From Pectinatus haikarae (GTDB taxonomy: Bacteria > Bacillota > Negativicutes > Selenomonadales > Selenomonadaceae), in NCBI RefSeq assembly GCF_015732185.1, contig NZ_WIQM01000008.1:62001-126000 (forward strand): DNA of 64,000 nt. Reading direction: 5' to 3'. Each line of letters starts with the position of its first letter. The stretch's first letter is position 1. Made by a program: the position numbers and the translations under genes. Under the pieces are notes generated by a model, which saw only the letters and a program-made list of their open reading frames with translations, was not told the origin of the DNA and ran no database searches. This document shows, piece after piece, positions 1 through 64,000 of this stretch.

Positions 1-2
1 CG

Positions 3-1460
3 CCGGTCATCCGTGCGGCAGCAATGGGTATCCTTTCCTATATGGCATTTGCTCTGGGCAGAGAAAGCCAGTCACGTTACCTGCTTTCCCTCATCGGTAT
101 TTTCATGCTCATCATATCACCTGGGCTGCTCCTTAATATCAGTTTCCAACTATCCTTTGCCGCCACGGCCGGTTTATTATATACATCCTCCTTCTTTCAA
201 AAAAGGCTGGCCTTTCTGCCCCGTTTTTTTGCGGTTTCTCTTTCCATAACCTTGGGCGCACAGTTTTTTTGTCTGCCGTTTTTGTCATGGTATTTTCACA
301 GCATTTCCTTGAGCTCATTAATCGCTAATATATTTGCTGTTCCTCTTGTAGACATGATCATCGTGGCCGCTTTGTCAGCAGTTTTCCTCAATCTGCTGCT
401 TCCCTTCTTTGCCTCTATTATCTTTGTTCTGTGCAGCCTGCTTTTAGGTCTCGTTCATGAAATAACACGCCTTTTGGCCCAATTGCCCGGCAGTATGCTT
501 TATCTTCCCTACCTTACTATCTCCGGCAGTATCTTCTATTATATCTGCTGGTTTATCATCTTAAATGACCGATTGTACAAATTATGCAGAGAATACTTCA
601 TACGGCACCATACTGTTTATACTGTATTTTTGTGCCTTTTTTTAACAGCGCTGCTTTATAATAATTTCAGGGAACACGATTTATCAGTTCATTTTATTGA
701 TGTTGGGCAAGGAGATGCCGCCTTGATCATCACCCCGCATGGCAGGGCGGTGATGATCGACACCGGCGGTATCCGTGACAGTGATTACGATGTAGGTAAA
801 AATGTTGACGTGCCTTATCTCTATCACTATGGCATAACCCGTCTTGATGGTATATTTTTAAGCCATGCACATGCCGACCATGCAGGCGGACTGTACGGAA
901 TTACCAAACAGATGCCCGTTTCCAAAATATTTATCGGGCATGAGAAAAACAGCGAATATGCCAGTGTATGGCATATTTCTCCTCAAAGCGATATAATGAA
1001 TAAAACAGTCGTAATGAATGAAAACCAGACCTTCACTCTGGATGGCGTGAAGTTCATTGTTTTGTATGCACCTCCTGCCGCCAATACCGACGATACCAAT
1101 GAAACTTCTGTCATCATAAAAGTTCTATATAAAAATTTCAACGTATTATTTACCGGTGATCTGCCCGCCCAAAGAGAAACCGAACTATTAAAAAAAGCGG
1201 GCAGAGATATCAATTGTACCGTACTCAAAGTAGCTCACCACGGCTCAAAGACATCTTCTTCCGAGGAATTTCTGGCAGCAGCACGGCCACGCTGGGCAGT
1301 GATCTCGGTAGGTGCTGAAAACAGCTATGGTCATCCGGACAAGAACGTGCTCGACCGGCTCAGCAATGTAAAGGCCTCAGTATTCAGAACCGATCAAAAC
1401 GGTGCTGTCGTCTTTTACACTGACGGTACAAAATGCACAATAGAGCCATACATCGAATAG
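3..1460 (+). CDS. comEC: ComEC/Rec2 competence protein, 5' part outside window
   Basis: This is the C-terminal part of ComEC, the inner-membrane channel that brings single-stranded DNA into the cell during transformation. The frame is open from the first bases of the window and reads PVIRAAAM, a motif of the competence domain, so the gene starts upstream. The first ~200 visible residues are hydrophobic membrane segments. A metallo-beta-lactamase-like domain follows, with HFIDVGQGDA, the metal motif SHAHADHAGG and a later VAHHGSKTSS. This is the usual ComEC order. The gene is followed directly by holA. The family assignment is secure; whether the cell is naturally competent cannot be judged here. 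Confidence 0.93.
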   Translation, partial: PVIRAAAMGILSYMAFALGRESQSRYLLSLIGIFMLIISPGLLLNISFQLSFAATAGLLYTSSFFQKRLAFLPRFFAVSLSITLGAQFFCLPFLSWYFHSISLSSLIANIFAVPLVDMIIVAALSAVFLNLLLPFFASIIFVLCSLLLGLVHEITRLLAQLPGSMLYLPYLTISGSIFYYICWFIILNDRLYKLCREYFIRHHTVYTVFLCLFLTALLYNNFREHDLSVHFIDVGQGDAALIITPHGRAVMIDTGGIRDSDYDVGKNVDVPYLYHYGITRLDGIFLSHAHADHAGGLYGITKQMPVSKIFIGHEKNSEYASVWHISPQSDIMNKTVVMNENQTFTLDGVKFIVLYAPPAANTDDTNETSVIIKVLYKNFNVLFTGDLPAQRETELLKKAGRDINCTVLKVAHHGSKTSSSEEFLAAARPRWAVISVGAENSYGHPDKNVLDRLSNVKASVFRTDQNGAVVFYTDGTKCTIEPYIE

Positions 1461-1474
1461 GGGGAATATTTTTC

Positions 1475-2485
1475 TTGCAATACGGTGAAGCAATGATATC
1501 ACTGCGAAAAAATGAATTAAAGAAACTCTATCTCATCGCCGGTGAAGAAAAATATCTCGCGGAAAAATTTTTAAATGCTTTAAAGGCAAAACTTTTACCG
1601 GAGGCTAAGCAGAATAATATAACAAAATTGGACGATACTGCTTCCGTGAACGACATAATTGAAGCTTGTTCGACTATGCCTTTTTTCTGCGATAAAAATA
1701 TTATCCATGTACACAGCAGTCTTTTCCGGGAAAAAAAAGGAAAAACCGCGGAAAAACGCGAGCTGTTATTTATTGATCTGCTGGCAAATATACCTGAATT
1801 TACAGTTCTCATACTGGAAACAGATGAAAAACCGGATAAAAGACGCAAGCTGTATAAAACAATCGAAAAATACGGCCTGGTATTCGAAGCGGAACCTGTG
1901 AGAGCTTATAATATCGGTGAATGGCTTAAGACAAAATTCAAAGAGATAGGAAAAACACCGGATACGGAGGCGTATGAATATCTTTTGGCAACGATAAACG
2001 TCATGCAGAAAGTATCTCTGGGCTTTCTTGATAAAGAGCTTGACAAGCTGGCTCTATTCACTGAAAGACGGGATATAAGAAAACATGATCTCATCGATAT
2101 ATTATCCGGTCTTCCTGAAATCTCTGCCTTTGCTCTGGCCGAAGCAGCGGGCAGCAGAGATCTCAAAAAAGCCTTAGCTCTTTTAGATAAACAGCTAAGC
2201 AGCGGCGTTCCGCGCATCAGCATTCTTATCATTCTTATCCGCCACATCCATCAGCTCTGGAAAATAAATTTCTATCTGACGCAAGGCGCAGACAGCCGGA
2301 TAATCGGGCAAAAACTTGGGCTGGTCCCCTTCATAGCTGAAAAACTTATCGTCCAGGCAAAACATTTTGAACTGCACACGCTGCGGGAGACGGTCTCCGC
2401 TCTCGCCGATGCCGATTATAAACTCAAAACAGGTCAGAATACTCCTGTCCTTTTTGAAGACATTTTGATACGGCTGTGCCGATAG
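1475..2485 (+). CDS. holA: DNA polymerase III delta subunit
   Basis: HolA is the clamp-loader delta subunit, which opens the beta sliding clamp during replication. The N-terminal segment KKLYLIAGEEKYLAEKF and the overall length of ~336 residues fit the HolA family, as does the position directly after comEC, a common arrangement in Firmicutes. I chose TTG at 1475 because AGGGGG at 1459-1464 lies 10 nt upstream; ATG at 1493 (MISLRKNELKK) is an alternative with a weaker site. The longer frame from 1433 overlaps comEC and has no ribosome-binding site. The two genes are probably co-transcribed. Confidence 0.85.
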   Translation: MQYGEAMISLRKNELKKLYLIAGEEKYLAEKFLNALKAKLLPEAKQNNITKLDDTASVNDIIEACSTMPFFCDKNIIHVHSSLFREKKGKTAEKRELLFIDLLANIPEFTVLILETDEKPDKRRKLYKTIEKYGLVFEAEPVRAYNIGEWLKTKFKEIGKTPDTEAYEYLLATINVMQKVSLGFLDKELDKLALFTERRDIRKHDLIDILSGLPEISAFALAEAAGSRDLKKALALLDKQLSSGVPRISILIILIRHIHQLWKINFYLTQGADSRIIGQKLGLVPFIAEKLIVQAKHFELHTLRETVSALADADYKLKTGQNTPVLFEDILIRLCR

Positions 2486-2642
2486 CAGCACAGCACTGTA
2501 TATTCTGACGGAGATAAATCCATATCCGGACCAGTCTCTATTTATATATTTTCTCATTATATACTTTGTAGTATAATTTATGGTATATAAAGTTCTGCAT
2601 ATGTTCAGTTATTTTTAGCAAACTTCAGAGGAGCAATAGATT

Positions 2643-3728
2643 TTGGACATTACCCTAGATACAATAGAAGATAAAATACACAGCGGCCAACGCCTTTCAA
2701 AGGAAGACGGACTGGCTCTTTATTCATCAAACGACCTTGCCAGAATAGGACAGCTGGCAGATTCCGTAAGGAAAAAAATAAGCGGTGATTATGTATATTA
2801 TAATGTAAATCTGCACGTAAATCTTACTAATATATGCATTGGTCAGTGCAAGTTCTGCGCATTCGGCTGTAAAAGCAGCAGTGATAAAGCTTATGAGCTC
2901 ACAAAACAATCTGTTCTCAGCAGGATAGCAAAAGCCGCCGAAGATCCTGATATGAAAAATCTGCATATCGTAAGCGGGCTGCACCCCGACTGGCCTTATG
3001 AATACTATCTTGATATTATAAAAACCATTAAGGCAAATTTCCCCTTGCTTCATTTGAAGGGGTTTACCGGTGTCGAAATAATGCATTTTGTAAAGATAAG
3101 CGGAAAATCAATAGAAACCGTTCTGCGGGAGCTGATCGCCGCCGGACTTGAGGCCATGCCCGGCGGTGGTGCGGAAATACTTGATGACAGCATCCGCCAG
3201 ATACTCTGCCCCAACAAAGCTACCAGCACCGAATGGCTTGAGGTCGCCCGTACTGCCCACAGACTCGGTATAACCACAAATGCCAGCATGCTGTATGGTC
3301 ATATAGAAACCAAGGAGCAGAGAATAAATCATCTTCTGACACTTCGTGCTCTGCAAGACGAAACAGGCGGTCTCCAGACCTTTATCTGCTTTCCCTTTCA
3401 GCCCAAGAACACAGCGCTGGAGGATTCCATCACTCGGACAAGTGTATGGGATGACCTGAAAACAATGGCTATAAGCCGACTGATGCTGGATAATATCCAC
3501 AATATCAAAGCCTACTGGGTCATGCTGACCCTGCCTGTCGCTATGCTGGCTCTGGGCTTCGGTGCCAATGATATAGACGGCACTGTCGGCGGTGAAAAAA
3601 TAATGCACGCAGCCGGTGTCAGTTCGCAAAAAGCTCTTTCCAAAAACATTCTTATTGATGCGATAAGAGAAGCCGGCAGAATACCGGCAGAATGCGACTG
3701 TAACTCCAAAATCATTCGGACATTTTAA
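2643..3728 (+). CDS. mqnE: Aminofutalosine synthase-like radical SAM enzyme, copy 1
   Basis: This is a radical SAM protein of the MqnE/MqnC/CofH group. The cluster motif CX3CX2C is at about residues 65, 69 and 72 (TNICIGQCKFCAF), preceded by YYNVNLHVN, which resembles MqnE more than MqnC. Later motifs are MPGGGAEILDD, TNASMLYGHIET and LQDETGG. MqnE joins SAM-derived adenosyl to 3-enolpyruvyl-benzoate, making aminofutalosine for menaquinone. The start is TTG with AGAGGAG about 10 nt upstream. A close paralogue follows 18 nt downstream, then an MqnC-like gene, so this is a menaquinone operon. MqnA and MqnD are not in the window. Which of the two MqnE-like copies does the known reaction is unclear. 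Confidence 0.82.
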   Translation: MDITLDTIEDKIHSGQRLSKEDGLALYSSNDLARIGQLADSVRKKISGDYVYYNVNLHVNLTNICIGQCKFCAFGCKSSSDKAYELTKQSVLSRIAKAAEDPDMKNLHIVSGLHPDWPYEYYLDIIKTIKANFPLLHLKGFTGVEIMHFVKISGKSIETVLRELIAAGLEAMPGGGAEILDDSIRQILCPNKATSTEWLEVARTAHRLGITTNASMLYGHIETKEQRINHLLTLRALQDETGGLQTFICFPFQPKNTALEDSITRTSVWDDLKTMAISRLMLDNIHNIKAYWVMLTLPVAMLALGFGANDIDGTVGGEKIMHAAGVSSQKALSKNILIDAIREAGRIPAECDCNSKIIRTF

Positions 3729-3746
3729 GATAAACGAGGTTTTATT

Positions 3747-4847
3747 ATGGATGAACTAACTAGAGCCCGCCAAAAAGCCTGCGCCGGTTCACGCTTATCA
3801 TTTGATGAGGCACTGCTTCTTTACCGGAAAGCGTCTCTTCTTGAGCTTGGCCAATGGGCAAGAGCCGCAAAGGAACGGCACAGCGGTAAAAATGTCTATT
3901 ACAACATCAACCGCCACATAAATCTGAGCAACACCTGCACAGCCTTGTGTCCGCTCTGTGCTTTTTCCGCAAAGCAAGGCGACACCCGCGGCTATATCCT
4001 TTCTCCTGAAAAAGTCGCAGAAATGATCAGCAGAGCCATGCAGGAAACCCCCGGTCTCACCGAGATACATATAGTAAGCTCCCTGTGCCCTGATACGAAC
4101 TTCTCCTATTATACAGATATTCTGCATACCGTCAGAAAGCTATTGCCGCATGTCCATATTCAAGCATTTACGCCTGCGGAGATAATTTATTTCACAAAAA
4201 TAAGCGGTCTTTCTATCAAAGAAGTATTGCAGCACCTGAAGGATGCAGGGTTATCCTCTCTTCCGGGCGGCGGTGCGGAAATCCTTGATGACAGTGTCAG
4301 ACAGATCATATGTCCTGACAAAGCGTCTTCAGCTGAGTGGATAGAGACCATGAAAACAGCCCATTCCATGGGCATTCCCACTAACAGCTCAATTCTTTAC
4401 GGCCACATCGAAACCACAGAGCAACGTTTGGCCCATTTATTCAAGCTGCGTGCCATACAGGATGAAACCGGCGGCTTTGGCGCTTTTGTCTCCTTTCCTT
4501 TTTATCCGCAGAATACCAAGCTTGCCGAATTATATACGATAAAACCTCTGACCGCTTGGGAAAATCTCAAATTTATTGCCCTGTCGCGTCTTGTTCTTGA
4601 TAATATTGATCATATCAAGGCTTTCTGGATAATGCTCAGTGAAGAGATAGCCCAGCTTTCTCTGGCATTCGGTGCTGATGATCTCGACGGAACAGTGGGA
4701 GAAGAGAAAATAATCCATGCGGCAGGTGCCAAAAGCGGCAGTATCATGACAAGGAAAAAATTGAATGATATGATCGTCCAAGCCGGTTACATTCCGGCAG
4801 AACGCGATTCCTTATATAATATTATCAAACAGGCGGTTCCGAGCTGA
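3747..4847 (+). CDS. Aminofutalosine synthase-like radical SAM enzyme, copy 2
   Basis: This is the second MqnE-type radical SAM protein, 366 residues, with the cluster cysteines at about 64, 68 and 71 in SNTCTALCPLCAF. It shares with the preceding gene the motifs YYNINRHINL, LPGGGAEILDD, ILYGHIETTEQR and IQDETGG and the C-terminal segment FGADDLDGTVG. The loop around the cluster differs: LCPLC instead of QCKFC. The two genes are probably an old tandem duplication, as the proteins are alike along their length but the DNA is clearly diverged. It lies 18 nt after copy 1 and 42 nt before mqnC. It may be a second MqnE, a partner, or an enzyme for a related substrate; the sequence does not settle this. 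Confidence 0.75.
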   Translation: MDELTRARQKACAGSRLSFDEALLLYRKASLLELGQWARAAKERHSGKNVYYNINRHINLSNTCTALCPLCAFSAKQGDTRGYILSPEKVAEMISRAMQETPGLTEIHIVSSLCPDTNFSYYTDILHTVRKLLPHVHIQAFTPAEIIYFTKISGLSIKEVLQHLKDAGLSSLPGGGAEILDDSVRQIICPDKASSAEWIETMKTAHSMGIPTNSSILYGHIETTEQRLAHLFKLRAIQDETGGFGAFVSFPFYPQNTKLAELYTIKPLTAWENLKFIALSRLVLDNIDHIKAFWIMLSEEIAQLSLAFGADDLDGTVGEEKIIHAAGAKSGSIMTRKKLNDMIVQAGYIPAERDSLYNIIKQAVPS

Positions 4848-4889
4848 ATACCCTCTGTCTGCAACATTAATTACACACAGGAGAAATAA

Positions 4890-5921
4890 ATGGAACGATT
4901 GACTGATGAAAGGGCTGTATCCCTTCTCCACAATGAAGATATACTGACACTCGGGCAGCAGGCGGATCAAGTCCGCCGGCAGATGCATCCCGGCAATACC
5001 GTAACCTTTATCATTGACCGAAACATAAATTACACCAATATATGCATAAATGAATGCAATTTTTGCGCCTTTTACCGTCGTCCTGGAGAAAAAGGCGCGT
5101 ATTTGCTATCTATTGATGCCATTCTGCAAAAGGTGCGGGAAACCGTCGATGCCGGCGGTACACAGATAATGCTGCAAGGCGGCCTGCATCCCGACGCAGG
5201 CTTCGAATACTACATTGATATGCTGACTGCCATCAAAAAAAACTATGATATCACCATTCATTCGTTCACTGCCACAGAAATACTTCATTTCAGCAAAATC
5301 ACCGGCTATTCTGTCACCGAAGTATTAAAACGCCTGCAGGCTGCCGGTCTGTCTTCGCTGCCCGGCGGCGGCGCGGAAATCCTCGCTGACAGAGTCAGGA
5401 AAATTGTCAGCCCAAAAAAAATCATGACGGATGAGTGGCTGAATATAATGCGCTGTGCCCATGGCATAGGCATGAAGACGACTGCTACTATGGTGCTCGG
5501 TCTCGGTGAAACCATAGATGAACGCGTTGAGCATATGCGTAAAATACGCACCCTGCAAGATGAAACAGGCGGTTTTCGTGCTTTTATCATATGGACTTTT
5601 CAGCCCGGTCACACGAAGCTCGGCGGAGAAAAACTATCCTCCTGGGAATACTTGAAAACCTTGGCTACGGCACGCCTTTATTTTGATAATATAAGCCATA
5701 TGCAAGGTTCATGGGTCACTCAGGGTAAAAACATCGGTCAGCTGACTCTGACTTTCGGTGCCGATGATCTCGGCAGTGTCATGCTCGAAGAAAATGTCGT
5801 ACGTGCTGCGGGGACGTCACATCATATGTCTGTGAATACCATGGCAGACATCATAAAAAAAACAGGCAGCATTCCCGCACAGCGTGATACTGCTTATAAT
5901 ATAATACGTTACTGCAAATAA
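4890..5921 (+). CDS. mqnC: Cyclic dehypoxanthine futalosine synthase
   Basis: MqnC is a radical SAM enzyme that cyclises dehypoxanthine futalosine in the futalosine route to menaquinone. The 343-residue product has FIIDRNINYTNICINECNFCAFYR-type sequence (cysteines at about 52, 56 and 59), where the IDRNINYTN and CAFYR segments mark MqnC rather than MqnE. It also has QGGLHPDAGFEYY, LPGGGAEIL, TATMVLGLGET and a C-terminal FGADDLGS. The ATG at 4890 follows AGGAGAAA. It is the third radical SAM gene in the run and is followed 31 nt later by a nucleoside phosphorylase-like gene, which suggests one operon. Confidence 0.88.
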   Translation: MERLTDERAVSLLHNEDILTLGQQADQVRRQMHPGNTVTFIIDRNINYTNICINECNFCAFYRRPGEKGAYLLSIDAILQKVRETVDAGGTQIMLQGGLHPDAGFEYYIDMLTAIKKNYDITIHSFTATEILHFSKITGYSVTEVLKRLQAAGLSSLPGGGAEILADRVRKIVSPKKIMTDEWLNIMRCAHGIGMKTTATMVLGLGETIDERVEHMRKIRTLQDETGGFRAFIIWTFQPGHTKLGGEKLSSWEYLKTLATARLYFDNISHMQGSWVTQGKNIGQLTLTFGADDLGSVMLEENVVRAAGTSHHMSVNTMADIIKKTGSIPAQRDTAYNIIRYCK

Positions 5922-5952
5922 TTACATTTATATTTGATCGGAGGCAATATAT

Positions 5953-6786
5953 TTGACTGAACAAAATATCCCAAAAGCAGAATTTGCCGTGATAGGCGGC
6001 TCCGGCACCTTATCCAGCAATTTCCCCGCCAACGCGGGCGACAGCGATGTAAAAGTTCTTGCTGATCATCTTATTTTTGAAACACCTTACGGTAAAACGA
6101 CTGAGCTTCGTCTTTTCGAAGTTGCCGGTAAAAAAGTGCTGACCTGTAAAATGCATGGCTGGAGAAGCGGAGTCAGCCGCTCGGATGCTTCAAGACAGCT
6201 TTTTTGGACGTTCCGCGAAGCCGGTGTCAAAAGGATCATATCAGAAGGCGGTGTGGGGACTGTCAATAAACTGCTGGATACGCGCGACTTTCTCATACCG
6301 GATGATTACCTTGATCTTTCCGTGCGAAAAGATGTGGGCCTTGAAGGAAAATATTTATTGGTCATGCGTGATCCGCTTTGTCCCCAGATGCGCAAAGTAC
6401 TTATCGAAACAACAAAAAAACTTTTTGAAGGCAGAGTTTTTACCCGTGGTATTTATGCAAACACAGACGGACGACATTTCGAAAGCCCCGCTGAAATAGC
6501 CATGATGAACGGTCATGCAGATATTGTAGGCCAGAGCATCTGCCCTGAAGTATACCTTGCGCGCGAAATAGGTGCCTGCTATGCCGGTCTTTACTATGTG
6601 GTAAATTACGGCGAAGGCATAAGGAAATCATGGTCCCATGAAGAATTGGAAGATATTTTTTATGATGATGCGCCGATGATAGGAAACATCATTCTGCATA
6701 CAATTCGCACTCTTCCCTCCGACAAAAACTGCGAATGCCTTTCCTTGCGCAAAGAAACTTTGTTAAAAGGCATTTATGATGATTAG
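5953..6786 (+). CDS. MTA phosphorylase-like nucleoside phosphorylase family protein
   Basis: The protein belongs to the PNP/MTAP superfamily. It has the N-terminal phosphate loop-like VIGGSGT, then GIYANTDGRHFESPAEI, IVGQSICPEVYLAREIGACY and YVVNYGEG, which align in order with the GxYxxTEGPRFETxAEI and GMTxxPEVxLAREL regions of MTAP. Length (277) is normal for MTAP. The segment equivalent to the MTAP phosphate/base site (usually TACGSL-like) reads SEGGVGTVN, which is unusual. The start is TTG after GGAGG. Its place directly behind mqnC suggests it removes the base from aminofutalosine or futalosine, a step done elsewhere by MqnB or MTAN hydrolases. The alternative is purine or MTA salvage. 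The role is inferred from context. Confidence 0.72.
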   Translation: MTEQNIPKAEFAVIGGSGTLSSNFPANAGDSDVKVLADHLIFETPYGKTTELRLFEVAGKKVLTCKMHGWRSGVSRSDASRQLFWTFREAGVKRIISEGGVGTVNKLLDTRDFLIPDDYLDLSVRKDVGLEGKYLLVMRDPLCPQMRKVLIETTKKLFEGRVFTRGIYANTDGRHFESPAEIAMMNGHADIVGQSICPEVYLAREIGACYAGLYYVVNYGEGIRKSWSHEELEDIFYDDAPMIGNIILHTIRTLPSDKNCECLSLRKETLLKGIYDD

Positions 6787-7627
6787 CACGATCTCGTCCG
6801 GAAGTGATATCCTGTTGTCCTGCCGCAAAATACCTCTGATTTTTCTATTGACAGCCATTTTCACTGCTCTTTTACCTGCGCTGTCATATGCTGCTAACGG
6901 AACAGCCGCAGTCCTGCCTTTCACGGATGACTCCGGCAAACGTCTCGGCACAGCGGCAGGTGATATATTTACTGCCCGGCTTACCGATGAAGCCGTCTTT
7001 ACCCTTATCAGTAATCCCCAGCTATCCGCACTGACTCCCAAAAATAATTACGGCAGCTCTGGCGATCTGAAGACAGCGCTTGAAACAGGGCGCATGCTCA
7101 ATGTTGATTATCTGATAATCGGGCATATAGATTCTGCCTCCATGGAAAAAAATTCTGTTATCTTTGCCAGCCAGTATGAAGCCACGGTCAGGCTGAATAT
7201 AAGGATCATAAGCTGTTTCACAGGTGAAACTGTTTATTCATCCAATGCCGAAGGAACAGATCAAAATATCAAAATAAAAGGCTTCGGCGGCAAGGCCGAT
7301 TATACAAATGCTCTGGAAGATGCTGCCGATAAAATAATGCGTCAATTAAATCGAAATTATCCGGTATATGCCAAAATAGCTGCTGTAAATGGTGAAGAAC
7401 TCTATATTAATGCGGGCAGCCAATCCGGCATAAAATCCGGTGATATTTTTACAATATACGAAACGGGCGCGGCTGTCATTGACCCTGATACAGGTAAAAT
7501 GCTCACATATCAGAAAAAGAAAATAGGCACATTAAAAATTATCCGCGTAGAGAGCCATGCTTCTGTCGGGCAGCTGCAGAATAAAGCCAGCCCGCAAATA
7601 GGTCAGACCGTTATCAAAGAGGGCTGA
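6776..7627 (+). CDS. Exported CsgG-like protein
   Basis: The 283-residue product starts with a long signal sequence (hydrophobic IFLLTAIFTALLPALSYA, likely cut after SYA). The mature part opens with GTAAVLPFTDDSG and continues with AAGDIFTARLTD, GRMLNVDYLIIGHID and ALEDAADKIMRQLNRN, the pattern of CsgG/LpoB/TolB-N-type periplasmic domains. The C-terminal ~80 residues (VNGEELYINAGSQSGIKSGD and IGTLKIIRVE) look like a small beta domain of the FlgT type. It overlaps the preceding gene by 11 nt, so the two are translationally coupled. There is no lipobox cysteine. A role at the envelope or outer membrane is inferred; the partner is unknown. Confidence 0.6.
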   Translation: MMISTISSGSDILLSCRKIPLIFLLTAIFTALLPALSYAANGTAAVLPFTDDSGKRLGTAAGDIFTARLTDEAVFTLISNPQLSALTPKNNYGSSGDLKTALETGRMLNVDYLIIGHIDSASMEKNSVIFASQYEATVRLNIRIISCFTGETVYSSNAEGTDQNIKIKGFGGKADYTNALEDAADKIMRQLNRNYPVYAKIAAVNGEELYINAGSQSGIKSGDIFTIYETGAAVIDPDTGKMLTYQKKKIGTLKIIRVESHASVGQLQNKASPQIGQTVIKEG

Positions 7628-7652
7628 TGCTTTATCGGTGCCTTATGCCTAT

Positions 7653-7681
7653 TTGTCGTACAGGTATTTTTGTGCTATACT
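7653..7681 (+). promoter_or_regulatory. Sigma-A type promoter for the M23 peptidase gene
   Basis: TTGTCG at 7653-7658 and TATACT at 7676-7681 are separated by 17 nt, and TG one base before the -10 makes it an extended -10 site. It lies in the 110-nt gap before the peptidase gene. Confidence 0.55.
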
Positions 7682-7737
7682 TATGAACGTTCTTGTTGAC
7701 ACTGTGATGAAACGTATTGATGCATGGAGGATTTTTA

Positions 7738-8661
7738 ATGCCAAGCGAAAAACAATGCCGTGAATATACGATCAAGCTTATCCCCAGTGATGGTGGTACA
7801 GTGCGCAATATTCACCTGACATCCCGACTTTTCAAATACGCAATAGCTTCTCTTATAGCCGGGGGACTTTTACTTATAGCGGTATTCTGCTTTGCCGGCT
7901 ACTCTTTTTTTGCCAACAAAGTCGATAAACAAACTATTGAAGATCTGCAGAACGCCAACACCATTCAGCAGGAAAAGCTGACTGAGCTGGCACAAAAGGC
8001 CACACAGCTGCAGAGTGATCTTGATAAACTCAACGCTACCGAAAAAGAATTGAAATCTATTTCCAATATCGATGTCCCGACTACTGACGATTCGTCAGCA
8101 AGCCAAAATGTCAATACCGACGGAGGACAGGGCGGACCTGTCATCGCGCCGGATGTTCAAAATCTTTCCGAAGTGCTGGCAAATTTGGAAAAACGTGTTG
8201 CCATTCATCAGGAAAATATGGAAAATCTGCGGCAGGCTCTTATTACGCAGCGCAAGCAGCAGGATCTTATGGCAGAAAAATCCATAACCACGCCAATGGG
8301 AATGCCTACCGGCGGTTCCATAAGCTCACCATACGGATTCAGATGGAACGGTACGGATTTTCATCCTGGTATCGATATCGCCAATGATTACGGCGCTCCT
8401 ATCAGAGCCACAGCAGACGGTGTAATCACCACTGCCGGTTGGAACTCAGGCGGTTATGGCAATATGGTCGATATAGATCACGGCAACGGTATAATCACCC
8501 GCTATGGCCATGCATCCAGTGTAGTCGTGTCAGTCGGCCAGCATGTCAAGCGCGGACAAATAATTGCTTATGTCGGCAGCACCGGGTTCAGCACGGGGCC
8601 GCATGTACACTACGAGGTGCGTGTAAACAACAGACCGGTCGATCCATCCAGTTATCTTTAA
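7738..8661 (+). CDS. Membrane-anchored M23 (LytM-type) endopeptidase
   Basis: This is a cell-wall endopeptidase-type protein. A cytoplasmic N-terminus of ~30 residues is followed by one membrane helix (YAIASLIAGGLLLIAVFCFA), then a coiled-coil region rich in Gln, Glu and Leu (about residues 65-180), and a C-terminal M23 domain. The domain has the zinc motifs FHPGIDIA and GPHVHYEV plus HGNGIITRYGHAS, so it appears catalytically complete. ATG at 7738 is chosen because TGGAGG lies 7 nt upstream; the frame is also open from 7717. It probably remodels peptidoglycan during growth or division. It has its own promoter and is followed by a terminator. Confidence 0.85.
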   Translation: MPSEKQCREYTIKLIPSDGGTVRNIHLTSRLFKYAIASLIAGGLLLIAVFCFAGYSFFANKVDKQTIEDLQNANTIQQEKLTELAQKATQLQSDLDKLNATEKELKSISNIDVPTTDDSSASQNVNTDGGQGGPVIAPDVQNLSEVLANLEKRVAIHQENMENLRQALITQRKQQDLMAEKSITTPMGMPTGGSISSPYGFRWNGTDFHPGIDIANDYGAPIRATADGVITTAGWNSGGYGNMVDIDHGNGIITRYGHASSVVVSVGQHVKRGQIIAYVGSTGFSTGPHVHYEVRVNNRPVDPSSYL

Positions 8662-8728
8662 AATACAGACCGCACCAAAAAATTAAAAATATTGCAATGA
8701 TCAAATTCATTGTTTAAACGGTATTCAG

Positions 8729-8765
8729 CCACGGATTTTATAATAATCTGTGGTCTTTTTTTATT
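8729..8765 (+). terminator. Intrinsic terminator after the M23 gene
   Basis: A 9-bp stem (8729-8737 with 8745-8753, one G-U pair) is followed by a run of T. Confidence 0.7.
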
Positions 8766-9014
8766 TCTTTACAAGTATTTTGTATACTGCAATACAATAC
8801 AATACATATTTTAAATAAATATTAAGAGTAAATCTTATAAACCATTATTATAATTACAATTATACATTACGTGCATTTTATCACATTTTATTAAAAATAT
8901 GTATAAAAATTCTTTTTATGTATTTTATACATATTTATATGGAATAAAGATTGTATTTCATTCTCTTTTTGCCTAAAGAATACAATATTTTAGTATAAAA
9001 CAAGAATTTTTTTA
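8766..9014. other. AT-rich non-coding stretch
   Basis: About 250 nt of very AT-rich sequence lies between the terminator and the glutamate synthase promoter. I see no convincing reading frame or RNA gene in it. Confidence 0.6.
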
Positions 9015-9043
9015 TTGACAGTATAAGAATACATTAATATAAT
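9015..9043 (+). promoter_or_regulatory. Consensus promoter of the glutamate synthase operon
   Basis: TTGACA at 9015-9020 and TATAAT at 9038-9043 are exactly 17 nt apart, a perfect sigma-A consensus. Transcription should start near 9050, giving a leader of ~220 nt before the first gene. Confidence 0.8.
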
Positions 9044-9139
9044 TATATATGCGTCTATTTCCTATCTGCTAGTCGTTCTATATAATTATATTGTTATAGA
9101 TGTTTGTTGAGAGTGGAATCATACCTTATTATTTTTGAG

Positions 9140-9206
9140 AGACTAATCAGCATTGTTGCTGATGCATCATATATTGGTGAATGACCAATATATGATTTTT
9201 TAGTCT
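9140..9206 (+). promoter_or_regulatory. Leader RNA attenuator with hexaloop hairpin and terminator
   Basis: Hairpin 1 has a perfect 6-bp stem (9146-9151 with 9158-9163) and a six-base loop ATTGTT (A at position 1, G at position 4). Hairpin 2 is a 13-bp stem (9166-9178 with 9184-9196) running into six T (9196-9201), a classic terminator. A short outer stem (9140-9145 with 9201-9206) could close the whole. The structure sits 64 nt before the start codon of a nitrogen-assimilation operon. A1/G4 hexaloop hairpins placed before terminators are the targets of ANTAR antiterminator proteins. Hairpin 2 has a 5- or 7-base loop, so the tandem match is only partial. Confidence 0.6.
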
Positions 9207-9269
9207 ATAAAATTAATCCGTTTTATTTTGAAATTTTCTTATTGTGTATTATTTTGGGGGCGAACAATA

Positions 9270-10376
9270 ATGTGTAGAATTGGTTCAATAAAAAGCAAAG
9301 TGGCTTTCAGTCCATCAAAGGCTTTATATCTTATGCTGCCGCAGCAGGAAGGCCATGATAACTCAGGTTTTGCTATGGTCATGCAGGATCTGTATGGCAT
9401 TTTCACGCCATATAAGGATAAGCCGCTTTTATCGCTCGCCTGTACACAGCGTGGTGCGCAAATGGTCGAAGACTTTATGGACAGCCATAATTTTGAACAG
9501 GTAGCCGAATGGATCCCTGTTCCCAATGATCAGCCGGGACTTGACATAAAAGCCATGCCATATTACATCTTCCGCAACTATGATTATCCCGAATATTATC
9601 GTGATAAAACCATGGCTGAAAAAGAAAAGCTTCTGCTTGATATACGGCTCAAGCTTCGCGAAATATTGGAAACGGCTGGTGAAGGCTATGTTTACTCCTT
9701 CTGGCCTGATGTCTTAACACTGAAAGAAATAGGCGACCCGCGCGACATTGCCACATACTTTCGCCTTTGGGACGATAATGGCTGCCTGATGGCCAAAAGT
9801 GTCGTTGTCCAGTGCCGCCAAAACACCAATTATGATATTGTGCGTTATGCCGCTCACCCGTTTTTCCTGCAGGGATACACTCTTTGTGCAAACGGAGAAA
9901 ATACCTTTTATACCAAAAACAAAGAATTCCAGAAATCTCTGCATAAGGGTTATGTCGGTTTCGAATCAGATTCGCAAAATTTTCTCTATACGCTGCATTA
10001 TGTGCTGCATGAATTAAAATGGCCTATAAAATACTATAAGCATGTTATAACACCGCTGCCTTTCGCCGAAATAGACCAGCGTGAAGACAAAGATGTATTA
10101 AAAGCAATCAGACAGTCTCTTGCCAATCTGGAAATAAACGGTCCCAACACAATCATTGCCAATCTTCCCGACGGACGCATGCTGACCTGCTGTGACTCTA
10201 AAAAACTCCGCCCGGTAGTGGTCGGACAGACGGAAGATACAGTAGCTATCGCTTCCGAAGTATGCGGGCTTAATGAAATAATGCCTGATCGTGACATGAC
10301 AAAAGATATTTATCCTAACGAACGAGAAGTTGTCGTTATCGACAATGAGCTGGAGGTACAAAGATGGAAGCAGTAA
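9270..10376 (+). CDS. Glutamate synthase, glutamine amidotransferase (class II) subunit
   Basis: This is the glutaminase part of a split, archaeal-type glutamate synthase. The start at 9270 is fixed by two facts: GGGGG lies 9 nt upstream, and the protein then begins MCRIGSIKSK, putting the nucleophile Cys at position 2 as class II amidotransferases require. GHDNSGFAMV follows, as in the GltB N-terminal domain. The frame is open further upstream, but a longer product would bury the Cys. At ~368 residues it holds only this domain. It overlaps the next gene by 13 nt. It releases ammonia from glutamine for transfer to 2-oxoglutarate on the next subunit. Confidence 0.88.
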   Translation: MCRIGSIKSKVAFSPSKALYLMLPQQEGHDNSGFAMVMQDLYGIFTPYKDKPLLSLACTQRGAQMVEDFMDSHNFEQVAEWIPVPNDQPGLDIKAMPYYIFRNYDYPEYYRDKTMAEKEKLLLDIRLKLREILETAGEGYVYSFWPDVLTLKEIGDPRDIATYFRLWDDNGCLMAKSVVVQCRQNTNYDIVRYAAHPFFLQGYTLCANGENTFYTKNKEFQKSLHKGYVGFESDSQNFLYTLHYVLHELKWPIKYYKHVITPLPFAEIDQREDKDVLKAIRQSLANLEINGPNTIIANLPDGRMLTCCDSKKLRPVVVGQTEDTVAIASEVCGLNEIMPDRDMTKDIYPNEREVVVIDNELEVQRWKQ

Positions 10377-11995
10377 AATCACAAGACATCAGCAAAGCTG
10401 ATCTCAAATGGAATATAGAGCACATCATGGAACGCTGTACAATGTGCGGCAGCTGCATTTCGACCTGTACTCTCGGTGCTATCAAAGCCGATGTCATTCG
10501 TGTTGACAAAACATATTCGGATGATATGAAACCCAGCCCGCGCCGCACACACAGAACTATTCCCATTATCAAACAAGTGAGCACTATTGGCAATGCCTGC
10601 GTCGGCTGCGGCATGTGCGCCAAAGTCTGCCCGAACAATGCGATCCGGCCTGTCAGAAACAGTGACAGCAGACAGACCCTCTTATCGCGTGATGCCGGCC
10701 CTGTAAAACGTGGCGGCAGAACCAACCTGAATGCACAGCGCACTCTAGACCACATAATAGTGGGCCGTATCAGCCAGATGACAGACCCTTCACTTGATTC
10801 GATCAGACATACATTTGATATACGGTCTCCTTTCGGGCGTGTTCTGCCGGCCAGCGATCTTCCCTTCAGCCTGCAGGATGGCAAGCTGGTCATGGCGCAT
10901 AAAGCACCTCCGGTCCGCTCCATCTATCCGCTCATCTTTTCCGATATGTCTATAGGAGCTTTATCCACTCGCGCTTGGGAAGCAGTGGCTATGGCAGTGG
11001 CATATTTAAACGAAAAATGCGATCTTCCCGTACGCATGAGCTCCGGTGAAGGCGGCATGCCTATCAAGCTGCTCGAATCTGAACAGCTGAAATACATGAT
11101 TTTGCAAATTGCTTCCGGTCATTTCGGCTGGAACAGGATAGTTAAGGCTATGCCCCGCATGAAAACCGATCCTGCCGGTGTTTTAATAAAAATCGGGCAG
11201 GGTGCTAAACCAGGCGACGGCGGTCTTCTCCAGGCTGCCAAAGTAGCCGAACACGTACAGGCAATCCGCGGCGTCCCGAAAGCCACACTTTCCTCACCGC
11301 CTAATCATCAGGGACTGTATTCTATAGAGGAATCTGTGCAAAAGATGCATTTATCGCTCAACGCGGCGTTCGGATTCAGAGTCCCCGTCGCCATAAAATG
11401 TGCGGCATCAGCAACTTCCGTGTCAGTCTATAATAATTTGCTGCGTGATCCGTATAAAATCTGCGGCGGTTTCTTTATAGACGGCATACAAGGCGGCACC
11501 GGTGCCGCAAATGAAATATCACTTGATCATACAGGTCATCCCATAGTATCTAAAATCCGTGACTGCTATCTGGCCGCTGTAAAGCAGGGTCTGCAAGGGC
11601 AGATTCCCCTTTACGGCGGCGGCGGAATAGGCATGACAGGCAATGCCGCCGCTGACGCCTTTAAAATGATTTGTCTTGGCGCCAATGGTGTATTCGTCGG
11701 CAAAATGCTTATTCAGCTGCTCGGCTGCGTGGGCAACGAAGAGGGTCGCTGCAATGCCTGCAATACAGGCAAATGCCCGACCGGCATCTGCACACAGGAC
11801 CCGCGTCTTGTCAAACGTCTTGATATAGACCGCGGTGCTCAGAAAATAGTAGACTATGTGCTTACCTTCGACAAAGAACTTCGCAAACTGATGGCACCTA
11901 TAGGCAACAGCACTCTGCCGGTAGGCCGCAGTGATGCTTTAGTTTCCACAGACAAGTCTATAGCCGAACAGCTGGGAATTCAATATGTATGCTGA
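10364..11995 (+). CDS. gltB: Glutamate synthase, FMN-binding subunit with 2[4Fe-4S] ferredoxin domain
   Basis: The protein begins with a two-cluster ferredoxin domain (CTMCGSCISTC near residue 25 and CVGCGMCAKVCP near residue 80). The FMN-binding glutamate synthase core follows: SDMSIGALSTRAWEA, RMSSGEGG, IKIGQGAKPGDGG, DGIQGGTGAA and YGGGGIGMTG. Near the end CNACNTGKCPTGIC carries the cysteines for the [3Fe-4S] cluster. This subunit joins ammonia to 2-oxoglutarate. The fused ferredoxin domain and the lack of amidotransferase and GXGXG domains match archaeal-type split enzymes. Start ATG at 10364 overlaps the amidotransferase gene, indicating coupling. Confidence 0.9.
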   Translation: MEAVKSQDISKADLKWNIEHIMERCTMCGSCISTCTLGAIKADVIRVDKTYSDDMKPSPRRTHRTIPIIKQVSTIGNACVGCGMCAKVCPNNAIRPVRNSDSRQTLLSRDAGPVKRGGRTNLNAQRTLDHIIVGRISQMTDPSLDSIRHTFDIRSPFGRVLPASDLPFSLQDGKLVMAHKAPPVRSIYPLIFSDMSIGALSTRAWEAVAMAVAYLNEKCDLPVRMSSGEGGMPIKLLESEQLKYMILQIASGHFGWNRIVKAMPRMKTDPAGVLIKIGQGAKPGDGGLLQAAKVAEHVQAIRGVPKATLSSPPNHQGLYSIEESVQKMHLSLNAAFGFRVPVAIKCAASATSVSVYNNLLRDPYKICGGFFIDGIQGGTGAANEISLDHTGHPIVSKIRDCYLAAVKQGLQGQIPLYGGGGIGMTGNAAADAFKMICLGANGVFVGKMLIQLLGCVGNEEGRCNACNTGKCPTGICTQDPRLVKRLDIDRGAQKIVDYVLTFDKELRKLMAPIGNSTLPVGRSDALVSTDKSIAEQLGIQYVC

Positions 11996-12012
11996 GAAAG
12001 GAACCGTGAGAT

Positions 12013-14355
12013 ATGTTTAAGATAGATACTCTAAAAGGACACGATCGCATGTCCACACAGGATTTACTGCTCGCTGTCGGCAGTGCCGTGGCAAACGGCG
12101 AAACTGATTTTGAAATAGCGGCTTCCGGTCAGCATGATATCGGCGGTCCGTTATGGCATCCCGAAGGAAAGACGCTTCATTTCCACGTCACCAATGCCGG
12201 TCAGCGGCTCGGCTCAATGTGTCTCAATAATACAGAAATTATTGCCGATGGGTCAGTATCCGCAGATGTAGGCTGGCTCAACGCCGGCGGGAAAATAGTG
12301 GTAAAAGGAGACGCCGGTGACACTGCAGGCCATTGTTCATCAGGCGGCAAAATATACATCGGCGGGCGCGGCGGCACACGCACGGGATCTTTGATGAAAC
12401 ACGATCCGCTCTATGAAGAACCCCAGCTTTGGATATTGAAAAATGTCGGCAGCTTTGCCTTCGAATTCATGGGTGGCGGACGTGCCGTGGTCTGCGGCTT
12501 CGACAGCGAAGAATTTGATTCCGTACTGGGCGAGCGTCCCTGTGTAGGTATGGTAGGCGGCACTGTATATTTCCGCGGTCATTCACATGATCATCCTGCC
12601 GATATTCTTCTTGAAGAACTTGATAAAGATGATATTGCCTTTCTTGCGGAAGGCATGGATAAATTCCTAGAATCGATCGGCAAGGAAAATCTGCATAATG
12701 ACCTTTCCGATTGGAGTCAATGGCATAAGCTGCGTCCTCTTACCTTTGATGAAAAGCAGAATGCAGATACAAAGCATACTGACATGCGTTCTTTCCGTCT
12801 CAATGAATGGATCAAGGGTGGTATGTTCAGTGATGTTGCCGTTGATGATTTTGCCGTCAAAAATCTGGTAGAAAAAGGTCTTTACCGCCAGCATATTCCG
12901 GTCTGGAACAATGCCAAATACGCAGCACCATGCGAATTTGCCTGCCCGGCACATATCCCGACACAGCTGAGATATAAATTGCTCCGCACCGAAAAGCAAG
13001 AAGAAGCAACCAAACTGATTCTTGAATATACCCCGTTTCCCGGTTCGGTATGCGCCTCTGTCTGTCCCAATCCGTGTATGGATGCATGTACACGCGCTAA
13101 GATAGATCAGTCTGTCCAGATCGGTCCTTTGGGTTTTCAGTCCGTATATGCCAAACTTGATATAACCTCGAAAAAAACAGGCAAAAAAATAGCTGTCATA
13201 GGCGGCGGTGTTGCCGGGCTTGGAGCCGCATGGCAGCTCATCCAGCGTGGTCATGATGTAACTGTATACGATGAGGATGATCATATCGGCGGTAAGCTTG
13301 AACAAGTCATTCCGCGTGCACGTCTTCCGCATGAACTGCTGCAGGCAGAGCTTAAGCGAATCGAAGATGCCGGTGTAAAATTTGTTCCCAAATTCAAAGT
13401 TGATGCCGAAAAATTTACCGCTATAAGACAAAACAATGATGCGGTGGTTTTAGCCACCGGCGGTCATAAGTCAAGATTTTTCCCTTGGGAAGGCGCCGAA
13501 AAACTGACAATGGGCCTGACCTTCCTGAAAGCTATAAACCGCGGGGAACACCCCTATGTGGGCAAAAATGTTATTGTTATCGGCTGCGGCAATTCCGGTA
13601 TGGACACAGCTCGCGGAGCTTACGATATGGGTGCTGAAAAAGTCACATGCATCGACGTGCAAAAACCGGCTGCTTTTCAAAATGAAATCGACCATATAGA
13701 ACAAATGGGCGGCGAGCTTATATGGCCTTTCATGACTTCTAAAATAACCGATGAGGGGATTTATGATAATGCGGGAAAATTCATAGCAGGCGACATGGTC
13801 ATCGTTTCTATAGGTGAAGCGCCTATCTTGGATTATCTGCCGCAGGATGACAAAATAAAAAAATTCCGCGACTGGCTCGTTCCCGGTAAGGACAATACCA
13901 TTTTAGACGGAATATTTGTTGCCGGCGACGTGATAAAACCGGGCAGACTGGTAGATGCTATCGGTTCCGGCAACAAAGCCGCCTATTATGCGGATGCCTA
14001 TGTAATGCGTAAAGATGTTCCCGCTTTTCCCGAAAAAAGAGAAGTTCCTGCCGATATGCTTGGCAAAGAATATTTTGCAAAATATCACCATGAAGATTTA
14101 CCGGAACCGCTCGGTGATGTAGATCGCTGTGTAAGCTGCGGTACTTGCCGTGACTGCAGGACATGCCTTGACTCCTGCCCTGAAAAAGCTATTGACCGCA
14201 TCGATCACGGCATGGGTATTATTGAATACAGATCAGATCCCGATAAATGCATAGGCTGCGGTATTTGTTCCGGTGTCTGCCCCTGCGGCATTTGGGAGCT
14301 CAATGACAATCCCGAACCTATAAAGATGTATCGCACCGGCAGCAAAGCCGAATAA
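12013..14355 (+). CDS. gltD: Glutamate synthase GXGXG domain fused to GltD-like NAD(P)H oxidoreductase and ferredoxin
   Basis: This is a three-part fusion of 780 residues. Residues ~1-240 form a GXGXG beta-helix domain (repeats such as GGKIVVKGDAGDTAGH and GGKIYIGGRGGTRTG), normally the C-terminus of GltB. Residues ~300-700 form a GltD-like flavoprotein with a cysteine-rich N-terminal part (CEFACPAHIPTQLRY, CASVCPNPCMDAC), a FAD site IAVIGGGVAGLGAAW and an NAD(P)H site VIVIGCGNSGMDTARG. The last ~70 residues hold a two-cluster ferredoxin (CVSCGTCRDCRTCLDSCP and CIGCGICSGVCPCG). It should feed electrons from NAD(P)H or ferredoxin to the FMN subunit. It is the third gene of the operon. Confidence 0.88.
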   Translation: MFKIDTLKGHDRMSTQDLLLAVGSAVANGETDFEIAASGQHDIGGPLWHPEGKTLHFHVTNAGQRLGSMCLNNTEIIADGSVSADVGWLNAGGKIVVKGDAGDTAGHCSSGGKIYIGGRGGTRTGSLMKHDPLYEEPQLWILKNVGSFAFEFMGGGRAVVCGFDSEEFDSVLGERPCVGMVGGTVYFRGHSHDHPADILLEELDKDDIAFLAEGMDKFLESIGKENLHNDLSDWSQWHKLRPLTFDEKQNADTKHTDMRSFRLNEWIKGGMFSDVAVDDFAVKNLVEKGLYRQHIPVWNNAKYAAPCEFACPAHIPTQLRYKLLRTEKQEEATKLILEYTPFPGSVCASVCPNPCMDACTRAKIDQSVQIGPLGFQSVYAKLDITSKKTGKKIAVIGGGVAGLGAAWQLIQRGHDVTVYDEDDHIGGKLEQVIPRARLPHELLQAELKRIEDAGVKFVPKFKVDAEKFTAIRQNNDAVVLATGGHKSRFFPWEGAEKLTMGLTFLKAINRGEHPYVGKNVIVIGCGNSGMDTARGAYDMGAEKVTCIDVQKPAAFQNEIDHIEQMGGELIWPFMTSKITDEGIYDNAGKFIAGDMVIVSIGEAPILDYLPQDDKIKKFRDWLVPGKDNTILDGIFVAGDVIKPGRLVDAIGSGNKAAYYADAYVMRKDVPAFPEKREVPADMLGKEYFAKYHHEDLPEPLGDVDRCVSCGTCRDCRTCLDSCPEKAIDRIDHGMGIIEYRSDPDKCIGCGICSGVCPCGIWELNDNPEPIKMYRTGSKAE

Positions 14356-14481
14356 TATCTCCAGCGGCTGGTACTCTCTCATATATTTGATGCTGTCTGA
14401 CATTCGGACATTCTAAATAAACAACCACATAACGGATAATACCGTCAACTAAAAAATGACACCTCGCTTTGATCCATATGA

Positions 14482-14534
14482 ACCGACCTCCAAAAGTTAG
14501 CTTTAAACTCTAACGATTGGAGGTCGGTTTTATT
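14482..14534. terminator. Long hairpin after the glutamate synthase operon
   Basis: An 11-bp perfect stem (14482-14492 with 14518-14528) contains a second inner stem (GTTAG with CTAAC). It is followed by TTTTATT. It can act as a terminator for the operon, or it may be an end of one of the decayed insertion sequences that start here. Confidence 0.5.
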
Positions 14535-14546
14535 ATGCCAAAATAT

Positions 14547-14903
14547 GTAGCAATATAAACAGCCCGTTTTACAATATGCCTATCACAACGAACATGGTAA
14601 TGAATGGCATCCATAAAAACAACGGCATATACCTCTGCTAATGGTCTTTCCTACCATTCTTTAACTAAGGGCATTATCTTGTCTGTTATACGACTGATGG
14701 TGCTGTCAGATATTTCCAGGCCATATAAATTTTGCATATGCGATTGTATATCACTGGTAGTCATTCCTTTTGCATACATAGAAATAATTTTTTCTTCCAT
14801 ATCCTGAGTGACAGTGTTCTGATATTTCTTTACAATCTGTGGTTCATATTCGCCATTACGATCTCGTGGAACAGCAAGATTCATATCTCCATAATGAAAG
14901 GAG
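14547..14903 (-). pseudogene. IS256-family transposase relic (middle part)
   Basis: On the minus strand this encodes the central part of an IS256 (mutator) transposase: SFHYGDMNLAVPRDRNGEYE, MEEKIISMYAKGMTTSDI, LEISDSTISRITDKI and, after a stop, AEVYAVVFMDAIHYHVR with HIVKRAVYIAT. The TAG at 14651-14653 stands where IS256 proteins have Gln (EWQxRPL), so a single C-to-T change explains it. The catalytic DAIHY motif is kept, but the N-terminus and the last ~170 residues are missing. The fragment abuts an IS110 relic on its right. Confidence 0.8.
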
Positions 14904-14914
14904 GCCTTGTTGTT

Positions 14915-15278
14915 ATGAAGATCGTTTACACTATCTGTTGCGGCATCGATGTTCACAAAACTTTTCTCGTTGCCACAATCGGTATCTGCTCTGAATCCTC
15001 CCGTGCTTGCCTACAAAAAGGAACGCTTAAGTGTTATGAACGCATATATGAAACGACGCGGTAAGAAAAGAGCAATAATCGCTATTGCGCGCATGATCAT
15101 GACAGCCGTTTATCATATGTTCCAAACAGGTGAAACATTCAATCCTGTTGATTTACCCAAAATTGATATGCCTCCAGAAATGCGTGAAAATCAGAAGAAA
15201 ACAGCTGTTGCAGAAGCTGTAAGGTTTCTTAAACGACAAGGGCTGTTACCTGATACATTTTCTGAAGTCTGTACCTAG
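14915..15278 (+). pseudogene. IS110-family transposase relic with internal deletion
   Basis: The reading begins at ATG 14915 after AAAGGAGG and encodes KIVYTICCGIDVHKTFLVAT, the DEDD N-terminus of IS110-type transposases. After about 27 residues the homology jumps to another frame near 14990-15000 and continues as NAYMKRRGKKRAIIAIARMI and FNPVDLPKIDMPPEMRE to the stop at 15278, which is the C-terminus of the same family. Roughly 270 middle residues are lost. It lies between two pieces of one IS256 gene of opposite strand, so it probably inserted into that element before both decayed. Confidence 0.78.
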
Positions 15279-15323
15279 CCTAAAAAACAGGTACTAATTA
15301 AGATGTATTAAAGTTTGCCTTTT

Positions 15324-15476
15324 TTAATATGAACCAAGTTTAAATGTTTTCACGCTATCCCTCATGACATTTTTAACATCTGCACTATCACGAACATTGG
15401 TATTAGTATCCTTTAAATAATTTTTCATCATTTCCCGCATTGCTGTTTTTTGGGTACTTTCATTTTTCCTGCTCAT
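15324..15476 (-). pseudogene. IS256-family transposase relic (N-terminal part)
   Basis: A 50-codon frame starting MSRKNESTQKTAMREMMKNY has a good ribosome-binding site (GGAGG 7 nt before the ATG at 15476). It resembles the first ~40 residues of IS256 transposases (MSRKKE..., then MRDYFKE...DVxxxMxx). It stops early at 15324. Just outside it (15515-15540) is TTTACACAATCTATG, similar to IS256 ends. With the relic at 14547-14903 it forms one transposase split by the IS110 relic. The rest of 15279-15661 shows no other gene. Confidence 0.6.
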
Positions 15477-15661
15477 AAATAAAACCTCCAAACTGATTTT
15501 ATATTACATCAGCTTGAAGGTTTACACAATCTATGAAGAAATCCTTTCCATGTTATCCTTGCACTTATTATTGCGGCATCTTTTTCCCTCTCATCTTTAC
15601 AGATTTATTATATTCTATTAGACCGAGATGTTACAACTTTATTATACTGCAACAGTACAGG

Positions 15662-16465
15662 TCATTTTTCTTCATATTCTTTTTTCAAATTTCTTAAATC
15701 TGCAGTGGTAACTTGTCTCCATTGCTGGATTACTTGACTTGAAATAGGTATGCGTATCTTTTTTTCATTTTCAGTACTAATCAAAAGAGTTATGTTTGCA
15801 TTGGGAACATACAATTCATCCAGAAAATGAATATTACCAGTTGTAACACTAAAAGTATCTTTAGAATAAGAACTAATTTTTTTAAGATTAACTATGCTTG
15901 TTTTTCCATTTAAATTCAATTCAAAAGAAGGAGGCCTCTTTTTAGAAATAATAAGTGGCATGTTTAATTTAAAAGTAACATTGAACCATAAAGATGTATC
16001 ACTACCAAATAAAGAGGCTAATCTATATTTTGTGACATAAAAGCTAATTGATTCCTGTCCATCTATCGAATTCATAATATATTTACTACTGCATCTTAAA
16101 ATACTGCTCAATCCTGCTAAATCTCCACCTTCCCCAAAGCTAGTTGTAAATTCCGGATCTTTTTTAATAAAGTTGCTAAAATAATCTACATAGGGATTAT
16201 ATACTTCAAACATATTGTATGCTTTAGCAGTATTGTCTACTTCCTTTTTAGCAATATTTTCATCTCTAGATGATTGTGCCTCTTCAATTATCTCAGAATG
16301 TGATGCATTTTCAACAGATTTAGCAACAATTGGAACTGTTTGTTTTATTTGTCTTGTAGGAGTCAAATGTACAATTGTTTCAGCACTAGTTGAAGAAACA
16401 ATAGACAAAAATCCTACAAGTATGCATAATATACGTGTTTTGTGAATTTTATTTGGCAATATCAT
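15662..16465 (-). CDS. Exported protein of unknown function
   Basis: I do not recognise this family. The 267-residue product has a signal peptide (basic start, then ILCILVGFLSIVSSTSA, likely cut before ETIV). The mature part has a polar low-complexity stretch (EEAQSSRDENIAKKEVDNTAK), then a likely beta-rich domain (YRLASLFGSDTSLWFNVTFK, FELNLNGKTSIVNLKKI). ATG at 16465 is preferred over 16510 because GGGGGTG sits 6-11 nt upstream. It lies alone between decayed insertion sequences and is more AT-rich than nearby genes, which hints at acquired DNA. It may be an envelope or surface protein. Confidence 0.55.
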   Translation of the reverse strand: MILPNKIHKTRILCILVGFLSIVSSTSAETIVHLTPTRQIKQTVPIVAKSVENASHSEIIEEAQSSRDENIAKKEVDNTAKAYNMFEVYNPYVDYFSNFIKKDPEFTTSFGEGGDLAGLSSILRCSSKYIMNSIDGQESISFYVTKYRLASLFGSDTSLWFNVTFKLNMPLIISKKRPPSFELNLNGKTSIVNLKKISSYSKDTFSVTTGNIHFLDELYVPNANITLLISTENEKKIRIPISSQVIQQWRQVTTADLRNLKKEYEEK

Positions 16466-16564
16466 AAACAACACCCCCAATATAATAAGATGCATAAGGA
16501 TTATATTCAATGTTTTTTAACAATTTCCTTTGATTTGATAAATATCAAAATTATAAATAGCGTA

Positions 16565-16726
16565 TGACCATATAAAAGGCCTTATTTACAAAGGCGCCTT
16601 CCTGATATACCTTGCAATGAATCGCATCCAAAAGGATAACTGCATAGGTATTCAACGGACGGTTCTGCCGTTTCTTGATCAAATGCATGAGCTTATAGGT
16701 TACGTTAGGATCAAAGTCGGCGATAT
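16565..16726 (-). pseudogene. IS256-family transposase relic, second copy
   Basis: On the minus strand this reads LMHLIKKRQNRPLNTYAVIL, then LLDAIHCKVYQEGAFVNKAF, matching the catalytic DAIHxxV region of IS256 transposases. It is not the same copy as at 14547-14903, since codons and residues differ. Both ends are missing. The fragment begins within two bases of the stop codon of the downstream PTS IIA gene. Confidence 0.7.
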
Positions 16727-16727
16727 T

Positions 16728-17198
16728 CTATTTGACCTCTATCTTAAGAACAGCTTCCTGTGTCTGCAAGTTTTTAGCCAATCGTTTCACTTTTTCATCC
16801 ATATTCGTTATAGCAAGGACAGTTGTTATCCTTTTCCCTTCTTTTTTTATATATTCCGCATCAAAGCTTATGAGTTTATCCCCGCGCTTTACCAGGTCTG
16901 CTTCTTTTACATACGCCGTAAAACCTTTTCCCTCCAGCTCCACTGTATCCAGTCCGATATGAATGAGTATTTCCACGCCCTCAGCTCTTATAGCAACGGC
17001 ATGTTTTGTTTTTGCCAATATGGCTATTTCCCCGTCACACGGTGCCGAAATAAAATTCTCATCCGGCTCGACGGCAAAACCGTCTCCCATCATTTTCGCA
17101 GAAAACACCTCATCTTCCACTTCTGTAATATCGATTACTTTGCCTTTTATCGGTGAAAAAACTTCAATTTTCTTCTTATTAAATAAACCGAACATCAT
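16728..17198 (-). CDS. crr: PTS glucose-type EIIA protein (Crr-like)
   Basis: This is a phosphocarrier of the PTS glucose/GlcNAc family, 156 residues. It has FSPIKGKVIDIT at the N-terminus, His66 in AKTKHAVAI and the phosphorylated His80 in VEILIHIGLDTVELEG. It lies 31 nt downstream of nagA and follows nagE on the same strand. NagE here lacks a IIA domain, so this protein probably supplies phosphate to NagE. The start MM follows GAGAGGA. The C-terminus VLKIEVK is of normal length although an IS relic begins right after the stop. Confidence 0.88.
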   Translation of the reverse strand: MMFGLFNKKKIEVFSPIKGKVIDITEVEDEVFSAKMMGDGFAVEPDENFISAPCDGEIAILAKTKHAVAIRAEGVEILIHIGLDTVELEGKGFTAYVKEADLVKRGDKLISFDAEYIKKEGKRITTVLAITNMDEKVKRLAKNLQTQEAVLKIEVK

Positions 17199-17229
17199 TT
17201 GTTCCTCTCTTTCTTCTTTCCCTGCATAG

Positions 17230-18387
17230 CTAACAAAAAAGCTGTCCCTTTATTATTACGTTTTTTATCCGCACATCTTCACCAAAAACGACAATGTCAG
17301 CCTGTTTGCCTTTTTCTATAGAACCTATTCTATCATACATACCTAATTCCTGCGCCGGATTTTTCGTTGCCAGCTCAATAACTTCCGGCAGTCCTGCATT
17401 ATTATTTACCGCAAAATTTGCTATGGCTCTGTCCATCGTCAATACACTTCCGGCAATAGTTTTATCTGCCAGCACTGCCTTTTGCCCTTTGACAAAAACC
17501 TTCTGCCCGCCCAATTCAGACTCGCCGTCTCCCAGCATACACGCTCTCATAGAGTCCGTTATCAATATGATCCTGTCTTTATCCTTGGCACGGTACAGCA
17601 TGCGCTGCAATGCCGGATGTACATGGACATTATCAGCAATGAGCTCACAGTACGCGTTTGTATCCATAGCGGCTCCCGCTATACCCGGTTTGCGATGGTG
17701 CAGCGGCGTCATTGCATTAAACAGATGTGTCACATGTGTAATACCCTGTTCTTTTATAGCCTTTACCGCCGTATCATAATCCGCGGAGCTGTGTCCGATC
17801 GATACGATAATATTATTTTTACGGCATTGCTCCACAAATGTGCAGTCATCGTGCAGCATCTCCGGAGCTATTGTAATCATACGTATAACATCCTTGTATT
17901 TTTCTATTTTTGCAAAATCAGCAGCGGCTATATCTTCGGCGGCTTGCGCCCCCTTACGTTCACTGTTGATGAAAGGTCCTTCCATATGGCAGCCGAGTAC
18001 GGCGGCGCCTTTACCATCATCATTTTTAACAAAATCTTTTATACAGTCAAGCGCTTTATATATTCTGGGGAAATCATAGGTCATGGTAGTCGGCAGAAAA
18101 GCTGTCACTCCTGTTTCTGCTTGATACTTTCCTATATTCTTTAATGCTTCATGCGAATTGTCCATCACATCAAAGCCCGCACAGCCATGTATATGCATAT
18201 TTATAAAGCCCGGCCCGATATAGCTTCCCTCCGCGTCCAGAATTTCTTCTGTCTGCTGCTGACAAAAACGCCGCATCGGTAAAATATCTTCTATTTTTTC
18301 ATTATAAAGCACTGCATGCTCGCTCATTATTTTAAAATGCCCGTCCCGATCTGGTATCAGTACACGTCCGTTAATAATTGCCTTCAT
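17230..18387 (-). CDS. nagA: N-acetylglucosamine-6-phosphate deacetylase
   Basis: NagA removes acetate from GlcNAc-6-phosphate made by the NagE PTS. The product has an amidohydrolase fold with HMHIHGCAGFDVMD, GCHMEGPF, SIGHSSADY, VTHLFNAMTPLHHR and ILITDSM. The start at 18387 follows GGGAGGAA; the longer frame to 18405 overlaps nagE and is less likely. It sits 14 nt after nagE and 31 nt before the IIA gene, one operon in the order nagE-nagA-crr. Glucosamine-6-phosphate deaminase (nagB), the next step, is not in this window. Confidence 0.92.
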   Translation of the reverse strand: MKAIINGRVLIPDRDGHFKIMSEHAVLYNEKIEDILPMRRFCQQQTEEILDAEGSYIGPGFINMHIHGCAGFDVMDNSHEALKNIGKYQAETGVTAFLPTTMTYDFPRIYKALDCIKDFVKNDDGKGAAVLGCHMEGPFINSERKGAQAAEDIAAADFAKIEKYKDVIRMITIAPEMLHDDCTFVEQCRKNNIIVSIGHSSADYDTAVKAIKEQGITHVTHLFNAMTPLHHRKPGIAGAAMDTNAYCELIADNVHVHPALQRMLYRAKDKDRIILITDSMRACMLGDGESELGGQKVFVKGQKAVLADKTIAGSVLTMDRAIANFAVNNNAGLPEVIELATKNPAQELGMYDRIGSIEKGKQADIVVFGEDVRIKNVIIKGQLFC

Positions 18388-18401
18388 ATTTCCTCCCTGT
18401 G

Positions 18402-19775
18402 TCACCGTTTTAGTATCGTATTTATTTCCTTGGCAATACTCTCGGCCCGCGTGCCCACGATCACCTGTATATTTTGCCCTTTCCTGACGACTCCCTTCAC
18501 ACCGAGCGCCTTTAGTGATTTTTCATCCACCAGTGCCGCATTTCTAACATTGATCCTCAGTCTGGTGATGCATGCTCTGACTTCTTCGAGATTGTCAGCA
18601 CCTCCCAGCTTCGTAATCAGCTCCGGTACATATAATACCCCAGTTTCCGCATTTTCCACCGCTTCTTCGGAATAACGCCCGACGGTATGGATATCAAAAT
18701 ATCTTATGGCCCAGCTGAATATTATGTAATAGACAACACCAAAGATCAGGCCAATCGGTATTATCAGAACAGGGTTCGTTGCAATACCCCAATTGAGTAT
18801 ATAGTCAATAAAGCCTGCCGAAAAACTGAAACCATGCAGTATACCTGCACTGTATGCCGCCGCAAGTGCCAGACCGGTAAGGATAGCATGAACGACGTAC
18901 AATCCCGGTGCCAAAAACATAAACATAAATTCTATAGGTTCCGTGATACCTGTGAAAAAAGACGTAAAGGCCATGATCAGCAGCATGACTTTTATCTTTG
19001 TTCTGTTTTCCGGTTTGGCTGCATGATAGATTGCCAGTGCAGCTGCCGGCATACCAAACATCATCATAATATAAAAACCTGCCATAAACATGCCGGCATT
19101 AGGATCACCTGCGAAAAAACGGCTGAGATCTCCGGTAACCGCCACTCCGTCAGCGGTGGTATAATTACCTGAAATAAACCAGATGAAGCTGTTTAGGATA
19201 TGATGCAGCCCAATCGGTATAAGCAGCCTGTTAAGCAGACCGTAAATAAAAGCACCCACAGCGCCTGCATTTACTATCCACACGCCGAGACTATTTATAA
19301 CATTCTGACACGGCTCCCAGACAATACTAAAAACAGCGGCCGATACAGCTGCCAGCAGTGCAGTAATTATGGGAACAAGCCGAGTTCCGCCGAAAAAGCC
19401 TACACATTCGGGGACTTTTATGCAATGAAATCTGTTATATAAAAAGCCTGCCTCGATACCGCTCACGATTCCCGCCAAAACTCCCATATCCAGATTTTCA
19501 TCAATAGCTTTCATTCCAGCTGTAAGCACCAAATAGCCGATCGCACCGGCCAGCGCTGCTGCTCCATTATTATCGCGCGCAATACCGATTGCCACCCCTA
19601 TAGCGAAAATAAGTGCTATATTCGTAAAAATCGTCTCTCCCGCCTTCATTATAAAAGGTATATTAAATATATCGGGTGCGCCCAAACGCAAAAGTAAAGC
19701 CGCAGCCGGAAGCACCGCAATAGGCAGCATGACCGCCCCGCCTATACGTTGCATTCCGCCAAACCATTTATCCAT
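18402..19775 (-). CDS. nagE: PTS N-acetylglucosamine transporter EIICB
   Basis: This is a membrane permease and phosphotransferase for N-acetylglucosamine. The EIIC domain (about residues 1-370) begins MDKWFGGMQRIGGAVMLPIA and contains many membrane segments and the motif GITEPIEFMFMFLAP. The EIIB domain at the C-terminus carries the phospho-cysteine in ACITRLRI. There is no IIA domain; a separate IIA gene ends the operon. ATG at 19775 follows GGGAGAA. The glucose permease PtsG is a close relative, but nagA next door supports GlcNAc. Confidence 0.9.
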   Translation of the reverse strand: MDKWFGGMQRIGGAVMLPIAVLPAAALLLRLGAPDIFNIPFIMKAGETIFTNIALIFAIGVAIGIARDNNGAAALAGAIGYLVLTAGMKAIDENLDMGVLAGIVSGIEAGFLYNRFHCIKVPECVGFFGGTRLVPIITALLAAVSAAVFSIVWEPCQNVINSLGVWIVNAGAVGAFIYGLLNRLLIPIGLHHILNSFIWFISGNYTTADGVAVTGDLSRFFAGDPNAGMFMAGFYIMMMFGMPAAALAIYHAAKPENRTKIKVMLLIMAFTSFFTGITEPIEFMFMFLAPGLYVVHAILTGLALAAAYSAGILHGFSFSAGFIDYILNWGIATNPVLIIPIGLIFGVVYYIIFSWAIRYFDIHTVGRYSEEAVENAETGVLYVPELITKLGGADNLEEVRACITRLRINVRNAALVDEKSLKALGVKGVVRKGQNIQVIVGTRAESIAKEINTILKR

Positions 19776-19892
19776 TATTTTTCTCCCATATGTAAAAATA
19801 TTCCCGCCAATTGTTATCATAAATAATATTATTTTATTGTACTCCGACAATAGGACAGTGACAATATAATTATTTATATTGCCTTTTCAGGC

Positions 19893-19942
19893 ATAAAAAT
19901 ACACCTTGGCTTGAGTAATTTTTCCTTCAATCCCAGGTGTAT
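19893..19942 (-). terminator. Intrinsic terminator downstream of hemL
   Basis: On the minus strand an 8-bp stem (19935-19942 with 19899-19906) encloses a long loop and is followed by a T run (the A run at 19894-19898 on the plus strand). It lies just past the hemL stop. Confidence 0.65.
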
Positions 19943-19950
19943 GCATCTTA

Positions 19951-21273
19951 CTATTTATTTTTAAACTGAGCCACAGCTTTAAAGGCATTACGGGCAGCGA
20001 TCTCTGTTTTTTCTATATCTTCATCATTATGCGCACCGCTCATGAACAAGGTTTCAAACTGAGAAGGCGCCAGATATATCCCCTGTTCCAGCATTGATCT
20101 AAAGTATATTTTAAAAGCCTCCTGATCGGAAGCCGCCGCCGTTTCATAATCATAAACTTCACCGGCATTGAAAAATATACCAAACATTGAACCGGCCTGA
20201 TGGGCCTGTATTTTTATCCCTGCTTCCTTTGCGGACGCCTGCATGCTGAGAAGCAGTCTTTTTGTTTTCAATGTCAAAATGCGGCTGTAATCAGGCTGCC
20301 CGTCTTCAGGGTCCATAGTCAGCAGAGACAGTGTGACAATTCCCGCCGTCATAGCCAGCGGATTGCCGCTCAATGTTCCGGCCTGATAAACCGGTCCCTT
20401 TGGTGCCACCATATCCATTATTTCTTTCTTTCCGCCATATGCGGCAACGGGCAGGCCGCCCCCTATTATCTTACCGAGACAGGTCATATCGGGAACTATT
20501 CCGTAAGCCGCCTGTGCACCTCCCAATGATGCCCTAAAACCGCACATAACTTCGTCAAAAATCAAAACAATACCATTTTTTTGCGTCAAATCACGCAAAG
20601 TACGCAGATACCCCTGCTTTGGCAAAACAAGGCCCATATTGCCGGCGACAGGCTCGACTATCACAGCAGCGATCTCTTCTGCCCGTTCTTCCAAAACTTT
20701 TTTTATAGCTTCACTGTCATTATATGGTACGGTAATCGTATCCTGCGCTGTCCCTTTTGTCACACCCGGACTGTCAGGCACACCGAAGGTAGCCGCACCT
20801 GAACCGGCTTTGACCAGCAGACTGTCACCATGTCCGTGATAGCAGCCGATAAACTTGACGATTTTATCCCGTCCGGTGTATCCTCTGGCGGCACGCAGAG
20901 CACTCATGGTAGCCTCTGTTCCCGAATTTACCATCCGTATCTTTTCAATGGAAGGATAAACTTGCATGACAAGCTTTGCCAGCTCGCTTTCAAGCAAAGT
21001 CGGCGCTCCGTAGCTTGTTCCCTTTTCGACGGCTTTTTGCAGTGCCGCCACCACCTGAGGATGTGCATGTCCCACAACCATCGGTCCCCACGAGCCGACA
21101 TAGTCAATATATTCATTTCCGTCTATATCATATATTTTGCTTCCCTTTGCATGATCAATAAACGGCGGATCACAATCCACACTTTTATAAGAACGTACCG
21201 GACTGTTCACACCTCCCGGCATCAGGGTCTTCGCTTCGCTGAAAGCGGCATGAGATTTATCCAAATGAAGCAT
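19951..21273 (-). CDS. hemL: Glutamate-1-semialdehyde 2,1-aminomutase
   Basis: HemL is a PLP enzyme making 5-aminolevulinate from glutamate-1-semialdehyde, the second step of the C5 route. It has [13 protein letters not shown] near the start, [31 protein letters not shown] and the PLP-lysine region [15 protein letters not shown]. Length (440) is typical. It lies 38 nt after hemB and is the last gene of the tetrapyrrole run, with a terminator behind it. Confidence 0.96.
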
Positions 21274-21313
21274 ACATTTCCCAACTTTCCTCTATAATAT
21301 TACTCTAAATCTG

Positions 21314-22312
21314 CTATTCGCTTTCGCGCAGCCATTTTGCCGCATCAATGGCATGATAGGTTATGATACTGTCGGCACCTGCCCGCTTCATACTGGTCAG
21401 TGTCTCCAGCACGATGCGTTTTTCATCGATCCAGCCATTTTGGGCGGCAGCCTTCACCATCGCATATTCTCCGCTCACATTATAGGTGACAAGCGGCAGA
21501 TTTATATGTTCCCTGACACGTCTCACTATATCGAGATATGATAATGCCGGCTTGACTATGATCATATCCGCGCCCTCGTCCAAATCAAGGTCCACTTCCT
21601 TCATAGCCTCAAGCGCATTTGCCGGATCCATTTGATAAGCACGCCGATCACCAAAGGAAGGTGTAGAATCAGCCGCATCCCTGAAAGGACCATAGTAGGC
21701 TGAAGCATATTTTACGGCATATGACATAACAGATATATTAATAAAGCCATCATCATCAAGCGCCTGGCGGATTGCCGACACTCTGCCATCCATCATATCA
21801 GAAGGGGCAACGATATCAGCGCCTGCTTTTGCCTGACTCACGGCAACTTTCTGCAAAAGTTCAAGAGTCGCGTCATTGTCCACATAGTGTCCGCACAATT
21901 TACCGCAGTGTCCGTGCGAAGTATATTGACAAAGACATACATCGCCCACGATCACCATTTCCGGTACAGCCTGTTTTATGGCAGTTATCGCGCATTGCAC
22001 GGGACTTTGCATATCCCATGCCGACGAACCGATCTCATCTTTATATTCCGGCAAGCCAAAGATCTCCACTGCCGGAATGCCCAGTGCCCATATTTCTTTT
22101 GCGAGCTTCACCGCATTATCCACGGAAATACGGTAACAATTAGGCATACTCGGTATTTCCTCCATGACATTTTTGCCTGCCACTACAAATATAGGATAAA
22201 TAAAATCCTTTGCGGAAATTTCTGTTTCCCTGACCATCGAACGGAGAGCAGGAGAGATACGCATGCGGCGCGGACGTAATTTTTGCGGAAATTTACTTTC
22301 TTTCATGATCAT
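21314..22312 (-). CDS. hemB: Delta-aminolevulinic acid dehydratase
   Basis: HemB condenses two aminolevulinate molecules to porphobilinogen. Key segments are the cysteine-rich VCLCQYTSHGHCG (zinc-type site), the Schiff-base lysine in AVKYASAYYGPFRDA and VKPALSYLDI. I chose ATG at 22312; ATG 22306 and TTG 22315 are also possible. The ribosome-binding site GAAGAGGTG lies ~26 nt upstream, with a perfect hairpin in between (separate entry). hemL follows directly. An extended -10 promoter lies upstream, after the ABC transporter genes. Confidence 0.94.
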   Translation of the reverse strand: MIMKESKFPQKLRPRRMRISPALRSMVRETEISAKDFIYPIFVVAGKNVMEEIPSMPNCYRISVDNAVKLAKEIWALGIPAVEIFGLPEYKDEIGSSAWDMQSPVQCAITAIKQAVPEMVIVGDVCLCQYTSHGHCGKLCGHYVDNDATLELLQKVAVSQAKAGADIVAPSDMMDGRVSAIRQALDDDGFINISVMSYAVKYASAYYGPFRDAADSTPSFGDRRAYQMDPANALEAMKEVDLDLDEGADMIIVKPALSYLDIVRRVREHINLPLVTYNVSGEYAMVKAAAQNGWIDEKRIVLETLTSMKRAGADSIITYHAIDAAKWLRESE

Positions 22313-22313
22313 C

Positions 22314-22346
22314 AAGAGAGTATTCGGCTCTCTTTGTCACCTCTTC
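22314..22346 (-). promoter_or_regulatory. Hairpin between ribosome-binding site and hemB start
   Basis: A 7-bp perfect stem (22314-22320 with 22328-22334, loop of 7) lies between GAAGAGGTG (22338-22346) and the ATG at 22312. In the folded form the ribosome-binding site is brought to about 4-5 nt from the start; unfolded it is ~26 nt away. No other ribosome-binding site is visible. Confidence 0.5.
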
Positions 22347-22372
22347 TTACGAAAATATTGAATCTGATTCAT

Positions 22373-22401
22373 ATTATAGCACAGTATCATCTGTTTAACA
22401 G
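22373..22401 (-). promoter_or_regulatory. Extended -10 promoter for hemB-hemL
   Basis: On the minus strand TGCTATAAT (the -10 hexamer at 22373-22378) is preceded by a weak -35 (CTGTTA, 22396-22401) at 17 nt. Confidence 0.5.
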
Positions 22402-22444
22402 ATTTTTACCTGTCTTTTTCCAATATATCGATATCACTCTTCGG

Positions 22445-23200
22445 TTATGTATTCTGCGTGAAACGAGCCAAAAATTCCTTTGTCCTTTCATGTTTGGGAC
22501 TGCCAAAAACTTCCTGCGGTGTGCCATCTTCAACAATAACTCCGTCAGCCATATAAATAACACGCGTCGATACATCTCTGGCAAATGCCATTTCATGCGT
22601 TACGATTATCATTGTAAGACCTTCCTCGGCAAGTTCACGCATTACTTCCAATACTTCTCCCACCATCTGCGGGTCCAGCGCAGAAGTAGGTTCATCAAAC
22701 AGGAGGATCTGCGGTTTGATGGCCAGTGCCCGCGCTATTGCCACACGCTGTTTCTGTCCGCCTGACAGTTGATCAGGCCGGGCATTTATGTACTGTGCCA
22801 TACCTACCTTTTCCAGATATTTCATGGCTGTTTGTCTTGCCTCTTCCCTGCTCCTTTTCAAAACAGTGACAGGACTTACCATGCAATTTTGCAGGACAGT
22901 CATATTCGTGAATAAATTAAAAGACTGAAAAACCATTCCTACCTTTGTCCTGTACAAAGCAATGTTGTTGCTTGTATCCAGAACATTCTTGCCTTCAAAA
23001 ATGATGTCTCCTGATGTGGGCATCTCCAAAAGATTTATACAGCGCAGCATCGTTGATTTTCCTGAACCGGAAGCACCTATCACGCTTATCACGTTTCCCT
23101 GACCGACTTCAAAATCTATATCCTTAAGTATTTCCCGCTCACCAAAATATTTGACCAGATGATTTATTGCCAAAATAGGCTTTTTCTTTTCTGTAGTCAA
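22445..23200 (-). CDS. Polar amino-acid ABC transporter, ATP-binding protein
   Basis: This is the ATPase of a GlnQ/HisP/ArtP-type importer. It has Walker [10 protein letters not shown], signature LSGGQKQR, Walker [13 protein letters not shown] and the switch VTHEM. The frame is open upstream to 23332 inside the permease gene, but the real start is TTG at 23200, with GGAGGG just before it and one base after the permease stop. The 252-residue length is then typical. It works with the permease and binding protein encoded upstream. The substrate (glutamate, glutamine, cystine, basic amino acid) cannot be read from the ATPase. Confidence 0.9.
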
Positions 23201-23201
23201 T

Positions 23202-24002
23202 TTATTTCCCTCCCATTTTCGTACCGTTAGGAAATATGCCGCTCGGATCAGCCATCGGATCGCCGACCAGCTGATAATCCGCCGAACCGGCCATTCTGCG
23301 TTCGAAATAGCGTAAAATACGTGATGCGGCAAAAGTCATAATAAAATAAATCACACAGGTAACAAAAAAGACTTCAAAATATCGATAATATACACCCGCC
23401 GCAGATTTAGACGCAAAATAAAGCTCTGTGACCGAAATAACATTCAGTACTGATGTATCCTTTATATTTATAATAAGATTATTGCCGATCTGAGGCATTA
23501 TATTTCTAAGTGCCTGAGGCAGGACAACTGTGTACATCGTCTGGAAATGGTTCATTCCTATTGCCATGGCAGCTTCGGTCTGCCCTTTATCAATAGAAAT
23601 TATACCGCCGCGCACCGTTTCCGCCATATAAGCTCCCGTATTCACCGAAACCACCAAAAATCCCGCCAGCATAGCTGACATATCGATGTTAAAAACAGCC
23701 ATTGATCCGTAATAAACCACCATGGCCTGAACTATCATAGGTGTCCCGCGAAAAATCTCTACATAGGCTGCCAAAACAAACTGGACTGCCCTGTTCAGTA
23801 TTTTAAGTCCCGTATTTGTTCTTTCTGTAATAGGTACTGTTTGCACAATTCCCACAAAAAGACCGATAGCACACCCGATGAGTGTGCCCACTATAGCCAG
23901 CAGCAGAGTCACGCCAGCTCCCTGCAGCAAAGCACCGCCGTATTGATTAATGATGAATACAACCCAGCCGAAAAAAGTTGTCGGCATATCCGCTGTCATC
24001 AA
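23202..24002 (-). CDS. Polar amino-acid ABC transporter, permease
   Basis: This is a HisM/GlnP-type membrane subunit, 266 residues, with about five membrane segments and the EAA-like loop [31 protein letters not shown] that contacts the ATPase. It follows the binding-protein gene after a ~136-nt gap that contains a terminator-like hairpin, and it is joined to the ATPase gene with one base between. The usual three-part importer is therefore complete. Confidence 0.9.
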
Positions 24003-24077
24003 ACCACTCCCTTAACAAAGATTACAAAAAGTCGCAAAAAACTAAACATATTATACTATGTTTACCGCAATTAAACC

Positions 24078-24120
24078 ATAAAAAAATATGAGGGGCAGTT
24101 TTTACACCGCTCCCTCACAT
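24078..24120 (-). terminator. Terminator-like hairpin between binding protein and permease genes
   Basis: On the minus strand a GC-rich stem (TGAGGG paired with CCCTCA, plus GC) with a loop of ~14 is followed by seven T. Placed between the binding-protein gene and the rest, it would lower expression of the membrane parts relative to the binding protein. Confidence 0.6.
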
Positions 24121-24138
24121 CTTTGTGCCATCTTCAGA

Positions 24139-24981
24139 TCATTTAGCCAAAGGCTGGTCCTTTATTGCTTCTTCCATCATTTTCGCACGGTCATCTTCAT
24201 TGATCTTTGCAAGCTGTTCATTTATCTTCTGCAGCAGCTCACTGTTGCCTTTTTTTACCGCTATGCCCATTTCCACATCTTCCGTGGATGCTTTGAATCC
24301 GCCTTCATCTTTAAAGTCCAGCATTTTTAGATCGGGATTGGCATAAGCCGCCGCCATGGCTGTAGGTTTGTCCAAAACCAAAACGTCTACCTTGCCGGAA
24401 GTCAAAGCTACCACCATCCCCGGCACATTATCAATTGCCGGCTGCTTATCAGCATTTGGAATCTGATCAATCAGATCATACCATACCGTATTGAGCTGAG
24501 ATGTTGCCACTGCGCCTTTTAAATCAGCAACACTTTTTGCTTCGGCATACTTGCCGTCTTTTTTTACAAGAGCAACGATCGAAGCATTATAATATACGTC
24601 GGAAAAGTCCACTGTTTGTTTGCGTTTTTCAGTTATGCTCATACCGGCGATTACAGCATCTATTTTACCTGTATTAACAGCCGGAATCAATCCGTCCCAT
24701 TCCATCTTATGAATTTCCAGCTTATAGCCCATGCCGTCCGCGATCTTTTTAGCCATTAAAATATCATATCCCATGGCATATTGGTCCGCATCCGCTATTT
24801 TTACCGCTCCGTTAGCATCGTCATTCTGCGCCCAGTTAAATGGGGCATACGCGCATTCCAGTCCCACACGCAGTACTTTTTTGTCCGAATCGGCAGAACC
24901 GCCGCAGCCGGCAATCAAAGCTGTGCCGATAGTCAGCACACATACAGCGATTATAGCCGCAATTTTCTTTGTCACTTTCAT
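24139..24981 (-). CDS. Polar amino-acid ABC transporter, substrate-binding lipoprotein
   Basis: This is a family 3 solute-binding protein. The N-terminus KKIAAIIAVCVLTIGTALIA is followed by GC, a lipobox, so the mature protein is a lipoprotein. The binding domain has LRVGLECAYAPFNW, GYDILMAKKIADGMG, WDGLIPAVNTGKIDAVIAGM and TEKRKQTVDFSDVYY, as in glutamine, arginine and cystine binders. ATG at 24981 follows AGGGTGG; the frame extends to 25056 without a better site. A perfect consensus promoter lies upstream. The gene is set between cobA-hemD and hemB. Confidence 0.9.
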   Translation of the reverse strand: MKVTKKIAAIIAVCVLTIGTALIAGCGGSADSDKKVLRVGLECAYAPFNWAQNDDANGAVKIADADQYAMGYDILMAKKIADGMGYKLEIHKMEWDGLIPAVNTGKIDAVIAGMSITEKRKQTVDFSDVYYNASIVALVKKDGKYAEAKSVADLKGAVATSQLNTVWYDLIDQIPNADKQPAIDNVPGMVVALTSGKVDVLVLDKPTAMAAAYANPDLKMLDFKDEGGFKASTEDVEMGIAVKKGNSELLQKINEQLAKINEDDRAKMMEEAIKDQPLAK

Positions 24982-25041
24982 AAACCGCATCCACCCTTTT
25001 AAATAATTTACCAGATTATTACAATAATATAATATTTTTTC

Positions 25042-25070
25042 ATTATAACAACGCATAGTTTGCTTGTCAA
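25042..25070 (-). promoter_or_regulatory. Consensus promoter of the amino-acid ABC transporter
   Basis: On the minus strand TTGACA (25065-25070) and TATAAT (25042-25047) are exactly 17 nt apart. It lies in the ~100-nt gap after cobA-hemD, so the transporter genes can be transcribed independently of the upstream hem genes. Confidence 0.85.
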
Positions 25071-25080
25071 TTCAATCTAT

Positions 25081-26592
25081 TCACTCATAAAATCTGCGGA
25101 CAGCGTCTATCAAACCGGCAATAGTATACTTCTGTGCAACAACATCAGGTTTTATTCCATTTTCACGGCATGTTTGTGCCGTGATAGGCCCAATGCAGGC
25201 CACAACAGCATTATTGATCAATTCTGTCTTGTTGCCAAGCAGCTTAAGAAGATTCGTTACGGTAGAGGAGCTGGTGAATGTAATAGCATCTATTTCTCCC
25301 GCCGCCAGCCTGCCTTCAATATCGTCATCAGATGATGCAGCAGTCACTGTTTTATAGCATTGGACTACATCCACCCTTGCGCCGGCCTTAGTCAGCTCAT
25401 CTGGAAGTACAGATCGTGCCTCTTTGGCTCTGGGAATGAGTATTTTTGTCCCTTTTTCGATACGTGTTCCCAGCTCTGCCAATATACCTTCCGCGCAAAA
25501 GTCATACGGTACAACATCCGCTCTGATGCCGCAACGGCTGAGTTCCTTTTCCGTACTGCTGCCGATAGCCGCTATATACGCTTTTCCCAAAGCACGTGTA
25601 TCCAGTTTCTTATCAGCCAGACGTTCAAAAAATCTCGCCACGCCATTTACACTGGTGAATACGATCCAATCATATGTACTGATATTTTCAATGGCATTAT
25701 CCAGCCCTGCAAAATCATCATCCGGATCTTCAATACTGATGACAGGTGCTTCCACACATGCGGCACCATACTGTTCCAGTCCTTCTGTCAATTTTGAAGC
25801 CTGCTCTCTTGCCCTCGTGACCAGAATTTTTCTGCCAAACAGCTCCTTATTATCAAACCATCTCAATGAATCCCTCAAGTTGACGACATCGCCGACTATA
25901 AAAACAGCCGGCGGCTTAAGTCCATGCTTTTCCACATCAGCCGCGGCATTTTCCACAGTAGTCACCAATACTTCCTGCTGAGCCTTAGTTCCCCATCTCA
26001 CAAGGGCTGCCGGAGTTTCCGGTTTTCTGCCGTTTGCGATAAGCTGTTTGGTTATATGCGGCAGATTGCCTACTCCCATCAAAAATACCAATGTGTCTAT
26101 GCCGACCGCAAGATTACGCCAATTTATCCCCGACGCACTGCGGGTCGGATCTTCGTGACCGGTGATGACAGCAAATGATGCCGCCACTTTACGGTGTGTA
26201 ACCGGTATTCCGGCATAAGCAGCCGCGGAAATAGCCGACGTGACACCCGGAACTATTTCAAACGGCAGTCCATTCTCTCTGAGAGCCAGTGCTTCCTCAC
26301 CGCCGCGTCCAAACACGAAAGGATCGCCGCCTTTTAACCTGGCTACCGTTTTTCCTGCCCCGGCTTTATCCACCAGCAGCTGATTTATTTCTTCCTGCCG
26401 CATCGTGTGCTTGTCTGCCTGCTTTCCCACATATATCAGTTCCGCTCCGTTCGCGGCATAAGCAAGTAATTTCTTATCGGCTAAATAGTCATAGACTATT
26501 ATGTCAGCCTTTTTTATGCATTCTGCTCCCTTTATTGTCAAGAGTCCGGCATCGCCCGGTCCGGCACCTATAAGATAAACAATTCCCGCCAT
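25081..26592 (-). CDS. cobA-hemD: Uroporphyrinogen-III C-methyltransferase / uroporphyrinogen-III synthase fusion
   Basis: This is a two-domain protein of 503 residues. The N-terminal ~245 residues are a SAM-dependent uroporphyrinogen-III methyltransferase: VYLIGAGPGDAGLLTIKGAE, VARLKGGDPFVFGRGGEEA, VPGVTSAISAAAYAGIPVTHR. From about residue 255 (KILVTRAREQASKL) a HemD domain closes the uroporphyrinogen-III ring. The fusion makes the branch point to sirohaem and cobalamin in one chain. It is common in Firmicutes and fits the adjacent precorrin-2 dehydrogenase gene. It lies 58 nt after hemC. Confidence 0.93.
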   Translation of the reverse strand: MAGIVYLIGAGPGDAGLLTIKGAECIKKADIIVYDYLADKKLLAYAANGAELIYVGKQADKHTMRQEEINQLLVDKAGAGKTVARLKGGDPFVFGRGGEEALALRENGLPFEIVPGVTSAISAAAYAGIPVTHRKVAASFAVITGHEDPTRSASGINWRNLAVGIDTLVFLMGVGNLPHITKQLIANGRKPETPAALVRWGTKAQQEVLVTTVENAAADVEKHGLKPPAVFIVGDVVNLRDSLRWFDNKELFGRKILVTRAREQASKLTEGLEQYGAACVEAPVISIEDPDDDFAGLDNAIENISTYDWIVFTSVNGVARFFERLADKKLDTRALGKAYIAAIGSSTEKELSRCGIRADVVPYDFCAEGILAELGTRIEKGTKILIPRAKEARSVLPDELTKAGARVDVVQCYKTVTAASSDDDIEGRLAAGEIDAITFTSSSTVTNLLKLLGNKTELINNAVVACIGPITAQTCRENGIKPDVVAQKYTIAGLIDAVRRFYE

Positions 26593-26650
26593 TTTTTCCT
26601 CCGCACTAATATCAAGATATTATTTTCCGCAATATGCAAAACCAATCTGC

Positions 26651-27583
26651 CTAATCGCACAGAAGTCCTATTTCCTGCATAATTGCCAGCCCACCTTCAT
26701 CAAGCAGTCTTTCTGCCGCTTTTCTGCCGAGTTCAGCTGCGGAAGAAACCGGACCTGACTCTCTGTCATGAAACAACTGTTTTCCGTCCAAGGATGCTAT
26801 TACTGCCTCCACAGTGATCACTCCGTCGGCAGCGACGGCATGCACTCCCACAGGCACCTGACAGCCGCCTTCCACTCTTGCCAGAAAAGCTCTCTCAGCG
26901 ATTGCCTCCTGCCATGATTTTTCATCATGCAGGAACTGCAGCAGATCACGCATTGCATCATCATCCTCACGCGCTTCAACTGCCATAACTCCCTGCCCCA
27001 CTGCCGGCAGGCAGAGACTCTTTGGCAGCAATTCCCGTATCTTTGCTCCAAACCCTAACCTTTTAAGTCCCGCTGCCGCCAGGATGATCGCATCAAAATA
27101 TCCCTGTTCCAATTTTTCCAGCCTTGTATTTACATTGCCGCGCAGACTGCCTATCTGAAGATCCGGTCTCACATGCAAAAGCTGCGCCTTGCGCCTGAGG
27201 CTGGAAGTACCCACTCTTGCGCCTTTCGGCAGAGAAGTAAATTTTTCATATTTGATGCTGACAAACGCGTCGGCAGCATCGGCCCGTTCTGTTACAGCCG
27301 CCAAAACAAGTCCGTCCGGCAGCTGTGTCGGCATATCCTTAAGACTGTGTACAGCTATATCGATTTCACCTTCGAGCATGGCAGTTTCTATTTCCTTGGT
27401 AAAAAGACCCTTGCCGCCTATTTTTGCCAGCGGCACATCAAGAACTTTGTCCCCCTTGGTAGTAATATGCAAAAGTTCCACAGTTTTTTCCGGATACTTT
27501 TTCCGTATGCAGCCTGCAATATACTCAGCCTGCCACAAAGCAAGCTTACTGCTGCGCGTACCTATAACTATCTTGTTTTTCAC
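26651..27583 (-). CDS. hemC: Porphobilinogen deaminase (hydroxymethylbilane synthase)
   Basis: HemC joins four porphobilinogens to a linear tetrapyrrole. It has IVIGTRSSKLALWQAEYIA at the start, HSLKDMPTQLPDGL, GTSSLRRKAQLL, LRGNVNTRL and the dipyrromethane-cofactor cysteine in VEGGCQVPVGVHA. The start is GTG at 27583 after AAGGAGAAG, and it overlaps the hemA 3' end by 38 nt. The length of 310 residues is normal. Confidence 0.95.
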   Translation of the reverse strand: MKNKIVIGTRSSKLALWQAEYIAGCIRKKYPEKTVELLHITTKGDKVLDVPLAKIGGKGLFTKEIETAMLEGEIDIAVHSLKDMPTQLPDGLVLAAVTERADAADAFVSIKYEKFTSLPKGARVGTSSLRRKAQLLHVRPDLQIGSLRGNVNTRLEKLEQGYFDAIILAAAGLKRLGFGAKIRELLPKSLCLPAVGQGVMAVEAREDDDAMRDLLQFLHDEKSWQEAIAERAFLARVEGGCQVPVGVHAVAADGVITVEAVIASLDGKQLFHDRESGPVSSAAELGRKAAERLLDEGGLAIMQEIGLLCD

Positions 27584-28862
27584 TGTTCTTCTCCTTAAGC
27601 ATATCCAGCTTGAATAATTTTTTCATAGCCTCTATATAAAATTCTTCTTGTACCGTTCCTGCCGAACTATTCAGCTTGGTCATAGGTTCACGAAGAAGCT
27701 TGCGCACTATCATTTTTGACATATTTTCCATGGCACGTTCCTGAGCAGGTGTAATATTTTCCAACTTATTCATAGCACGCCTCACTTCACGCCGCCTTAT
27801 CCGATCCGCCTTGTCCGTCAGCAGAACCATCACCGGTCTGAACGACAGATAACGAAAACGTTCCACAAGATCATCGACTTCCTCAGCTATTATTTTATCC
27901 GCAACTTTTGCTTCTTCGCCGCGCCGTTTTATATTATCCTCCACCACAGCTTTTAAATCATCTATATTATATAAAAGCACACCTTTTATATTAGCGACAT
28001 CCGGATCAACATCACGCGGTACTGCTATATCAATAAATATCAGCGGCCGCCCTTTTCTTCTGGCCATAAACTGCTGTGTTTCCCACGGCTTTACCACATA
28101 ATGAGGCGCCCCTGTGGACGTGACAACTATATCTATTCCCTCCGCATTGGAAAAAGCCTTATCAAACGGTACTGCCTTCCCGGCAAATTTTTCTGCAAGC
28201 ATACGTGCTTTTTCAATGTGTCTGTTTGCTATATATATCTTCTGTATTCCCTTGCCCAGAAGATTTTTTGCTGTCAATTCCGCCGTTTCGCCGGCACCAT
28301 AAATAAGCGCAGAAGAATTGCCGAGGCTGCCGCCGAATACTGTTTTGGCAAGTTCGACCGCAGCATAACTGACCGATACGGCATTATACGCTATATGCGT
28401 TTCGGTGCGTACTCTCTTTCCCGTGGTTATCGCCCGATGAAACAAAGTATTGAGAACCGTACTCGTTGCCGAATTTTCTCTGGCGACGGCATACGCCTTT
28501 TTCACCTGGCTCAATATCTGTCCTTCTCCGATGATCAAAGAATCCAGACTGGACGCCACCTGAAACAAATGCCTGATACATGCATAATCAGGATAATAAT
28601 ACAAATAGCAGTCGATCTCATCTTCATTGCCGGTCAAATCAAAAAGGAACTGCTTCAATATATCTTTTCCGTCATCGCCGTCATCCAAAACCGCATAAAT
28701 TTCACTGCGATTGCATGTAGATAAAATCACAGCTTCCAATATCGCTCCGTAATCGTCTATATGGCGAAGTCCGTCAATAACGCTTTCCTGACTGATAGAA
28801 AATTTTTCACGCACATCAACCGGTGCCGTTTTATGATTGAGGCCCAAAACTGCTAATTGCAT
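27546..28862 (-). CDS. hemA: Glutamyl-tRNA reductase
   Basis: HemA reduces glutamyl-tRNA to glutamate-1-semialdehyde, the first step of the C5 route. The start MQLAVLGLNHKTAPVDVREK at 28862 is the normal N-terminus; GGAGG lies 12 nt upstream. The catalytic cysteine is in STCNRSEIYAV. It also has GEGQILSQVKKAYA, an NADPH-binding ALIYGAGETAELTAKNL and a C-terminal dimerisation helix. It overlaps the precorrin-2 dehydrogenase gene by 32 nt and hemC by 38 nt, so these genes are tightly coupled. Confidence 0.95.
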   Translation of the reverse strand: MQLAVLGLNHKTAPVDVREKFSISQESVIDGLRHIDDYGAILEAVILSTCNRSEIYAVLDDGDDGKDILKQFLFDLTGNEDEIDCYLYYYPDYACIRHLFQVASSLDSLIIGEGQILSQVKKAYAVARENSATSTVLNTLFHRAITTGKRVRTETHIAYNAVSVSYAAVELAKTVFGGSLGNSSALIYGAGETAELTAKNLLGKGIQKIYIANRHIEKARMLAEKFAGKAVPFDKAFSNAEGIDIVVTSTGAPHYVVKPWETQQFMARRKGRPLIFIDIAVPRDVDPDVANIKGVLLYNIDDLKAVVEDNIKRRGEEAKVADKIIAEEVDDLVERFRYLSFRPVMVLLTDKADRIRRREVRRAMNKLENITPAQERAMENMSKMIVRKLLREPMTKLNSSAGTVQEEFYIEAMKKLFKLDMLKEKNSEKQDSYRYAQQ

Positions 28863-29469
28863 TACGAATCTTATCCTCCGCTTCTCCAAGCTTACCTTCA
28901 CGTACCATTTTCAATATATTCTCATCAAGTGTGCTCCGCCAAAACTCTTCCCGCTCCCGGAATGTCGGTATCACGGTCATTGCTTCCTTTCTCAGCCCTG
29001 CCATTATCTCGATGAACGGTGCATACCCCGCATCAAGGAACTTCTCCAGTTCCCGGCGTATTTCCCTCGCCATGGCAGGACTTTTGCCGTTTGTTGATGA
29101 AGTCACCAGCAGATCACCGCGTCTTATAACAGCCGGCATAGCAAAATCACATAAAGAAAGCCTGTCCACAACATTTATCAGAATACCTTCTTTTTTTGCC
29201 TCGGCTGCGACTCTTCTATTTATCTCTTCGTCATCAGTAGCACAAACGGCCAGAAAAAAGCCTTTTATATCACCATCCTCATATGATTTCTTCACCCAGG
29301 CAAAAAGGCCTTTCTCATACATGGAAAAAAGCTTTTCCGTAATGTCCGGAGCAATGACAGTAACCGCGGCAGCGGCTGACAAAAGCCCTTCTATTTTACG
29401 ATAAGCGACCTCTCCTCCGCCAACGACCACACAGGCTTTTTCATCAAGGATCAAATTTACCGGATACAA
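28831..29469 (-). CDS. Precorrin-2 dehydrogenase / sirohydrochlorin ferrochelatase (Met8/CysG-N type)
   Basis: The protein turns precorrin-2 into sirohydrochlorin, toward sirohaem or anaerobic cobalamin. It begins MYPVNLILDEKACVVVGGGE with an NAD site, then VAYRKIEGLL, INVVDRLSLCDFAMPAV and GDLLVTSSTNGKSPAMAREIR, all typical of Met8/CysG N-domains. The start is TTG at 29469 after GAGGTGTG. It is the first gene of the run that continues with hemA, hemC and cobA-hemD. Confidence 0.9.
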   Translation of the reverse strand: MYPVNLILDEKACVVVGGGEVAYRKIEGLLSAAAAVTVIAPDITEKLFSMYEKGLFAWVKKSYEDGDIKGFFLAVCATDDEEINRRVAAEAKKEGILINVVDRLSLCDFAMPAVIRRGDLLVTSSTNGKSPAMAREIRRELEKFLDAGYAPFIEIMAGLRKEAMTVIPTFREREEFWRSTLDENILKMVREGKLGEAEDKIRNAISSFGPQS

Positions 29470-29591
29470 ACGTCACACCTCTTTTATTTACGAATAACAT
29501 TCATTATTTTATTATATAACAAACTATAAAACATTGCTATGATATTATAGTTTTTTGACGGAAAAGCTGTATATATATTATCACAGACGCA

Positions 29592-29620
29592 CAAAAAAAC
29601 CGGAAACCAAATTGGCTTCC
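29592..29620 (-). terminator. Terminator downstream of tRNA-Pro
   Basis: On the minus strand an 8-bp stem (29613-29620 with 29602-29609, one G-U pair) is followed by seven T. Confidence 0.6.
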
Positions 29621-29694
29621 AGCTTCTTCAAAAAATATCATGCCGCTAAAAACAAGTCATGCAAAAAGCCATGCCCTGCCTGTCTTTTTCTCTA

Positions 29695-29771
29695 TGGTCG
29701 GAACGGCGGGATTCGAACCCACGACCCCTACCACCCCAAGGTAGTGCTCTACCAAGCTGAGCCACGTCCCG
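29695..29771 (-). tRNA. tRNA-Pro (anticodon GGG)
   Basis: On the minus strand a 77-nt cloverleaf starts CGGGACG and ends with an encoded CCA. The anticodon stem CTACC/GGTAG encloses a loop of seven, TTGGGGT, giving anticodon GGG (codon CCC). The D-loop has AGCTTGGTAGAG and the T-loop GGTTCGAATCC. It matches the bacterial tRNA-Pro pattern throughout. Confidence 0.95.
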
Positions 29772-29832
29772 AACATAGATATTATAAGTTTATTTTCCCC
29801 TTATGTCAAGCATTATAAGCACGGTAAAGTAA

Positions 29833-29861
29833 TTGACTTTTTACCTCCTGCTATCTATAAT
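29833..29861 (+). promoter_or_regulatory. Promoter of the kinase gene at 29913
   Basis: TTGACT (29833-29838) and TATAAT (29856-29861) are 17 nt apart. Confidence 0.65.
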
Positions 29862-29912
29862 TTTATTCATACCGCATCACAGCGGACAATATTGACTGAT
29901 AAGGGTGATCGC

Positions 29913-30716
29913 ATGGCAGAAAAATTTAAAGCGCTGACTATTGCCGGTTCGGATACTTCCGGAAGCGCCGGCATGGAAGCAGATCTAAAAACTTTTGAAG
30001 AAATAGGTGTCTACGGAATGGCGGCACTTACCGTCATAGTGGCTCAAGCTCCCACAGACTGGGCTCACGATATATTTCCCATCGACATTGCTACTGTCGA
30101 ACGTCAGATAGCCACTGTCGGCGGCGGTATAGGCGCGGATGCCATTAAAACAGGCATGCTCGGTTCAGCTGCTCTTGTCAACTTAGTGGTTGACTCTATT
30201 CAAAAATATAAATTTAAAAATATTGTCATTGATCCCGTCATGGTCTGCAAAGGCATAGATGATATAATGGTGCCGGAAGCAGCCGCGGTCATAAAAGCAA
30301 ATTTAGTGAAATATGCCGATGTCATAACGCCAAACACTCTGGAAGCAGCATATTTGGCCGATATGGAGAGTATAGAAAGCCTTGATGACATAAAACAGGC
30401 TTGCATCAATATTCATAAGCTCGGCGCTAAGAATATCGTCATAAAATCGGGCAGCCGCTTCGATTCAGAAAAAATGACAGATGTACTTTTCGACGGCAAA
30501 GATTTTCTTATCGAGGAAAAACCGAAATTAGCCAACGTCTATAACAGCGGCGCAGGCTGCAGTTTCTCTGCCGCAATGACAGCTTGCCTGGCAAAAGGAC
30601 TTAGTGTCCATGAAGCTTTCAATCATACTCAGACCTTCATGCAAAAGGCCGTGGCTGCTTCATTCAAGCTCAATCAATATACAGGCGCTTTATGTCACTG
30701 GGCTTCACGTCAATAA
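29913..30716 (+). CDS. Pyridoxine/hydroxymethylpyrimidine kinase (ThiD/PdxK family)
   Basis: This is a ribokinase-fold kinase of 267 residues. It begins ALTIAGSDTSGSAGMEADLK, then FEEIGVYGMAALTVIVAQ, IKTGMLGSA, VIDPVMVCKG, ADVITPNTLEAAYL and the C-terminal anion hole/base segment YNSGAGCSFSAAMTA (GAGC in place of the GTGD usual for ThiD). That last feature and the Firmicute context favour a pyridoxine/pyridoxal kinase role over thiamin synthesis. I chose ATG at 29913 (after AAGGGTGA) over 29892. It stands alone behind its own promoter, with a terminator after it. Confidence 0.8.
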   Translation: MAEKFKALTIAGSDTSGSAGMEADLKTFEEIGVYGMAALTVIVAQAPTDWAHDIFPIDIATVERQIATVGGGIGADAIKTGMLGSAALVNLVVDSIQKYKFKNIVIDPVMVCKGIDDIMVPEAAAVIKANLVKYADVITPNTLEAAYLADMESIESLDDIKQACINIHKLGAKNIVIKSGSRFDSEKMTDVLFDGKDFLIEEKPKLANVYNSGAGCSFSAAMTACLAKGLSVHEAFNHTQTFMQKAVAASFKLNQYTGALCHWASRQ

Positions 30717-30752
30717 ATTTTTTCTTCAATATAAGTCATATATGGCAATTCG

Positions 30753-30788
30753 TTCACCGGGCAATAATTCCCCGTGAATTTATTTTAC
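30753..30788 (+). terminator. Terminator after the kinase gene
   Basis: The stem TTCAC(C)GGG pairs with CCC(C)GTGAA and is followed by TTTATTTT. Confidence 0.5.
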
Positions 30789-30816
30789 AGTTAATAACAT
30801 ATAAGGAGCATGAAGT

Positions 30817-31194
30817 ATGAAACAGGAAATCCACACTGCCAAAGCACCTGCCGCTTTGGGACCATATTCACAGGCAATATCCATCTTTGACAAATTGATT
30901 TTCACATCAGGTCAGATCGCCATTATTCCCGAAACAGGAGAAATTGCCGAAGGTATTGAAGCACAGACAAAACAAGTGCTTGATAATTTGAAAGCTGTCC
31001 TGGAAGAAGCCGGTTCTTCAATGGATAAGGTAATAAAAACCACTGTCTTCATCAAAAACATGAATGATTTTTCCAAAGTCAACGAAATCTATGGACAATA
31101 TTTTACAGGAACATGCCCCGCACGCTCCTGTGTGGAAGTGGCACGTCTGCCTAAGGATATGCTCATAGAAATAGAAACAGTTGCTCTGCGATGA
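30817..31194 (+). CDS. ridA: RidA family enamine/imine deaminase
   Basis: This is a 125-residue protein of the RidA/YjgF family, which hydrolyses reactive 2-aminoacrylate-type enamines. It has [46 protein letters not shown] and the C-terminal [21 protein letters not shown] with the conserved Arg of the active site. AAGGAGC precedes the ATG. It appears to be a single gene. Confidence 0.95.
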
Positions 31195-31275
31195 TCTTTT
31201 TCGCATAATGACTTTTCTCTTCCATTGAAATTTATTTTATTGTGCTGATTGTTTTATTTCACCAGCATCCTTTTA

Positions 31276-31339
31276 AAAACTCTATTTGTAAAGCAGAAGG
31301 TATATGTTCCCTGTACCTTCACTTTATAAATAGAGTTTT
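31276..31339. repeat. 64-nt near-perfect inverted repeat
   Basis: Outer arms of 18 nt (31276-31293 and 31322-31339) differ by one base, and an inner stem (GAAGGTA with TACCTTC) leaves a small loop. It lies between ridA and the TetR gene. It could be a two-way terminator or a small mobile repeat. Confidence 0.65.
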
Positions 31340-31361
31340 ATATTTTAAGAATATATTTTGC

Positions 31362-31404
31362 TTGACAACTGACATAGTAAGTTTTAAGATGTATTATGTC
31401 AGTT
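31362..31404 (+). promoter_or_regulatory. TetR-gene promoter framed by a palindromic operator
   Basis: TTGACA (31362-31367) and TAAGAT (31385-31390) are 17 nt apart. Perfect 10-bp inverted arms AACTGACATA (31367-31376) and TATGTCAGTT (31395-31404) span the promoter. This is a likely binding site for the TetR protein encoded just downstream. Confidence 0.7.
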
Positions 31405-31436
31405 TTCGGAGTGATTTTCTTAGGAGTGATTTTATA

Positions 31437-32009
31437 ATGCGTGCCAAGCTCAGCACTGCTGCTATCGTTGAAACAGCAGCAAAAATAGCCGATGAAAATG
31501 GTCTTGATACAGTGACTCTAACATATATAGCAGCAAAGCTCAATATCAAAAAACAGTCTCTTTATAATCATATAGACAGCCTGTTTCACTTAAAATGTGA
31601 GCTTGTAATCTATGCAAACGCACATTTAAAGCAATATCTGACACATGCTGCCATAGGTCAATCGCGCGATGATGCTGTCTTAGAAGTAGCTAAGGCTTAT
31701 CGGCAATTTGCCCTGATATTTCCGGGGCAATATCAGGCAATAATATCACTTGCCTGGGAATGCAAGGAAGATGAAAAATTTAAGGCAGCTTCCCGGGATC
31801 TCATGGATGTTTTATTCAAGGTTCTCTCGCAGTATCAGCTGCGCGATGAGTATCTTACCCACGCTGTGCGCGGTCTGCGCAGTATCATGCACGGTTTCGT
31901 GTCTCTAGAAGCATCGGGATGGTTTCATCAGCCTATCGCCAAAGAAGACAGCTATCTATTATTGGTCCAGACATTTATATACGGTGTAGAAGCCGTTGAA
32001 AAAGAATAA
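31437..32009 (+). CDS. TetR family transcriptional regulator
   Basis: This 190-residue regulator has an N-terminal helix-turn-helix (STAAIVETAAKIADENGLDT, then AAKLNIKKQSLYNHIDSL) and a C-terminal ligand domain of the TetR_C type (WECKEDEKFKAASRDLMDV, GLRSIMHGFVSLE). ATG at 31437 follows TAGGAG; the upstream part of the frame is not coding. A palindromic operator overlaps its promoter, and an MFS transporter gene follows 18 nt later. It probably represses both genes until a drug-like ligand binds. Confidence 0.88.
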   Translation: MRAKLSTAAIVETAAKIADENGLDTVTLTYIAAKLNIKKQSLYNHIDSLFHLKCELVIYANAHLKQYLTHAAIGQSRDDAVLEVAKAYRQFALIFPGQYQAIISLAWECKEDEKFKAASRDLMDVLFKVLSQYQLRDEYLTHAVRGLRSIMHGFVSLEASGWFHQPIAKEDSYLLLVQTFIYGVEAVEKE

Positions 32010-32027
32010 TTTTAAGCAGGTGCTATC

Positions 32028-33245
32028 ATGGAAAATTGGAAACGAAATTTATTTATCTGCTGGCTGGGTTCCTTTGCCACTTCCTCAGCACTGAGCCAGG
32101 TTGCGCCTATACTGCCTCTTTTTATCCAAAAGCTGGGTATACACAACCTGGCCGATATCGAATCATGGTCGGGAATCGCTTTTGGCAGTACGACATTTGT
32201 CATGGCCTTTTTTTCTCCGTTTTGGGGAAAATTAGCTGACAAATATGGACGAAAACCTATGCTTTTAAGAGCAAGCTTCGGTATGGCCATCGTTGTAGGG
32301 AGCATCAGTCTGGCAAATTCAGTATATCAACTGGTCGGTCTGCGCATACTGATGGGAACCATCTCCGGTTATAACTCCGGTTCCATAACACTGATTGCCA
32401 CGCAATCGCCAAAGGGCAAAGCTGGCTGGGCGCTGGGTACATTATCTACAGGTGCCGTCAGCGGCATGCTTTTAGGTCCGCTCATCGGTGGTTATCTCGT
32501 AGAGATATTAGGAATACGCAGTATTTTTATTGTGATGGGGCTCTTACTGTTCACCGCATTTCTCCTGACTTTTTTCTTCGTCCACGAAGATTTTACCCCC
32601 TCGGCAAAAAGTCTCATGTCTTTTACCGATATTTGGCAATCTTTGAGTGATAAATCTTTGATTGCCGGGATGTTTGTCACCACTTTTATTATCCAGATGG
32701 CTCTTTTCTCAATAGAACCGGTTATAACAGTCTATATATCCACCTTATCCCCGCATACAGACCATCTGGCATTTATCTCCGGATTGGTCTTCGCATCCTC
32801 CGGACTTTCCAGTATACTGGCCGCACCCTGGCTTGGCAGGTTATCAGACAAAGTCGGCGCACATAAAGTGATTTTGGTTGCCCTTATCTGTGCAGCAATA
32901 CTCTTCATACCACAGGCCTTTGTCCAAAATGAATGGCAGCTCATGGGGCTGCGCTTTCTTATAGGCATAGCCACCGGCGCCATGCTTCCGTCGATCAATA
33001 CTATCTTGAAGCAAAATATTCCTTCAGAGATAGCAGGACGTATGTTCAGTTATAATCAAACTGCCCAATTTTTAGGAGTTTTCTGCGGCTCCGTTTTTGG
33101 CGGGCAGATAGCCGCACATTTCGGCATAAGAATGTTGTTTTTTTCTACCAGTTTTCTTCTGCTTGTTAATGTCATAGGGGTCCATGAATATGTTTATAAA
33201 AAAGCTGACGAGAAGTTTTCCCACGCAGTTTCACACTCCGTATGA
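32028..33245 (+). CDS. MFS drug exporter (DHA1 type)
   Basis: This is a 12-segment major facilitator of 405 residues. The loop 2-3 motif GKLADKYGRKPMLL and its repeat GRLSDKVGAHKVIL in the second half are typical, and motif C-like GPLIGGYLVEILG in segment 5 suggests an antiporter/exporter. It resembles MdtG-type multidrug exporters. It is co-transcribed with the preceding TetR gene, and a strong terminator follows. Confidence 0.87.
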   Translation: MENWKRNLFICWLGSFATSSALSQVAPILPLFIQKLGIHNLADIESWSGIAFGSTTFVMAFFSPFWGKLADKYGRKPMLLRASFGMAIVVGSISLANSVYQLVGLRILMGTISGYNSGSITLIATQSPKGKAGWALGTLSTGAVSGMLLGPLIGGYLVEILGIRSIFIVMGLLLFTAFLLTFFFVHEDFTPSAKSLMSFTDIWQSLSDKSLIAGMFVTTFIIQMALFSIEPVITVYISTLSPHTDHLAFISGLVFASSGLSSILAAPWLGRLSDKVGAHKVILVALICAAILFIPQAFVQNEWQLMGLRFLIGIATGAMLPSINTILKQNIPSEIAGRMFSYNQTAQFLGVFCGSVFGGQIAAHFGIRMLFFSTSFLLLVNVIGVHEYVYKKADEKFSHAVSHSV

Positions 33246-33250
33246 CTAGA

Positions 33251-33288
33251 AAAACAGCAGCTCATCATCAGGGCTGCTGTTTTTTTAT
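33251..33288. terminator. Two-way terminator between MFS and RND genes
   Basis: A 9-bp stem (AACAGCAGC with GCTGCTGTT) has a T run on the right and an A run on the left, so it can end transcription from both sides. Confidence 0.75.
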
Positions 33289-33289
33289 A

Positions 33290-36200
33290 TCATTTTTTTT
33301 TGCTGACTGCAAATTTCTGCCAAAAAGCCGAAAGGAAACTTATTGAAAAATGAGCCTGCGATAAATATACAAATATAAGCGGAATAACGACCAAGGTGAA
33401 AAAGGTAGAAGATAAAAGCCCGCCTATGACCACCCACGCCATACTCACTCGCGTTTCCGATCCGGGTGTTATGGCCAGCGCTGTCGGCAGCATACCGGTC
33501 ACCATTGTTATTGATGTCATAAAGATAGGTCTTATTCTTGTTTTAGCCGCTTCGACTACCGCATCTCTCGCATTTTTTCCGCGCTGCATAAGTGTCAGTG
33601 TATAATCCAGCAGCAAAGTACCATTTTTTGCCACCACTCCGTCCATGACAAGAATTCCCAATAAGGAATACAGATTGATTGTATTTTTTGTCACTGCCAA
33701 AAAGAAAAATGCTCCTATCAAACCAAACGGCAAAGACAGCATCCTTATGAATGGCGTCGATAATGATTCATATAAAACCGCCAGAAGAATATATACCAAA
33801 AGCAGTGACAAAGCTATGGCCTGCCCCATTTCCGTGAAAGTATCCTTCATGTTGTCCGCCTGTCCCGTAAACCGATAGGAAACACCGCTGCCCATACTTT
33901 GCGCCGGCAGTTTTGCGGAAATCTGTGATAATACATCCTGCAATGAGCGATCATCGCTTATATTGGCCGAAATATTTATAGCCTCTCTTTTATCGACCCG
34001 CCGGAGCATCACCGGCCCCGCATCGTATTTTACATTGGCAATATCGCCCAGCCGGATAAGACCGGATGCCGTACTTACCGGAATAGAGCGTATGTCCGAC
34101 TCTTTAAACCCGTCGCTTCCCTTTAACCTTACATATATATCGGTATCCTGATGATCATTGTTGGGATCATTCATCAAATATCCTGCCAGTGATCCAGCAA
34201 TGGCACCGGAAAATACATTCTGAATATTATTGGCAGTAGTATTGAAATACCGCAGTTTTTCTCTATCTACAACAAGCCGCAATTCAGGAGCTCCCTCTGT
34301 ATATGAACTGCGTACATCTTTAATCCCGTCAATATTATTCAAAGCGTCCTGCACTTTATATGAAGCCTGCACTGTATTATTTAAATCGTTCCCGCTTATT
34401 TCTATCTGAATAGGCGCTGTATTTCCCGCTGAATTACCGGTACCTGTACCGCCTGAAATTCCTGGCATAGAGTTTTCTGATACATTGACCTGAACTGCGG
34501 CATCAGGAAATTGTTTTTTCAAATATGACCGCACACGATCCGTGATCTGCCATATATTTTCACGGGTATTTTTGTCTGTCAGCTGCACACTCACAGCACC
34601 GTAATTTCCTGCCGGTTGTCCGATGCTTGACAAATAATTCTTGACTTCGGGCTGCTGCATCAAATAATTTTCGGCTTCTCTTATTTTGTCATTTGTCGCA
34701 TCGATATTTTGCCCCACGGGAAACTGCATCATTATTCGAAAACTTCCTTCATCCGTTTTCGGCATATATTCTCCACCTATGAATCCCAGAGGATAGTAGA
34801 GACTGATAGCCAGCAAGAATATCACTGTTACGGCAACCGTAATTTTTTTGGGATGGAAAAAACTCCAGTTCAATATTTTGCCATAATGTATGATGATCTT
34901 ATTGCCCAGATTATTGAAAAAATCCCATAACTTACCCTGCGGCGGCTCACCAATCCCATTTTTATAAAATCGTGCCGCCAGCATCGGTGTCAAAGTAAAT
35001 GATATGGCTAATGAGCAAAGTGTAGCAAAAACTATCGTCATGCCGAACTGTCGAAAAAACTGACCTGTCATGCCGTTCATAAAAGCTATCGGCATAAATA
35101 CAACAACATCACATAAAGTAATCGCTATCGCCGCCGTACCGATTTCGTTCCTTCCGTCCTCAGCTGCCTGTTCAGCATTTTTTCCCTTTTTTAAATGTCT
35201 GTTGATATTTTCCAAAACAACGATAGAATCATCCACCAATATACCGACACACAATGACATCCCCATCAAGGACAGCATATTGAATGTAAATCCCGCCACG
35301 TACATCATAAAAAAAGTCGTTATCAACGATGTAGGAATAGCTATGAGCACAGCTATGGTAGATCGCCAGCCGCGCAGAAATAAAAACAATACCAACCCAG
35401 TGGTAAAAAGTCCCTCAATCAGCGCTTCCAGGGTATTATGCAAGGCGTCTTCCACATAGGTGGATGAATTTGTGATCACAACAAATTGATAATTCGGATA
35501 ATCTCTCCGCAGAGTATCAAGCTGCTGCATAACAGCCTTTGTAGTATCCACAAGATTGGCATCACTGTTTTTATATACAGATAAGGAAACCGCATCCTGC
35601 CCGTTGGTCCTTGCATATCTTGTTACCCGCTTATCCTGCTCCTGCACATCGGCTATGCTCGAAAGAGGGATCGCCGTATTTTTTCCATTATTCACATGTA
35701 TTGCCGCCAGCTCTTCGGGGGACTTGAACTGCGCTGTCAGACGAACATTCGTTTCCGACTGGGAATCAAATACAGATCCTGCCGGGGTCATTACATTTTC
35801 CTGTTCGATGCGTGAAACGATCTGCGCCAGCGACAAATTAAAATATGCCAATTTATCTTTGTCAACATTAACGGCTATCTCCTTATCTCTGCCGCCGCCG
35901 AGCTGAACGTCGGAAACACCGCCTGCACGCTGCAATTGCTCAACAAAAGTATCATTGGCGACAGTATAAACCTCTCCGAGCGGTCTGTCAGACAAAACCG
36001 ATATCTCAAGAATCGGCAATGCGTCAACATCCCGCTTCAATACTGTCGGCGTTTGGATACCATTTGGCAGCTTATTTAAAACAGCATTGACATACTGACT
36101 GGTATCAATGGCCGCAGCGTCTATATTTGTCCAAAACTGGAATTCCAGAGTGATCTGCGCTTTCTCCGGTCTGGCCACAGCTGTCATATGTTTTAAATTG

Positions 36201-36424
36201 GTAAGAGAAGATAACGAATTTTCCAGAGGTTTTATTACGTCCTGCTCTATCTCTTCAGAGTCAGCACCCGGATAATTGACTGTCACCGTGACATAGGGAA
36301 TATTAATAGCAGGCAGCAGCTCCACGCCGATGCGATAAAAGCTGAACAGACCAAGCACCACAAAAAACAGAACGATCATTGAAATCCCTATAGGTTTTTT
36401 TATACAGTACCTGGTAATATTCAC
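33290..36424 (-). CDS. RND multidrug efflux transporter (AcrB/HAE1 type)
   Basis: This is the inner-membrane pump of a tripartite efflux system, 1044 residues, the usual AcrB length. The first segment ISMIVLFFVVLGLFSFYRI is followed by a periplasmic loop (TVTVNYPGADSEEIE), and the proton-relay Asp pair is in LVDDSIVVLENINRHL of segment 4. The second half repeats the pattern with a loop up to GQADNMKDTF and LLGILVMDGVVAKNG. Its ATG overlaps the stop of the adaptor gene (4-nt overlap). An RND pump implies an outer membrane; no TolC-type gene is in the window. Substrates are unknown. Confidence 0.93.
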   Translation of the reverse strand: MNITRYCIKKPIGISMIVLFFVVLGLFSFYRIGVELLPAINIPYVTVTVNYPGADSEEIEQDVIKPLENSLSSLTNLKHMTAVARPEKAQITLEFQFWTNIDAAAIDTSQYVNAVLNKLPNGIQTPTVLKRDVDALPILEISVLSDRPLGEVYTVANDTFVEQLQRAGGVSDVQLGGGRDKEIAVNVDKDKLAYFNLSLAQIVSRIEQENVMTPAGSVFDSQSETNVRLTAQFKSPEELAAIHVNNGKNTAIPLSSIADVQEQDKRVTRYARTNGQDAVSLSVYKNSDANLVDTTKAVMQQLDTLRRDYPNYQFVVITNSSTYVEDALHNTLEALIEGLFTTGLVLFLFLRGWRSTIAVLIAIPTSLITTFFMMYVAGFTFNMLSLMGMSLCVGILVDDSIVVLENINRHLKKGKNAEQAAEDGRNEIGTAAIAITLCDVVVFMPIAFMNGMTGQFFRQFGMTIVFATLCSLAISFTLTPMLAARFYKNGIGEPPQGKLWDFFNNLGNKIIIHYGKILNWSFFHPKKITVAVTVIFLLAISLYYPLGFIGGEYMPKTDEGSFRIMMQFPVGQNIDATNDKIREAENYLMQQPEVKNYLSSIGQPAGNYGAVSVQLTDKNTRENIWQITDRVRSYLKKQFPDAAVQVNVSENSMPGISGGTGTGNSAGNTAPIQIEISGNDLNNTVQASYKVQDALNNIDGIKDVRSSYTEGAPELRLVVDREKLRYFNTTANNIQNVFSGAIAGSLAGYLMNDPNNDHQDTDIYVRLKGSDGFKESDIRSIPVSTASGLIRLGDIANVKYDAGPVMLRRVDKREAINISANISDDRSLQDVLSQISAKLPAQSMGSGVSYRFTGQADNMKDTFTEMGQAIALSLLLVYILLAVLYESLSTPFIRMLSLPFGLIGAFFFLAVTKNTINLYSLLGILVMDGVVAKNGTLLLDYTLTLMQRGKNARDAVVEAAKTRIRPIFMTSITMVTGMLPTALAITPGSETRVSMAWVVIGGLLSSTFFTLVVIPLIFVYLSQAHFSISFLSAFWQKFAVSKKK

Positions 36425-37671
36425 TGCCCATCGCTCCCGTCACCCAAAGGATTTATTTTCATGCCATCCTTCAGACGGGACAAATTATCGACGGCTACAT
36501 TTTCTCCGTCTGAAAGCCCGCTGATGATCTCTTCATCCTCGTCTCCCGATGCTCCGACCGAAATTTCTTTTTGTGTTACCGTATTATCCGCATTAATGAT
36601 AAAAACATAATTTTTCCCATTCTTAGCTATTACTGCTGCCTTCGGCACCGTTATTACATTGCTGCGCAATATGCTTTTCAGCACGGCATGTGCAAACATC
36701 CCGCCTCTGAGCAGTCCGTCGGGATTTTCTACAGAAACTCTGAGCACATACGTCATTGTCGATGAATCAATTGTCGGACTTATATATATAATACTGCCGT
36801 CAAAACTGTTGCTCAGTGATTCGATATTCACAGACAAAGAATTCCCCAGTGAAAAAGCAGGCAGATCCTGCTCTGATACCTGATAATCCACATACATTAC
36901 ACTATTATCATATACGCTCAAAAGTTTCTGCCCGGCTGTCACCATATCTCCCGCTTCAACCTGGCGATAACCTATCGTTCCGTTTATCGATGAAGTCAAA
37001 TACATATCATTTTTTTGTTTCTGTGCCGCTGCCAAAGAACTTTTTGCCTTGGCGATATTTTCTTGTGCTGATGTGACAGATGACGCTGTTCCTCCATCCA
37101 TCTGATTTTCTATTGAATTTAAAGCGGCTCTGGCATCTTCCACCTGCTGCTGTGCCGTATCCATATCGTCCGCGGAAATCCCGCCTACATCATAAACATT
37201 TTTATTCCGCTGGTATGTTGCAAACGCTTTGTCATAATCAGCCTTTGCTTTATCATAATTTGCATTCAGCTGCACTTGTGTTGTTCTCGCATCAGCTACT
37301 GCCTGATTATACGCATGCTGGTCAACAGAAACAGTCAATGCCGCATCGTCGGCATCTTCCCTGATCAAAACCTGCCCCGATGACACCTGCTGTCCAAGTG
37401 CAGCGCTGACGTTTTCTATTTTTCCCGGATATTTTGCCGCAATATCTACCTGTGCTTTTGGCACAGTCTGCCCAACAAGCGAAATATTTTTAAGAAGATC
37501 TTTTTTTTCAGCACTTACGACATGCACTGCTGTAACCAATTTTTTCTCATTTTGTACCTGCTTTTGATAAAATAAATGATATATTCCCACAAAGGATATT
37601 CCCGCAGCCATAATAATACCGATAATGATAATCCGTCTTCTCTTTGTTTTTGCCAGACTAGTCAATTGCAT
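36421..37671 (-). CDS. RND efflux periplasmic adaptor
   Basis: This is a membrane-fusion protein linking the RND pump to an outer-membrane channel. One N-terminal membrane helix (IIIIGIIMAAGISFVGIYH) is followed by a biotinyl-lipoyl half motif (GQTVPKAQVDIAAKYPGKI, LGQQVSSGQVLI). A long coiled-coil hairpin follows (about residues 120-210, with a possible ADDMDTAQQQVEDARAAL tip), then the second lipoyl half and a beta-barrel. I chose ATG at 37671 with CGGAGAAA upstream; the frame is open to 37746. It is translationally coupled to the pump gene. Confidence 0.9.
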   Translation of the reverse strand: MQLTSLAKTKRRRIIIIGIIMAAGISFVGIYHLFYQKQVQNEKKLVTAVHVVSAEKKDLLKNISLVGQTVPKAQVDIAAKYPGKIENVSAALGQQVSSGQVLIREDADDAALTVSVDQHAYNQAVADARTTQVQLNANYDKAKADYDKAFATYQRNKNVYDVGGISADDMDTAQQQVEDARAALNSIENQMDGGTASSVTSAQENIAKAKSSLAAAQKQKNDMYLTSSINGTIGYRQVEAGDMVTAGQKLLSVYDNSVMYVDYQVSEQDLPAFSLGNSLSVNIESLSNSFDGSIIYISPTIDSSTMTYVLRVSVENPDGLLRGGMFAHAVLKSILRSNVITVPKAAVIAKNGKNYVFIINADNTVTQKEISVGASGDEDEEIISGLSDGENVAVDNLSRLKDGMKINPLGDGSDGQ

Positions 37672-38037
37672 AACATTTCTCCGCTCTTCGCTTTTTTTAT
37701 CAAAACAAAATACATTGCAATATATGATATCTGCCTTATCGTTCATACAGACACTGATCTATATGTTTCTGTCCCGAAGCATTAACTGCCATTATATAGC
37801 ATCACTGCCTTTATTTTGTATATTATATTACCACTGCATAAGCTATTTGTTGCAAATCTATGTCATAAAAATAAATTTTTTCTAAATTTTTTTATCAAGA
37901 ATATAAACTTTAGTATCTATTTTATATTTAATAATATTAAAATTACTACTTTACTTTTATTATGTATGATAGTATTATAATATCACAAACAAAAAGTTAT
38001 TAAATAATAAAATAATATATACGAGAGGATGTTTATA
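37672..38037. other. Divergent non-coding region
   Basis: This AT-rich gap lies between the adaptor gene (minus) and a small exported protein gene (plus). A TATAAT at 37976-37981 may serve the plus gene, but no clear -35 is present. I see nothing else in it. Confidence 0.5.
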
Positions 38038-38349
38038 ATGAAAAAGAATTTATTTATGTTGGCAGCAGTATTATTTGGGGTTTCTCTTGCAGGGGCGGCA
38101 CAGGCAAGTCCCGCAAATTCAAATTTTGTGATTACGAATATGAGCAGCAGTGAAAAGGGCATCTATCGCGAAGCCGACACCAATCCCACTTCCTACAGCA
38201 AAAAAGAAATCAATGGGCACATCTATGAAAGCTGGGTTGACAATAATACCGCCTATACTAAAGTTGACGGAAACCTCACCAAAGAGTATAAAATAGATAA
38301 CGATTTGCAAAGACCGCCTATCAACAATATGAGCAGCAATAAAAGATAA
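38038..38349 (+). CDS. Small exported protein of unknown function
   Basis: The 103-residue product starts MKKNLFMLAAVLFGVSLAGA with a signal peptide, likely cut after AQA. The mature ~80 residues are polar, with Tyr, Asn and Lys but no Cys (NGHIYESWVDNNTAYTKVDG). I do not recognise a family. The ATG at 38038 follows GAGAGGATG; a strong terminator follows the stop, so it is a single-gene unit. It is probably a periplasmic or secreted protein. Confidence 0.65.
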   Translation: MKKNLFMLAAVLFGVSLAGAAQASPANSNFVITNMSSSEKGIYREADTNPTSYSKKEINGHIYESWVDNNTAYTKVDGNLTKEYKIDNDLQRPPINNMSSNKR

Positions 38350-38361
38350 TAAATCCAAACA

Positions 38362-38401
38362 AAAAGGTGCTCCTGCTTTATTGCAGGCAGCACCTTTTTT
38401 A
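38362..38401 (+). terminator. Terminator after the small exported protein gene
   Basis: A stem of ~13 bp (AAAAGGTGCTCCTGC with GCAGGCAGCACCTTTT, one mismatched position) is followed by T. Confidence 0.8.
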
Positions 38402-38404
38402 GTA

Positions 38405-38521
38405 TTATGAAACAAACATATATTTATTCTTATCGAACTTTTTAGCTGTATACATTGCCTTATCCGCCAAGTTTATCAATTTGCTCACTTGTATACCATC
38501 ACCAGTATATATAGATAGAAT
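38405..38521 (-). pseudogene. GGDEF (diguanylate cyclase) C-terminal relic
   Basis: The minus strand reads VSKLINLADKAMYTAKKFDK, then NKYMFVS and a stop, the usual C-terminus of GGDEF domains (LLxxADxAMYxAKxxGKN). Upstream, ILSIYTGDG fits the same domain, but stops interrupt the frame beyond about 38521 and the GGDEF motif itself is absent. Confidence 0.6.
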
Positions 38522-38596
38522 CCATTATTAACGGACAAAAATCTCTTTGTTAAAATGAATACACCTATTTTTTAATTTGCACCGATAAAACTATCT

Positions 38597-39613
38597 TCAA
38601 CGGTCATTATACATTTTATTGTAATAATTTCTATACGAACCATTCATTATATCTTCCCACCACTTTTTATGCCGCATATACCAATCTATCGTTTTCTTTA
38701 TCCCTTCGTCGAATAAAGTATGCGGCTGCCAGTCCAAATCTTTTCTTATTTTCGATGGATCAATAGCATACCTTCTGTCATGCCCCGGTCTGTCTGTGAC
38801 AAATTCAATAAGTTCCCGTGACTTGCCCAATTCTTTCAATATAGTTTCCACCACCTGCAGGTTTGTTCTCTCATTATGTCCGCCGATGTTATAAACTTCT
38901 CCCACTTTTCCTTTTCTGACAATAAGATCAATCGCTTCACAATGATCCTTTACATAGAGCCAATCACGCACATTTTCACCTTTCCCGTAGACAGGCAGAG
39001 GTTTATTATTAAATGCGTTTGCTATCATCAACGGAATTAGTTTTTCCGGGAAATGATAAGGTCCATAATTATTAGAACAGCGGGAAATGGTCACCGGCAT
39101 TCCGTATGTACGGCAGTAAGCTTGTACCAAAAGATCAGCCGATGCCTTCGAAGCTGAATATGGACTTGATGCATGAAGAGGAGTGGTTTCGGTAAAGAAC
39201 ATATCAGCAGCTTCAAGCGGTAGATCACCATAAACTTCATCCGTAGAAACCTGATGATAGCGCTTTATACCATATTTTCGGCACGCATCCAGCAAAACGC
39301 CTGTCCCCATTATATTGGTGCGCAGAAAGATTTCTGGTGAATCTATCGATCTATCGACATGGCTTTCTGCTGCAAAATTGACAACCACATCCGGTTTTTC
39401 TGCCTCAAAGAGTTCATAAATAAATTTTCTATCTGCTATATCGCCTTTTATAAACTTAAACTTTTCATTTTGCAGTGCTCTTTCCAGTGTTGACAGATTG
39501 CCTGCGTAGGTCAGCAAGTCAAGGCATATTACTTCATCATTATATTTGTCAAGCTGATAATAAACAAAATTGCTGCCTATAAAACCGGCACCACCGGTAA
39601 CTAATATTTTCAT
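38597..39613 (-). CDS. rfbB: dTDP-glucose 4,6-dehydratase
   Basis: RfbB (RmlB) dehydrates dTDP-glucose to the 4-keto-6-deoxy sugar, for dTDP-rhamnose and related surface sugars. It has the NAD site ILVTGGAGFIGSNFVYYQLD, AAESHVDRSI, the catalytic STDEVYGDL and YSASKASADLL, and NNYGPYHFPEKLIPL. Length 338 is normal. It stands apart from rfbC (57985-58554); rfbA and rfbD are not in the window. Confidence 0.95.
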   Translation of the reverse strand: MKILVTGGAGFIGSNFVYYQLDKYNDEVICLDLLTYAGNLSTLERALQNEKFKFIKGDIADRKFIYELFEAEKPDVVVNFAAESHVDRSIDSPEIFLRTNIMGTGVLLDACRKYGIKRYHQVSTDEVYGDLPLEAADMFFTETTPLHASSPYSASKASADLLVQAYCRTYGMPVTISRCSNNYGPYHFPEKLIPLMIANAFNNKPLPVYGKGENVRDWLYVKDHCEAIDLIVRKGKVGEVYNIGGHNERTNLQVVETILKELGKSRELIEFVTDRPGHDRRYAIDPSKIRKDLDWQPHTLFDEGIKKTIDWYMRHKKWWEDIMNGSYRNYYNKMYNDR

Positions 39614-39831
39614 GAATAATGCTCCTTACAAAATTATTGCCTATCGCAATCAATATACTTCTATATTTTACCATAACGAGTATTTTTAATCAGCAAGATA
39701 TTTTTCTTCTCAGAGATCGCAATTCCCTATTTTAAACAATCATTGATACTTTTCTGTCACAAAACAATAAAAGGTTTTAATATTTTTTGTCGAATATATT
39801 ATGAAAATATATTTATAAGGGAGCCAATATT

Positions 39832-40692
39832 GTGGCAGTAAAAATTATGATAGTAGATGATTCTCCATTTTCCCGTACACTGCTTGCAGATATTTTCAGT
39901 GAAGGAAATTATGAAGTCATCGCTGAAGCTGATTCTCTCGACACTGCTGTAGAAATGTACAATAGAAAAAAGCCCGACATTGTCACCATGGATATAGCGA
40001 TGCCCGGACATGACGGCTTTGAAGTGAGCCGCGCCCTATTACACAACGATCCCAATGTTAAAATAATATTGTCCAGTTCTATGAAGGATTATGAAACAGA
40101 AATGCAGGCCAAACGTATCGGCATAGCCGGTTATGTACAAAAACCATTCGAGGCTGCTGAGCTGTTTTCAGTTATAGACAAGGTCCTTTCCCCCGATAAT
40201 CTTTTTGAAGAATTGTTGCGTACAGGTTTGGAAGCATTCAAAGAGGCACTTTCCCAGAATATAACAAGAATGGCAAAAAGTCCGCTTTCCTTCGCCGAAA
40301 ATTCCTCCATAAGTGAACCATATATTTCCAAAGGGATCACTTCTATAATAGGCATAACCGGACAATATACCGGTACAATGATCATGGACCTTTCCACTGA
40401 AACTTCAAATAATCTTACAAAAGCAATTCTGCACCGCGCTCCAAAAAATTCCGAAGAAATGCTGGCTGTGGTTTCTGAGCTTGCCAATATAATCGGCGGG
40501 AGAGCCTGTTCGATGCTCAATAAAAAAGAAAAAGCTCTTGGGCTGCGCGTTTCTCCGCCCAGTATGTTCCATGGTGAACTCGCCGAGCTGGTCAGCCCCA
40601 GTTTAAAAATAGAGCAATCACTGTCTAAAACGGATTATGGCGATATATTTCTGGGTGTTGGCTTTAAAAAAGGAGCGACACTATGGATGTAA
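39832..40692 (+). CDS. Response regulator receiver fused to a CheC/CheX-like domain
   Basis: Residues 1-120 form a receiver domain with KIMIVDDSPFSR, the phosphorylatable Asp54 in VTMDIAMPGHDG, Ser in ILSSSM and the Lys in YVQKPFEAAEL. After a linker, residues ~130-286 form a CheX/CheC-type domain with ELANIIGGRACSML, as in CheY-phosphate phosphatases. The start is GTG at 39832 after AAGGGAG. The next gene, a lone CheX-like protein, overlaps it by 10 nt. The pair may tune signalling in chemotaxis, or in another output, since no che or fli genes are nearby. Confidence 0.85.
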   Translation: MAVKIMIVDDSPFSRTLLADIFSEGNYEVIAEADSLDTAVEMYNRKKPDIVTMDIAMPGHDGFEVSRALLHNDPNVKIILSSSMKDYETEMQAKRIGIAGYVQKPFEAAELFSVIDKVLSPDNLFEELLRTGLEAFKEALSQNITRMAKSPLSFAENSSISEPYISKGITSIIGITGQYTGTMIMDLSTETSNNLTKAILHRAPKNSEEMLAVVSELANIIGGRACSMLNKKEKALGLRVSPPSMFHGELAELVSPSLKIEQSLSKTDYGDIFLGVGFKKGATLWM

Positions 40693-41147
40693 ATATCATC
40701 AATCCAGTCCTGACAGCTTTCAAAGAAATTTTACCGCAAATTGGCATTCAAAACGTAGAAAAAACCAGTCTTTCATTGACCGGTCCTTTATTTTCTTATA
40801 AGGGCATTTTACTCAATATAGCAGTAGTCGGTTCGATAAAGGGTGCAATTTTAATAACAATGGACAAAGAAAGTGCAAAAAAAGTCGCAGCAAAAATGAT
40901 GATGGGCATGGAAGTCACTGAATTTAATGATCTTGCTTTAAGTGCACTATCGGAAATGGGCAATATGGTCTGCGCCAACGCATGTACTCAGTTCAGCAAA
41001 ATAGATGTTGAAGGTCTTGATATATCTCCGCCGACTCTTTTAATGAGTGATACTGAATGCCAGGTCACCCTGCCTGTTCCGAAAACTATAAGCATCGATC
41101 TTCTGTGTGATAATATTCCTATAAAGCTTCATGTCGGATTAATGTAA
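40683..41147 (+). CDS. CheX-like phosphatase domain protein
   Basis: This is a single-domain protein of 154 residues with LLNIAVVGSIKGAILITMDK, KVAAKMMMGMEV and ALSEMGNMVCANACTQFS, the ExxN-type active-site helix of CheX/CheC/FliY. In place of the CheX Gly after Asn it has Met-Val. It overlaps the receiver-CheX gene by 10 nt and is followed by a very long perfect hairpin. It may dephosphorylate the receiver domain of its neighbour. That partnership is inferred only from the overlap. Confidence 0.8.
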   Translation: MDVNIINPVLTAFKEILPQIGIQNVEKTSLSLTGPLFSYKGILLNIAVVGSIKGAILITMDKESAKKVAAKMMMGMEVTEFNDLALSALSEMGNMVCANACTQFSKIDVEGLDISPPTLLMSDTECQVTLPVPKTISIDLLCDNIPIKLHVGLM

Positions 41148-41244
41148 AAAACGACCGCTTTGACAGATAAATTTCCTTGGCAAAACTAATAATGTACTTA
41201 AAAAACCTATTTAGGTCTATGCCAGTATATGGAAATACTGTAAT

Positions 41245-41311
41245 AAAATTGTTAATAAAAATGCTGTAATGAGCTAAAATAGCTCATTACAGCATTTTTA
41301 TTAACAATTTT
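41245..41311 (+). terminator. 67-nt perfect hairpin (32-bp arms, 3-nt loop)
   Basis: Arms 41245-41276 and 41280-41311 are exact reverse complements around a loop of three A. The right arm has a TTTTT run inside and TTTT at its end. It lies 97 nt after the cheX-like gene. It is longer than a usual terminator. Confidence 0.75.
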
Positions 41312-41423
41312 ACGAATAATATAGTGTTTTTTACAAAATTAATTATAAAAAAAGGAAAACCATATATATTTAACTAAAATATACACTGTACATTATTTAT
41401 TTTTAACAAAGGAGTGTTTTTAC
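41310..41423 (+). repeat. Upstream direct repeat, copy 1, with TGTACA motif
   Basis: The ~114 nt before the first paralogue is repeated with high identity before the second (42726-42842). It contains TTACGAATAATAT, AATTATAAAAAAA, TATACACTGTACATTA and the ribosome-binding site AAAGGAGTG. TGTACA is at 41387-41392, 31 nt before the ATG. Confidence 0.75.
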
Positions 41424-42668
41424 ATGTCGATGATCAATCGAAGTCAAGGAAGTATATTTGGTTTTACCGGAAAAGCTTTAAGTTCACCTAACAGCATATT
41501 TAAAGCAAAGTCTCCTCTTACACAAAATCAGCGGCAGGCCGATTATAACGTTGATGTTGATATCAAGGGAGATTCTCTAAAGGATAAGTTATTCAGAAAA
41601 CGTATACAGTTATTAGAAGAAAAGTCTAAAAGCCCATATGTTTTAAAAGAGACCGGCGGCATGAAAGATTTGCTGTCCAGCCCAGATACCGGTACACCAT
41701 TACTCAAAAATAGAAGTGATGATGTTTCAGCATTAATAGACCTGATAGAAAAAAATAAAGACGCAATTGATAAGGCAGACACTGATAGTAAACAGCCTGC
41801 AAATACTGCCGCTGATGGGCAGAAAAATATACAGGACGCAATCGCCGATCCATCAAAAATAGGAAATAATGACTCACCGGGAGCGCAGCTTAGTAAAACA
41901 ACAGCTGCGTCCGGCGATAACTCAACACCCAAAACCCCTGATACTATGCCTACATTAGGCGATATTATACGCAGTATAACAGGTAATTCAACGCCCAGCC
42001 TAACCCCTGATATTACTGCTGATATTATTTTCCGATTAAAGAGTAAAAATAGCGCTGAAAAAGATATTATTGAAGTTATAAATAATACTTTTAGCGAACT
42101 TGCTCGAAGATTGCCAGAGTATAAAAATCTTGAACAAAAGGGTGCTTTTGGTCTGGGGACAGCCGCTTCACATTTAGGTATGGGATTACGCATCATTGCC
42201 AGAGATATAAATTCCTATAACAAAAATTATAATGATCCCTCTTTTTTTGATACAGTAATAGACAGTTTACAGGCAGCAAAAAAATCTTTATTTACTGATC
42301 CGGAAGTTAAAAACGATTCAGAGAAAATGTCAGTAGTTGGCACTACCAGCTTAATTGACTACATCACCGATATGTTCAAAAAGGGGAAAACCGGTGAAGT
42401 GCTCAGTGAAGGTAGTTATTGGGATGATTCTAATACTATATTAAGTAATGAGTTTGGCGGCGATAACGGTGGTTCATTGGCAACCGTCGATGATAAAGCA
42501 TTATCCTGGAAATATGAAGAATATAAAAAAAGGCTTACAGCGGAATTAGACAATAAATCCCACTCAAATAACTACGATATATTGATCAGCTATTTGCAAA
42601 ACGCAAAGAGTGATGATGATTTCAATAAATGTTTAAACCATCTGACAGGAATGGTATATCAGCAGTAA
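41424..42668 (+). CDS. Unknown protein, tandem paralogue 1
   Basis: I do not recognise this family. The 414-residue protein has no signal peptide or membrane segment. The first ~60 residues (MSMINRSQGSIFGFTGKALS, then SPLTQNQRQADYNVDVDI and DKLFRKRIQLLEE) are almost the same as in the next gene. The middle (about 65-200) is low-complexity, rich in Ser, Thr, Asp, Asn and Pro. The C-terminal ~210 residues are again shared, with SVVGTTSLIDYITDMFKKGK, YWDDSNTILSNEFGGDNGG and ALSWKYEEYKKR. It is likely a cytoplasmic or non-classically secreted protein. It lies in a cluster with an amidase, a holin-like protein and a sigma factor. Confidence 0.7.
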   Translation: MSMINRSQGSIFGFTGKALSSPNSIFKAKSPLTQNQRQADYNVDVDIKGDSLKDKLFRKRIQLLEEKSKSPYVLKETGGMKDLLSSPDTGTPLLKNRSDDVSALIDLIEKNKDAIDKADTDSKQPANTAADGQKNIQDAIADPSKIGNNDSPGAQLSKTTAASGDNSTPKTPDTMPTLGDIIRSITGNSTPSLTPDITADIIFRLKSKNSAEKDIIEVINNTFSELARRLPEYKNLEQKGAFGLGTAASHLGMGLRIIARDINSYNKNYNDPSFFDTVIDSLQAAKKSLFTDPEVKNDSEKMSVVGTTSLIDYITDMFKKGKTGEVLSEGSYWDDSNTILSNEFGGDNGGSLATVDDKALSWKYEEYKKRLTAELDNKSHSNNYDILISYLQNAKSDDDFNKCLNHLTGMVYQQ

Positions 42669-42725
42669 GTCATTATATATTAATAGGGACAATGATTATT
42701 ATAAATAATTTTAAAACAAAAATAT

Positions 42726-42842
42726 TTACGAATAATATATCAATTTTTTTAATTAAATTAATTATAAAAAAAGAAAAACAATATATGTTTAACTAAAATA
42801 TACACTGTACATTATTTATTTTTAGCAAAGGAGTGTTTTTAC
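42726..42842 (+). repeat. Upstream direct repeat, copy 2, with TGTACA motif
   Basis: This is the second copy of the region described at 41310-41423. From TTTAACTAAAATATACAC onward to the start codon the two copies differ at only one base (TTTTTAACAAAGG against TTTTTAGCAAAGG). TGTACA is at 42806-42811, again 31 nt before the ATG. Confidence 0.75.
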
Positions 42843-44072
42843 ATGTCGATGATCAATCGAAGTCAAGGAAGTATATTTGGTTTTACCGGAAAAGCTTTAA
42901 GTTCACCTAACAGCATATTTAAAGCAAAGTCTCCGCTTACACAAAATCAGCGGCAGGCCGATTATAACGTTGATGTTGATATCAAGAGAGATTCTGTAAA
43001 GGATAAGTTATTCAGAAAACGTATACAGCTCTTAGAAGAAAGCACTAAACAATCTAATACTGTAAAAACTAATAGCCCTGATACATTATCATCTGAATCA
43101 AATTCTGATACACCATTAATTAATAAAGATGATATTTCTGCATTAATGGATATACTGAAAAAAATCGGCAATACAGATAAAACTTCTGGTTCGCAGTATA
43201 ATTATGATGATGATAATTTACAGGCATTAAGTGATTATATGAATTCCACGGATAAACCCATTATAGATGTTACGGCTAAAGGACAGAAACCGACAGAAGA
43301 AGCTATTGCATACTTAACGACACTGGGAGGAAAAAATGTGATACTGCGTTATGATAAATCAACACTTTCTGCTAATGAATCCAATTTAGAATTTACTGCC
43401 AATGGTATTGATGCTAAGGCGTTAATAGAGTTAGGCGGAAAAGGACCAGCAGAAAACGATATGATTAATTGTGTTAATAACGCTTTTAACGAACTGGGAC
43501 GCCGACTGCCAGAATTTAAGGCAATGGAATTAAATAACCAGTTAGGGATGGGAACAGCGACTGCAGATTTAAATATACATTTAAGCAGTATTGCGGTAGC
43601 TATAAATGGGTATAATAAATGTTATAAGGATACATCTGTTTTTGATACAATAATAGATGCATTACAATCGGCAAAACAATCTTTATTTACAGCTCCGACT
43701 GTTGAAAATGATTCTAAAAAAATGTCGGTAGTAGGAACAACTAAATTAATTGATTATATTACTGATATGTTTAAAAAAGGAAAAGAGGGTGAAGTGCTTA
43801 ATGAAGTCAACTACTGGGACGATTCTAATAATATATTAACTAGTGAATTTGGCGGCGATAACGGTGGTTCATTGGCAACCGTCGATGATAAAGCATTATC
43901 CTGGAAATATGAAGAATATAAAAAAAGATTTATGGCTGAGTTAGGCGATCAAACACCGGCTGAAAAAAACAATGCTCTGCTAAGCAGTTTCCAAGATGTT
44001 AATGGGAACATTGATTATACTAAATGGTTTAAAAGTCTAATGGTGCCGTTTGAAGATGCTTATCATAAATAA
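42843..44072 (+). CDS. Unknown protein, tandem paralogue 2
   Basis: This 409-residue paralogue of the preceding gene begins with the same MSMINRSQGSIFGFTGKALS and ends with the same domain (SVVGTTKLIDYITDMFKKGK, EFGGDNGGSLATVDDKALSW). A stretch of ~78 nt near the 3' end (around 43850-43928) is identical to paralogue 1 at the DNA level, and the first ~200 nt differ at only a few bases, while the middle is very different in length and sequence. This mosaic pattern suggests gene conversion of the ends or selection for variation in the middle. Function unknown. Confidence 0.7.
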   Translation: MSMINRSQGSIFGFTGKALSSPNSIFKAKSPLTQNQRQADYNVDVDIKRDSVKDKLFRKRIQLLEESTKQSNTVKTNSPDTLSSESNSDTPLINKDDISALMDILKKIGNTDKTSGSQYNYDDDNLQALSDYMNSTDKPIIDVTAKGQKPTEEAIAYLTTLGGKNVILRYDKSTLSANESNLEFTANGIDAKALIELGGKGPAENDMINCVNNAFNELGRRLPEFKAMELNNQLGMGTATADLNIHLSSIAVAINGYNKCYKDTSVFDTIIDALQSAKQSLFTAPTVENDSKKMSVVGTTKLIDYITDMFKKGKEGEVLNEVNYWDDSNNILTSEFGGDNGGSLATVDDKALSWKYEEYKKRFMAELGDQTPAEKNNALLSSFQDVNGNIDYTKWFKSLMVPFEDAYHK

Positions 44073-44078
44073 ACTATA

Positions 44079-44117
44079 CAAGGAACCAGCTATATTATTT
44101 ATAGTCGGTTCCTTATA
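44079..44117. terminator. Two-way hairpin between convergent genes
   Basis: A stem AAGGAACC(A)GCTATA pairs with TATAGTCGGTTCCTT with two mismatched positions. It sits between paralogue 2 (plus) and the PPC-like gene (minus). Confidence 0.5.
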
Positions 44118-44133
44118 CGAATTAATGGCTATA

Positions 44134-45714
44134 TTATTTTAGAGTAAAAGTATGTGTCCCATTTCCCTTTACCTCAGTGTAATCAGCAGTACCATAAAAG
44201 AAATTAGGATTATACATATCGACTACTTTCATTTGATCAACATCAAAAATAAACTGAATTGGTAAATACCCTTCTCTTCTCCAAACACCGGTATAGTAAG
44301 GCGTGCCATATTGATCCGTGCCACCGGGATAAGTATGATCAGGCTGACCATAACCAGCTGGATAATCATGATAAAATTTTTTCCGGAGCTGCCAAAAATA
44401 TAAAGCATTTTTAGCAATACATATCATAGCATTATTAACATTAATAAGGTCAGATGTATATGTGCCAACACCCAAATTTTTATTGTCAAATTGAGTATTG
44501 ACTTCCCCCAGACCGCCGCACTGATACCCAGGCATGCTGGGCCGTCCGGTGGAAAAATCTATAAACTGCGGGTTAAATTCTTTGCGGTCTACAGTCAATG
44601 CATTGCGTTCAAGCCCCGCCACGGCGCCCGGCTGCAAAAATTCAACAAGCTGTTTACCCGACTGAGAGAGCATCCCTGTATATTTGCTGGTATCGATTAT
44701 ATCGGGAGGAATTAAAATCATTGAGAAATCATATTTTACTGCGGGGTCGACTTGCCCGTCAGCGGATACAATCTTTATATAATAGCCGCCAGGTGCTACA
44801 TTTGGAAAAAATACTCTGGCATTTTGTTCCATAGAAGTAATCAGATTTTGGCTGCTGGACAATATCTGTACCTGGTATTTCAAGGTGTCCGCCGGAACTC
44901 TAAGCTCCAACTGATAAGTTCCTGTTTCTTTAACAAGCCATAGCCGGCAATCCTGATCGATGCTATTATCCAATGTACCGATTATTTCACTGTTTACCGG
45001 CATTTCTTTAGCCATAGCCATACTGTCGTCACCTTCGGCTTCGTCCCATGTATCACTGATACGGGCCATAATCTGAAAGCTATTCGCAGCATCGCAAGCA
45101 TAAGAATTGACAGAAATAAAATATATACCTGCAGAAGCAACATAGCTTAAAAGCTCATACATACCGGCTTTGTTTTTAGATTCCGCAGCGACGGTAATGG
45201 AGCTGCTGATCTGATCAAATTTATACAGATATAAATCGTTATCGACAGAGATATCGGCAACAGGCGCCATGTAAACGGTCAATTTCTTTTCGGCGGTGAG
45301 CTGGAAGGCATACCAGCGCTGATCCCCTTTGGCGGCAATTGAATCCGTATAAAGCGTATTTGGATTTATGACGTAGGCACCGCCGGGTGTGCTGTTTGGA
45401 GCGGCAGTGGCAGCATCGGCAGATAGTTTCATAGAGCCCAAAGAGTCAACTGTCATAGCTTTTGGCATCGGCAGCATAACTTTTCTTTCAGCGCTGCTGT
45501 CTACCAGTTTACTGATTTCAACAAATGCTTCTTTGTTCTTGATTAGGTTATTGATCAATTTTTCCGTGTTATCCGTGGAACTTAAAATATCTGCATATTC
45601 TCCTTCCTGATGCAGCTGCATGATTTCGTCTACGGATTCTTTCGGTCCAAAAACTTTTTCGGCATCAAAACTCATTTTTACATTCTGCGGAACCTGAAAT
45701 TCTTCTTTTGACAT
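44134..45714 (-). CDS. Unknown protein with two PPC-like beta domains, no signal peptide
   Basis: The 526-residue product starts MSKEEFQVPQNVKMSFDAEK and has no signal peptide. After a helical ~100-residue N-terminal part it has two beta-sandwich segments like bacterial pre-peptidase C-terminal (PPC) domains. The first is about 125-225 (AKGDQRWYAFQLTAEKKLTV, DLYLYKF, GIYFISVNSYA). The second is about 245-340 (DQDCRLWLVKETGTYQLELR, GGYYIKIVSADG). The C-terminal ~190 residues (GGLGEVNTQFDNKNLGVGTY, YPAGYGQPDHTYPGGTDQYG) are unrecognised. PPC domains usually occur in secreted proteins, so export by another path is likely. ATG 45714 follows ACGGGG; TGTACA lies 29 nt upstream, as in the two paralogues. 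Confidence 0.65.
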   Translation of the reverse strand: MSKEEFQVPQNVKMSFDAEKVFGPKESVDEIMQLHQEGEYADILSSTDNTEKLINNLIKNKEAFVEISKLVDSSAERKVMLPMPKAMTVDSLGSMKLSADAATAAPNSTPGGAYVINPNTLYTDSIAAKGDQRWYAFQLTAEKKLTVYMAPVADISVDNDLYLYKFDQISSSITVAAESKNKAGMYELLSYVASAGIYFISVNSYACDAANSFQIMARISDTWDEAEGDDSMAMAKEMPVNSEIIGTLDNSIDQDCRLWLVKETGTYQLELRVPADTLKYQVQILSSSQNLITSMEQNARVFFPNVAPGGYYIKIVSADGQVDPAVKYDFSMILIPPDIIDTSKYTGMLSQSGKQLVEFLQPGAVAGLERNALTVDRKEFNPQFIDFSTGRPSMPGYQCGGLGEVNTQFDNKNLGVGTYTSDLINVNNAMICIAKNALYFWQLRKKFYHDYPAGYGQPDHTYPGGTDQYGTPYYTGVWRREGYLPIQFIFDVDQMKVVDMYNPNFFYGTADYTEVKGNGTHTFTLK

Positions 45715-45743
45715 TTTAAAACCCCGTTTCATTAAAATTTATT

Positions 45744-45749
45744 TGTACA
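45744..45749 (-). promoter_or_regulatory. TGTACA motif shared with the paralogue promoters
   Basis: CATTGTACAAATAAA on the minus strand lies 29 nt before the start at 45714 and resembles CACTGTACATTATTT found 31 nt before each paralogue. It may be part of a shared promoter or operator. Confidence 0.4.
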
Positions 45750-45913
45750 ATGAAAATAATCGCTTATTTTCACTACACATTTAATAAAGAGCATTTGGCT
45801 TTTATTTTTTTAACATTTTTACCAAAAAAATAAAATTATTTACGAAATGGTTTCAGCTTCTATGCAGAAAATGCTTTTTAATTATTCCATACTGCATTTT
45901 CTGCGAATAATAA

Positions 45914-45939
45914 AGCAAAAAGCCGCTGCCTAAAGCGGC
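45914..45939 (-). terminator. Terminator after the amidase gene
   Basis: On the minus strand GCCGCT pairs with AGCGGC and is followed by TTTTTGCTTTATT. Part of it can also pair with AGCTGCTGC further upstream. Confidence 0.65.
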
Positions 45940-45967
45940 AATGTACTCCATGCAGCAGCTTTTATTT

Positions 45968-46534
45968 TTATGGTATATTACAGTATTCATCGATTCCGTT
46001 TCTGATAGCCGCGGCTATTTCATCCTGATGATCGGTCAATATATAAGCATCGTCTTTTTGATCAATAAAACCTAATTCGATCAGCACAGCAGGCATATCG
46101 GTATAACGAAGCACTGCTAAATCGCTGCGTTCTTTGATTCCCCTGTCAGTAAACGCAGAATCTATAGCCTGTATAGCCGCAATCAAATTTTTTTGAATAT
46201 TATCGGCTAAAACATAGCCTTTAGCCGAACCGGAATACACTAAAGTTTCTGCTCCACGGGCTTCACCATTGAAACTGTTGCAATGAACCGACACAAAAAT
46301 ATCCGCCGGCCAGGAATTGGCAGCATATGTGATGTCGGGCTGCGACGGTGTTTCTCCGCACAAATTATCACTTTGCAATAACTTTACATTGCAACTGTCC
46401 TGCCGCAGAAGTTCAAGCACTTTACTGCCTACAGATAATGCGATATCACATTCGCGTAAGCTGAGCGCTGAGTTGCATGCACCGGGGTCCGGATCACCAT
46501 TTGGCGAATGCCCTGGATTTAAAAAAATGTTCAT
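45968..46534 (-). CDS. N-acetylmuramoyl-L-alanine amidase (Amidase_3), endolysin-like
   Basis: This is a 188-residue single-domain zinc amidase that cuts the bond between muramic acid and L-alanine in peptidoglycan. All expected residues are present: His9 in NPGHSPNG, Glu28 in SLRECDIAL, His84 in FVSVHCNSFNG and the catalytic Glu153 in VLIELGFIDQ. There is no signal peptide and no wall-binding domain, so it resembles phage endolysins or the lysins of toxin-release loci rather than AmiC-type export. It lies 52 nt downstream of a holin-like gene on the same strand, and a terminator follows. No phage structural genes are near. Confidence 0.9.
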   Translation of the reverse strand: MNIFLNPGHSPNGDPDPGACNSALSLRECDIALSVGSKVLELLRQDSCNVKLLQSDNLCGETPSQPDITYAANSWPADIFVSVHCNSFNGEARGAETLVYSGSAKGYVLADNIQKNLIAAIQAIDSAFTDRGIKERSDLAVLRYTDMPAVLIELGFIDQKDDAYILTDHQDEIAAAIRNGIDEYCNIP

Positions 46535-46586
46535 AATTAATAAAACCTCATTTCATTGATAGTACATGATCACCTTATCAGTTTTA

Positions 46587-46739
46587 TTAATTTTTTTTAT
46601 TGAATTTGCATTTCAGATAATATAACCCCAATGGAATTACCACAGAAATAATAATAACTGCAATAACTATGGAAAAAAGCAAATAATCGTTATCGGTCTT
46701 ATTTATTATTGCGGACAATACCGTTATTATATTTTCCAT
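46587..46739 (-). CDS. Holin-like small membrane protein
   Basis: This is a 50-residue protein on the minus strand. It begins MENIITVLSAIINKTDNDY, has one strong membrane helix (LFSIVIAVIIISVVIPLGLY) and ends with a basic tail (LKCKFNKKN). AGGTGGTG lies 6 nt before the ATG. The size, single helix, charged tail and position directly before an amidase gene are those of small holins such as the BhlA/UviB type, but I see no clear sequence match. It should make pores that let the amidase, and perhaps other proteins, cross the membrane. A short membrane protein of another kind is possible. Confidence 0.6.
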   Translation of the reverse strand: MENIITVLSAIINKTDNDYLLFSIVIAVIIISVVIPLGLYYLKCKFNKKN

Positions 46740-46819
46740 AAAATCACCACCTGAATATTTTTGTAATTCGCTTAAAAAACCTTATATTTATTTCTCTTTA
46801 TTTACAAGGAGGAATGAAT

Positions 46820-47356
46820 ATGAAAAGGAATTTATGTGAATTAATCGCTCTGGTACACCACAATGATCAAATTGCAATGAATGAAATAATTTCTAAATTT
46901 TCAGTGCAGTTAAATAGTTATAGCTACCAATTGAATGGTGAAGATACCTTGCAAGATTTAAAATTATTTATTATAGAATTAGTAAAAAAGATAAATCTTG
47001 AGAACTTCACAGTAAAAACAGATAAGGTAATCATGTCTTATATATCAAAGAGCCTAAAACATGAAAAATTTAAGCTTACAAGTAAAATTATTTTTAAGAA
47101 AAAGCATACCTGTCATTTATCGGATGCCTTTGATCTCCCTTGTGATGTATCTGCCTTTGATGATATTCTGTTTAAGTATTCCATAGACTATTTGAGTGAG
47201 GAAGAAAAATCTATAATTTATTATCTGTTCTTTTATGGTTATACAGTAAAAAGCGTTTCCCTCTTGAAGCATTTAACCATCTATAAAATATATGCTATAA
47301 GAAAAAAAGCTTTGGAAAAAATTTTTCAGAAAACGTATTCTTATATGAAAAAATAA
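46820..47356 (+). CDS. TcdR/UviA-like sigma factor (group 5 sigma-70)
   Basis: The 178-residue protein has an N-terminal segment IAMNEIISKFSVQLNSYSYQ, then GEDTLQDLKLFIIELVKKIN, which resembles region 2 of the TcdR/BotR/TetR/UviA sigma factors (IIxKFxPLIxKYxxKLxYEDAxxDLxxFLIELI). The C-terminal part (DYLSEEEKSIIYYLFFYGYT, then IYKIYAIRKKALEKIFQ) fits a region 4 helix-turn-helix. ATG 46820 is preferred to 46814 because GGAGG ends 7 nt upstream. It is divergent from the holin-like and amidase genes across 80 nt. In clostridia such factors switch on toxins or bacteriocins, some released by holins. A terminator follows at 47426. Confidence 0.7.
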   Translation: MKRNLCELIALVHHNDQIAMNEIISKFSVQLNSYSYQLNGEDTLQDLKLFIIELVKKINLENFTVKTDKVIMSYISKSLKHEKFKLTSKIIFKKKHTCHLSDAFDLPCDVSAFDDILFKYSIDYLSEEEKSIIYYLFFYGYTVKSVSLLKHLTIYKIYAIRKKALEKIFQKTYSYMKK

Positions 47357-47425
47357 AATACCAGATTTGATCAGCAAATATACAAAATATCATGGCTGAT
47401 GCTCAAAAATTTACATCCTGTCTTT

Positions 47426-47465
47426 AAAGACTACACTGACCCGCATGTGTAGTCTTTTTTTATAT
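47426..47465 (+). terminator. Terminator after the sigma factor gene
   Basis: An 11-bp perfect stem (47426-47436 with 47447-47457) is followed by a run of T. Confidence 0.85.
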
Positions 47466-47495
47466 TTATCCCGTCGTTGCGGCTTTTATGTGTAT

Positions 47496-47510
47496 TGGCA
47501 CGCAATTTGC
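47496..47510 (+). promoter_or_regulatory. Sigma-54 promoter of the PTS operon
   Basis: TGGCACG (47496-47502), four bases, then TTGC (47507-47510) is an exact match to the -24/-12 consensus. It lies 36 nt before the first gene. The LevR-like sigma-54 activator encoded at 51928-54642 is the obvious partner. Confidence 0.9.
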
Positions 47511-47545
47511 TTTTATAAATTATGAAAATCAAAAGGAGTGAGAAT

Positions 47546-48502
47546 ATGCCGCTAAAAATAGTCATAGGTTCAAGAGCGCGGTCAAGATCGAACGAAGCCT
47601 TGGCGCTTCTAAAAAATGAAGGCTACAAGCTGGAGCTAAATCCATTTGACCGGACACTGACCGAAGAAGAGCTTATAGACAGGATCAAGGGTGCCAGCGC
47701 AATGGTCGCCGGCAGTGACAAGGTCACCAGAAAAGTCATAGAGGCGGGCAGTCCCGCTCTCAAAATAATCGCCAAGCAGGGCGTCGGCTATAATACTATT
47801 GATATCGAAGCAGCCAGGGAATTCGGTATAGCAGTCACTGTCACACCGGGTGCCAACAGCAGCTCTGTGGCCGATCTGACACTGGGACTGATGCTCTGTG
47901 CCGCCAGAAACATAGCCGGCATGGACAGCGCCGTCAGACAGGGCGGCTGGAACAGATATACCGGCTGCGAGCTGGGCAAAAAGACACTGGGTATAGTGGG
48001 TATGGGACATATAGGCGGTGAAGTGGCGAAAAGAGCCGCCGCTTTCGATATGAAAATTCTGGCGTACGATCTTTATCCCAACCAGGAATATATAAAAAAA
48101 TTCGGCATTGCCTATGTACCTCTGGAAACAATTTTCCGGGAAGCGGATTTCATATCGCTCCACGCTCCTGCTCTTCCCGCCACAGTCAATATGATAAATG
48201 AAACCAGTCTTGCAGCAATGAAAAACACTGCTGTCCTGATAAATGCCGCCCGCGGTGAACTCATAGATGAGGACGCTCTTTATCTTGCTCTAAAAAATAA
48301 ACAAATAGCCTTTGCCGCATTGGATGTTTATAAAAATGAGCCTCTGAAAAATTCAAAACTGACTCAGCTGAAAAACATCATTTTCACCGCCCATGCCGGT
48401 GCATATACAAAAGAAGCAATAACCAACGCCGGTGTGATGGCTTCGGAGGAAATCATACGCGTATTATCCGGCAGACAGCCGCAATTTAATGTAATCAAAT
48501 AA
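47546..48502 (+). CDS. D-2-hydroxyacid dehydrogenase family protein
   Basis: This NAD-dependent dehydrogenase of the phosphoglycerate dehydrogenase/2-ketogluconate reductase family has 318 residues. It has KIIAKQGVGYNTIDIEAA, the NAD site LGIVGMGHIGGEVAKRAAAF, the catalytic Arg in INAARGELID, Glu in YKNEPL and His in IIFTAHAGAYTKEA. ATG at 47546 follows AAAGGAGTG. It is the first gene after a sigma-54 promoter and precedes KDPG aldolase and a PTS. It probably reduces a 2-keto sugar acid (or its phosphate), or oxidises the reverse. Confidence 0.85.
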   Translation: MPLKIVIGSRARSRSNEALALLKNEGYKLELNPFDRTLTEEELIDRIKGASAMVAGSDKVTRKVIEAGSPALKIIAKQGVGYNTIDIEAAREFGIAVTVTPGANSSSVADLTLGLMLCAARNIAGMDSAVRQGGWNRYTGCELGKKTLGIVGMGHIGGEVAKRAAAFDMKILAYDLYPNQEYIKKFGIAYVPLETIFREADFISLHAPALPATVNMINETSLAAMKNTAVLINAARGELIDEDALYLALKNKQIAFAALDVYKNEPLKNSKLTQLKNIIFTAHAGAYTKEAITNAGVMASEEIIRVLSGRQPQFNVIK

Positions 48503-48518
48503 AAAGGAGTCTTAAACA

Positions 48519-49166
48519 ATGAACAGCAAATTCAACAATATGCAGACCATTATGAGCAGTAAAATGATCCTTATAATCAGGACAGATGACAATGACGAGG
48601 CTAAAAAGATCGCTGTTGCCGCGGTAAATGGCGGTATCAAAGCGTTAGAAATAACAATGGCGGTCCCCAATGCCGTGGAAGTTATTTCCTATCTGGCTAA
48701 AAAATATGAACACGACGATATTGTCGTTGGTGCTGGAACTGTCCTTGATGCCGAAACAGCAAATGCCGTGATGCTGGCCGGTGCAAGACTTCTTGTAAGT
48801 CCAAATCTCAATCCGCAAATGCTTGCCATAGCCAATCGTTATCAGGCCGTCACTGTATCCGGTGCCATGACACCTACCGAAATTATCAATACAGTAAATG
48901 CCGGTGCCGATTTCGTAAAATTATTCCCCGCAGAAGTTCTGGGTCCTCAATATGTAAAAACCATAAAAGCACCGCTGCCGCAGGCCGAAATAGTCCCCAC
49001 CGGCGGAGTAAGACCCGACAATGTAAAGGACTGGTTTGATGCCGGATGCCATGCCGTTGGCGTAGGCAGTTTTGTAACGAAAGCACATAAGAAGGACGGT
49101 GATTTCAATAAAGTCACCGAAGCGGCAAAAATTTTCGTCAAAGCAATAAAGACAGCTGAAAAATAA
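48519..49166 (+). CDS. eda: 2-dehydro-3-deoxy-phosphogluconate (KDPG) aldolase
   Basis: The enzyme splits KDPG to pyruvate and glyceraldehyde-3-phosphate. The 215-residue protein has Glu44 in KALEITM, GAGTVLDAETANAV, VSPNLNPQM and the Schiff-base Lys134 in ADFVKLFPAE, followed by VPTGGVRPDNV. AAAAGGAGT precedes the ATG. It is 16 nt after the dehydrogenase gene. Its presence says that the substrate imported by the PTS is converted to a 2-keto-3-deoxy sugar acid phosphate. No dehydratase or ammonia-lyase gene is in the operon. Confidence 0.92.
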   Translation: MNSKFNNMQTIMSSKMILIIRTDDNDEAKKIAVAAVNGGIKALEITMAVPNAVEVISYLAKKYEHDDIVVGAGTVLDAETANAVMLAGARLLVSPNLNPQMLAIANRYQAVTVSGAMTPTEIINTVNAGADFVKLFPAEVLGPQYVKTIKAPLPQAEIVPTGGVRPDNVKDWFDAGCHAVGVGSFVTKAHKKDGDFNKVTEAAKIFVKAIKTAEK

Positions 49167-49187
49167 GCAAAATGGAGTTGAAATAGT

Positions 49188-49604
49188 TTGATAGAGATAC
49201 TGATTTTAACGCATGGTAATTTCGGTGCCGAACTATTAAAAAGTGCCGAAATGATCATCGGGAACCAGCAAAATATCACTGCTTTTGGATTGATCCCCGG
49301 GATGGAACCCGAAAAATTTGCTAAAGCAATTCAGCGCAAGTTGGATACTATCCCTGATCCCAGCCAATGCATTATCTTATGTGATCTTTTTTGCGGTACT
49401 CCTTCTAATGTATCTGCGATGCTGTCAAATGATTATGATATTGAGTGTATCTCAGGTATTAATATGCCCATGTTGATAGAAGCCTGTACAATGCGTCTCT
49501 CCTTGGACAGAAAAACACTGGTCGGCAATATCCTGAAATCCGGCGCAGACGGCTGCAAAAATATAAAAGAAGAATTCAATGCAGTAAAGAAAGATGAAAT
49601 ATAA
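49188..49604 (+). CDS. PTS mannose-family EIIA
   Basis: This is the first phosphocarrier of a mannose/fructose/sorbose-type PTS. It has 138 residues, with phospho-His9 in ILILTHGNFGAELL and the later DLFCGTPSNVSAML. The start is TTG at 49188 after TGGAG. It precedes the IIB gene by 14 nt. Family members are cytoplasmic dimers that pass phosphate from HPr to IIB. Confidence 0.92.
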   Translation: MIEILILTHGNFGAELLKSAEMIIGNQQNITAFGLIPGMEPEKFAKAIQRKLDTIPDPSQCIILCDLFCGTPSNVSAMLSNDYDIECISGINMPMLIEACTMRLSLDRKTLVGNILKSGADGCKNIKEEFNAVKKDEI

Positions 49605-49618
49605 AAGGAAGTGTTAAT

Positions 49619-50107
49619 ATGGCAGACATTGCATTAATACGTATCGATTTCCGACTGATTCACGGTCAGGTTGTAGCGCGCTGGCTGAAAGAAACACAAG
49701 CCACAAAAATAATTATTGTAAATGATACATTGTCAAAAGATCCGACAATGGGTAACATTTATCGCATGGCAACACCGGCCGGTGTCAGATGTGCTATTGT
49801 CAGTGTTGATCATTTTGTTGACTCATGGAAAACAACCCATTTGGGAGAAGGAACAGCCATGGTATTATTCAAAAATGTAAAAACTGTTTTTGATGCATAC
49901 CAAAAAGGGTTCAATCCCATAGACTTGCAGATAGGCGGTCTTGGGGCGGGTCCCGGAAGAAAAATAGTCTACCAGAATATAACTTTAAATAAAGAAGATT
50001 TTGACATGCTGGAAAAAATATCTCCAAACATTAATATTTATTTTCAGGCCACACCAGAGGACAATAAAAAGTTTTATCTGTCAATAAATCAAACTATCAC
50101 ATTCTGA
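49619..50107 (+). CDS. PTS mannose-family EIIB
   Basis: This 162-residue phosphocarrier has phospho-His15 in IRIDFRLIHGQVVARW and later KNVKTVFDAYQKG and IGGLGAGPGRK. It hands phosphate to the sugar bound by the IIC/IID membrane complex. AAAGGAAGTG precedes the ATG, and the IIC gene follows 18 nt later. Confidence 0.93.
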   Translation: MADIALIRIDFRLIHGQVVARWLKETQATKIIIVNDTLSKDPTMGNIYRMATPAGVRCAIVSVDHFVDSWKTTHLGEGTAMVLFKNVKTVFDAYQKGFNPIDLQIGGLGAGPGRKIVYQNITLNKEDFDMLEKISPNINIYFQATPEDNKKFYLSINQTITF

Positions 50108-50125
50108 TTTAGAAAGGAAGATATT

Positions 50126-50935
50126 ATGGTTCAGGCACTTTTGGTAGCTGCGCTAGGCTGGTTTCAAAGTTCCTCTAATCCTCTTGGCTGGTGGCTGGTC
50201 AGAGAACCTATAATGGCCGGTTTCTGGGTGGGACTTATTTACGGAAAGCCCGTTGAAGGTATAATAATAGGGGCTGCTATAAATGTAGCATTCCTGGGAT
50301 GGAACAGTACCGGCGGAGCCAATCCTTCTGATTTATATTCGGCCGGATTACTGGGTACAGCTGTAGCCATACAAGGCAGCATCAGCACAGAACAATCTGT
50401 TGTAATTGCCATTGCACTCGGCGTTATAGGCAATTATGCGTGGATTTTATTTATGTCTCTAAATTCTTTTATTCCCTCACTTCAGGATAAATGCGCCGAA
50501 AATGGAAATATAAAAAAACTTATGTTTCTTCAGGCAGTTCCCTCACAATTTGTCGTCATATTAGTCAGAGCTGTTCCTGCATTCTTAGCTGCGTATTACG
50601 GTCCCCCCATCATAGAAAGCCTGTTGGCATCTATTCCTGCATGGGGTGTAGCCGGATTCAATGCTGTCGGTAAAGTACTGCCTGCTTTAGGTATAGCTAT
50701 GCTTTTAAAATATATGGGCAGAAAAGATTTGTTAGTATTTTTCGGTATCGGCTTTGCTATCAGTTCATTTACAGGAATGAATAATCTGGTTTTTGCCGCT
50801 ATTTTAGGGGCTGCAATGGGATATATATACATTTCTCTGCAGCATAATGTTCCGACCGCTCAGATCAGTTCATCCCATAAAGCGGAAAGTATGAAAAGTT
50901 CCAATAATTTGTACGAAGGTGAGGATGAAATATGA
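50126..50935 (+). CDS. PTS mannose-family EIIC
   Basis: This membrane permease subunit of 269 residues has repeated hydrophobic segments and the family motif GLIYGKPVEGIIIGAAINVA, followed by NPSDLYSAGLLGTAVAI. The C-terminal ~30 residues are polar (SSHKAESMKSSNNLYEGEDE). Its stop overlaps the IID start by 4 nt. It forms the sugar path together with IID. Confidence 0.92.
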   Translation: MVQALLVAALGWFQSSSNPLGWWLVREPIMAGFWVGLIYGKPVEGIIIGAAINVAFLGWNSTGGANPSDLYSAGLLGTAVAIQGSISTEQSVVIAIALGVIGNYAWILFMSLNSFIPSLQDKCAENGNIKKLMFLQAVPSQFVVILVRAVPAFLAAYYGPPIIESLLASIPAWGVAGFNAVGKVLPALGIAMLLKYMGRKDLLVFFGIGFAISSFTGMNNLVFAAILGAAMGYIYISLQHNVPTAQISSSHKAESMKSSNNLYEGEDEI

Positions 50936-51759
50936 TAAACCAAACACACAAATCCGGAATTTCAAAATGGGATTTGGAATTTGCCATACTGCGCTGGTGG
51001 ATCATGAGCCATTTATCCTATAATTATCAGCGTATGCAGGCAGGTGGTTTTGCTTCCATGATGGCTCCATTATTAAAAAAATTGTATCCGAATAATCCCG
51101 AGGCAGTTAAAGAAGGACTTAAAAGGCATATGATGTTTTTCAATACAGAGCCTCGCTGGGGATCTGTCATTCATGGAATAGTGATAGCTCTGGAAGAGCA
51201 AAAAGCGCTTGGCAAAGATATTGATGAAGCCGCTATAGTAGATTTGAAATCATCTCTGATGGGTCCCCTTGCGGGGATTGGTGATACTATTTCAGGTGGA
51301 TTATATAAACCTTGTATCTTGGGCATTTGTCTCGGATGGAGCGCTGCAGGAAGCATAATGGGGCCAATAGTTTTTGCCATTGCAATGCTGGGCTATGATA
51401 TATTGATTACGCATCTGGCCATCAGAAAAGGTTATAAAATGGGCACCACTGCCGTCACTGCTATTCTGGAAGGTGGTATGTTTAAAAAAGTAACAACATT
51501 TTTTTCTATCATGGGTCTGTTCGTTTTAGGAATTATGGTCTGCAAATTCATTACCATAGATATATCCTGGACTCCTGTAATAGGCGATAAGGCTGTAGCC
51601 GTTAAAGATCTTTTTGACAAGATAGTTCCAAAAGCTCTGCCGCTGATTGTAACCATTGCCAGCTGGCGCGCGCTCATGCATGGAATAAAGGTGGTATATG
51701 TATTGCTGGCATTATTTATTTTTGCTCTTATTGGTGGTGCTTTAGGTGTAATCTCCTGA
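50932..51759 (+). CDS. PTS mannose-family EIID
   Basis: This 275-residue membrane subunit has the IID signatures HLSYNYQRMQAGGFASMM, FFNTEPRWGSVIHGIVIALEE and SSLMGPLAGIGDTISGG near its start and one to several C-terminal membrane helices. It overlaps IIC by 4 nt. IID is found only in mannose-family systems, so the transporter class is certain. The substrate is inferred from the neighbouring KDPG aldolase and dehydrogenase to be a sugar acid or derivative. Confidence 0.92.
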   Translation: MINQTHKSGISKWDLEFAILRWWIMSHLSYNYQRMQAGGFASMMAPLLKKLYPNNPEAVKEGLKRHMMFFNTEPRWGSVIHGIVIALEEQKALGKDIDEAAIVDLKSSLMGPLAGIGDTISGGLYKPCILGICLGWSAAGSIMGPIVFAIAMLGYDILITHLAIRKGYKMGTTAVTAILEGGMFKKVTTFFSIMGLFVLGIMVCKFITIDISWTPVIGDKAVAVKDLFDKIVPKALPLIVTIASWRALMHGIKVVYVLLALFIFALIGGALGVIS

Positions 51760-51927
51760 CAATATTCATGATCACATAGAAATTAACAGCTAAATTTCCC
51801 TAAATGTCTGGCAGCATTATGAAGAATTGCCTGCATTTAGCAGAAAATATAATATTTCTTTGCTATAATTATCATATATGATAGGGGAATTATACTCTTG
51901 CCAATTAACCAGCACTAGGAGATAACT

Positions 51928-54642
51928 ATGAATCGTATAGATAAAATACTCTCATATTTTCATGAACACAATATAAATGTTCCGGCAAAGGGAATCAATA
52001 CAAATGATGTGGCAGCTATATTCGATATCCATCGTTCTGATGCTTCCGCCGAATTAAACACTCTGATCAAACAAGGTTTATTGCTAAAATGCGGTTCTCG
52101 TCCTGTGCTGTATTATTTATCCAGTGATAATAATGTTGAAAATTTTTCCGGGTTTTCCAATATAATAGGCAGTAATGGCAGTATAAAAGCTCAAATAGAT
52201 CTGGCTAAAGCGGCTATTTTATATCCTCCGCATGGCCTTCATACTCTTATTTGCGGCGCCAGCGGTGTAGGAAAGTCGCTTTTGGCAGAGTCTATGGCCG
52301 CTTATGCCAATGAAAGATGGCCCGGCAATGTCCCATTTGTAACATTTTCATGTGCCGATTATGCTGATAATGCCCAACTTCTTTTAACACAGTTATTCGG
52401 TTATATAAAGGGAGCATTTACCGGTGCTTCCGAAGAACACGAAGGAGTTGTAGACAGAGCACAAGGCGGCATTTTATTTCTTGACGAAATACATCGTTTG
52501 CCGCCTACCGGACAGGAATTGTTGTTCATATTGATTGACAAAGGTTTTTATCGGCGGCTGGGTGAAACAAAAGCAGAGCATAAAGCCAATATCATGCTTA
52601 TAGGCGCGACTTCGGAGGATATAAACAGCTCTCTCCTGCTGACATTCAAACGGCGTATCCCGGTGCAGATAAATCTGCCGACTATTAATGAACGGTCCAT
52701 CCATGAAAGAATAAAACTTATTCTGCATTTTTTAAATCAAGAAGCTGTCCGGCTCAGCATGCCCATCCAAATTGAAGGAAAAGTCATCGAACTTTTCGCA
52801 AAATATAATTGTCCTGCTAATATAGGCGAACTTAAAAATGATATTTTACTCTGCTGTGCCAAAAGTTATCTATCGGCTCAAGCTCATAGTAAAAATCAAT
52901 TAGCACTCAACACAGATGCTCTGCCCAGCCGAATATTCACTTACGTGAAACATCAAACCATATTGGATGATACGGTTAACCAGATTTTTTCAAGCGGTCT
53001 ATTGATCAAACCTGAAAGGGAATCATCCCTTATTGCGGACAATAACTATGGTATTGATCTTTATAAATATATTGACAGAAAAATTGATAATTACCGACAA
53101 TTAAAAATGTCCGATGAAGATATAAATATACAAACAGCAAAAGATCTCGAACAATATTTTTCGGTTGTCATGAAAGGTTTAAAAAAAGAAGCCGCCAGTG
53201 ATATTCCGGCAAGTATCATTGATAAGCATATTTGGCATACTGCCAGTGAACTTCTTGAAAATGCGGCTTCTGTACTTCACAGAACGTACAATCGCAATAT
53301 ATTGGTGACATTAGCATGGCATTTACAACAATTCAGAGAACGTGTTGCCTCCGGCAGAAGAGTTTATAATACCAACCTGGAAAAAATCCGCAATGACCAC
53401 AAACAAGAGTTTTCTTTTATATCCGGTAAAGTCAATTTTATATCCCGGCAGCTGGAAGTCAGTGTCTCTCTTGATGAACTGGGTTTTTTGGCAATGTTCT
53501 TCACACATGACAGCAGTGAAGCGCGATCGACCCATATTGGTATTTTAGTCGCAGCGCACGGCAGAGCCACAGCCCAAAATTTAGCTGAGGTAACAAATAA
53601 TCTGCTGGGAACAGACGAGATCAATTATTATAATATTCCTCTTAACCAGAATAATACTAAAACTATAGATGATTTGTGTTCATTTATAAAAAAAATCAAC
53701 AGCGGCAAGGGTGTATTACTTTTGGTGGATATGGGATTCCTGGTTACTATGGAAAAAACACTTTTCACCGAAACGGGTATACATGTAAAAATTATTCCCA
53801 ATGTCACCACAGCATTGGTCCTTGAAGCCGGCAGACAAATATTGACAAAGGATCTATCTTTAGAAACGGCTGAAAAATATATTTACGCTGCTTACGACGA
53901 ATATGTCTTAACGATGCGCAATAAACCATCCGAATCTTCCGGCGCCAAAAACGAACCTATTGCATCGACAAAAAAAACTATTCTGATCATCTGCATGAGC
54001 GGCTACGGCGTTGCTGAAAAAATAAAAGATATTCTTATAGAAAACATACCGGAAGTGCATAAGATGAACATTCTCACTGCCGGTATCAATGATGATATAG
54101 AAAAAATATACTCCAGGGAAAAAAATTCTCTATGTATCGTTATCGGCAGCGCCGATCCTCATATTCCTATAGTTCCATTCATTAATATAGGCGATCTTTT
54201 TTTACCTGAGGGATTGTCAAAAGTCCGGAAGATACTGTCTGACAAACAGGCTGCCGGTACACGCCTGTTATCCAAGCAATATAAAGAACTGTACCAAATA
54301 TTACGCGAGCAGATAAATAAATTTGCTGCATCCCTTCCCCCCGAAAAAGTAGCTGACTGCTGTGAAAAAATAGTCGAGAAAATAGCTGCCCACTTTTTTG
54401 TTCAGCAAATTGCCCAGGACTCAATAGTCAGAATCTATCTTCATTTGGCATGTATGTTTGACCGCGTGAACTCAAACCAGGCACTCAAAGAACCGGATTG
54501 GGGGGCAGAGTTAAAAATTTCCAGACAAAATGATTTTTCTTTTCTTGAAAAACTTATCAATGCGCACACCAAAAATCTGCTGCTGATCGTTCCGTCCGGA
54601 GAGATATATTATTTTTTGAACAGCTTGCCGGCCAGTAATTAA
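51928..54642 (+). CDS. LevR-like sigma-54 activator with PTS regulation domains
   Basis: This 904-residue activator has an N-terminal winged helix (ANDVAAIFDIHRSDASAEL region, ~1-65). A sigma-54 AAA+ domain follows, with Walker A at about 109-117 (CGASGVGKS), GAFTGA at 163-168, and Walker B at about 181-188 (GILFLDEI). After it come a PRD (IWHTASELLENAAS, LAWHLQQFRERV), an EIIA-Man-like domain with phospho-His in VAAHGRATA, an EIIB-like part with Cys in IICMSGYGVAEK, and a final PRD-like segment (IYLHLACMFDRV). This is the LevR layout. It sits behind the PTS operon and should activate its sigma-54 promoter under phosphorylation control. An extended -10 (TGCTATAAT) lies ~60 nt before it. Confidence 0.9.
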   Translation: MNRIDKILSYFHEHNINVPAKGINTNDVAAIFDIHRSDASAELNTLIKQGLLLKCGSRPVLYYLSSDNNVENFSGFSNIIGSNGSIKAQIDLAKAAILYPPHGLHTLICGASGVGKSLLAESMAAYANERWPGNVPFVTFSCADYADNAQLLLTQLFGYIKGAFTGASEEHEGVVDRAQGGILFLDEIHRLPPTGQELLFILIDKGFYRRLGETKAEHKANIMLIGATSEDINSSLLLTFKRRIPVQINLPTINERSIHERIKLILHFLNQEAVRLSMPIQIEGKVIELFAKYNCPANIGELKNDILLCCAKSYLSAQAHSKNQLALNTDALPSRIFTYVKHQTILDDTVNQIFSSGLLIKPERESSLIADNNYGIDLYKYIDRKIDNYRQLKMSDEDINIQTAKDLEQYFSVVMKGLKKEAASDIPASIIDKHIWHTASELLENAASVLHRTYNRNILVTLAWHLQQFRERVASGRRVYNTNLEKIRNDHKQEFSFISGKVNFISRQLEVSVSLDELGFLAMFFTHDSSEARSTHIGILVAAHGRATAQNLAEVTNNLLGTDEINYYNIPLNQNNTKTIDDLCSFIKKINSGKGVLLLVDMGFLVTMEKTLFTETGIHVKIIPNVTTALVLEAGRQILTKDLSLETAEKYIYAAYDEYVLTMRNKPSESSGAKNEPIASTKKTILIICMSGYGVAEKIKDILIENIPEVHKMNILTAGINDDIEKIYSREKNSLCIVIGSADPHIPIVPFINIGDLFLPEGLSKVRKILSDKQAAGTRLLSKQYKELYQILREQINKFAASLPPEKVADCCEKIVEKIAAHFFVQQIAQDSIVRIYLHLACMFDRVNSNQALKEPDWGAELKISRQNDFSFLEKLINAHTKNLLLIVPSGEIYYFLNSLPASN

Positions 54643-54680
54643 AAATACGAGACGGCACTTTTCTGCCATCTCGTATTTTT
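54641..54680. terminator. Two-way terminator between levR-like and galM genes
   Basis: A stem AAAATACGAGA(C)GGCA pairs with TGCC(A)TCTCGTATTTT, with A and T runs on either side. Confidence 0.75.
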
Positions 54681-54693
54681 ATGCAGTATTATT

Positions 54694-55740
54694 TTATTTT
54701 GCGTCAAAATGGTAAGCTGTTGTTGATTTATAAATATTCCCCGCCCTCAATACCGGAGTGACAAAGGATGGAATATTGACCGCATTGGGAAAATACTGGC
54801 TTTCAAAGCAGTATCCTGAACGTTTTTCCATTGGTGTGTTCTTCTTTCCCTTTACCGCCAGATCAAGGTAGTTGCCGGTATAAAATTGAAATCCCGGCAG
54901 CGTAGTATACACGGTCATGCTTATATTTGTTTTATTACTGTGTGTTCTGGCAATTTTTTTCAAATTACCATTATATTCAGGTACTACAAAATTATGATCA
55001 TAGCCTCCTGCTTCCCTGATAGTTTCAAAATCCGCATCCCAGCCATTTTTAATAGGTCTGGCCTCATGCAGATCAAATGGTGTTCCCTTCACCGGTAAAA
55101 TTTCACCGTGCGGTATTGAGTCCTTGTCGGCAGCAGTATACTCATCGGCAAACAGCTGTACTGTCTGTTCCCCAACATTGCCGCTGTCGTATCCTGAAAG
55201 GTTAAAATAGCTGTGATTAGTAGGATTGCAGAGAGTATCTTTTGTAGTATGTGCCTTATAATCCAATATCAATGTATTGCATTCGGTCAGCTTATAGCTT
55301 ACATATATAGAAAGTTCTCCGGGATATCCTTCTTCTTTATCCGCACTTACATAGGAGAGCCTTATTTTATTGTTGTCCGCTGATTCGACTGTCCAGATTT
55401 TTTTATCAAACCCAACCTTACCGCCATGCAGATGATTTTTTCCGTTATTCAGATAAAGGTTGTACTCTTTCCCTTCTAAAATAAATCTGCCCTTTTCTAT
55501 ACGATTCCCTACTCTGCCTATAAGCGACCCTATATATGTATCCTGTCCTTCATAGCCGGAAACATTATCATACCCCAAAACGACATCTATTTTACCGTTT
55601 TCTGTCGGTACAAGTATTTTTTGTACGGCTCCGCCAAAAGTCGATACAGCGACCTGCATTCCGTTTTTATTCGTTATCGTATACAGTTCAGCTGCCTTAC
55701 CATCACTTGTCTGCCCGAATGAACATTTTTCAATAGTCAT
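54694..55740 (-). CDS. galM: Aldose 1-epimerase (galactose mutarotase)
   Basis: GalM interconverts the alpha and beta forms of aldoses such as galactose. The product has 348 residues with STFGGAVQKILVP, GRVGNRIEKGRF, the catalytic His in NHLHGGKVGFDKKIW and TNHSYFNLSG, and the Glu/Asp region EAGGYDHNFV. It stands alone on the minus strand between two hairpins. Its role relative to the neighbouring PTS operon is unclear. Confidence 0.93.
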   Translation of the reverse strand: MTIEKCSFGQTSDGKAAELYTITNKNGMQVAVSTFGGAVQKILVPTENGKIDVVLGYDNVSGYEGQDTYIGSLIGRVGNRIEKGRFILEGKEYNLYLNNGKNHLHGGKVGFDKKIWTVESADNNKIRLSYVSADKEEGYPGELSIYVSYKLTECNTLILDYKAHTTKDTLCNPTNHSYFNLSGYDSGNVGEQTVQLFADEYTAADKDSIPHGEILPVKGTPFDLHEARPIKNGWDADFETIREAGGYDHNFVVPEYNGNLKKIARTHSNKTNISMTVYTTLPGFQFYTGNYLDLAVKGKKNTPMEKRSGYCFESQYFPNAVNIPSFVTPVLRAGNIYKSTTAYHFDAK

Positions 55741-55930
55741 TTTTCCGCCCCCATATATTTTTTGTAAACCTTTTCTTTAATAAAGAAAGCATACCACTTT
55801 TTTCTAAATTATGTCAATTCAATCTTTTCACTAAAACCTTTTTCATTATCTTTTATATCCTTTTTGCTTCATTCCTTAATATCAAGTGTGAACCTCCTTG
55901 ATGTCAAGGAACTAAGCAAAAATAATCATC

Positions 55931-57013
55931 TCATTCCAATATCTGTTCAAGCGCATCCAGAAGAATATCATTTTCTTCACGCGTTTTTACGGCAATACGG
56001 ATAAAATCATCGGATAATCCCGGATAATTGGCACAATCTCTTATAAGGATATTTTTCTCCAGCATTTTCCCGCAAAACTGCGCCGAAGTCATTTTCGTAT
56101 CATGTATGTTGATAAGAATATAATTTACCGACGGTTTATAAATCTTCAGTTTTTTCATCTGACTCAGTTCATCATATAAATAATTTATTTCACTGCGGAC
56201 ATAGCTGCGGCTGCGGCGCTGATACGTTTTATCCAGCAGTGCGGCGATACCGGCACTCTGCGCCAGACAATTGACATTCCACGGATCTTTGCTCAAATGC
56301 ATTCTTCTTATTACTTCCTTATCAGGACATGCCGCAAATCCCAGACGCAGTCCCGGCAGAGCAAAAAATTTTGTCAATGAGTGAAGAATTAACAGATTGT
56401 GGCATGTTTTTAAAAGAGGTTTTGCCGAAAATTCCTCTTTATTGCCGATAAAATCCACAAAGGATTCGTCTATGACGACGAAGCAGCTGTTTGCTTCCGC
56501 GTGTTCCACAATAAGTGTCAGGTCCTGTACAGTAAAAAGGGTTCCGGTAGGATTGTTCGGATTGCAAAGGAATAAAAGATTTTTATCCTTCATTGCAACG
56601 ATCAGCTTTTGCAGCTGCGGTTCAAAGTTATCACTTTCTTTTAGGAAAAAATATTGAACATTGGCATTGACACTCTTTGCCGCTCTTTCATACTCACTGA
56701 AAGTCGGCGCAGGCAGCAATACATTTTTCGGCTCAAGAACGCGGCATAATATATACAGCAGCTCAACTGCGCCGTTTCCCATTATTATGCTTTCCGGATC
56801 AACATCATACAGCTGCCCTATTTTCTCTTTCAATAAAAACATATCAACATCAGGATAATGAATTATGTTTTCTATATTTTCTTCTACAGCCTGTCTTACC
56901 ATTTTTCCGAGTCCCAGAGGATTGATATTGGCACTGAAATCAACCAGCTGCTGTTTTCCTGTTGTCGCACTGATCGCATGAACAGCCCCGCCGTGTTCAA
57001 ATTGGTCTGGCAT
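55931..57013 (-). CDS. cobD: L-threonine-O-3-phosphate decarboxylase (CobD)
   Basis: This is a PLP enzyme of the aminotransferase I fold that makes (R)-1-amino-2-propanol phosphate for the cobalamin lower loop. The N-terminus FEHGGAVHAISAT with VDFSANINPLG is the CobD signature. LCNPNNPTGTL, VIDESFVDF and the PLP Lys in HSLTKFFALPGLRLGF follow. HisC is a near relative, but the pairing with the threonine kinase gene just upstream (46 nt) supports CobD. Confidence 0.9.
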   Translation of the reverse strand: MPDQFEHGGAVHAISATTGKQQLVDFSANINPLGLGKMVRQAVEENIENIIHYPDVDMFLLKEKIGQLYDVDPESIIMGNGAVELLYILCRVLEPKNVLLPAPTFSEYERAAKSVNANVQYFFLKESDNFEPQLQKLIVAMKDKNLLFLCNPNNPTGTLFTVQDLTLIVEHAEANSCFVVIDESFVDFIGNKEEFSAKPLLKTCHNLLILHSLTKFFALPGLRLGFAACPDKEVIRRMHLSKDPWNVNCLAQSAGIAALLDKTYQRRSRSYVRSEINYLYDELSQMKKLKIYKPSVNYILINIHDTKMTSAQFCGKMLEKNILIRDCANYPGLSDDFIRIAVKTREENDILLDALEQILE

Positions 57014-57058
57014 ATACGCTGCGCTCCCTTCTATATTGCCTGTACAGTTAAAAATTCG

Positions 57059-57952
57059 TCAAATCGAATTTATTCTTTTTCCCCCGCCGTAAAAAAAACC
57101 GCCGGACACGAGTTCCGTAGAAAATAAATACGTTGTGTACGGACATCGTTTCCTGATTGCCTCCACACAGCCGCGCATCACTTCTGCATTCTCCCGTTCA
57201 GTAAATATAGCTCCGATCAAAGTACCGCTATGTGCTATATTGATCCCCGTTCCCTTATATTTTTTTACGATTTCAATTACATCGGCCAGATCTTCCTTAT
57301 ACAGAATATGCTGATTGGCAATGGCACTTATTGTCGTACCCGCCCCCAGCGCCTCTGCATCTTTATATTTTATGCCATACGCGACAAGCTCGAATGCTTT
57401 TTTTACCTGCTTTTCTTTTTCTTCGTTGAGCTGAGGCAATTCACCACGCTGGTTGAAGACAACGGTATCGACTTTTCCGCCGCAATCAAATACCAATATC
57501 TTTACAGGCGGCGGTTCCCCCAGATACTCCAATATATCGCCCGTTAGGTGATTGAACTTTACTATTCCTCTGCAAAACACGCCGTCAGTCGGTTCTATTT
57601 CTGCCGCCAGCTTTGCGATCTGCGCTTCTGTAGGATTTTTCCCTTGTAAAAGGGCTGCCGCCTTGCAAACAGCTGCTATATCGGCACTGCTGGAGGACAT
57701 CCCCTTGCTTCTCAACAATTGGGAAGTAAGTCTGACGGCGATCTCCGCTTTATCAAGTGCAAATCTCTTGCATACCATATTAAGCGCATGTGCGGCTTTT
57801 TCCTTCAAAGCAATTTTTTCATTATGCTCTTTAACAGACGCAGCCGCTGTTGACCACATGTTGATTGGACAGGTAACGAGAAAAGGAATACCATCTGCCA
57901 CACCCTGCACCAATTCCCCGCATGCTCCTGGCACCTTTACCGATACCGTCAA
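57059..57952 (-). CDS. pduX: L-threonine kinase, PduX-type GHMP kinase
   Basis: This GHMP-family kinase has 297 residues. It opens with VKVPGACGELVQGVADGIPF (the PduX-type PGxCGELVQG) and has the ATP loop LLRSKGMSSSSADIAA and a C-terminal AHSGTLIGAIF. PduX phosphorylates L-threonine, giving the substrate of CobD, whose gene follows directly. The pair builds the aminopropanol linker of cobalamin. It lies 32 nt after rfbC on the same strand, so it may share a transcript with surface-sugar genes. Confidence 0.88.
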   Translation of the reverse strand: MTVSVKVPGACGELVQGVADGIPFLVTCPINMWSTAAASVKEHNEKIALKEKAAHALNMVCKRFALDKAEIAVRLTSQLLRSKGMSSSSADIAAVCKAAALLQGKNPTEAQIAKLAAEIEPTDGVFCRGIVKFNHLTGDILEYLGEPPPVKILVFDCGGKVDTVVFNQRGELPQLNEEKEKQVKKAFELVAYGIKYKDAEALGAGTTISAIANQHILYKEDLADVIEIVKKYKGTGINIAHSGTLIGAIFTERENAEVMRGCVEAIRKRCPYTTYLFSTELVSGGFFYGGGKRINSI

Positions 57953-57984
57953 GCTCTCTCCCCCTGTCTTTTCCCTGTCAGGAT

Positions 57985-58554
57985 TTAGTACTGTCCATAA
58001 ATGAACGGTGTTTCAAAATCCTTAAAGCACGGTGCCGTCTTATCTTTTGCGGAAAATGTATATTCGCCGTTATTCCAGTTTTCCCATGTAATGCCGATAT
58101 CGGGGTCATCATAAATGATGCTCCCTTCTGTTTCGGGCGCATAGTAATTATCCGCCTTATACTGTACTTCCACATCATTGCTGATCGTCACGAATCCATG
58201 GGCAAAACCACGCGGTACATAAAGCTGACGTTTATTTTCCGCTGACAGCTCCACAGCGATCCACTTTTTATATGTAGGCGATCCTTTACGTATGTCGACT
58301 GCAATATCCATCATTGCGCCGCTTGTACAGCGTACAAGTTTTGCCTGTGTCATTGGCGGATTTTGAAAATGCAGTCCCCTGAGCGTGCCTTTCGGTGCTG
58401 AATATGATTGATTATCCTGCACAAACTGAGCTTTTATGCCATATTTTTCCAAAACACGATAGGAATATGTTTCCATGAACCAGCCTCGATTATCGCCAAA
58501 AACTTTCGGTTCTATCAAATAAACATCTTTTAACTTCGTCTCTGTTACATTCAT
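57985..58554 (-). CDS. rfbC: dTDP-4-dehydrorhamnose 3,5-epimerase
   Basis: RfbC (RmlC) epimerises the 4-keto-6-deoxy intermediate made by RfbB. This cupin of 189 residues has VYLIEPKVFGDNRGWFMETY at the start, FVQDNQSYSAPKGTLRGLHF with the catalytic His, and LYVPRGFAHGF. It lies between ugd and pduX on the same strand and serves dTDP-rhamnose synthesis together with rfbB at 38597. Confidence 0.94.
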   Translation of the reverse strand: MNVTETKLKDVYLIEPKVFGDNRGWFMETYSYRVLEKYGIKAQFVQDNQSYSAPKGTLRGLHFQNPPMTQAKLVRCTSGAMMDIAVDIRKGSPTYKKWIAVELSAENKRQLYVPRGFAHGFVTISNDVEVQYKADNYYAPETEGSIIYDDPDIGITWENWNNGEYTFSAKDKTAPCFKDFETPFIYGQY

Positions 58555-58615
58555 TTTTTCTAAGCTCCCTTTTCAAATCAGCGCCTATGCTGCAAAACAA
58601 CGCTGCAGACATATT

Positions 58616-59938
58616 TTATCTGACACCCATCTGTACATATGATAATCCAAATTTTTCAAGTGTTTTCACTTTATACTGGTTACGCCCATCGAAGATATAT
58701 TTTCCCTTCAGTCTGTTCTTGATTTCCATAAAATCCGGACTTTGAAATTCCTTCCATTCCGTTACCAAAACGAGTGCATCAGCTCCGTCCAAAGCATCAT
58801 ACTTATTGTCCGTATATGTAACAGCGATATCCTTAAGGTAAAATTCGCGCGCCATACCTGCTGCCTTAGGATCATATACTTTCACTTCAGCTCCGCGGGA
58901 AACCAGTTCGCGTATGAGAGATATAGACGGCGCTTCCCTCATATCATCCGTTCCCGGTTTAAAAGCCAGCCCCCATACGGCAAAAACCTTGCCTCTCAAA
59001 TCATCGCCAAATATATTAACTACTTTTCTGCCAAGGACTTTCTTTTGATTTGCATTGACCTTCTCAACCGACTGCAAAAGTTCGGCTTCATAACCATATT
59101 CACTGCTTGTTTTGATCAAAGCCTGCACATCTTTTGGAAAACAGCTTCCGCCATAGCCGCATCCCGGATTTATAAAACTATACCCTATGCGCCGGTCGCT
59201 CCCTATGCCGTGACGCACTTTATTTACGTCGGCGCCGACACGTTCAGCAATATTGGCCACTTCATTTATAAAGGATATTTTTGTCGCCAGCATTGCATTG
59301 GCCGCATATTTTGTAAGCTCGGCGCTCTTCACATCCATGATTATAAAAACCTCTCTGGAGCGTATGAACGGTTCATAAAGTTCCTTCATCACTTCGATTG
59401 ATGCCGGATTTTCCGATCCGATTATCACTCTGTCCGGTGTCATAAAATCGGCACAGGCATTTCCTTCCTTTAAAAATTCAGGATTTGATATTATATCAAA
59501 TTTAAGCTCACTGTTCCGTTTTTTCAATTCTTCGGCGATAGCGCTTCTGACTCTTTCTCCCGTTCCTACCGGTACCGTCGATTTATCTACCACGTACATA
59601 TCATGCACCATATTTCTGCCTATATCGCGCGCGGCTGCCAACACATAGCGAAGATCTGCGCTGCCGTCCTCACCCATTGGTGTCCCGACCGCAATAAAAC
59701 AGACATTTGCTTTTTTCAGAGCTTCCCCTATATCAGTAGTAAACGCCAAATTTCCCCGTGCATGGTTATTTTTCACCATATCAGCAAGACCCGGTTCATA
59801 AATAGGAATATTGCCATTGCGCAGCTCATTTATTTTCTTTTCATTAACGTCCACACAAATAACATCATTACCGGTTTCTGCAAAGCACGTTCCCGTGACA
59901 AGTCCCACATATCCCGTGCCGATCATTGCTATTTTCAA
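58616..59938 (-). CDS. ugd: UDP-glucose 6-dehydrogenase
   Basis: Ugd oxidises UDP-glucose to UDP-glucuronate for surface polysaccharides. It starts LKIAMIGTGYVGLVTGTCFA (NAD site) and has AVGTPMGEDGSADL, TVPVGTGERVR, the catalytic Cys in GCGYGGSCFPKDVQAL and GLAFKPGTDDMREAPS. I chose TTG at 59938 because GGGGAGAAG lies just upstream; the frame is open to 60004 but the family begins at this residue. rfbC follows after 61 nt. Confidence 0.94.
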   Translation of the reverse strand: MKIAMIGTGYVGLVTGTCFAETGNDVICVDVNEKKINELRNGNIPIYEPGLADMVKNNHARGNLAFTTDIGEALKKANVCFIAVGTPMGEDGSADLRYVLAAARDIGRNMVHDMYVVDKSTVPVGTGERVRSAIAEELKKRNSELKFDIISNPEFLKEGNACADFMTPDRVIIGSENPASIEVMKELYEPFIRSREVFIIMDVKSAELTKYAANAMLATKISFINEVANIAERVGADVNKVRHGIGSDRRIGYSFINPGCGYGGSCFPKDVQALIKTSSEYGYEAELLQSVEKVNANQKKVLGRKVVNIFGDDLRGKVFAVWGLAFKPGTDDMREAPSISLIRELVSRGAEVKVYDPKAAGMAREFYLKDIAVTYTDNKYDALDGADALVLVTEWKEFQSPDFMEIKNRLKGKYIFDGRNQYKVKTLEKFGLSYVQMGVR

Positions 59939-60462
59939 AATAATCTTCTCCCCAAAACGATCCCTTTTCTCTTTTTGCAGCAGTTTCTCTATATTGTTAC
60001 GCAAATAACAAACTATTCATGCTGATCCCATCGTCGGAATATATAAACCGCATACATAATCATTTAATCTATATTTTCCTATATTTATAGGAATTTTACA
60101 AGTGCTTTGATGAAATACGTAAATATCACAAAAAATGCAGCAAAAAATTTCATTCATAATAATTCGCAGAGGGCACTTTTCCAGTAATCTCTTTAAAAAT
60201 ATGTCAGCAAAAATATTGGTATTTTTATCTAAGAAAAATTACTCGGCAAAGTAAACTATTTATTCATGTACTGACTTCATAATAATTTTTTTAATTTTAC
60301 ACACAAGATTTGAGCAACATTTCTTTATTCCCCATACAAAAGACACGTAAACTTTGATATAATTAAAAGCATAATTCCAGTAAGAAGGGATAAAATATAT
60401 TTTTAGCCTATCCCTGTCAGATTATAATATGCTAAAAAATTTATACTGTTTGGAGAGAATTG
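59939..60462. other. Divergent non-coding region
   Basis: About 520 nt of mostly AT-rich sequence lies between ugd (minus) and the TSCPD gene (plus). GATATAATT near 60354-60362 could be a -10 for the plus gene, without a clear -35. No coding region or RNA gene is apparent. Confidence 0.5.
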
Positions 60463-60720
60463 ATGAACACTTACACATACAAAACAGCTGGCACATGTTC
60501 CAGCCAGATAAATATTGAGCTGGATGGCTCAATTATCAAAAATATTTCTTTTATCGGCGGATGCAATGGCAATTTGCAGGGCATCTCCAGTATTACCCGC
60601 GGCATGGATGCCAATGATGTGATTGCTCGTTTCGACGGCATAAAATGCGGGCCGCGCACTACTTCATGCCCTGATCAGCTTTCAAGAGCACTTAAAGCAG
60701 CTCTATCAGCAAAACATTAA
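60463..60720 (+). CDS. TSCPD-domain protein (TIGR03905-like)
   Basis: This 85-residue protein consists of a single TSCPD domain, a small domain also found at the C-terminus of some ribonucleotide reductases. Conserved segments are AGTCSSQINIELDG, FIGGCNGNLQGI and IKCGPRTTSCPDQL, with four cysteines that could bind metal. ATG 60463 follows TGGAGAGA. The biochemical role of such stand-alone proteins is not established. Confidence 0.85.
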   Translation: MNTYTYKTAGTCSSQINIELDGSIIKNISFIGGCNGNLQGISSITRGMDANDVIARFDGIKCGPRTTSCPDQLSRALKAALSAKH

Positions 60721-60752
60721 AAAACTGTGCCTGTCTATATTTTTGGAAGGAA

Positions 60753-61535
60753 GTGAGTATTATTTTATTTGATTGCCACTCTCACACAAAATTTTCGGCT
60801 GATTCCGATATGAAAATCGAAGATGCGCTGAAAATCGCTCAAGCTATGGGTTTAGGTCTTATCACGACGGAGCATATTGATTTTGACTTCCCCGGTGATG
60901 ATTTATATGAATTCGATGCGGCTGATTACTTTGCCCTTTACCGAAAATACCGTGAAACAAATCATTTTCTGCTCGGAGTCGAAATAGGAATGCAAGCGCA
61001 GACAGCTTTGCAAAGCGGTGAATTTATAAAAAAATCTCCTTTCGATATGGTCATAGTATCACAGCATATCATAGAAGGCTGCGACATATATTTTCCCGAA
61101 TATTATCAGGGAAAATGTAAAAATGAAGCCTACGGCATATATCTGCAAACTATTGCGGATATGCTGACGGCACATCCTTTTGGTGATGTTTTAGGGCATA
61201 TTGACTATATATGCCGCAAGGCACCTTATGAAGATAAACAGCTGCGTTATGATGAGTTTCCGTCTCACATAGACAAAATATGGCAGACGGCATTGTCCAA
61301 TGATATAATACCGGAAGTTAATACCAGACGCTTTGCCGACAAAGAAGCTGTCTCTTCCCTCACATCTATTTATACACGTTACCATAATATGGGCGGACGT
61401 TATGCAACGATTGGCTCTGATGCCCATACTGCAGATGCAGTCGGTTATAAACTGGAAGAAGCTTCATGTTTCTTAAAAAACTGCGGCCTTATTCCTGTGT
61501 ATTTTAAAAACCGACAGCCGGTTTTTATGCTATAA
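60753..61535 (+). CDS. PHP-domain phosphoesterase, histidinol phosphatase-like
   Basis: This 260-residue PHP metal-dependent phosphoesterase has the expected metal ligands: DCHSHTKFSAD, ITTEHIDFD, GVEIGMQ, SQHII, VLGHIDYICR and GSDAHTADAVG. It resembles the HisK/HisJ family of histidinol phosphatases, though no his genes are nearby, so the substrate is open. The start is GTG at 60753 after GGAAGGAA. It is 32 nt after the TSCPD gene. Confidence 0.85.
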   Translation: MSIILFDCHSHTKFSADSDMKIEDALKIAQAMGLGLITTEHIDFDFPGDDLYEFDAADYFALYRKYRETNHFLLGVEIGMQAQTALQSGEFIKKSPFDMVIVSQHIIEGCDIYFPEYYQGKCKNEAYGIYLQTIADMLTAHPFGDVLGHIDYICRKAPYEDKQLRYDEFPSHIDKIWQTALSNDIIPEVNTRRFADKEAVSSLTSIYTRYHNMGGRYATIGSDAHTADAVGYKLEEASCFLKNCGLIPVYFKNRQPVFML

Positions 61536-61571
61536 ACATAAATTTTGCCCGATTCCGAAAGGGGATTCCGT

Positions 61572-62738
61572 ATGAAAAATTTTTCCCAGAAAAACTTCAA
61601 GACATTATCTGCCGTATTATGCATTGCCCTCACCATGTCTTCTACCACTGTCACATTTGCGGATGCTGCCATAACGACCGGCACATCAGTTGTTTCCGCA
61701 GGTGACTCCATAGCCGGCAATGCACTGCAGGATAAGCTCTCCGCGTCCGAAAAGGCAATTTACGGCACACCGCAGACAGGTGCAATAATGGACAGACTGA
61801 ATAAGCTTGAACGTGATTATTATGGTGAACATAAAAGCAGCAGCCTTTCTGCACGTATAGACAGTATTTACGGTCAGATATTCGATAATAACTACGCTCC
61901 TTCGGCAATAGCACAAATGAATGGCATAGAATGGACTTTAATGCATCAGGTGTCCATGCATTCTATCAGCCAGCGGCTTGCCGATTTAGAAAATACACTG
62001 TACGGCAAGGCAAAAGACGGTACTTTTTATAATCGCATGTTGTCTCTCGGCAGCGCTGCTTTCGGCACTTCACAGCAGGCCATTCCGCTCTCGCATACCC
62101 TGGTGCCAGCGAATACTCTGATAAAAATAAAACTTATCACTCCAATCAATTCGGAAACGATGAAAGCCAGCGACGAAATAAAGTATCAAATTGCCGAGGA
62201 TGTCATATCTAACGGCAGCCTTGTTTTTGCTGCGGGAGGTCTCGGTGAAGGACATGTTACCAGTGTGCAGACGGCAAAAAATTTTGGTCGCGACGGCAAA
62301 GTCAATATTGATTTTGAACAGACACAGGCGTTTGACGGTACCATGGTCGAAACAATTCTGGGTGAAAAAGCAAAAGAAGAAATGAAATCTGAAGCCATGG
62401 CTGCCGGGGCCAGCATTGCCGGTATTGCTCTTCTCGGCCCTATCGGCATCGTCGGCGGACTCTTCGTCAAGGGAAAGAATATTGATTTGCCCGCGGGAAC
62501 TGAACTTTTTATCCAAACCAAATCAGATATGACTCTCTATGGTGTAAAAACCAACGGTGCTTCAACAGACAACGCTCTTGTTTCTGCCGCTCAAACAGTC
62601 AGCCAGTCCAATTCGTCTTCAGAAGATATATTAAGCGAGCGCTCTGACAACAGCAATTCTTCGGCAGTGGCTTCAAATACAGCGACGCTCAGCCAATATA
62701 ATTCCGGTTCGCAAAATGATCTGAAGGAACATCTATAA
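61572..62738 (+). CDS. Exported protein with YG-containing repeats
   Basis: This 388-residue exported protein has a signal peptide (LSAVLCIALTMSSTTVTFA, likely cut before DAA). The first ~160 mature residues carry imperfect repeats of the form LxxLExxxYGxxxxxxxxxRxxxL (LSASEKAIYGTPQTG, LNKLERDYYGEHKSSS, LADLENTLYGKAKDG, GSAAFGTSQ). Next comes a beta-rich part with IKIKLITPINSETMKASDEI and a Gly-rich hydrophobic segment (ASIAGIALLGPIGIVGGLFV). The C-terminal ~70 residues are Ser/Asn-rich. ATG 61572 follows AAAGGGGA. It is likely an envelope protein; the function is unknown. A strong terminator follows. Confidence 0.7.
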   Translation: MKNFSQKNFKTLSAVLCIALTMSSTTVTFADAAITTGTSVVSAGDSIAGNALQDKLSASEKAIYGTPQTGAIMDRLNKLERDYYGEHKSSSLSARIDSIYGQIFDNNYAPSAIAQMNGIEWTLMHQVSMHSISQRLADLENTLYGKAKDGTFYNRMLSLGSAAFGTSQQAIPLSHTLVPANTLIKIKLITPINSETMKASDEIKYQIAEDVISNGSLVFAAGGLGEGHVTSVQTAKNFGRDGKVNIDFEQTQAFDGTMVETILGEKAKEEMKSEAMAAGASIAGIALLGPIGIVGGLFVKGKNIDLPAGTELFIQTKSDMTLYGVKTNGASTDNALVSAAQTVSQSNSSSEDILSERSDNSNSSAVASNTATLSQYNSGSQNDLKEHL

Positions 62739-62789
62739 TTTAAATAGATAAGGACCGATAACTGCCCTTTGCTCAATCGCATCCAAAGA

Positions 62790-62838
62790 CAAAGGCTTGA
62801 ATGGACATGTACGATCTGTCCATTCAAGCCTTTGTTTT
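62790..62838 (+). terminator. Strong terminator with an 18-bp stem
   Basis: Arms 62790-62807 and 62817-62834 are perfect reverse complements around a loop of 9, followed by TTTT. Confidence 0.9.
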
Positions 62839-62958
62839 ATCTTATAAAAATAATCCCTGAATACGAAACAGCAGAACACCTGCCCGAATTTATAATACCT
62901 TTTTATATGCATTCTGCCGGCATTGCAATCAAAATGCTGACGTGGTATCTTAATGTTA

Positions 62959-62986
62959 TTGGTTTTTATATTTTTTACTATATAAT
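62959..62986 (+). promoter_or_regulatory. Possible promoter for the DUF362-like gene
   Basis: TTGGTT (62959-62964) and TATAAT (62981-62986) are 16 nt apart, just before the last gene. Confidence 0.45.
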
Positions 62987-63004
62987 ACCCGAGGATGATG
63001 TATT

Positions 63005-64000
63005 TTGATAAAAACATTTTTTATATTTTTGCCTGCCATTCTGCTGGCATATCTGATCATCACCAATATCAATTTTTCGGCAGGAAAACAGCTGCTGACG
63101 GATTTTATATCTCCGCAGGAAAAAACAAAATTAGTCAATATTGCCAATACTTCCAGCGGCTCTTTTCAAGATATAATTTATCATAACAGGCAATCTGCCT
63201 TCCCTTATCATGAACCATACGGCTCTGGGATTGGCATATATCCCGGCCGCGTGGTCTGGGCTCATGATCCGGCCAGTGTCCGATGGGATGGTAACGGCTA
63301 TTGGTGGAATACAGAGCATTTCGATAAAAATGCAATCCTCCAGATGGTGGAAAAAAGTATAACCTCGCTCACAGGGACAAATAATGCCTCTGCCGGATGG
63401 AATATGCTTTTCACAAAGCATAATGAAATGCAGGGCATCCTGACAGGCTACACGCCGGGCCAGAAAATAGCCATAAAAGTAAATCTTAACGGCACATCCG
63501 AATACAGCGAAGACAGCTCGGGCAATACACAGATAAGTTATGCCAATCCAGTTTTATTAAAAGCAGTTTTAATATCATTAGCCGACAGTGCCGGTGTGCA
63601 TCCTGAAGACATCTCAGTGTACGATGTCTCACGGATTTTTCCTAAATATATGATCGCCATGTGTACCGAGGGAAAACTTAATGGTATACATTTCATTGGC
63701 AGAGACAATGCCGCAGCCGACAAGAATACACCTCTGATCTGGTCGCAGAAGTTTGACGGCAGTGATGTTGTCAGCTATCTTCCGACAGTCGTGACAGAAG
63801 CATCCTATATTATCAATCTGGCCAATTTAAAGGGACACAGCTGGGGCATATCCCTGTGTGCTAAAAATAATTTTGGTTCATTTATGAACGACAACTATGT
63901 TCGCCCTCCTGTCGGCGCCAATCTTCATCCATTTATGACAGACAAAAAAATGGACGCCTACACGCCTTTGGTCGATTTGATGGCCAACAGTCAGCTGGGC
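63005..64000 (+). CDS. Exported DUF362-like protein, 3' end outside window
   Basis: The frame stays open to the window end (332 codons visible). It begins with TTG at 63005 after GAGGATGAT, followed by a membrane/signal segment (LIKTFFIFLPAILLAYLIIT). The body has GQKIAIKVNLNGTS, NPVLLKAVLISLADSAGVHP, DISVYDVSR and VTEASYIINLANLKGHSWGI, then SLCAKNNFGSF, a pattern of DUF362 proteins. In this family the domain is sometimes followed by ferredoxin clusters; none is visible in the part shown. No function is firmly known for such proteins. Confidence 0.75.
   Translation, partial: MIKTFFIFLPAILLAYLIITNINFSAGKQLLTDFISPQEKTKLVNIANTSSGSFQDIIYHNRQSAFPYHEPYGSGIGIYPGRVVWAHDPASVRWDGNGYWWNTEHFDKNAILQMVEKSITSLTGTNNASAGWNMLFTKHNEMQGILTGYTPGQKIAIKVNLNGTSEYSEDSSGNTQISYANPVLLKAVLISLADSAGVHPEDISVYDVSRIFPKYMIAMCTEGKLNGIHFIGRDNAAADKNTPLIWSQKFDGSDVVSYLPTVVTEASYIINLANLKGHSWGISLCAKNNFGSFMNDNYVRPPVGANLHPFMTDKKMDAYTPLVDLMANSQLG

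Follow-up and report, generated by a model that had tools for sequence, protein, structure and literature searches.

Does the leader that precedes the glutamate synthase operon of Pectinatus haikarae act as a transcription attenuator under the control of an ANTAR protein, and if so, on what RNA element would such a protein act? The question arises from a hairpin with an A1/G4 hexaloop that stands immediately before an intrinsic terminator upstream of gltB, in a stretch of 64,000 nucleotides (hereafter the window, i.e., the whole of the DNA analyzed). A small A1/G4 hexaloop hairpin, an intrinsic terminator and nitrogen genes are likewise described for EutV and the eut genes of Enterococcus faecalis, NasR and nasF, and AmiR and amiE in the available sections of PMC3369931 and PMC8934654, and EutV, as described there, is a two-component ANTAR protein of the kind found in this genome. 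In the corresponding part of PMC3369931, ANTAR leaders are predicted for glutamate synthase genes in Desulfotomaculum reducens; this computational prediction has the same target function, but it used a dual-hairpin model and concerns another bacterial group. A review (PMC6316151, in its available text) describes NitR of Clostridium saccharobutylicum, which induces GS/GOGAT genes by ANTAR antitermination on nitrogen limitation, and thus resembles what is proposed here, an ANTAR protein acting on GS/GOGAT genes. Since glutamate synthase is thus already known as a target of ANTAR control, the gltB leader alone adds little that is new.

Reading of the sequence bore out the anatomy given in a preliminary description of this DNA: a consensus promoter, a leader of about 220 nt (from the expected start site to the ATG at 9270 of the first glutamate synthase open reading frame), a 6-bp hairpin with loop ATTGTT, a gap of 2 nt, and a 13-bp terminator with six T (Table 1). 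The hairpin lies about 95 nt away from the expected start site and consists of ATCAGC (9146-9151), the loop (9152-9157) and GCTGAT (9158-9163). The terminator is composed of a 5' arm, ATCATATATTGGT (9166-9178), a loop (9179-9183) and a 3' arm, ACCAATATATGAT (9184-9196); its six T occupy 9196-9201, the first of them being counted within the stem. As already remarked in the preliminary description, this second loop is not a fitting hexaloop. Three glutamate synthase genes follow, the first of which is 95-96% identical to its counterparts in the closest named relatives, Pectinatus cerevisiiphilus, P. frisingensis and P. brassicae.

Table 1. Features of the gltB locus (positions in the window) and other hexaloop leaders of the same genome
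Feature	Position	Strand	Basis
Consensus promoter: TTGACA (9015-9020), 17-nt spacer, TATAAT (9038-9043)	9015..9043	+	sequence reading; kept in 5/5 aligned genus members
Outer stem around both hairpins: AGACTAA (9140-9146) / TTAGTCT (9200-9206)	9140..9206	+	fold and alignment reading
ANTAR-type hairpin ATCAGC[ATTGTT]GCTGAT, loop with A1 and G4	9146..9163	+	reading, folding, alignment, Markov test
Intrinsic terminator: 13-bp stem, loop GAATG, six T	9166..9201	+	reading, folding, alignment
First operon gene, amidotransferase-like, MCRIG start, 368 aa	9270..10376	+	no Pfam match; weak NCBIfam purF amidotransferase match below cut-off
Glutamate synthase central subunit, Glu_synthase and 4Fe-4S	10364..11995	+	PF01645, E 1.8e-62
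Glutamate synthase subunit: GXGXG domain and NAD(P)/FAD oxidoreductase	12013..14355	+	domain search
Hexaloop leader before amtB	this genome		pattern and reading
Hexaloop leader before GlnH-like (glutamine-) binding protein	this genome		pattern and reading
Hexaloop leader before ethanolamine permease	this genome		TIGR00908
Hexaloop leader before xanthine permease	this genome		TIGR03173
Hexaloop leader before diaminopropionate ammonia-lyase	this genome		TIGR03528
Hexaloop leader before SSF symporter	this genome		pattern and reading
Hexaloop leader before hybrid histidine kinase	this genome		pattern and reading
Hexaloop leader before second ANTAR two-component operon (L315)	G000:C6:404237		pattern and reading

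Both hairpins were recovered by the folding program and dominate the predicted fold, and the fold of 9046-9210 beats all 200 of 200 dinucleotide shuffles (z -3.68). When 9046-9165 was re-drawn 20,000 times from a first-order Markov model, 1.9% of the re-draws had an AnnGnn hexaloop on a stem of at least 5 bp within the final 36 nt, and 0.7% had one on at least 6 bp; the former figure is by itself weak evidence for a gltB hexaloop. Among 18 terminator-like sites found by script in the window (8 on the + strand and 10 on the - strand), none but the gltB terminator has an AnnGnn hexaloop on at least 5 bp next to it. The folding program draws the loop as a tetraloop, because A1 can pair with U6. 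It also shows that the hairpin, when forced in the fold, is compatible with the full terminator at a cost of 0.0 kcal/mol. The proposal that the hairpin is placed so that protein binding prevents the terminator therefore stands at gltB only as abutment; a mutually exclusive fold is not found. The outer stem that surrounds both hairpins can pair only once polymerase is past the terminator, and it is weaker in two of the five genus members (L006 and L007) when the alignment is read by eye.

The preliminary description had named relatives that lose the first hairpin and keep the terminator as an observation against its reading. Instead, both elements are retained in all five Pectinatus-group genomes (this one and four others), with a terminator stem that is nearly identical and a terminator loop that varies. 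The gltB loops of these five members are ATTGTT, ACTGTT, ATTGTT, ATCGAT and AATGTT, i.e., positions 1, 4 and 6 are constant and positions 2, 3 and 5 variable. The constancy of U6 in all five means that closure to a tetraloop by an A1-U6 pair is possible throughout. Together with the preference of the folding program and the compatibility of hairpin and terminator, this favors an alternative that we regard as unlikely: the gltB hairpin would be no ANTAR site but an AU-closed tetraloop that pauses polymerase or stabilizes the RNA, with glnN, amtB and the other leaders as the real targets and the gltB terminator controlled by something else, or uncontrolled. Against it, A1 and G4 are invariant though adjacent loop positions vary. 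In addition, four leaders from other genera (L008, L009, L012 and L019) retain AAYGNN hexaloops at this place beside unlike terminators, namely CGGC[AATGGT]GCTG, TCGGC[AATGGC]GCTGA, TCGGC[AACGGA]GCCGG and TGCGC[AATGAT]GCGTA (that of L012 was assigned by reading), and in L009 and L012 A1 cannot pair with position 6. These hexaloops are about 2 nt from their terminators or overlap them by 1-2 nt. In the majority of the 91 distinct gltB leaders that were read, no such hairpin was seen next to a terminator.

A different conserved element was seen in many Selenomonadaceae gltB upstream regions (e.g., L008, L009, L010, L027 and L030), in which the block ACAAATGT is located 3' of the promoter. It occurs exactly in 20 of 89 distinct 220-nt upstream regions, compared with a mean of 0.85 and a maximum of 3 in 60 re-draws.

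A terminator-bearing leader before a biosynthetic operon could also be read by a ribosome, a tRNA or a small ligand, and a 12-codon open reading frame is seen to start at 9100. Attenuation through a leader peptide, a T-box or a riboswitch is nonetheless a most improbable account. The frame at 9100 is not conserved and meets a stop after three codons in L004. No Rfam family was detected at threshold in the leader, the sole match in the window being a tRNA, and an Rfam search of 20 related loci returned only tRNA and 5S rRNA.

Which protein might read the hexaloop instead? As stated in the preliminary description, no ANTAR gene lies in the window, where ANTAR searches gave no match; that description would have lost its footing had the genome encoded no ANTAR protein, but two ANTAR response regulators are encoded elsewhere in it (E 1.1e-19 and 1.6e-11), each adjoining a HisKA_2 kinase. 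One of them (L001) aligns over nearly its full length with EutV (6wsh, E 1.8e-42). We compared it with the ten RNA contacts of EutV given in the available text of PMC8934654, using a numbering offset of 2 that was set by reading. Seven are identical (R142, K143, K149, E160, Y164, M172 and R175) and three are changed (K147 to R, R168 to Q, and N173 to A), so that the G4-stacking tyrosine, equivalent to Tyr164, and the methionine plug are retained. The second protein (L002) has a histidine where EutV has Tyr164.

The preliminary description had pointed to leaders of glnA or amtB in the same genome as the place to look for the motif again, and both reading and pattern search were positive. In both the glnN (glutamine synthetase) and the amtB leader the hairpin runs into a terminator; its sequence is GGC[AATGGC]GCC in the former and AGGC[AGCGCA]GCCT in the latter. 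Within the genus, the five amtB loops are AGCGCA, AGCGCA, AGCGTA, AACGCA and AACGCA, and the five glnN loops, collected with A or G required at position 1 and G at position 4, are AATGGC, AATGGT, AATGGA, AATGGG and AATGGA. When the whole genome was searched for GGC[AnnGnn]GCC with a T-run behind it, 37 matches were obtained, versus 2 in the backward control, with overlapping T-run variants counted. These matches represent 22 distinct places, in 8 of which the hairpin was seen by reading to overlap the 5' arm of a terminator (Table 1). With glnN and gltB, the total in this genome is ten leaders, and the regulon may exceed this number because the search covered GGC/GCC stems only. A shorter hairpin pattern occurs at 174 places in this genome, of which 100 were listed and 30 fetched. 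Since the second kinase-ANTAR operon has a hexaloop-terminator leader of its own, it may be autoregulated or subject to the first system.

With the hairpin forced, the full terminator is excluded in each of the nine leaders other than that of gltB, at a cost of 1.8-14.8 kcal/mol. The stretches folded for compact leaders with one hexaloop and a terminator measure 56-93 nt. Two of the nine have the loop AATGAT, in which A1-U6 closure is possible too. Of the ten, the gltB leader is the least typical, in that its hairpin abuts the terminator and does not overlap it, and its loop allows A1-U6 pairing. Its distance from the start site also sets it apart from the leaders of glnN and amtB in this genome, which have a -10-like box close upstream of the hairpin, and this favors the tetraloop alternative; on the other side, glutamate synthase is a natural partner of glnN and amtB. 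A separate role of the gltB hairpin in pausing or RNA stability is possible.

To see how widely the design occurs, we surveyed glnN and amtB leaders of relatives without regard to loop sequence; this loop-blind survey replaced a first glnN terminator scan that was too crude. The loci comprised the 30 best matches of each search and further fetched ones, more amtB matches being in existence. A hexaloop at the foot of the terminator was found in 31 of 59 glnN leaders, with G4 in 30 and A1 in 27 of the 31. Other loop lengths at this position were rarer, with 4 tetraloops, 1 pentaloop, 3 heptaloops and 9 octaloops. Foot hexaloops were found in 23 of 42 amtB leaders, which gave 24 hairpins, 23 with G4 and 22 with A1. 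By reading, the two cases without G4 look like misassigned hairpins. As background, 1.03 million strand-bases (the window and the gltB loci of 80 relatives) contained 18 foot hexaloops under a slightly stricter overlap rule than that of the surveys; three of these had A1 and G4, and one of the three resembles an amtB leader by sequence. We kept 62 hairpins, 53 from relatives and 9 from this genome, which were preselected for G4 (those of amtB also for A2), so that G4 in 62 of 62 reflects selection. Their closing pair is C-G in all 62, the second pair is G-C in 55, U-A in 5 and A-U in 2, and the third is G-C in 61 and G-U in 1.

ANTAR matches were detected in 55 of 60 genomes, this one included, and in 54 they exceeded the curated cut-off. 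A search for diverged ANTAR proteins in the six genomes without one gave only receiver-domain and sub-threshold ANTAR matches. By an automatic criterion (such scans miss hairpins visible by eye, including those at glnN and amtB of this very genome), the glnN hairpin is present in 28 of 53 ANTAR-positive genomes and in 1 of 4 ANTAR-negative genomes; the same run recorded 8 genomes with a foot hexaloop that lacks G4. ANTAR presence and the glnN hairpin thus co-occur loosely by this criterion, a weak association. Neither an ANTAR gene nor a glnN hairpin was found in G011, G015 and G022. Counts of the hairpin plus T-run pattern over the 60 genomes were 932 versus 409 backward in the 54 ANTAR-positive genomes and 59 versus 49 in the 6 ANTAR-negative ones, an enrichment that is suggestive only, because in-gene matches and overlapping T-runs were counted and five Pectinatus-group genomes alone account for 125 versus 8.

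One ANTAR-negative genome, G033 (one contig, 99% completeness), retains a glnN hairpin leader (L196) and gave no ANTAR match that passed the cut-off; amtB and a gltB of this type were not found in it at E 1e-60. Its hairpin may be a relic, or the hairpin may have another reader.

The known systems closest to these leaders differ from them in the number of hexaloops. In the available descriptions of eut, nasF and amiE, two hexaloops are separated by a short linker, whereas here there is one per leader: nine leaders keep a hexaloop that, like P2, overlaps the terminator, and gltB has a hexaloop without terminator overlap. The paired-hexaloop mechanism invoked in the preliminary description was not supported: no second conserved AnnGnn hairpin was found at gltB or upstream of the first in the 53 leaders of relatives and ten of this genome. 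For the relatives, the search covered 40 nt upstream and 3-bp stems that include a G-C pair, and gave none in 53 leaders where re-draws gave an expectation of 1.2; for this genome, it covered 25-45 nt and gave none in ten, with a detector that does recover known hairpins. The room for a recruiting hairpin is small, because by reading a -10-like box often lies within those 40 nt.

At gltB, two candidates for a second hexaloop were considered and rejected. An upstream hairpin, TTAT[ATTGTT]ATAG (loop at 9090), ends about 46 nt before the main hairpin and has A1 and G4 here and in L005 only; by reading, L004 has lost G4, L006 has a disrupted stem, and L007 lacks the hairpin. The other candidate, within the terminator arm, is not conserved.

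This second candidate corresponds to a canonical dual-hexaloop leader, in which 9146-9163 would serve as P1 and the 5' arm of the terminator would provide a weak P2, e.g., TCATAT[ATTGGT]GAATGA. The order of P1 and terminator would match that of nasF in the available part of PMC3369936, and an ATTGG run is present in the terminator arm of all five genus members. We nevertheless consider such a leader very unlikely. By reading, the stem of this P2 candidate is closed by a U-G pair here, contains an A-A mismatch, and is paired still worse in the other genus members, and no AnnGnn hairpin of at least 3 bp occurs within 60 nt downstream of the first in nine gltB leaders.

Since no leader tested has a second hexaloop, these leaders fall outside the dual-hexaloop definition as given in the available sections of PMC3369931. 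In the terms of Ramesh 2012, gltB carries an AnnGnn hexaloop whose stem has 3 bp or more, in a genome that encodes ANTAR proteins, and lacks a second AnnGnn hairpin and an overlap of the hairpin with the 5' arm of the terminator; such an overlap is present in the other nine leaders found here. In the terms of Walshe 2022, G4 is invariant at gltB, yet A1-U6 pairing may shrink the loop to four bases.

Judged by their sequences, the leaders with a single hexaloop appear to function in the manner of ANTAR antiterminators. It is rather likely that Negativicutes possess a nitrogen regulon whose antiterminators have lost the recruiting hairpin, such that one AnnGnn hexaloop at the terminator foot suffices. 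A single hexaloop near the transcript start would then be enough for the ANTAR dimer to outrun termination. If true, this would contradict the rule that antitermination needs two hexaloops.

Within such a regulon, the gltB leader is quite probably the attenuator of the glutamate synthase operon. By default, RNA polymerase would halt at the terminator at 9166-9201. The regulator would most likely be the EutV-like ANTAR protein (L001), activated through phosphorylation by its HisKA_2 kinase, and a dimer of the phosphorylated protein would bind the lone AnnGnn hairpin as it emerges from polymerase. The bound hairpin would prevent closure of the terminator and allow gltB to be transcribed; the binding itself, this direction of control and the signal are inferred. 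In the nine other leaders, the 3' strand of the hairpin lies inside the 5' arm of the terminator, and protein binding to the hairpin would therefore preclude part of the terminator pairing. At gltB, the hairpin stops 2 nt short of the terminator, and the block would presumably be steric.

The possibly new part is the regulon-wide single-hexaloop design. In the available text of PMC8934654 (Walshe 2022), a single G4-bearing hexaloop is sufficient for EutV binding and the binding site is redefined as one hexaloop, while both hexaloops are cited as strictly required in vivo for antitermination of eut. The same text expects single sites where transcribing polymerase imposes no time limit, but the single sites described here stand directly before terminators. 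It also states that the role of single hexaloops calls for further bioinformatic and experimental work. Published searches for ANTAR RNAs (PMC3369931 and PMC8164766, as far as their available sections describe them) used dual-hairpin models and would therefore tend to miss single-hexaloop leaders. In the open-licence PMC literature, neither ANTAR leaders of Negativicutes nor single-hexaloop terminator leaders appeared among the matches listed; as these were diluted by 'Antarctic' papers, the absence of an ANTAR nitrogen circuit of Negativicutes from the literature is a weak indication. The leaders would assign a nitrogen-control circuit to this class, for which the matches listed gave none, and in their compactness they would provide a direct test bed for the action of an ANTAR dimer against a terminator without a recruiting hairpin.

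In some relatives, the ANTAR gene itself adjoins glnN or gltB. The order is glnN, ANTAR gene, small open reading frame and gltB in G005, and ANTAR gene, small open reading frame and gltB in G030; in G034, coordinates place the ANTAR gene next to glnN and gltB. At two loci (L039 and L026), the small open reading frame between the ANTAR gene and gltB is similar (MMALNFRA.../MMALNFRE...), with a length of 116 aa in L026. Finally, in a search confined to loops with A or G at position 1 and G at position 4, two amtB upstream regions (L150 in G046 and L174 in G026) were seen to contain two successive hexaloop-terminator units, which are possible tandem attenuators.
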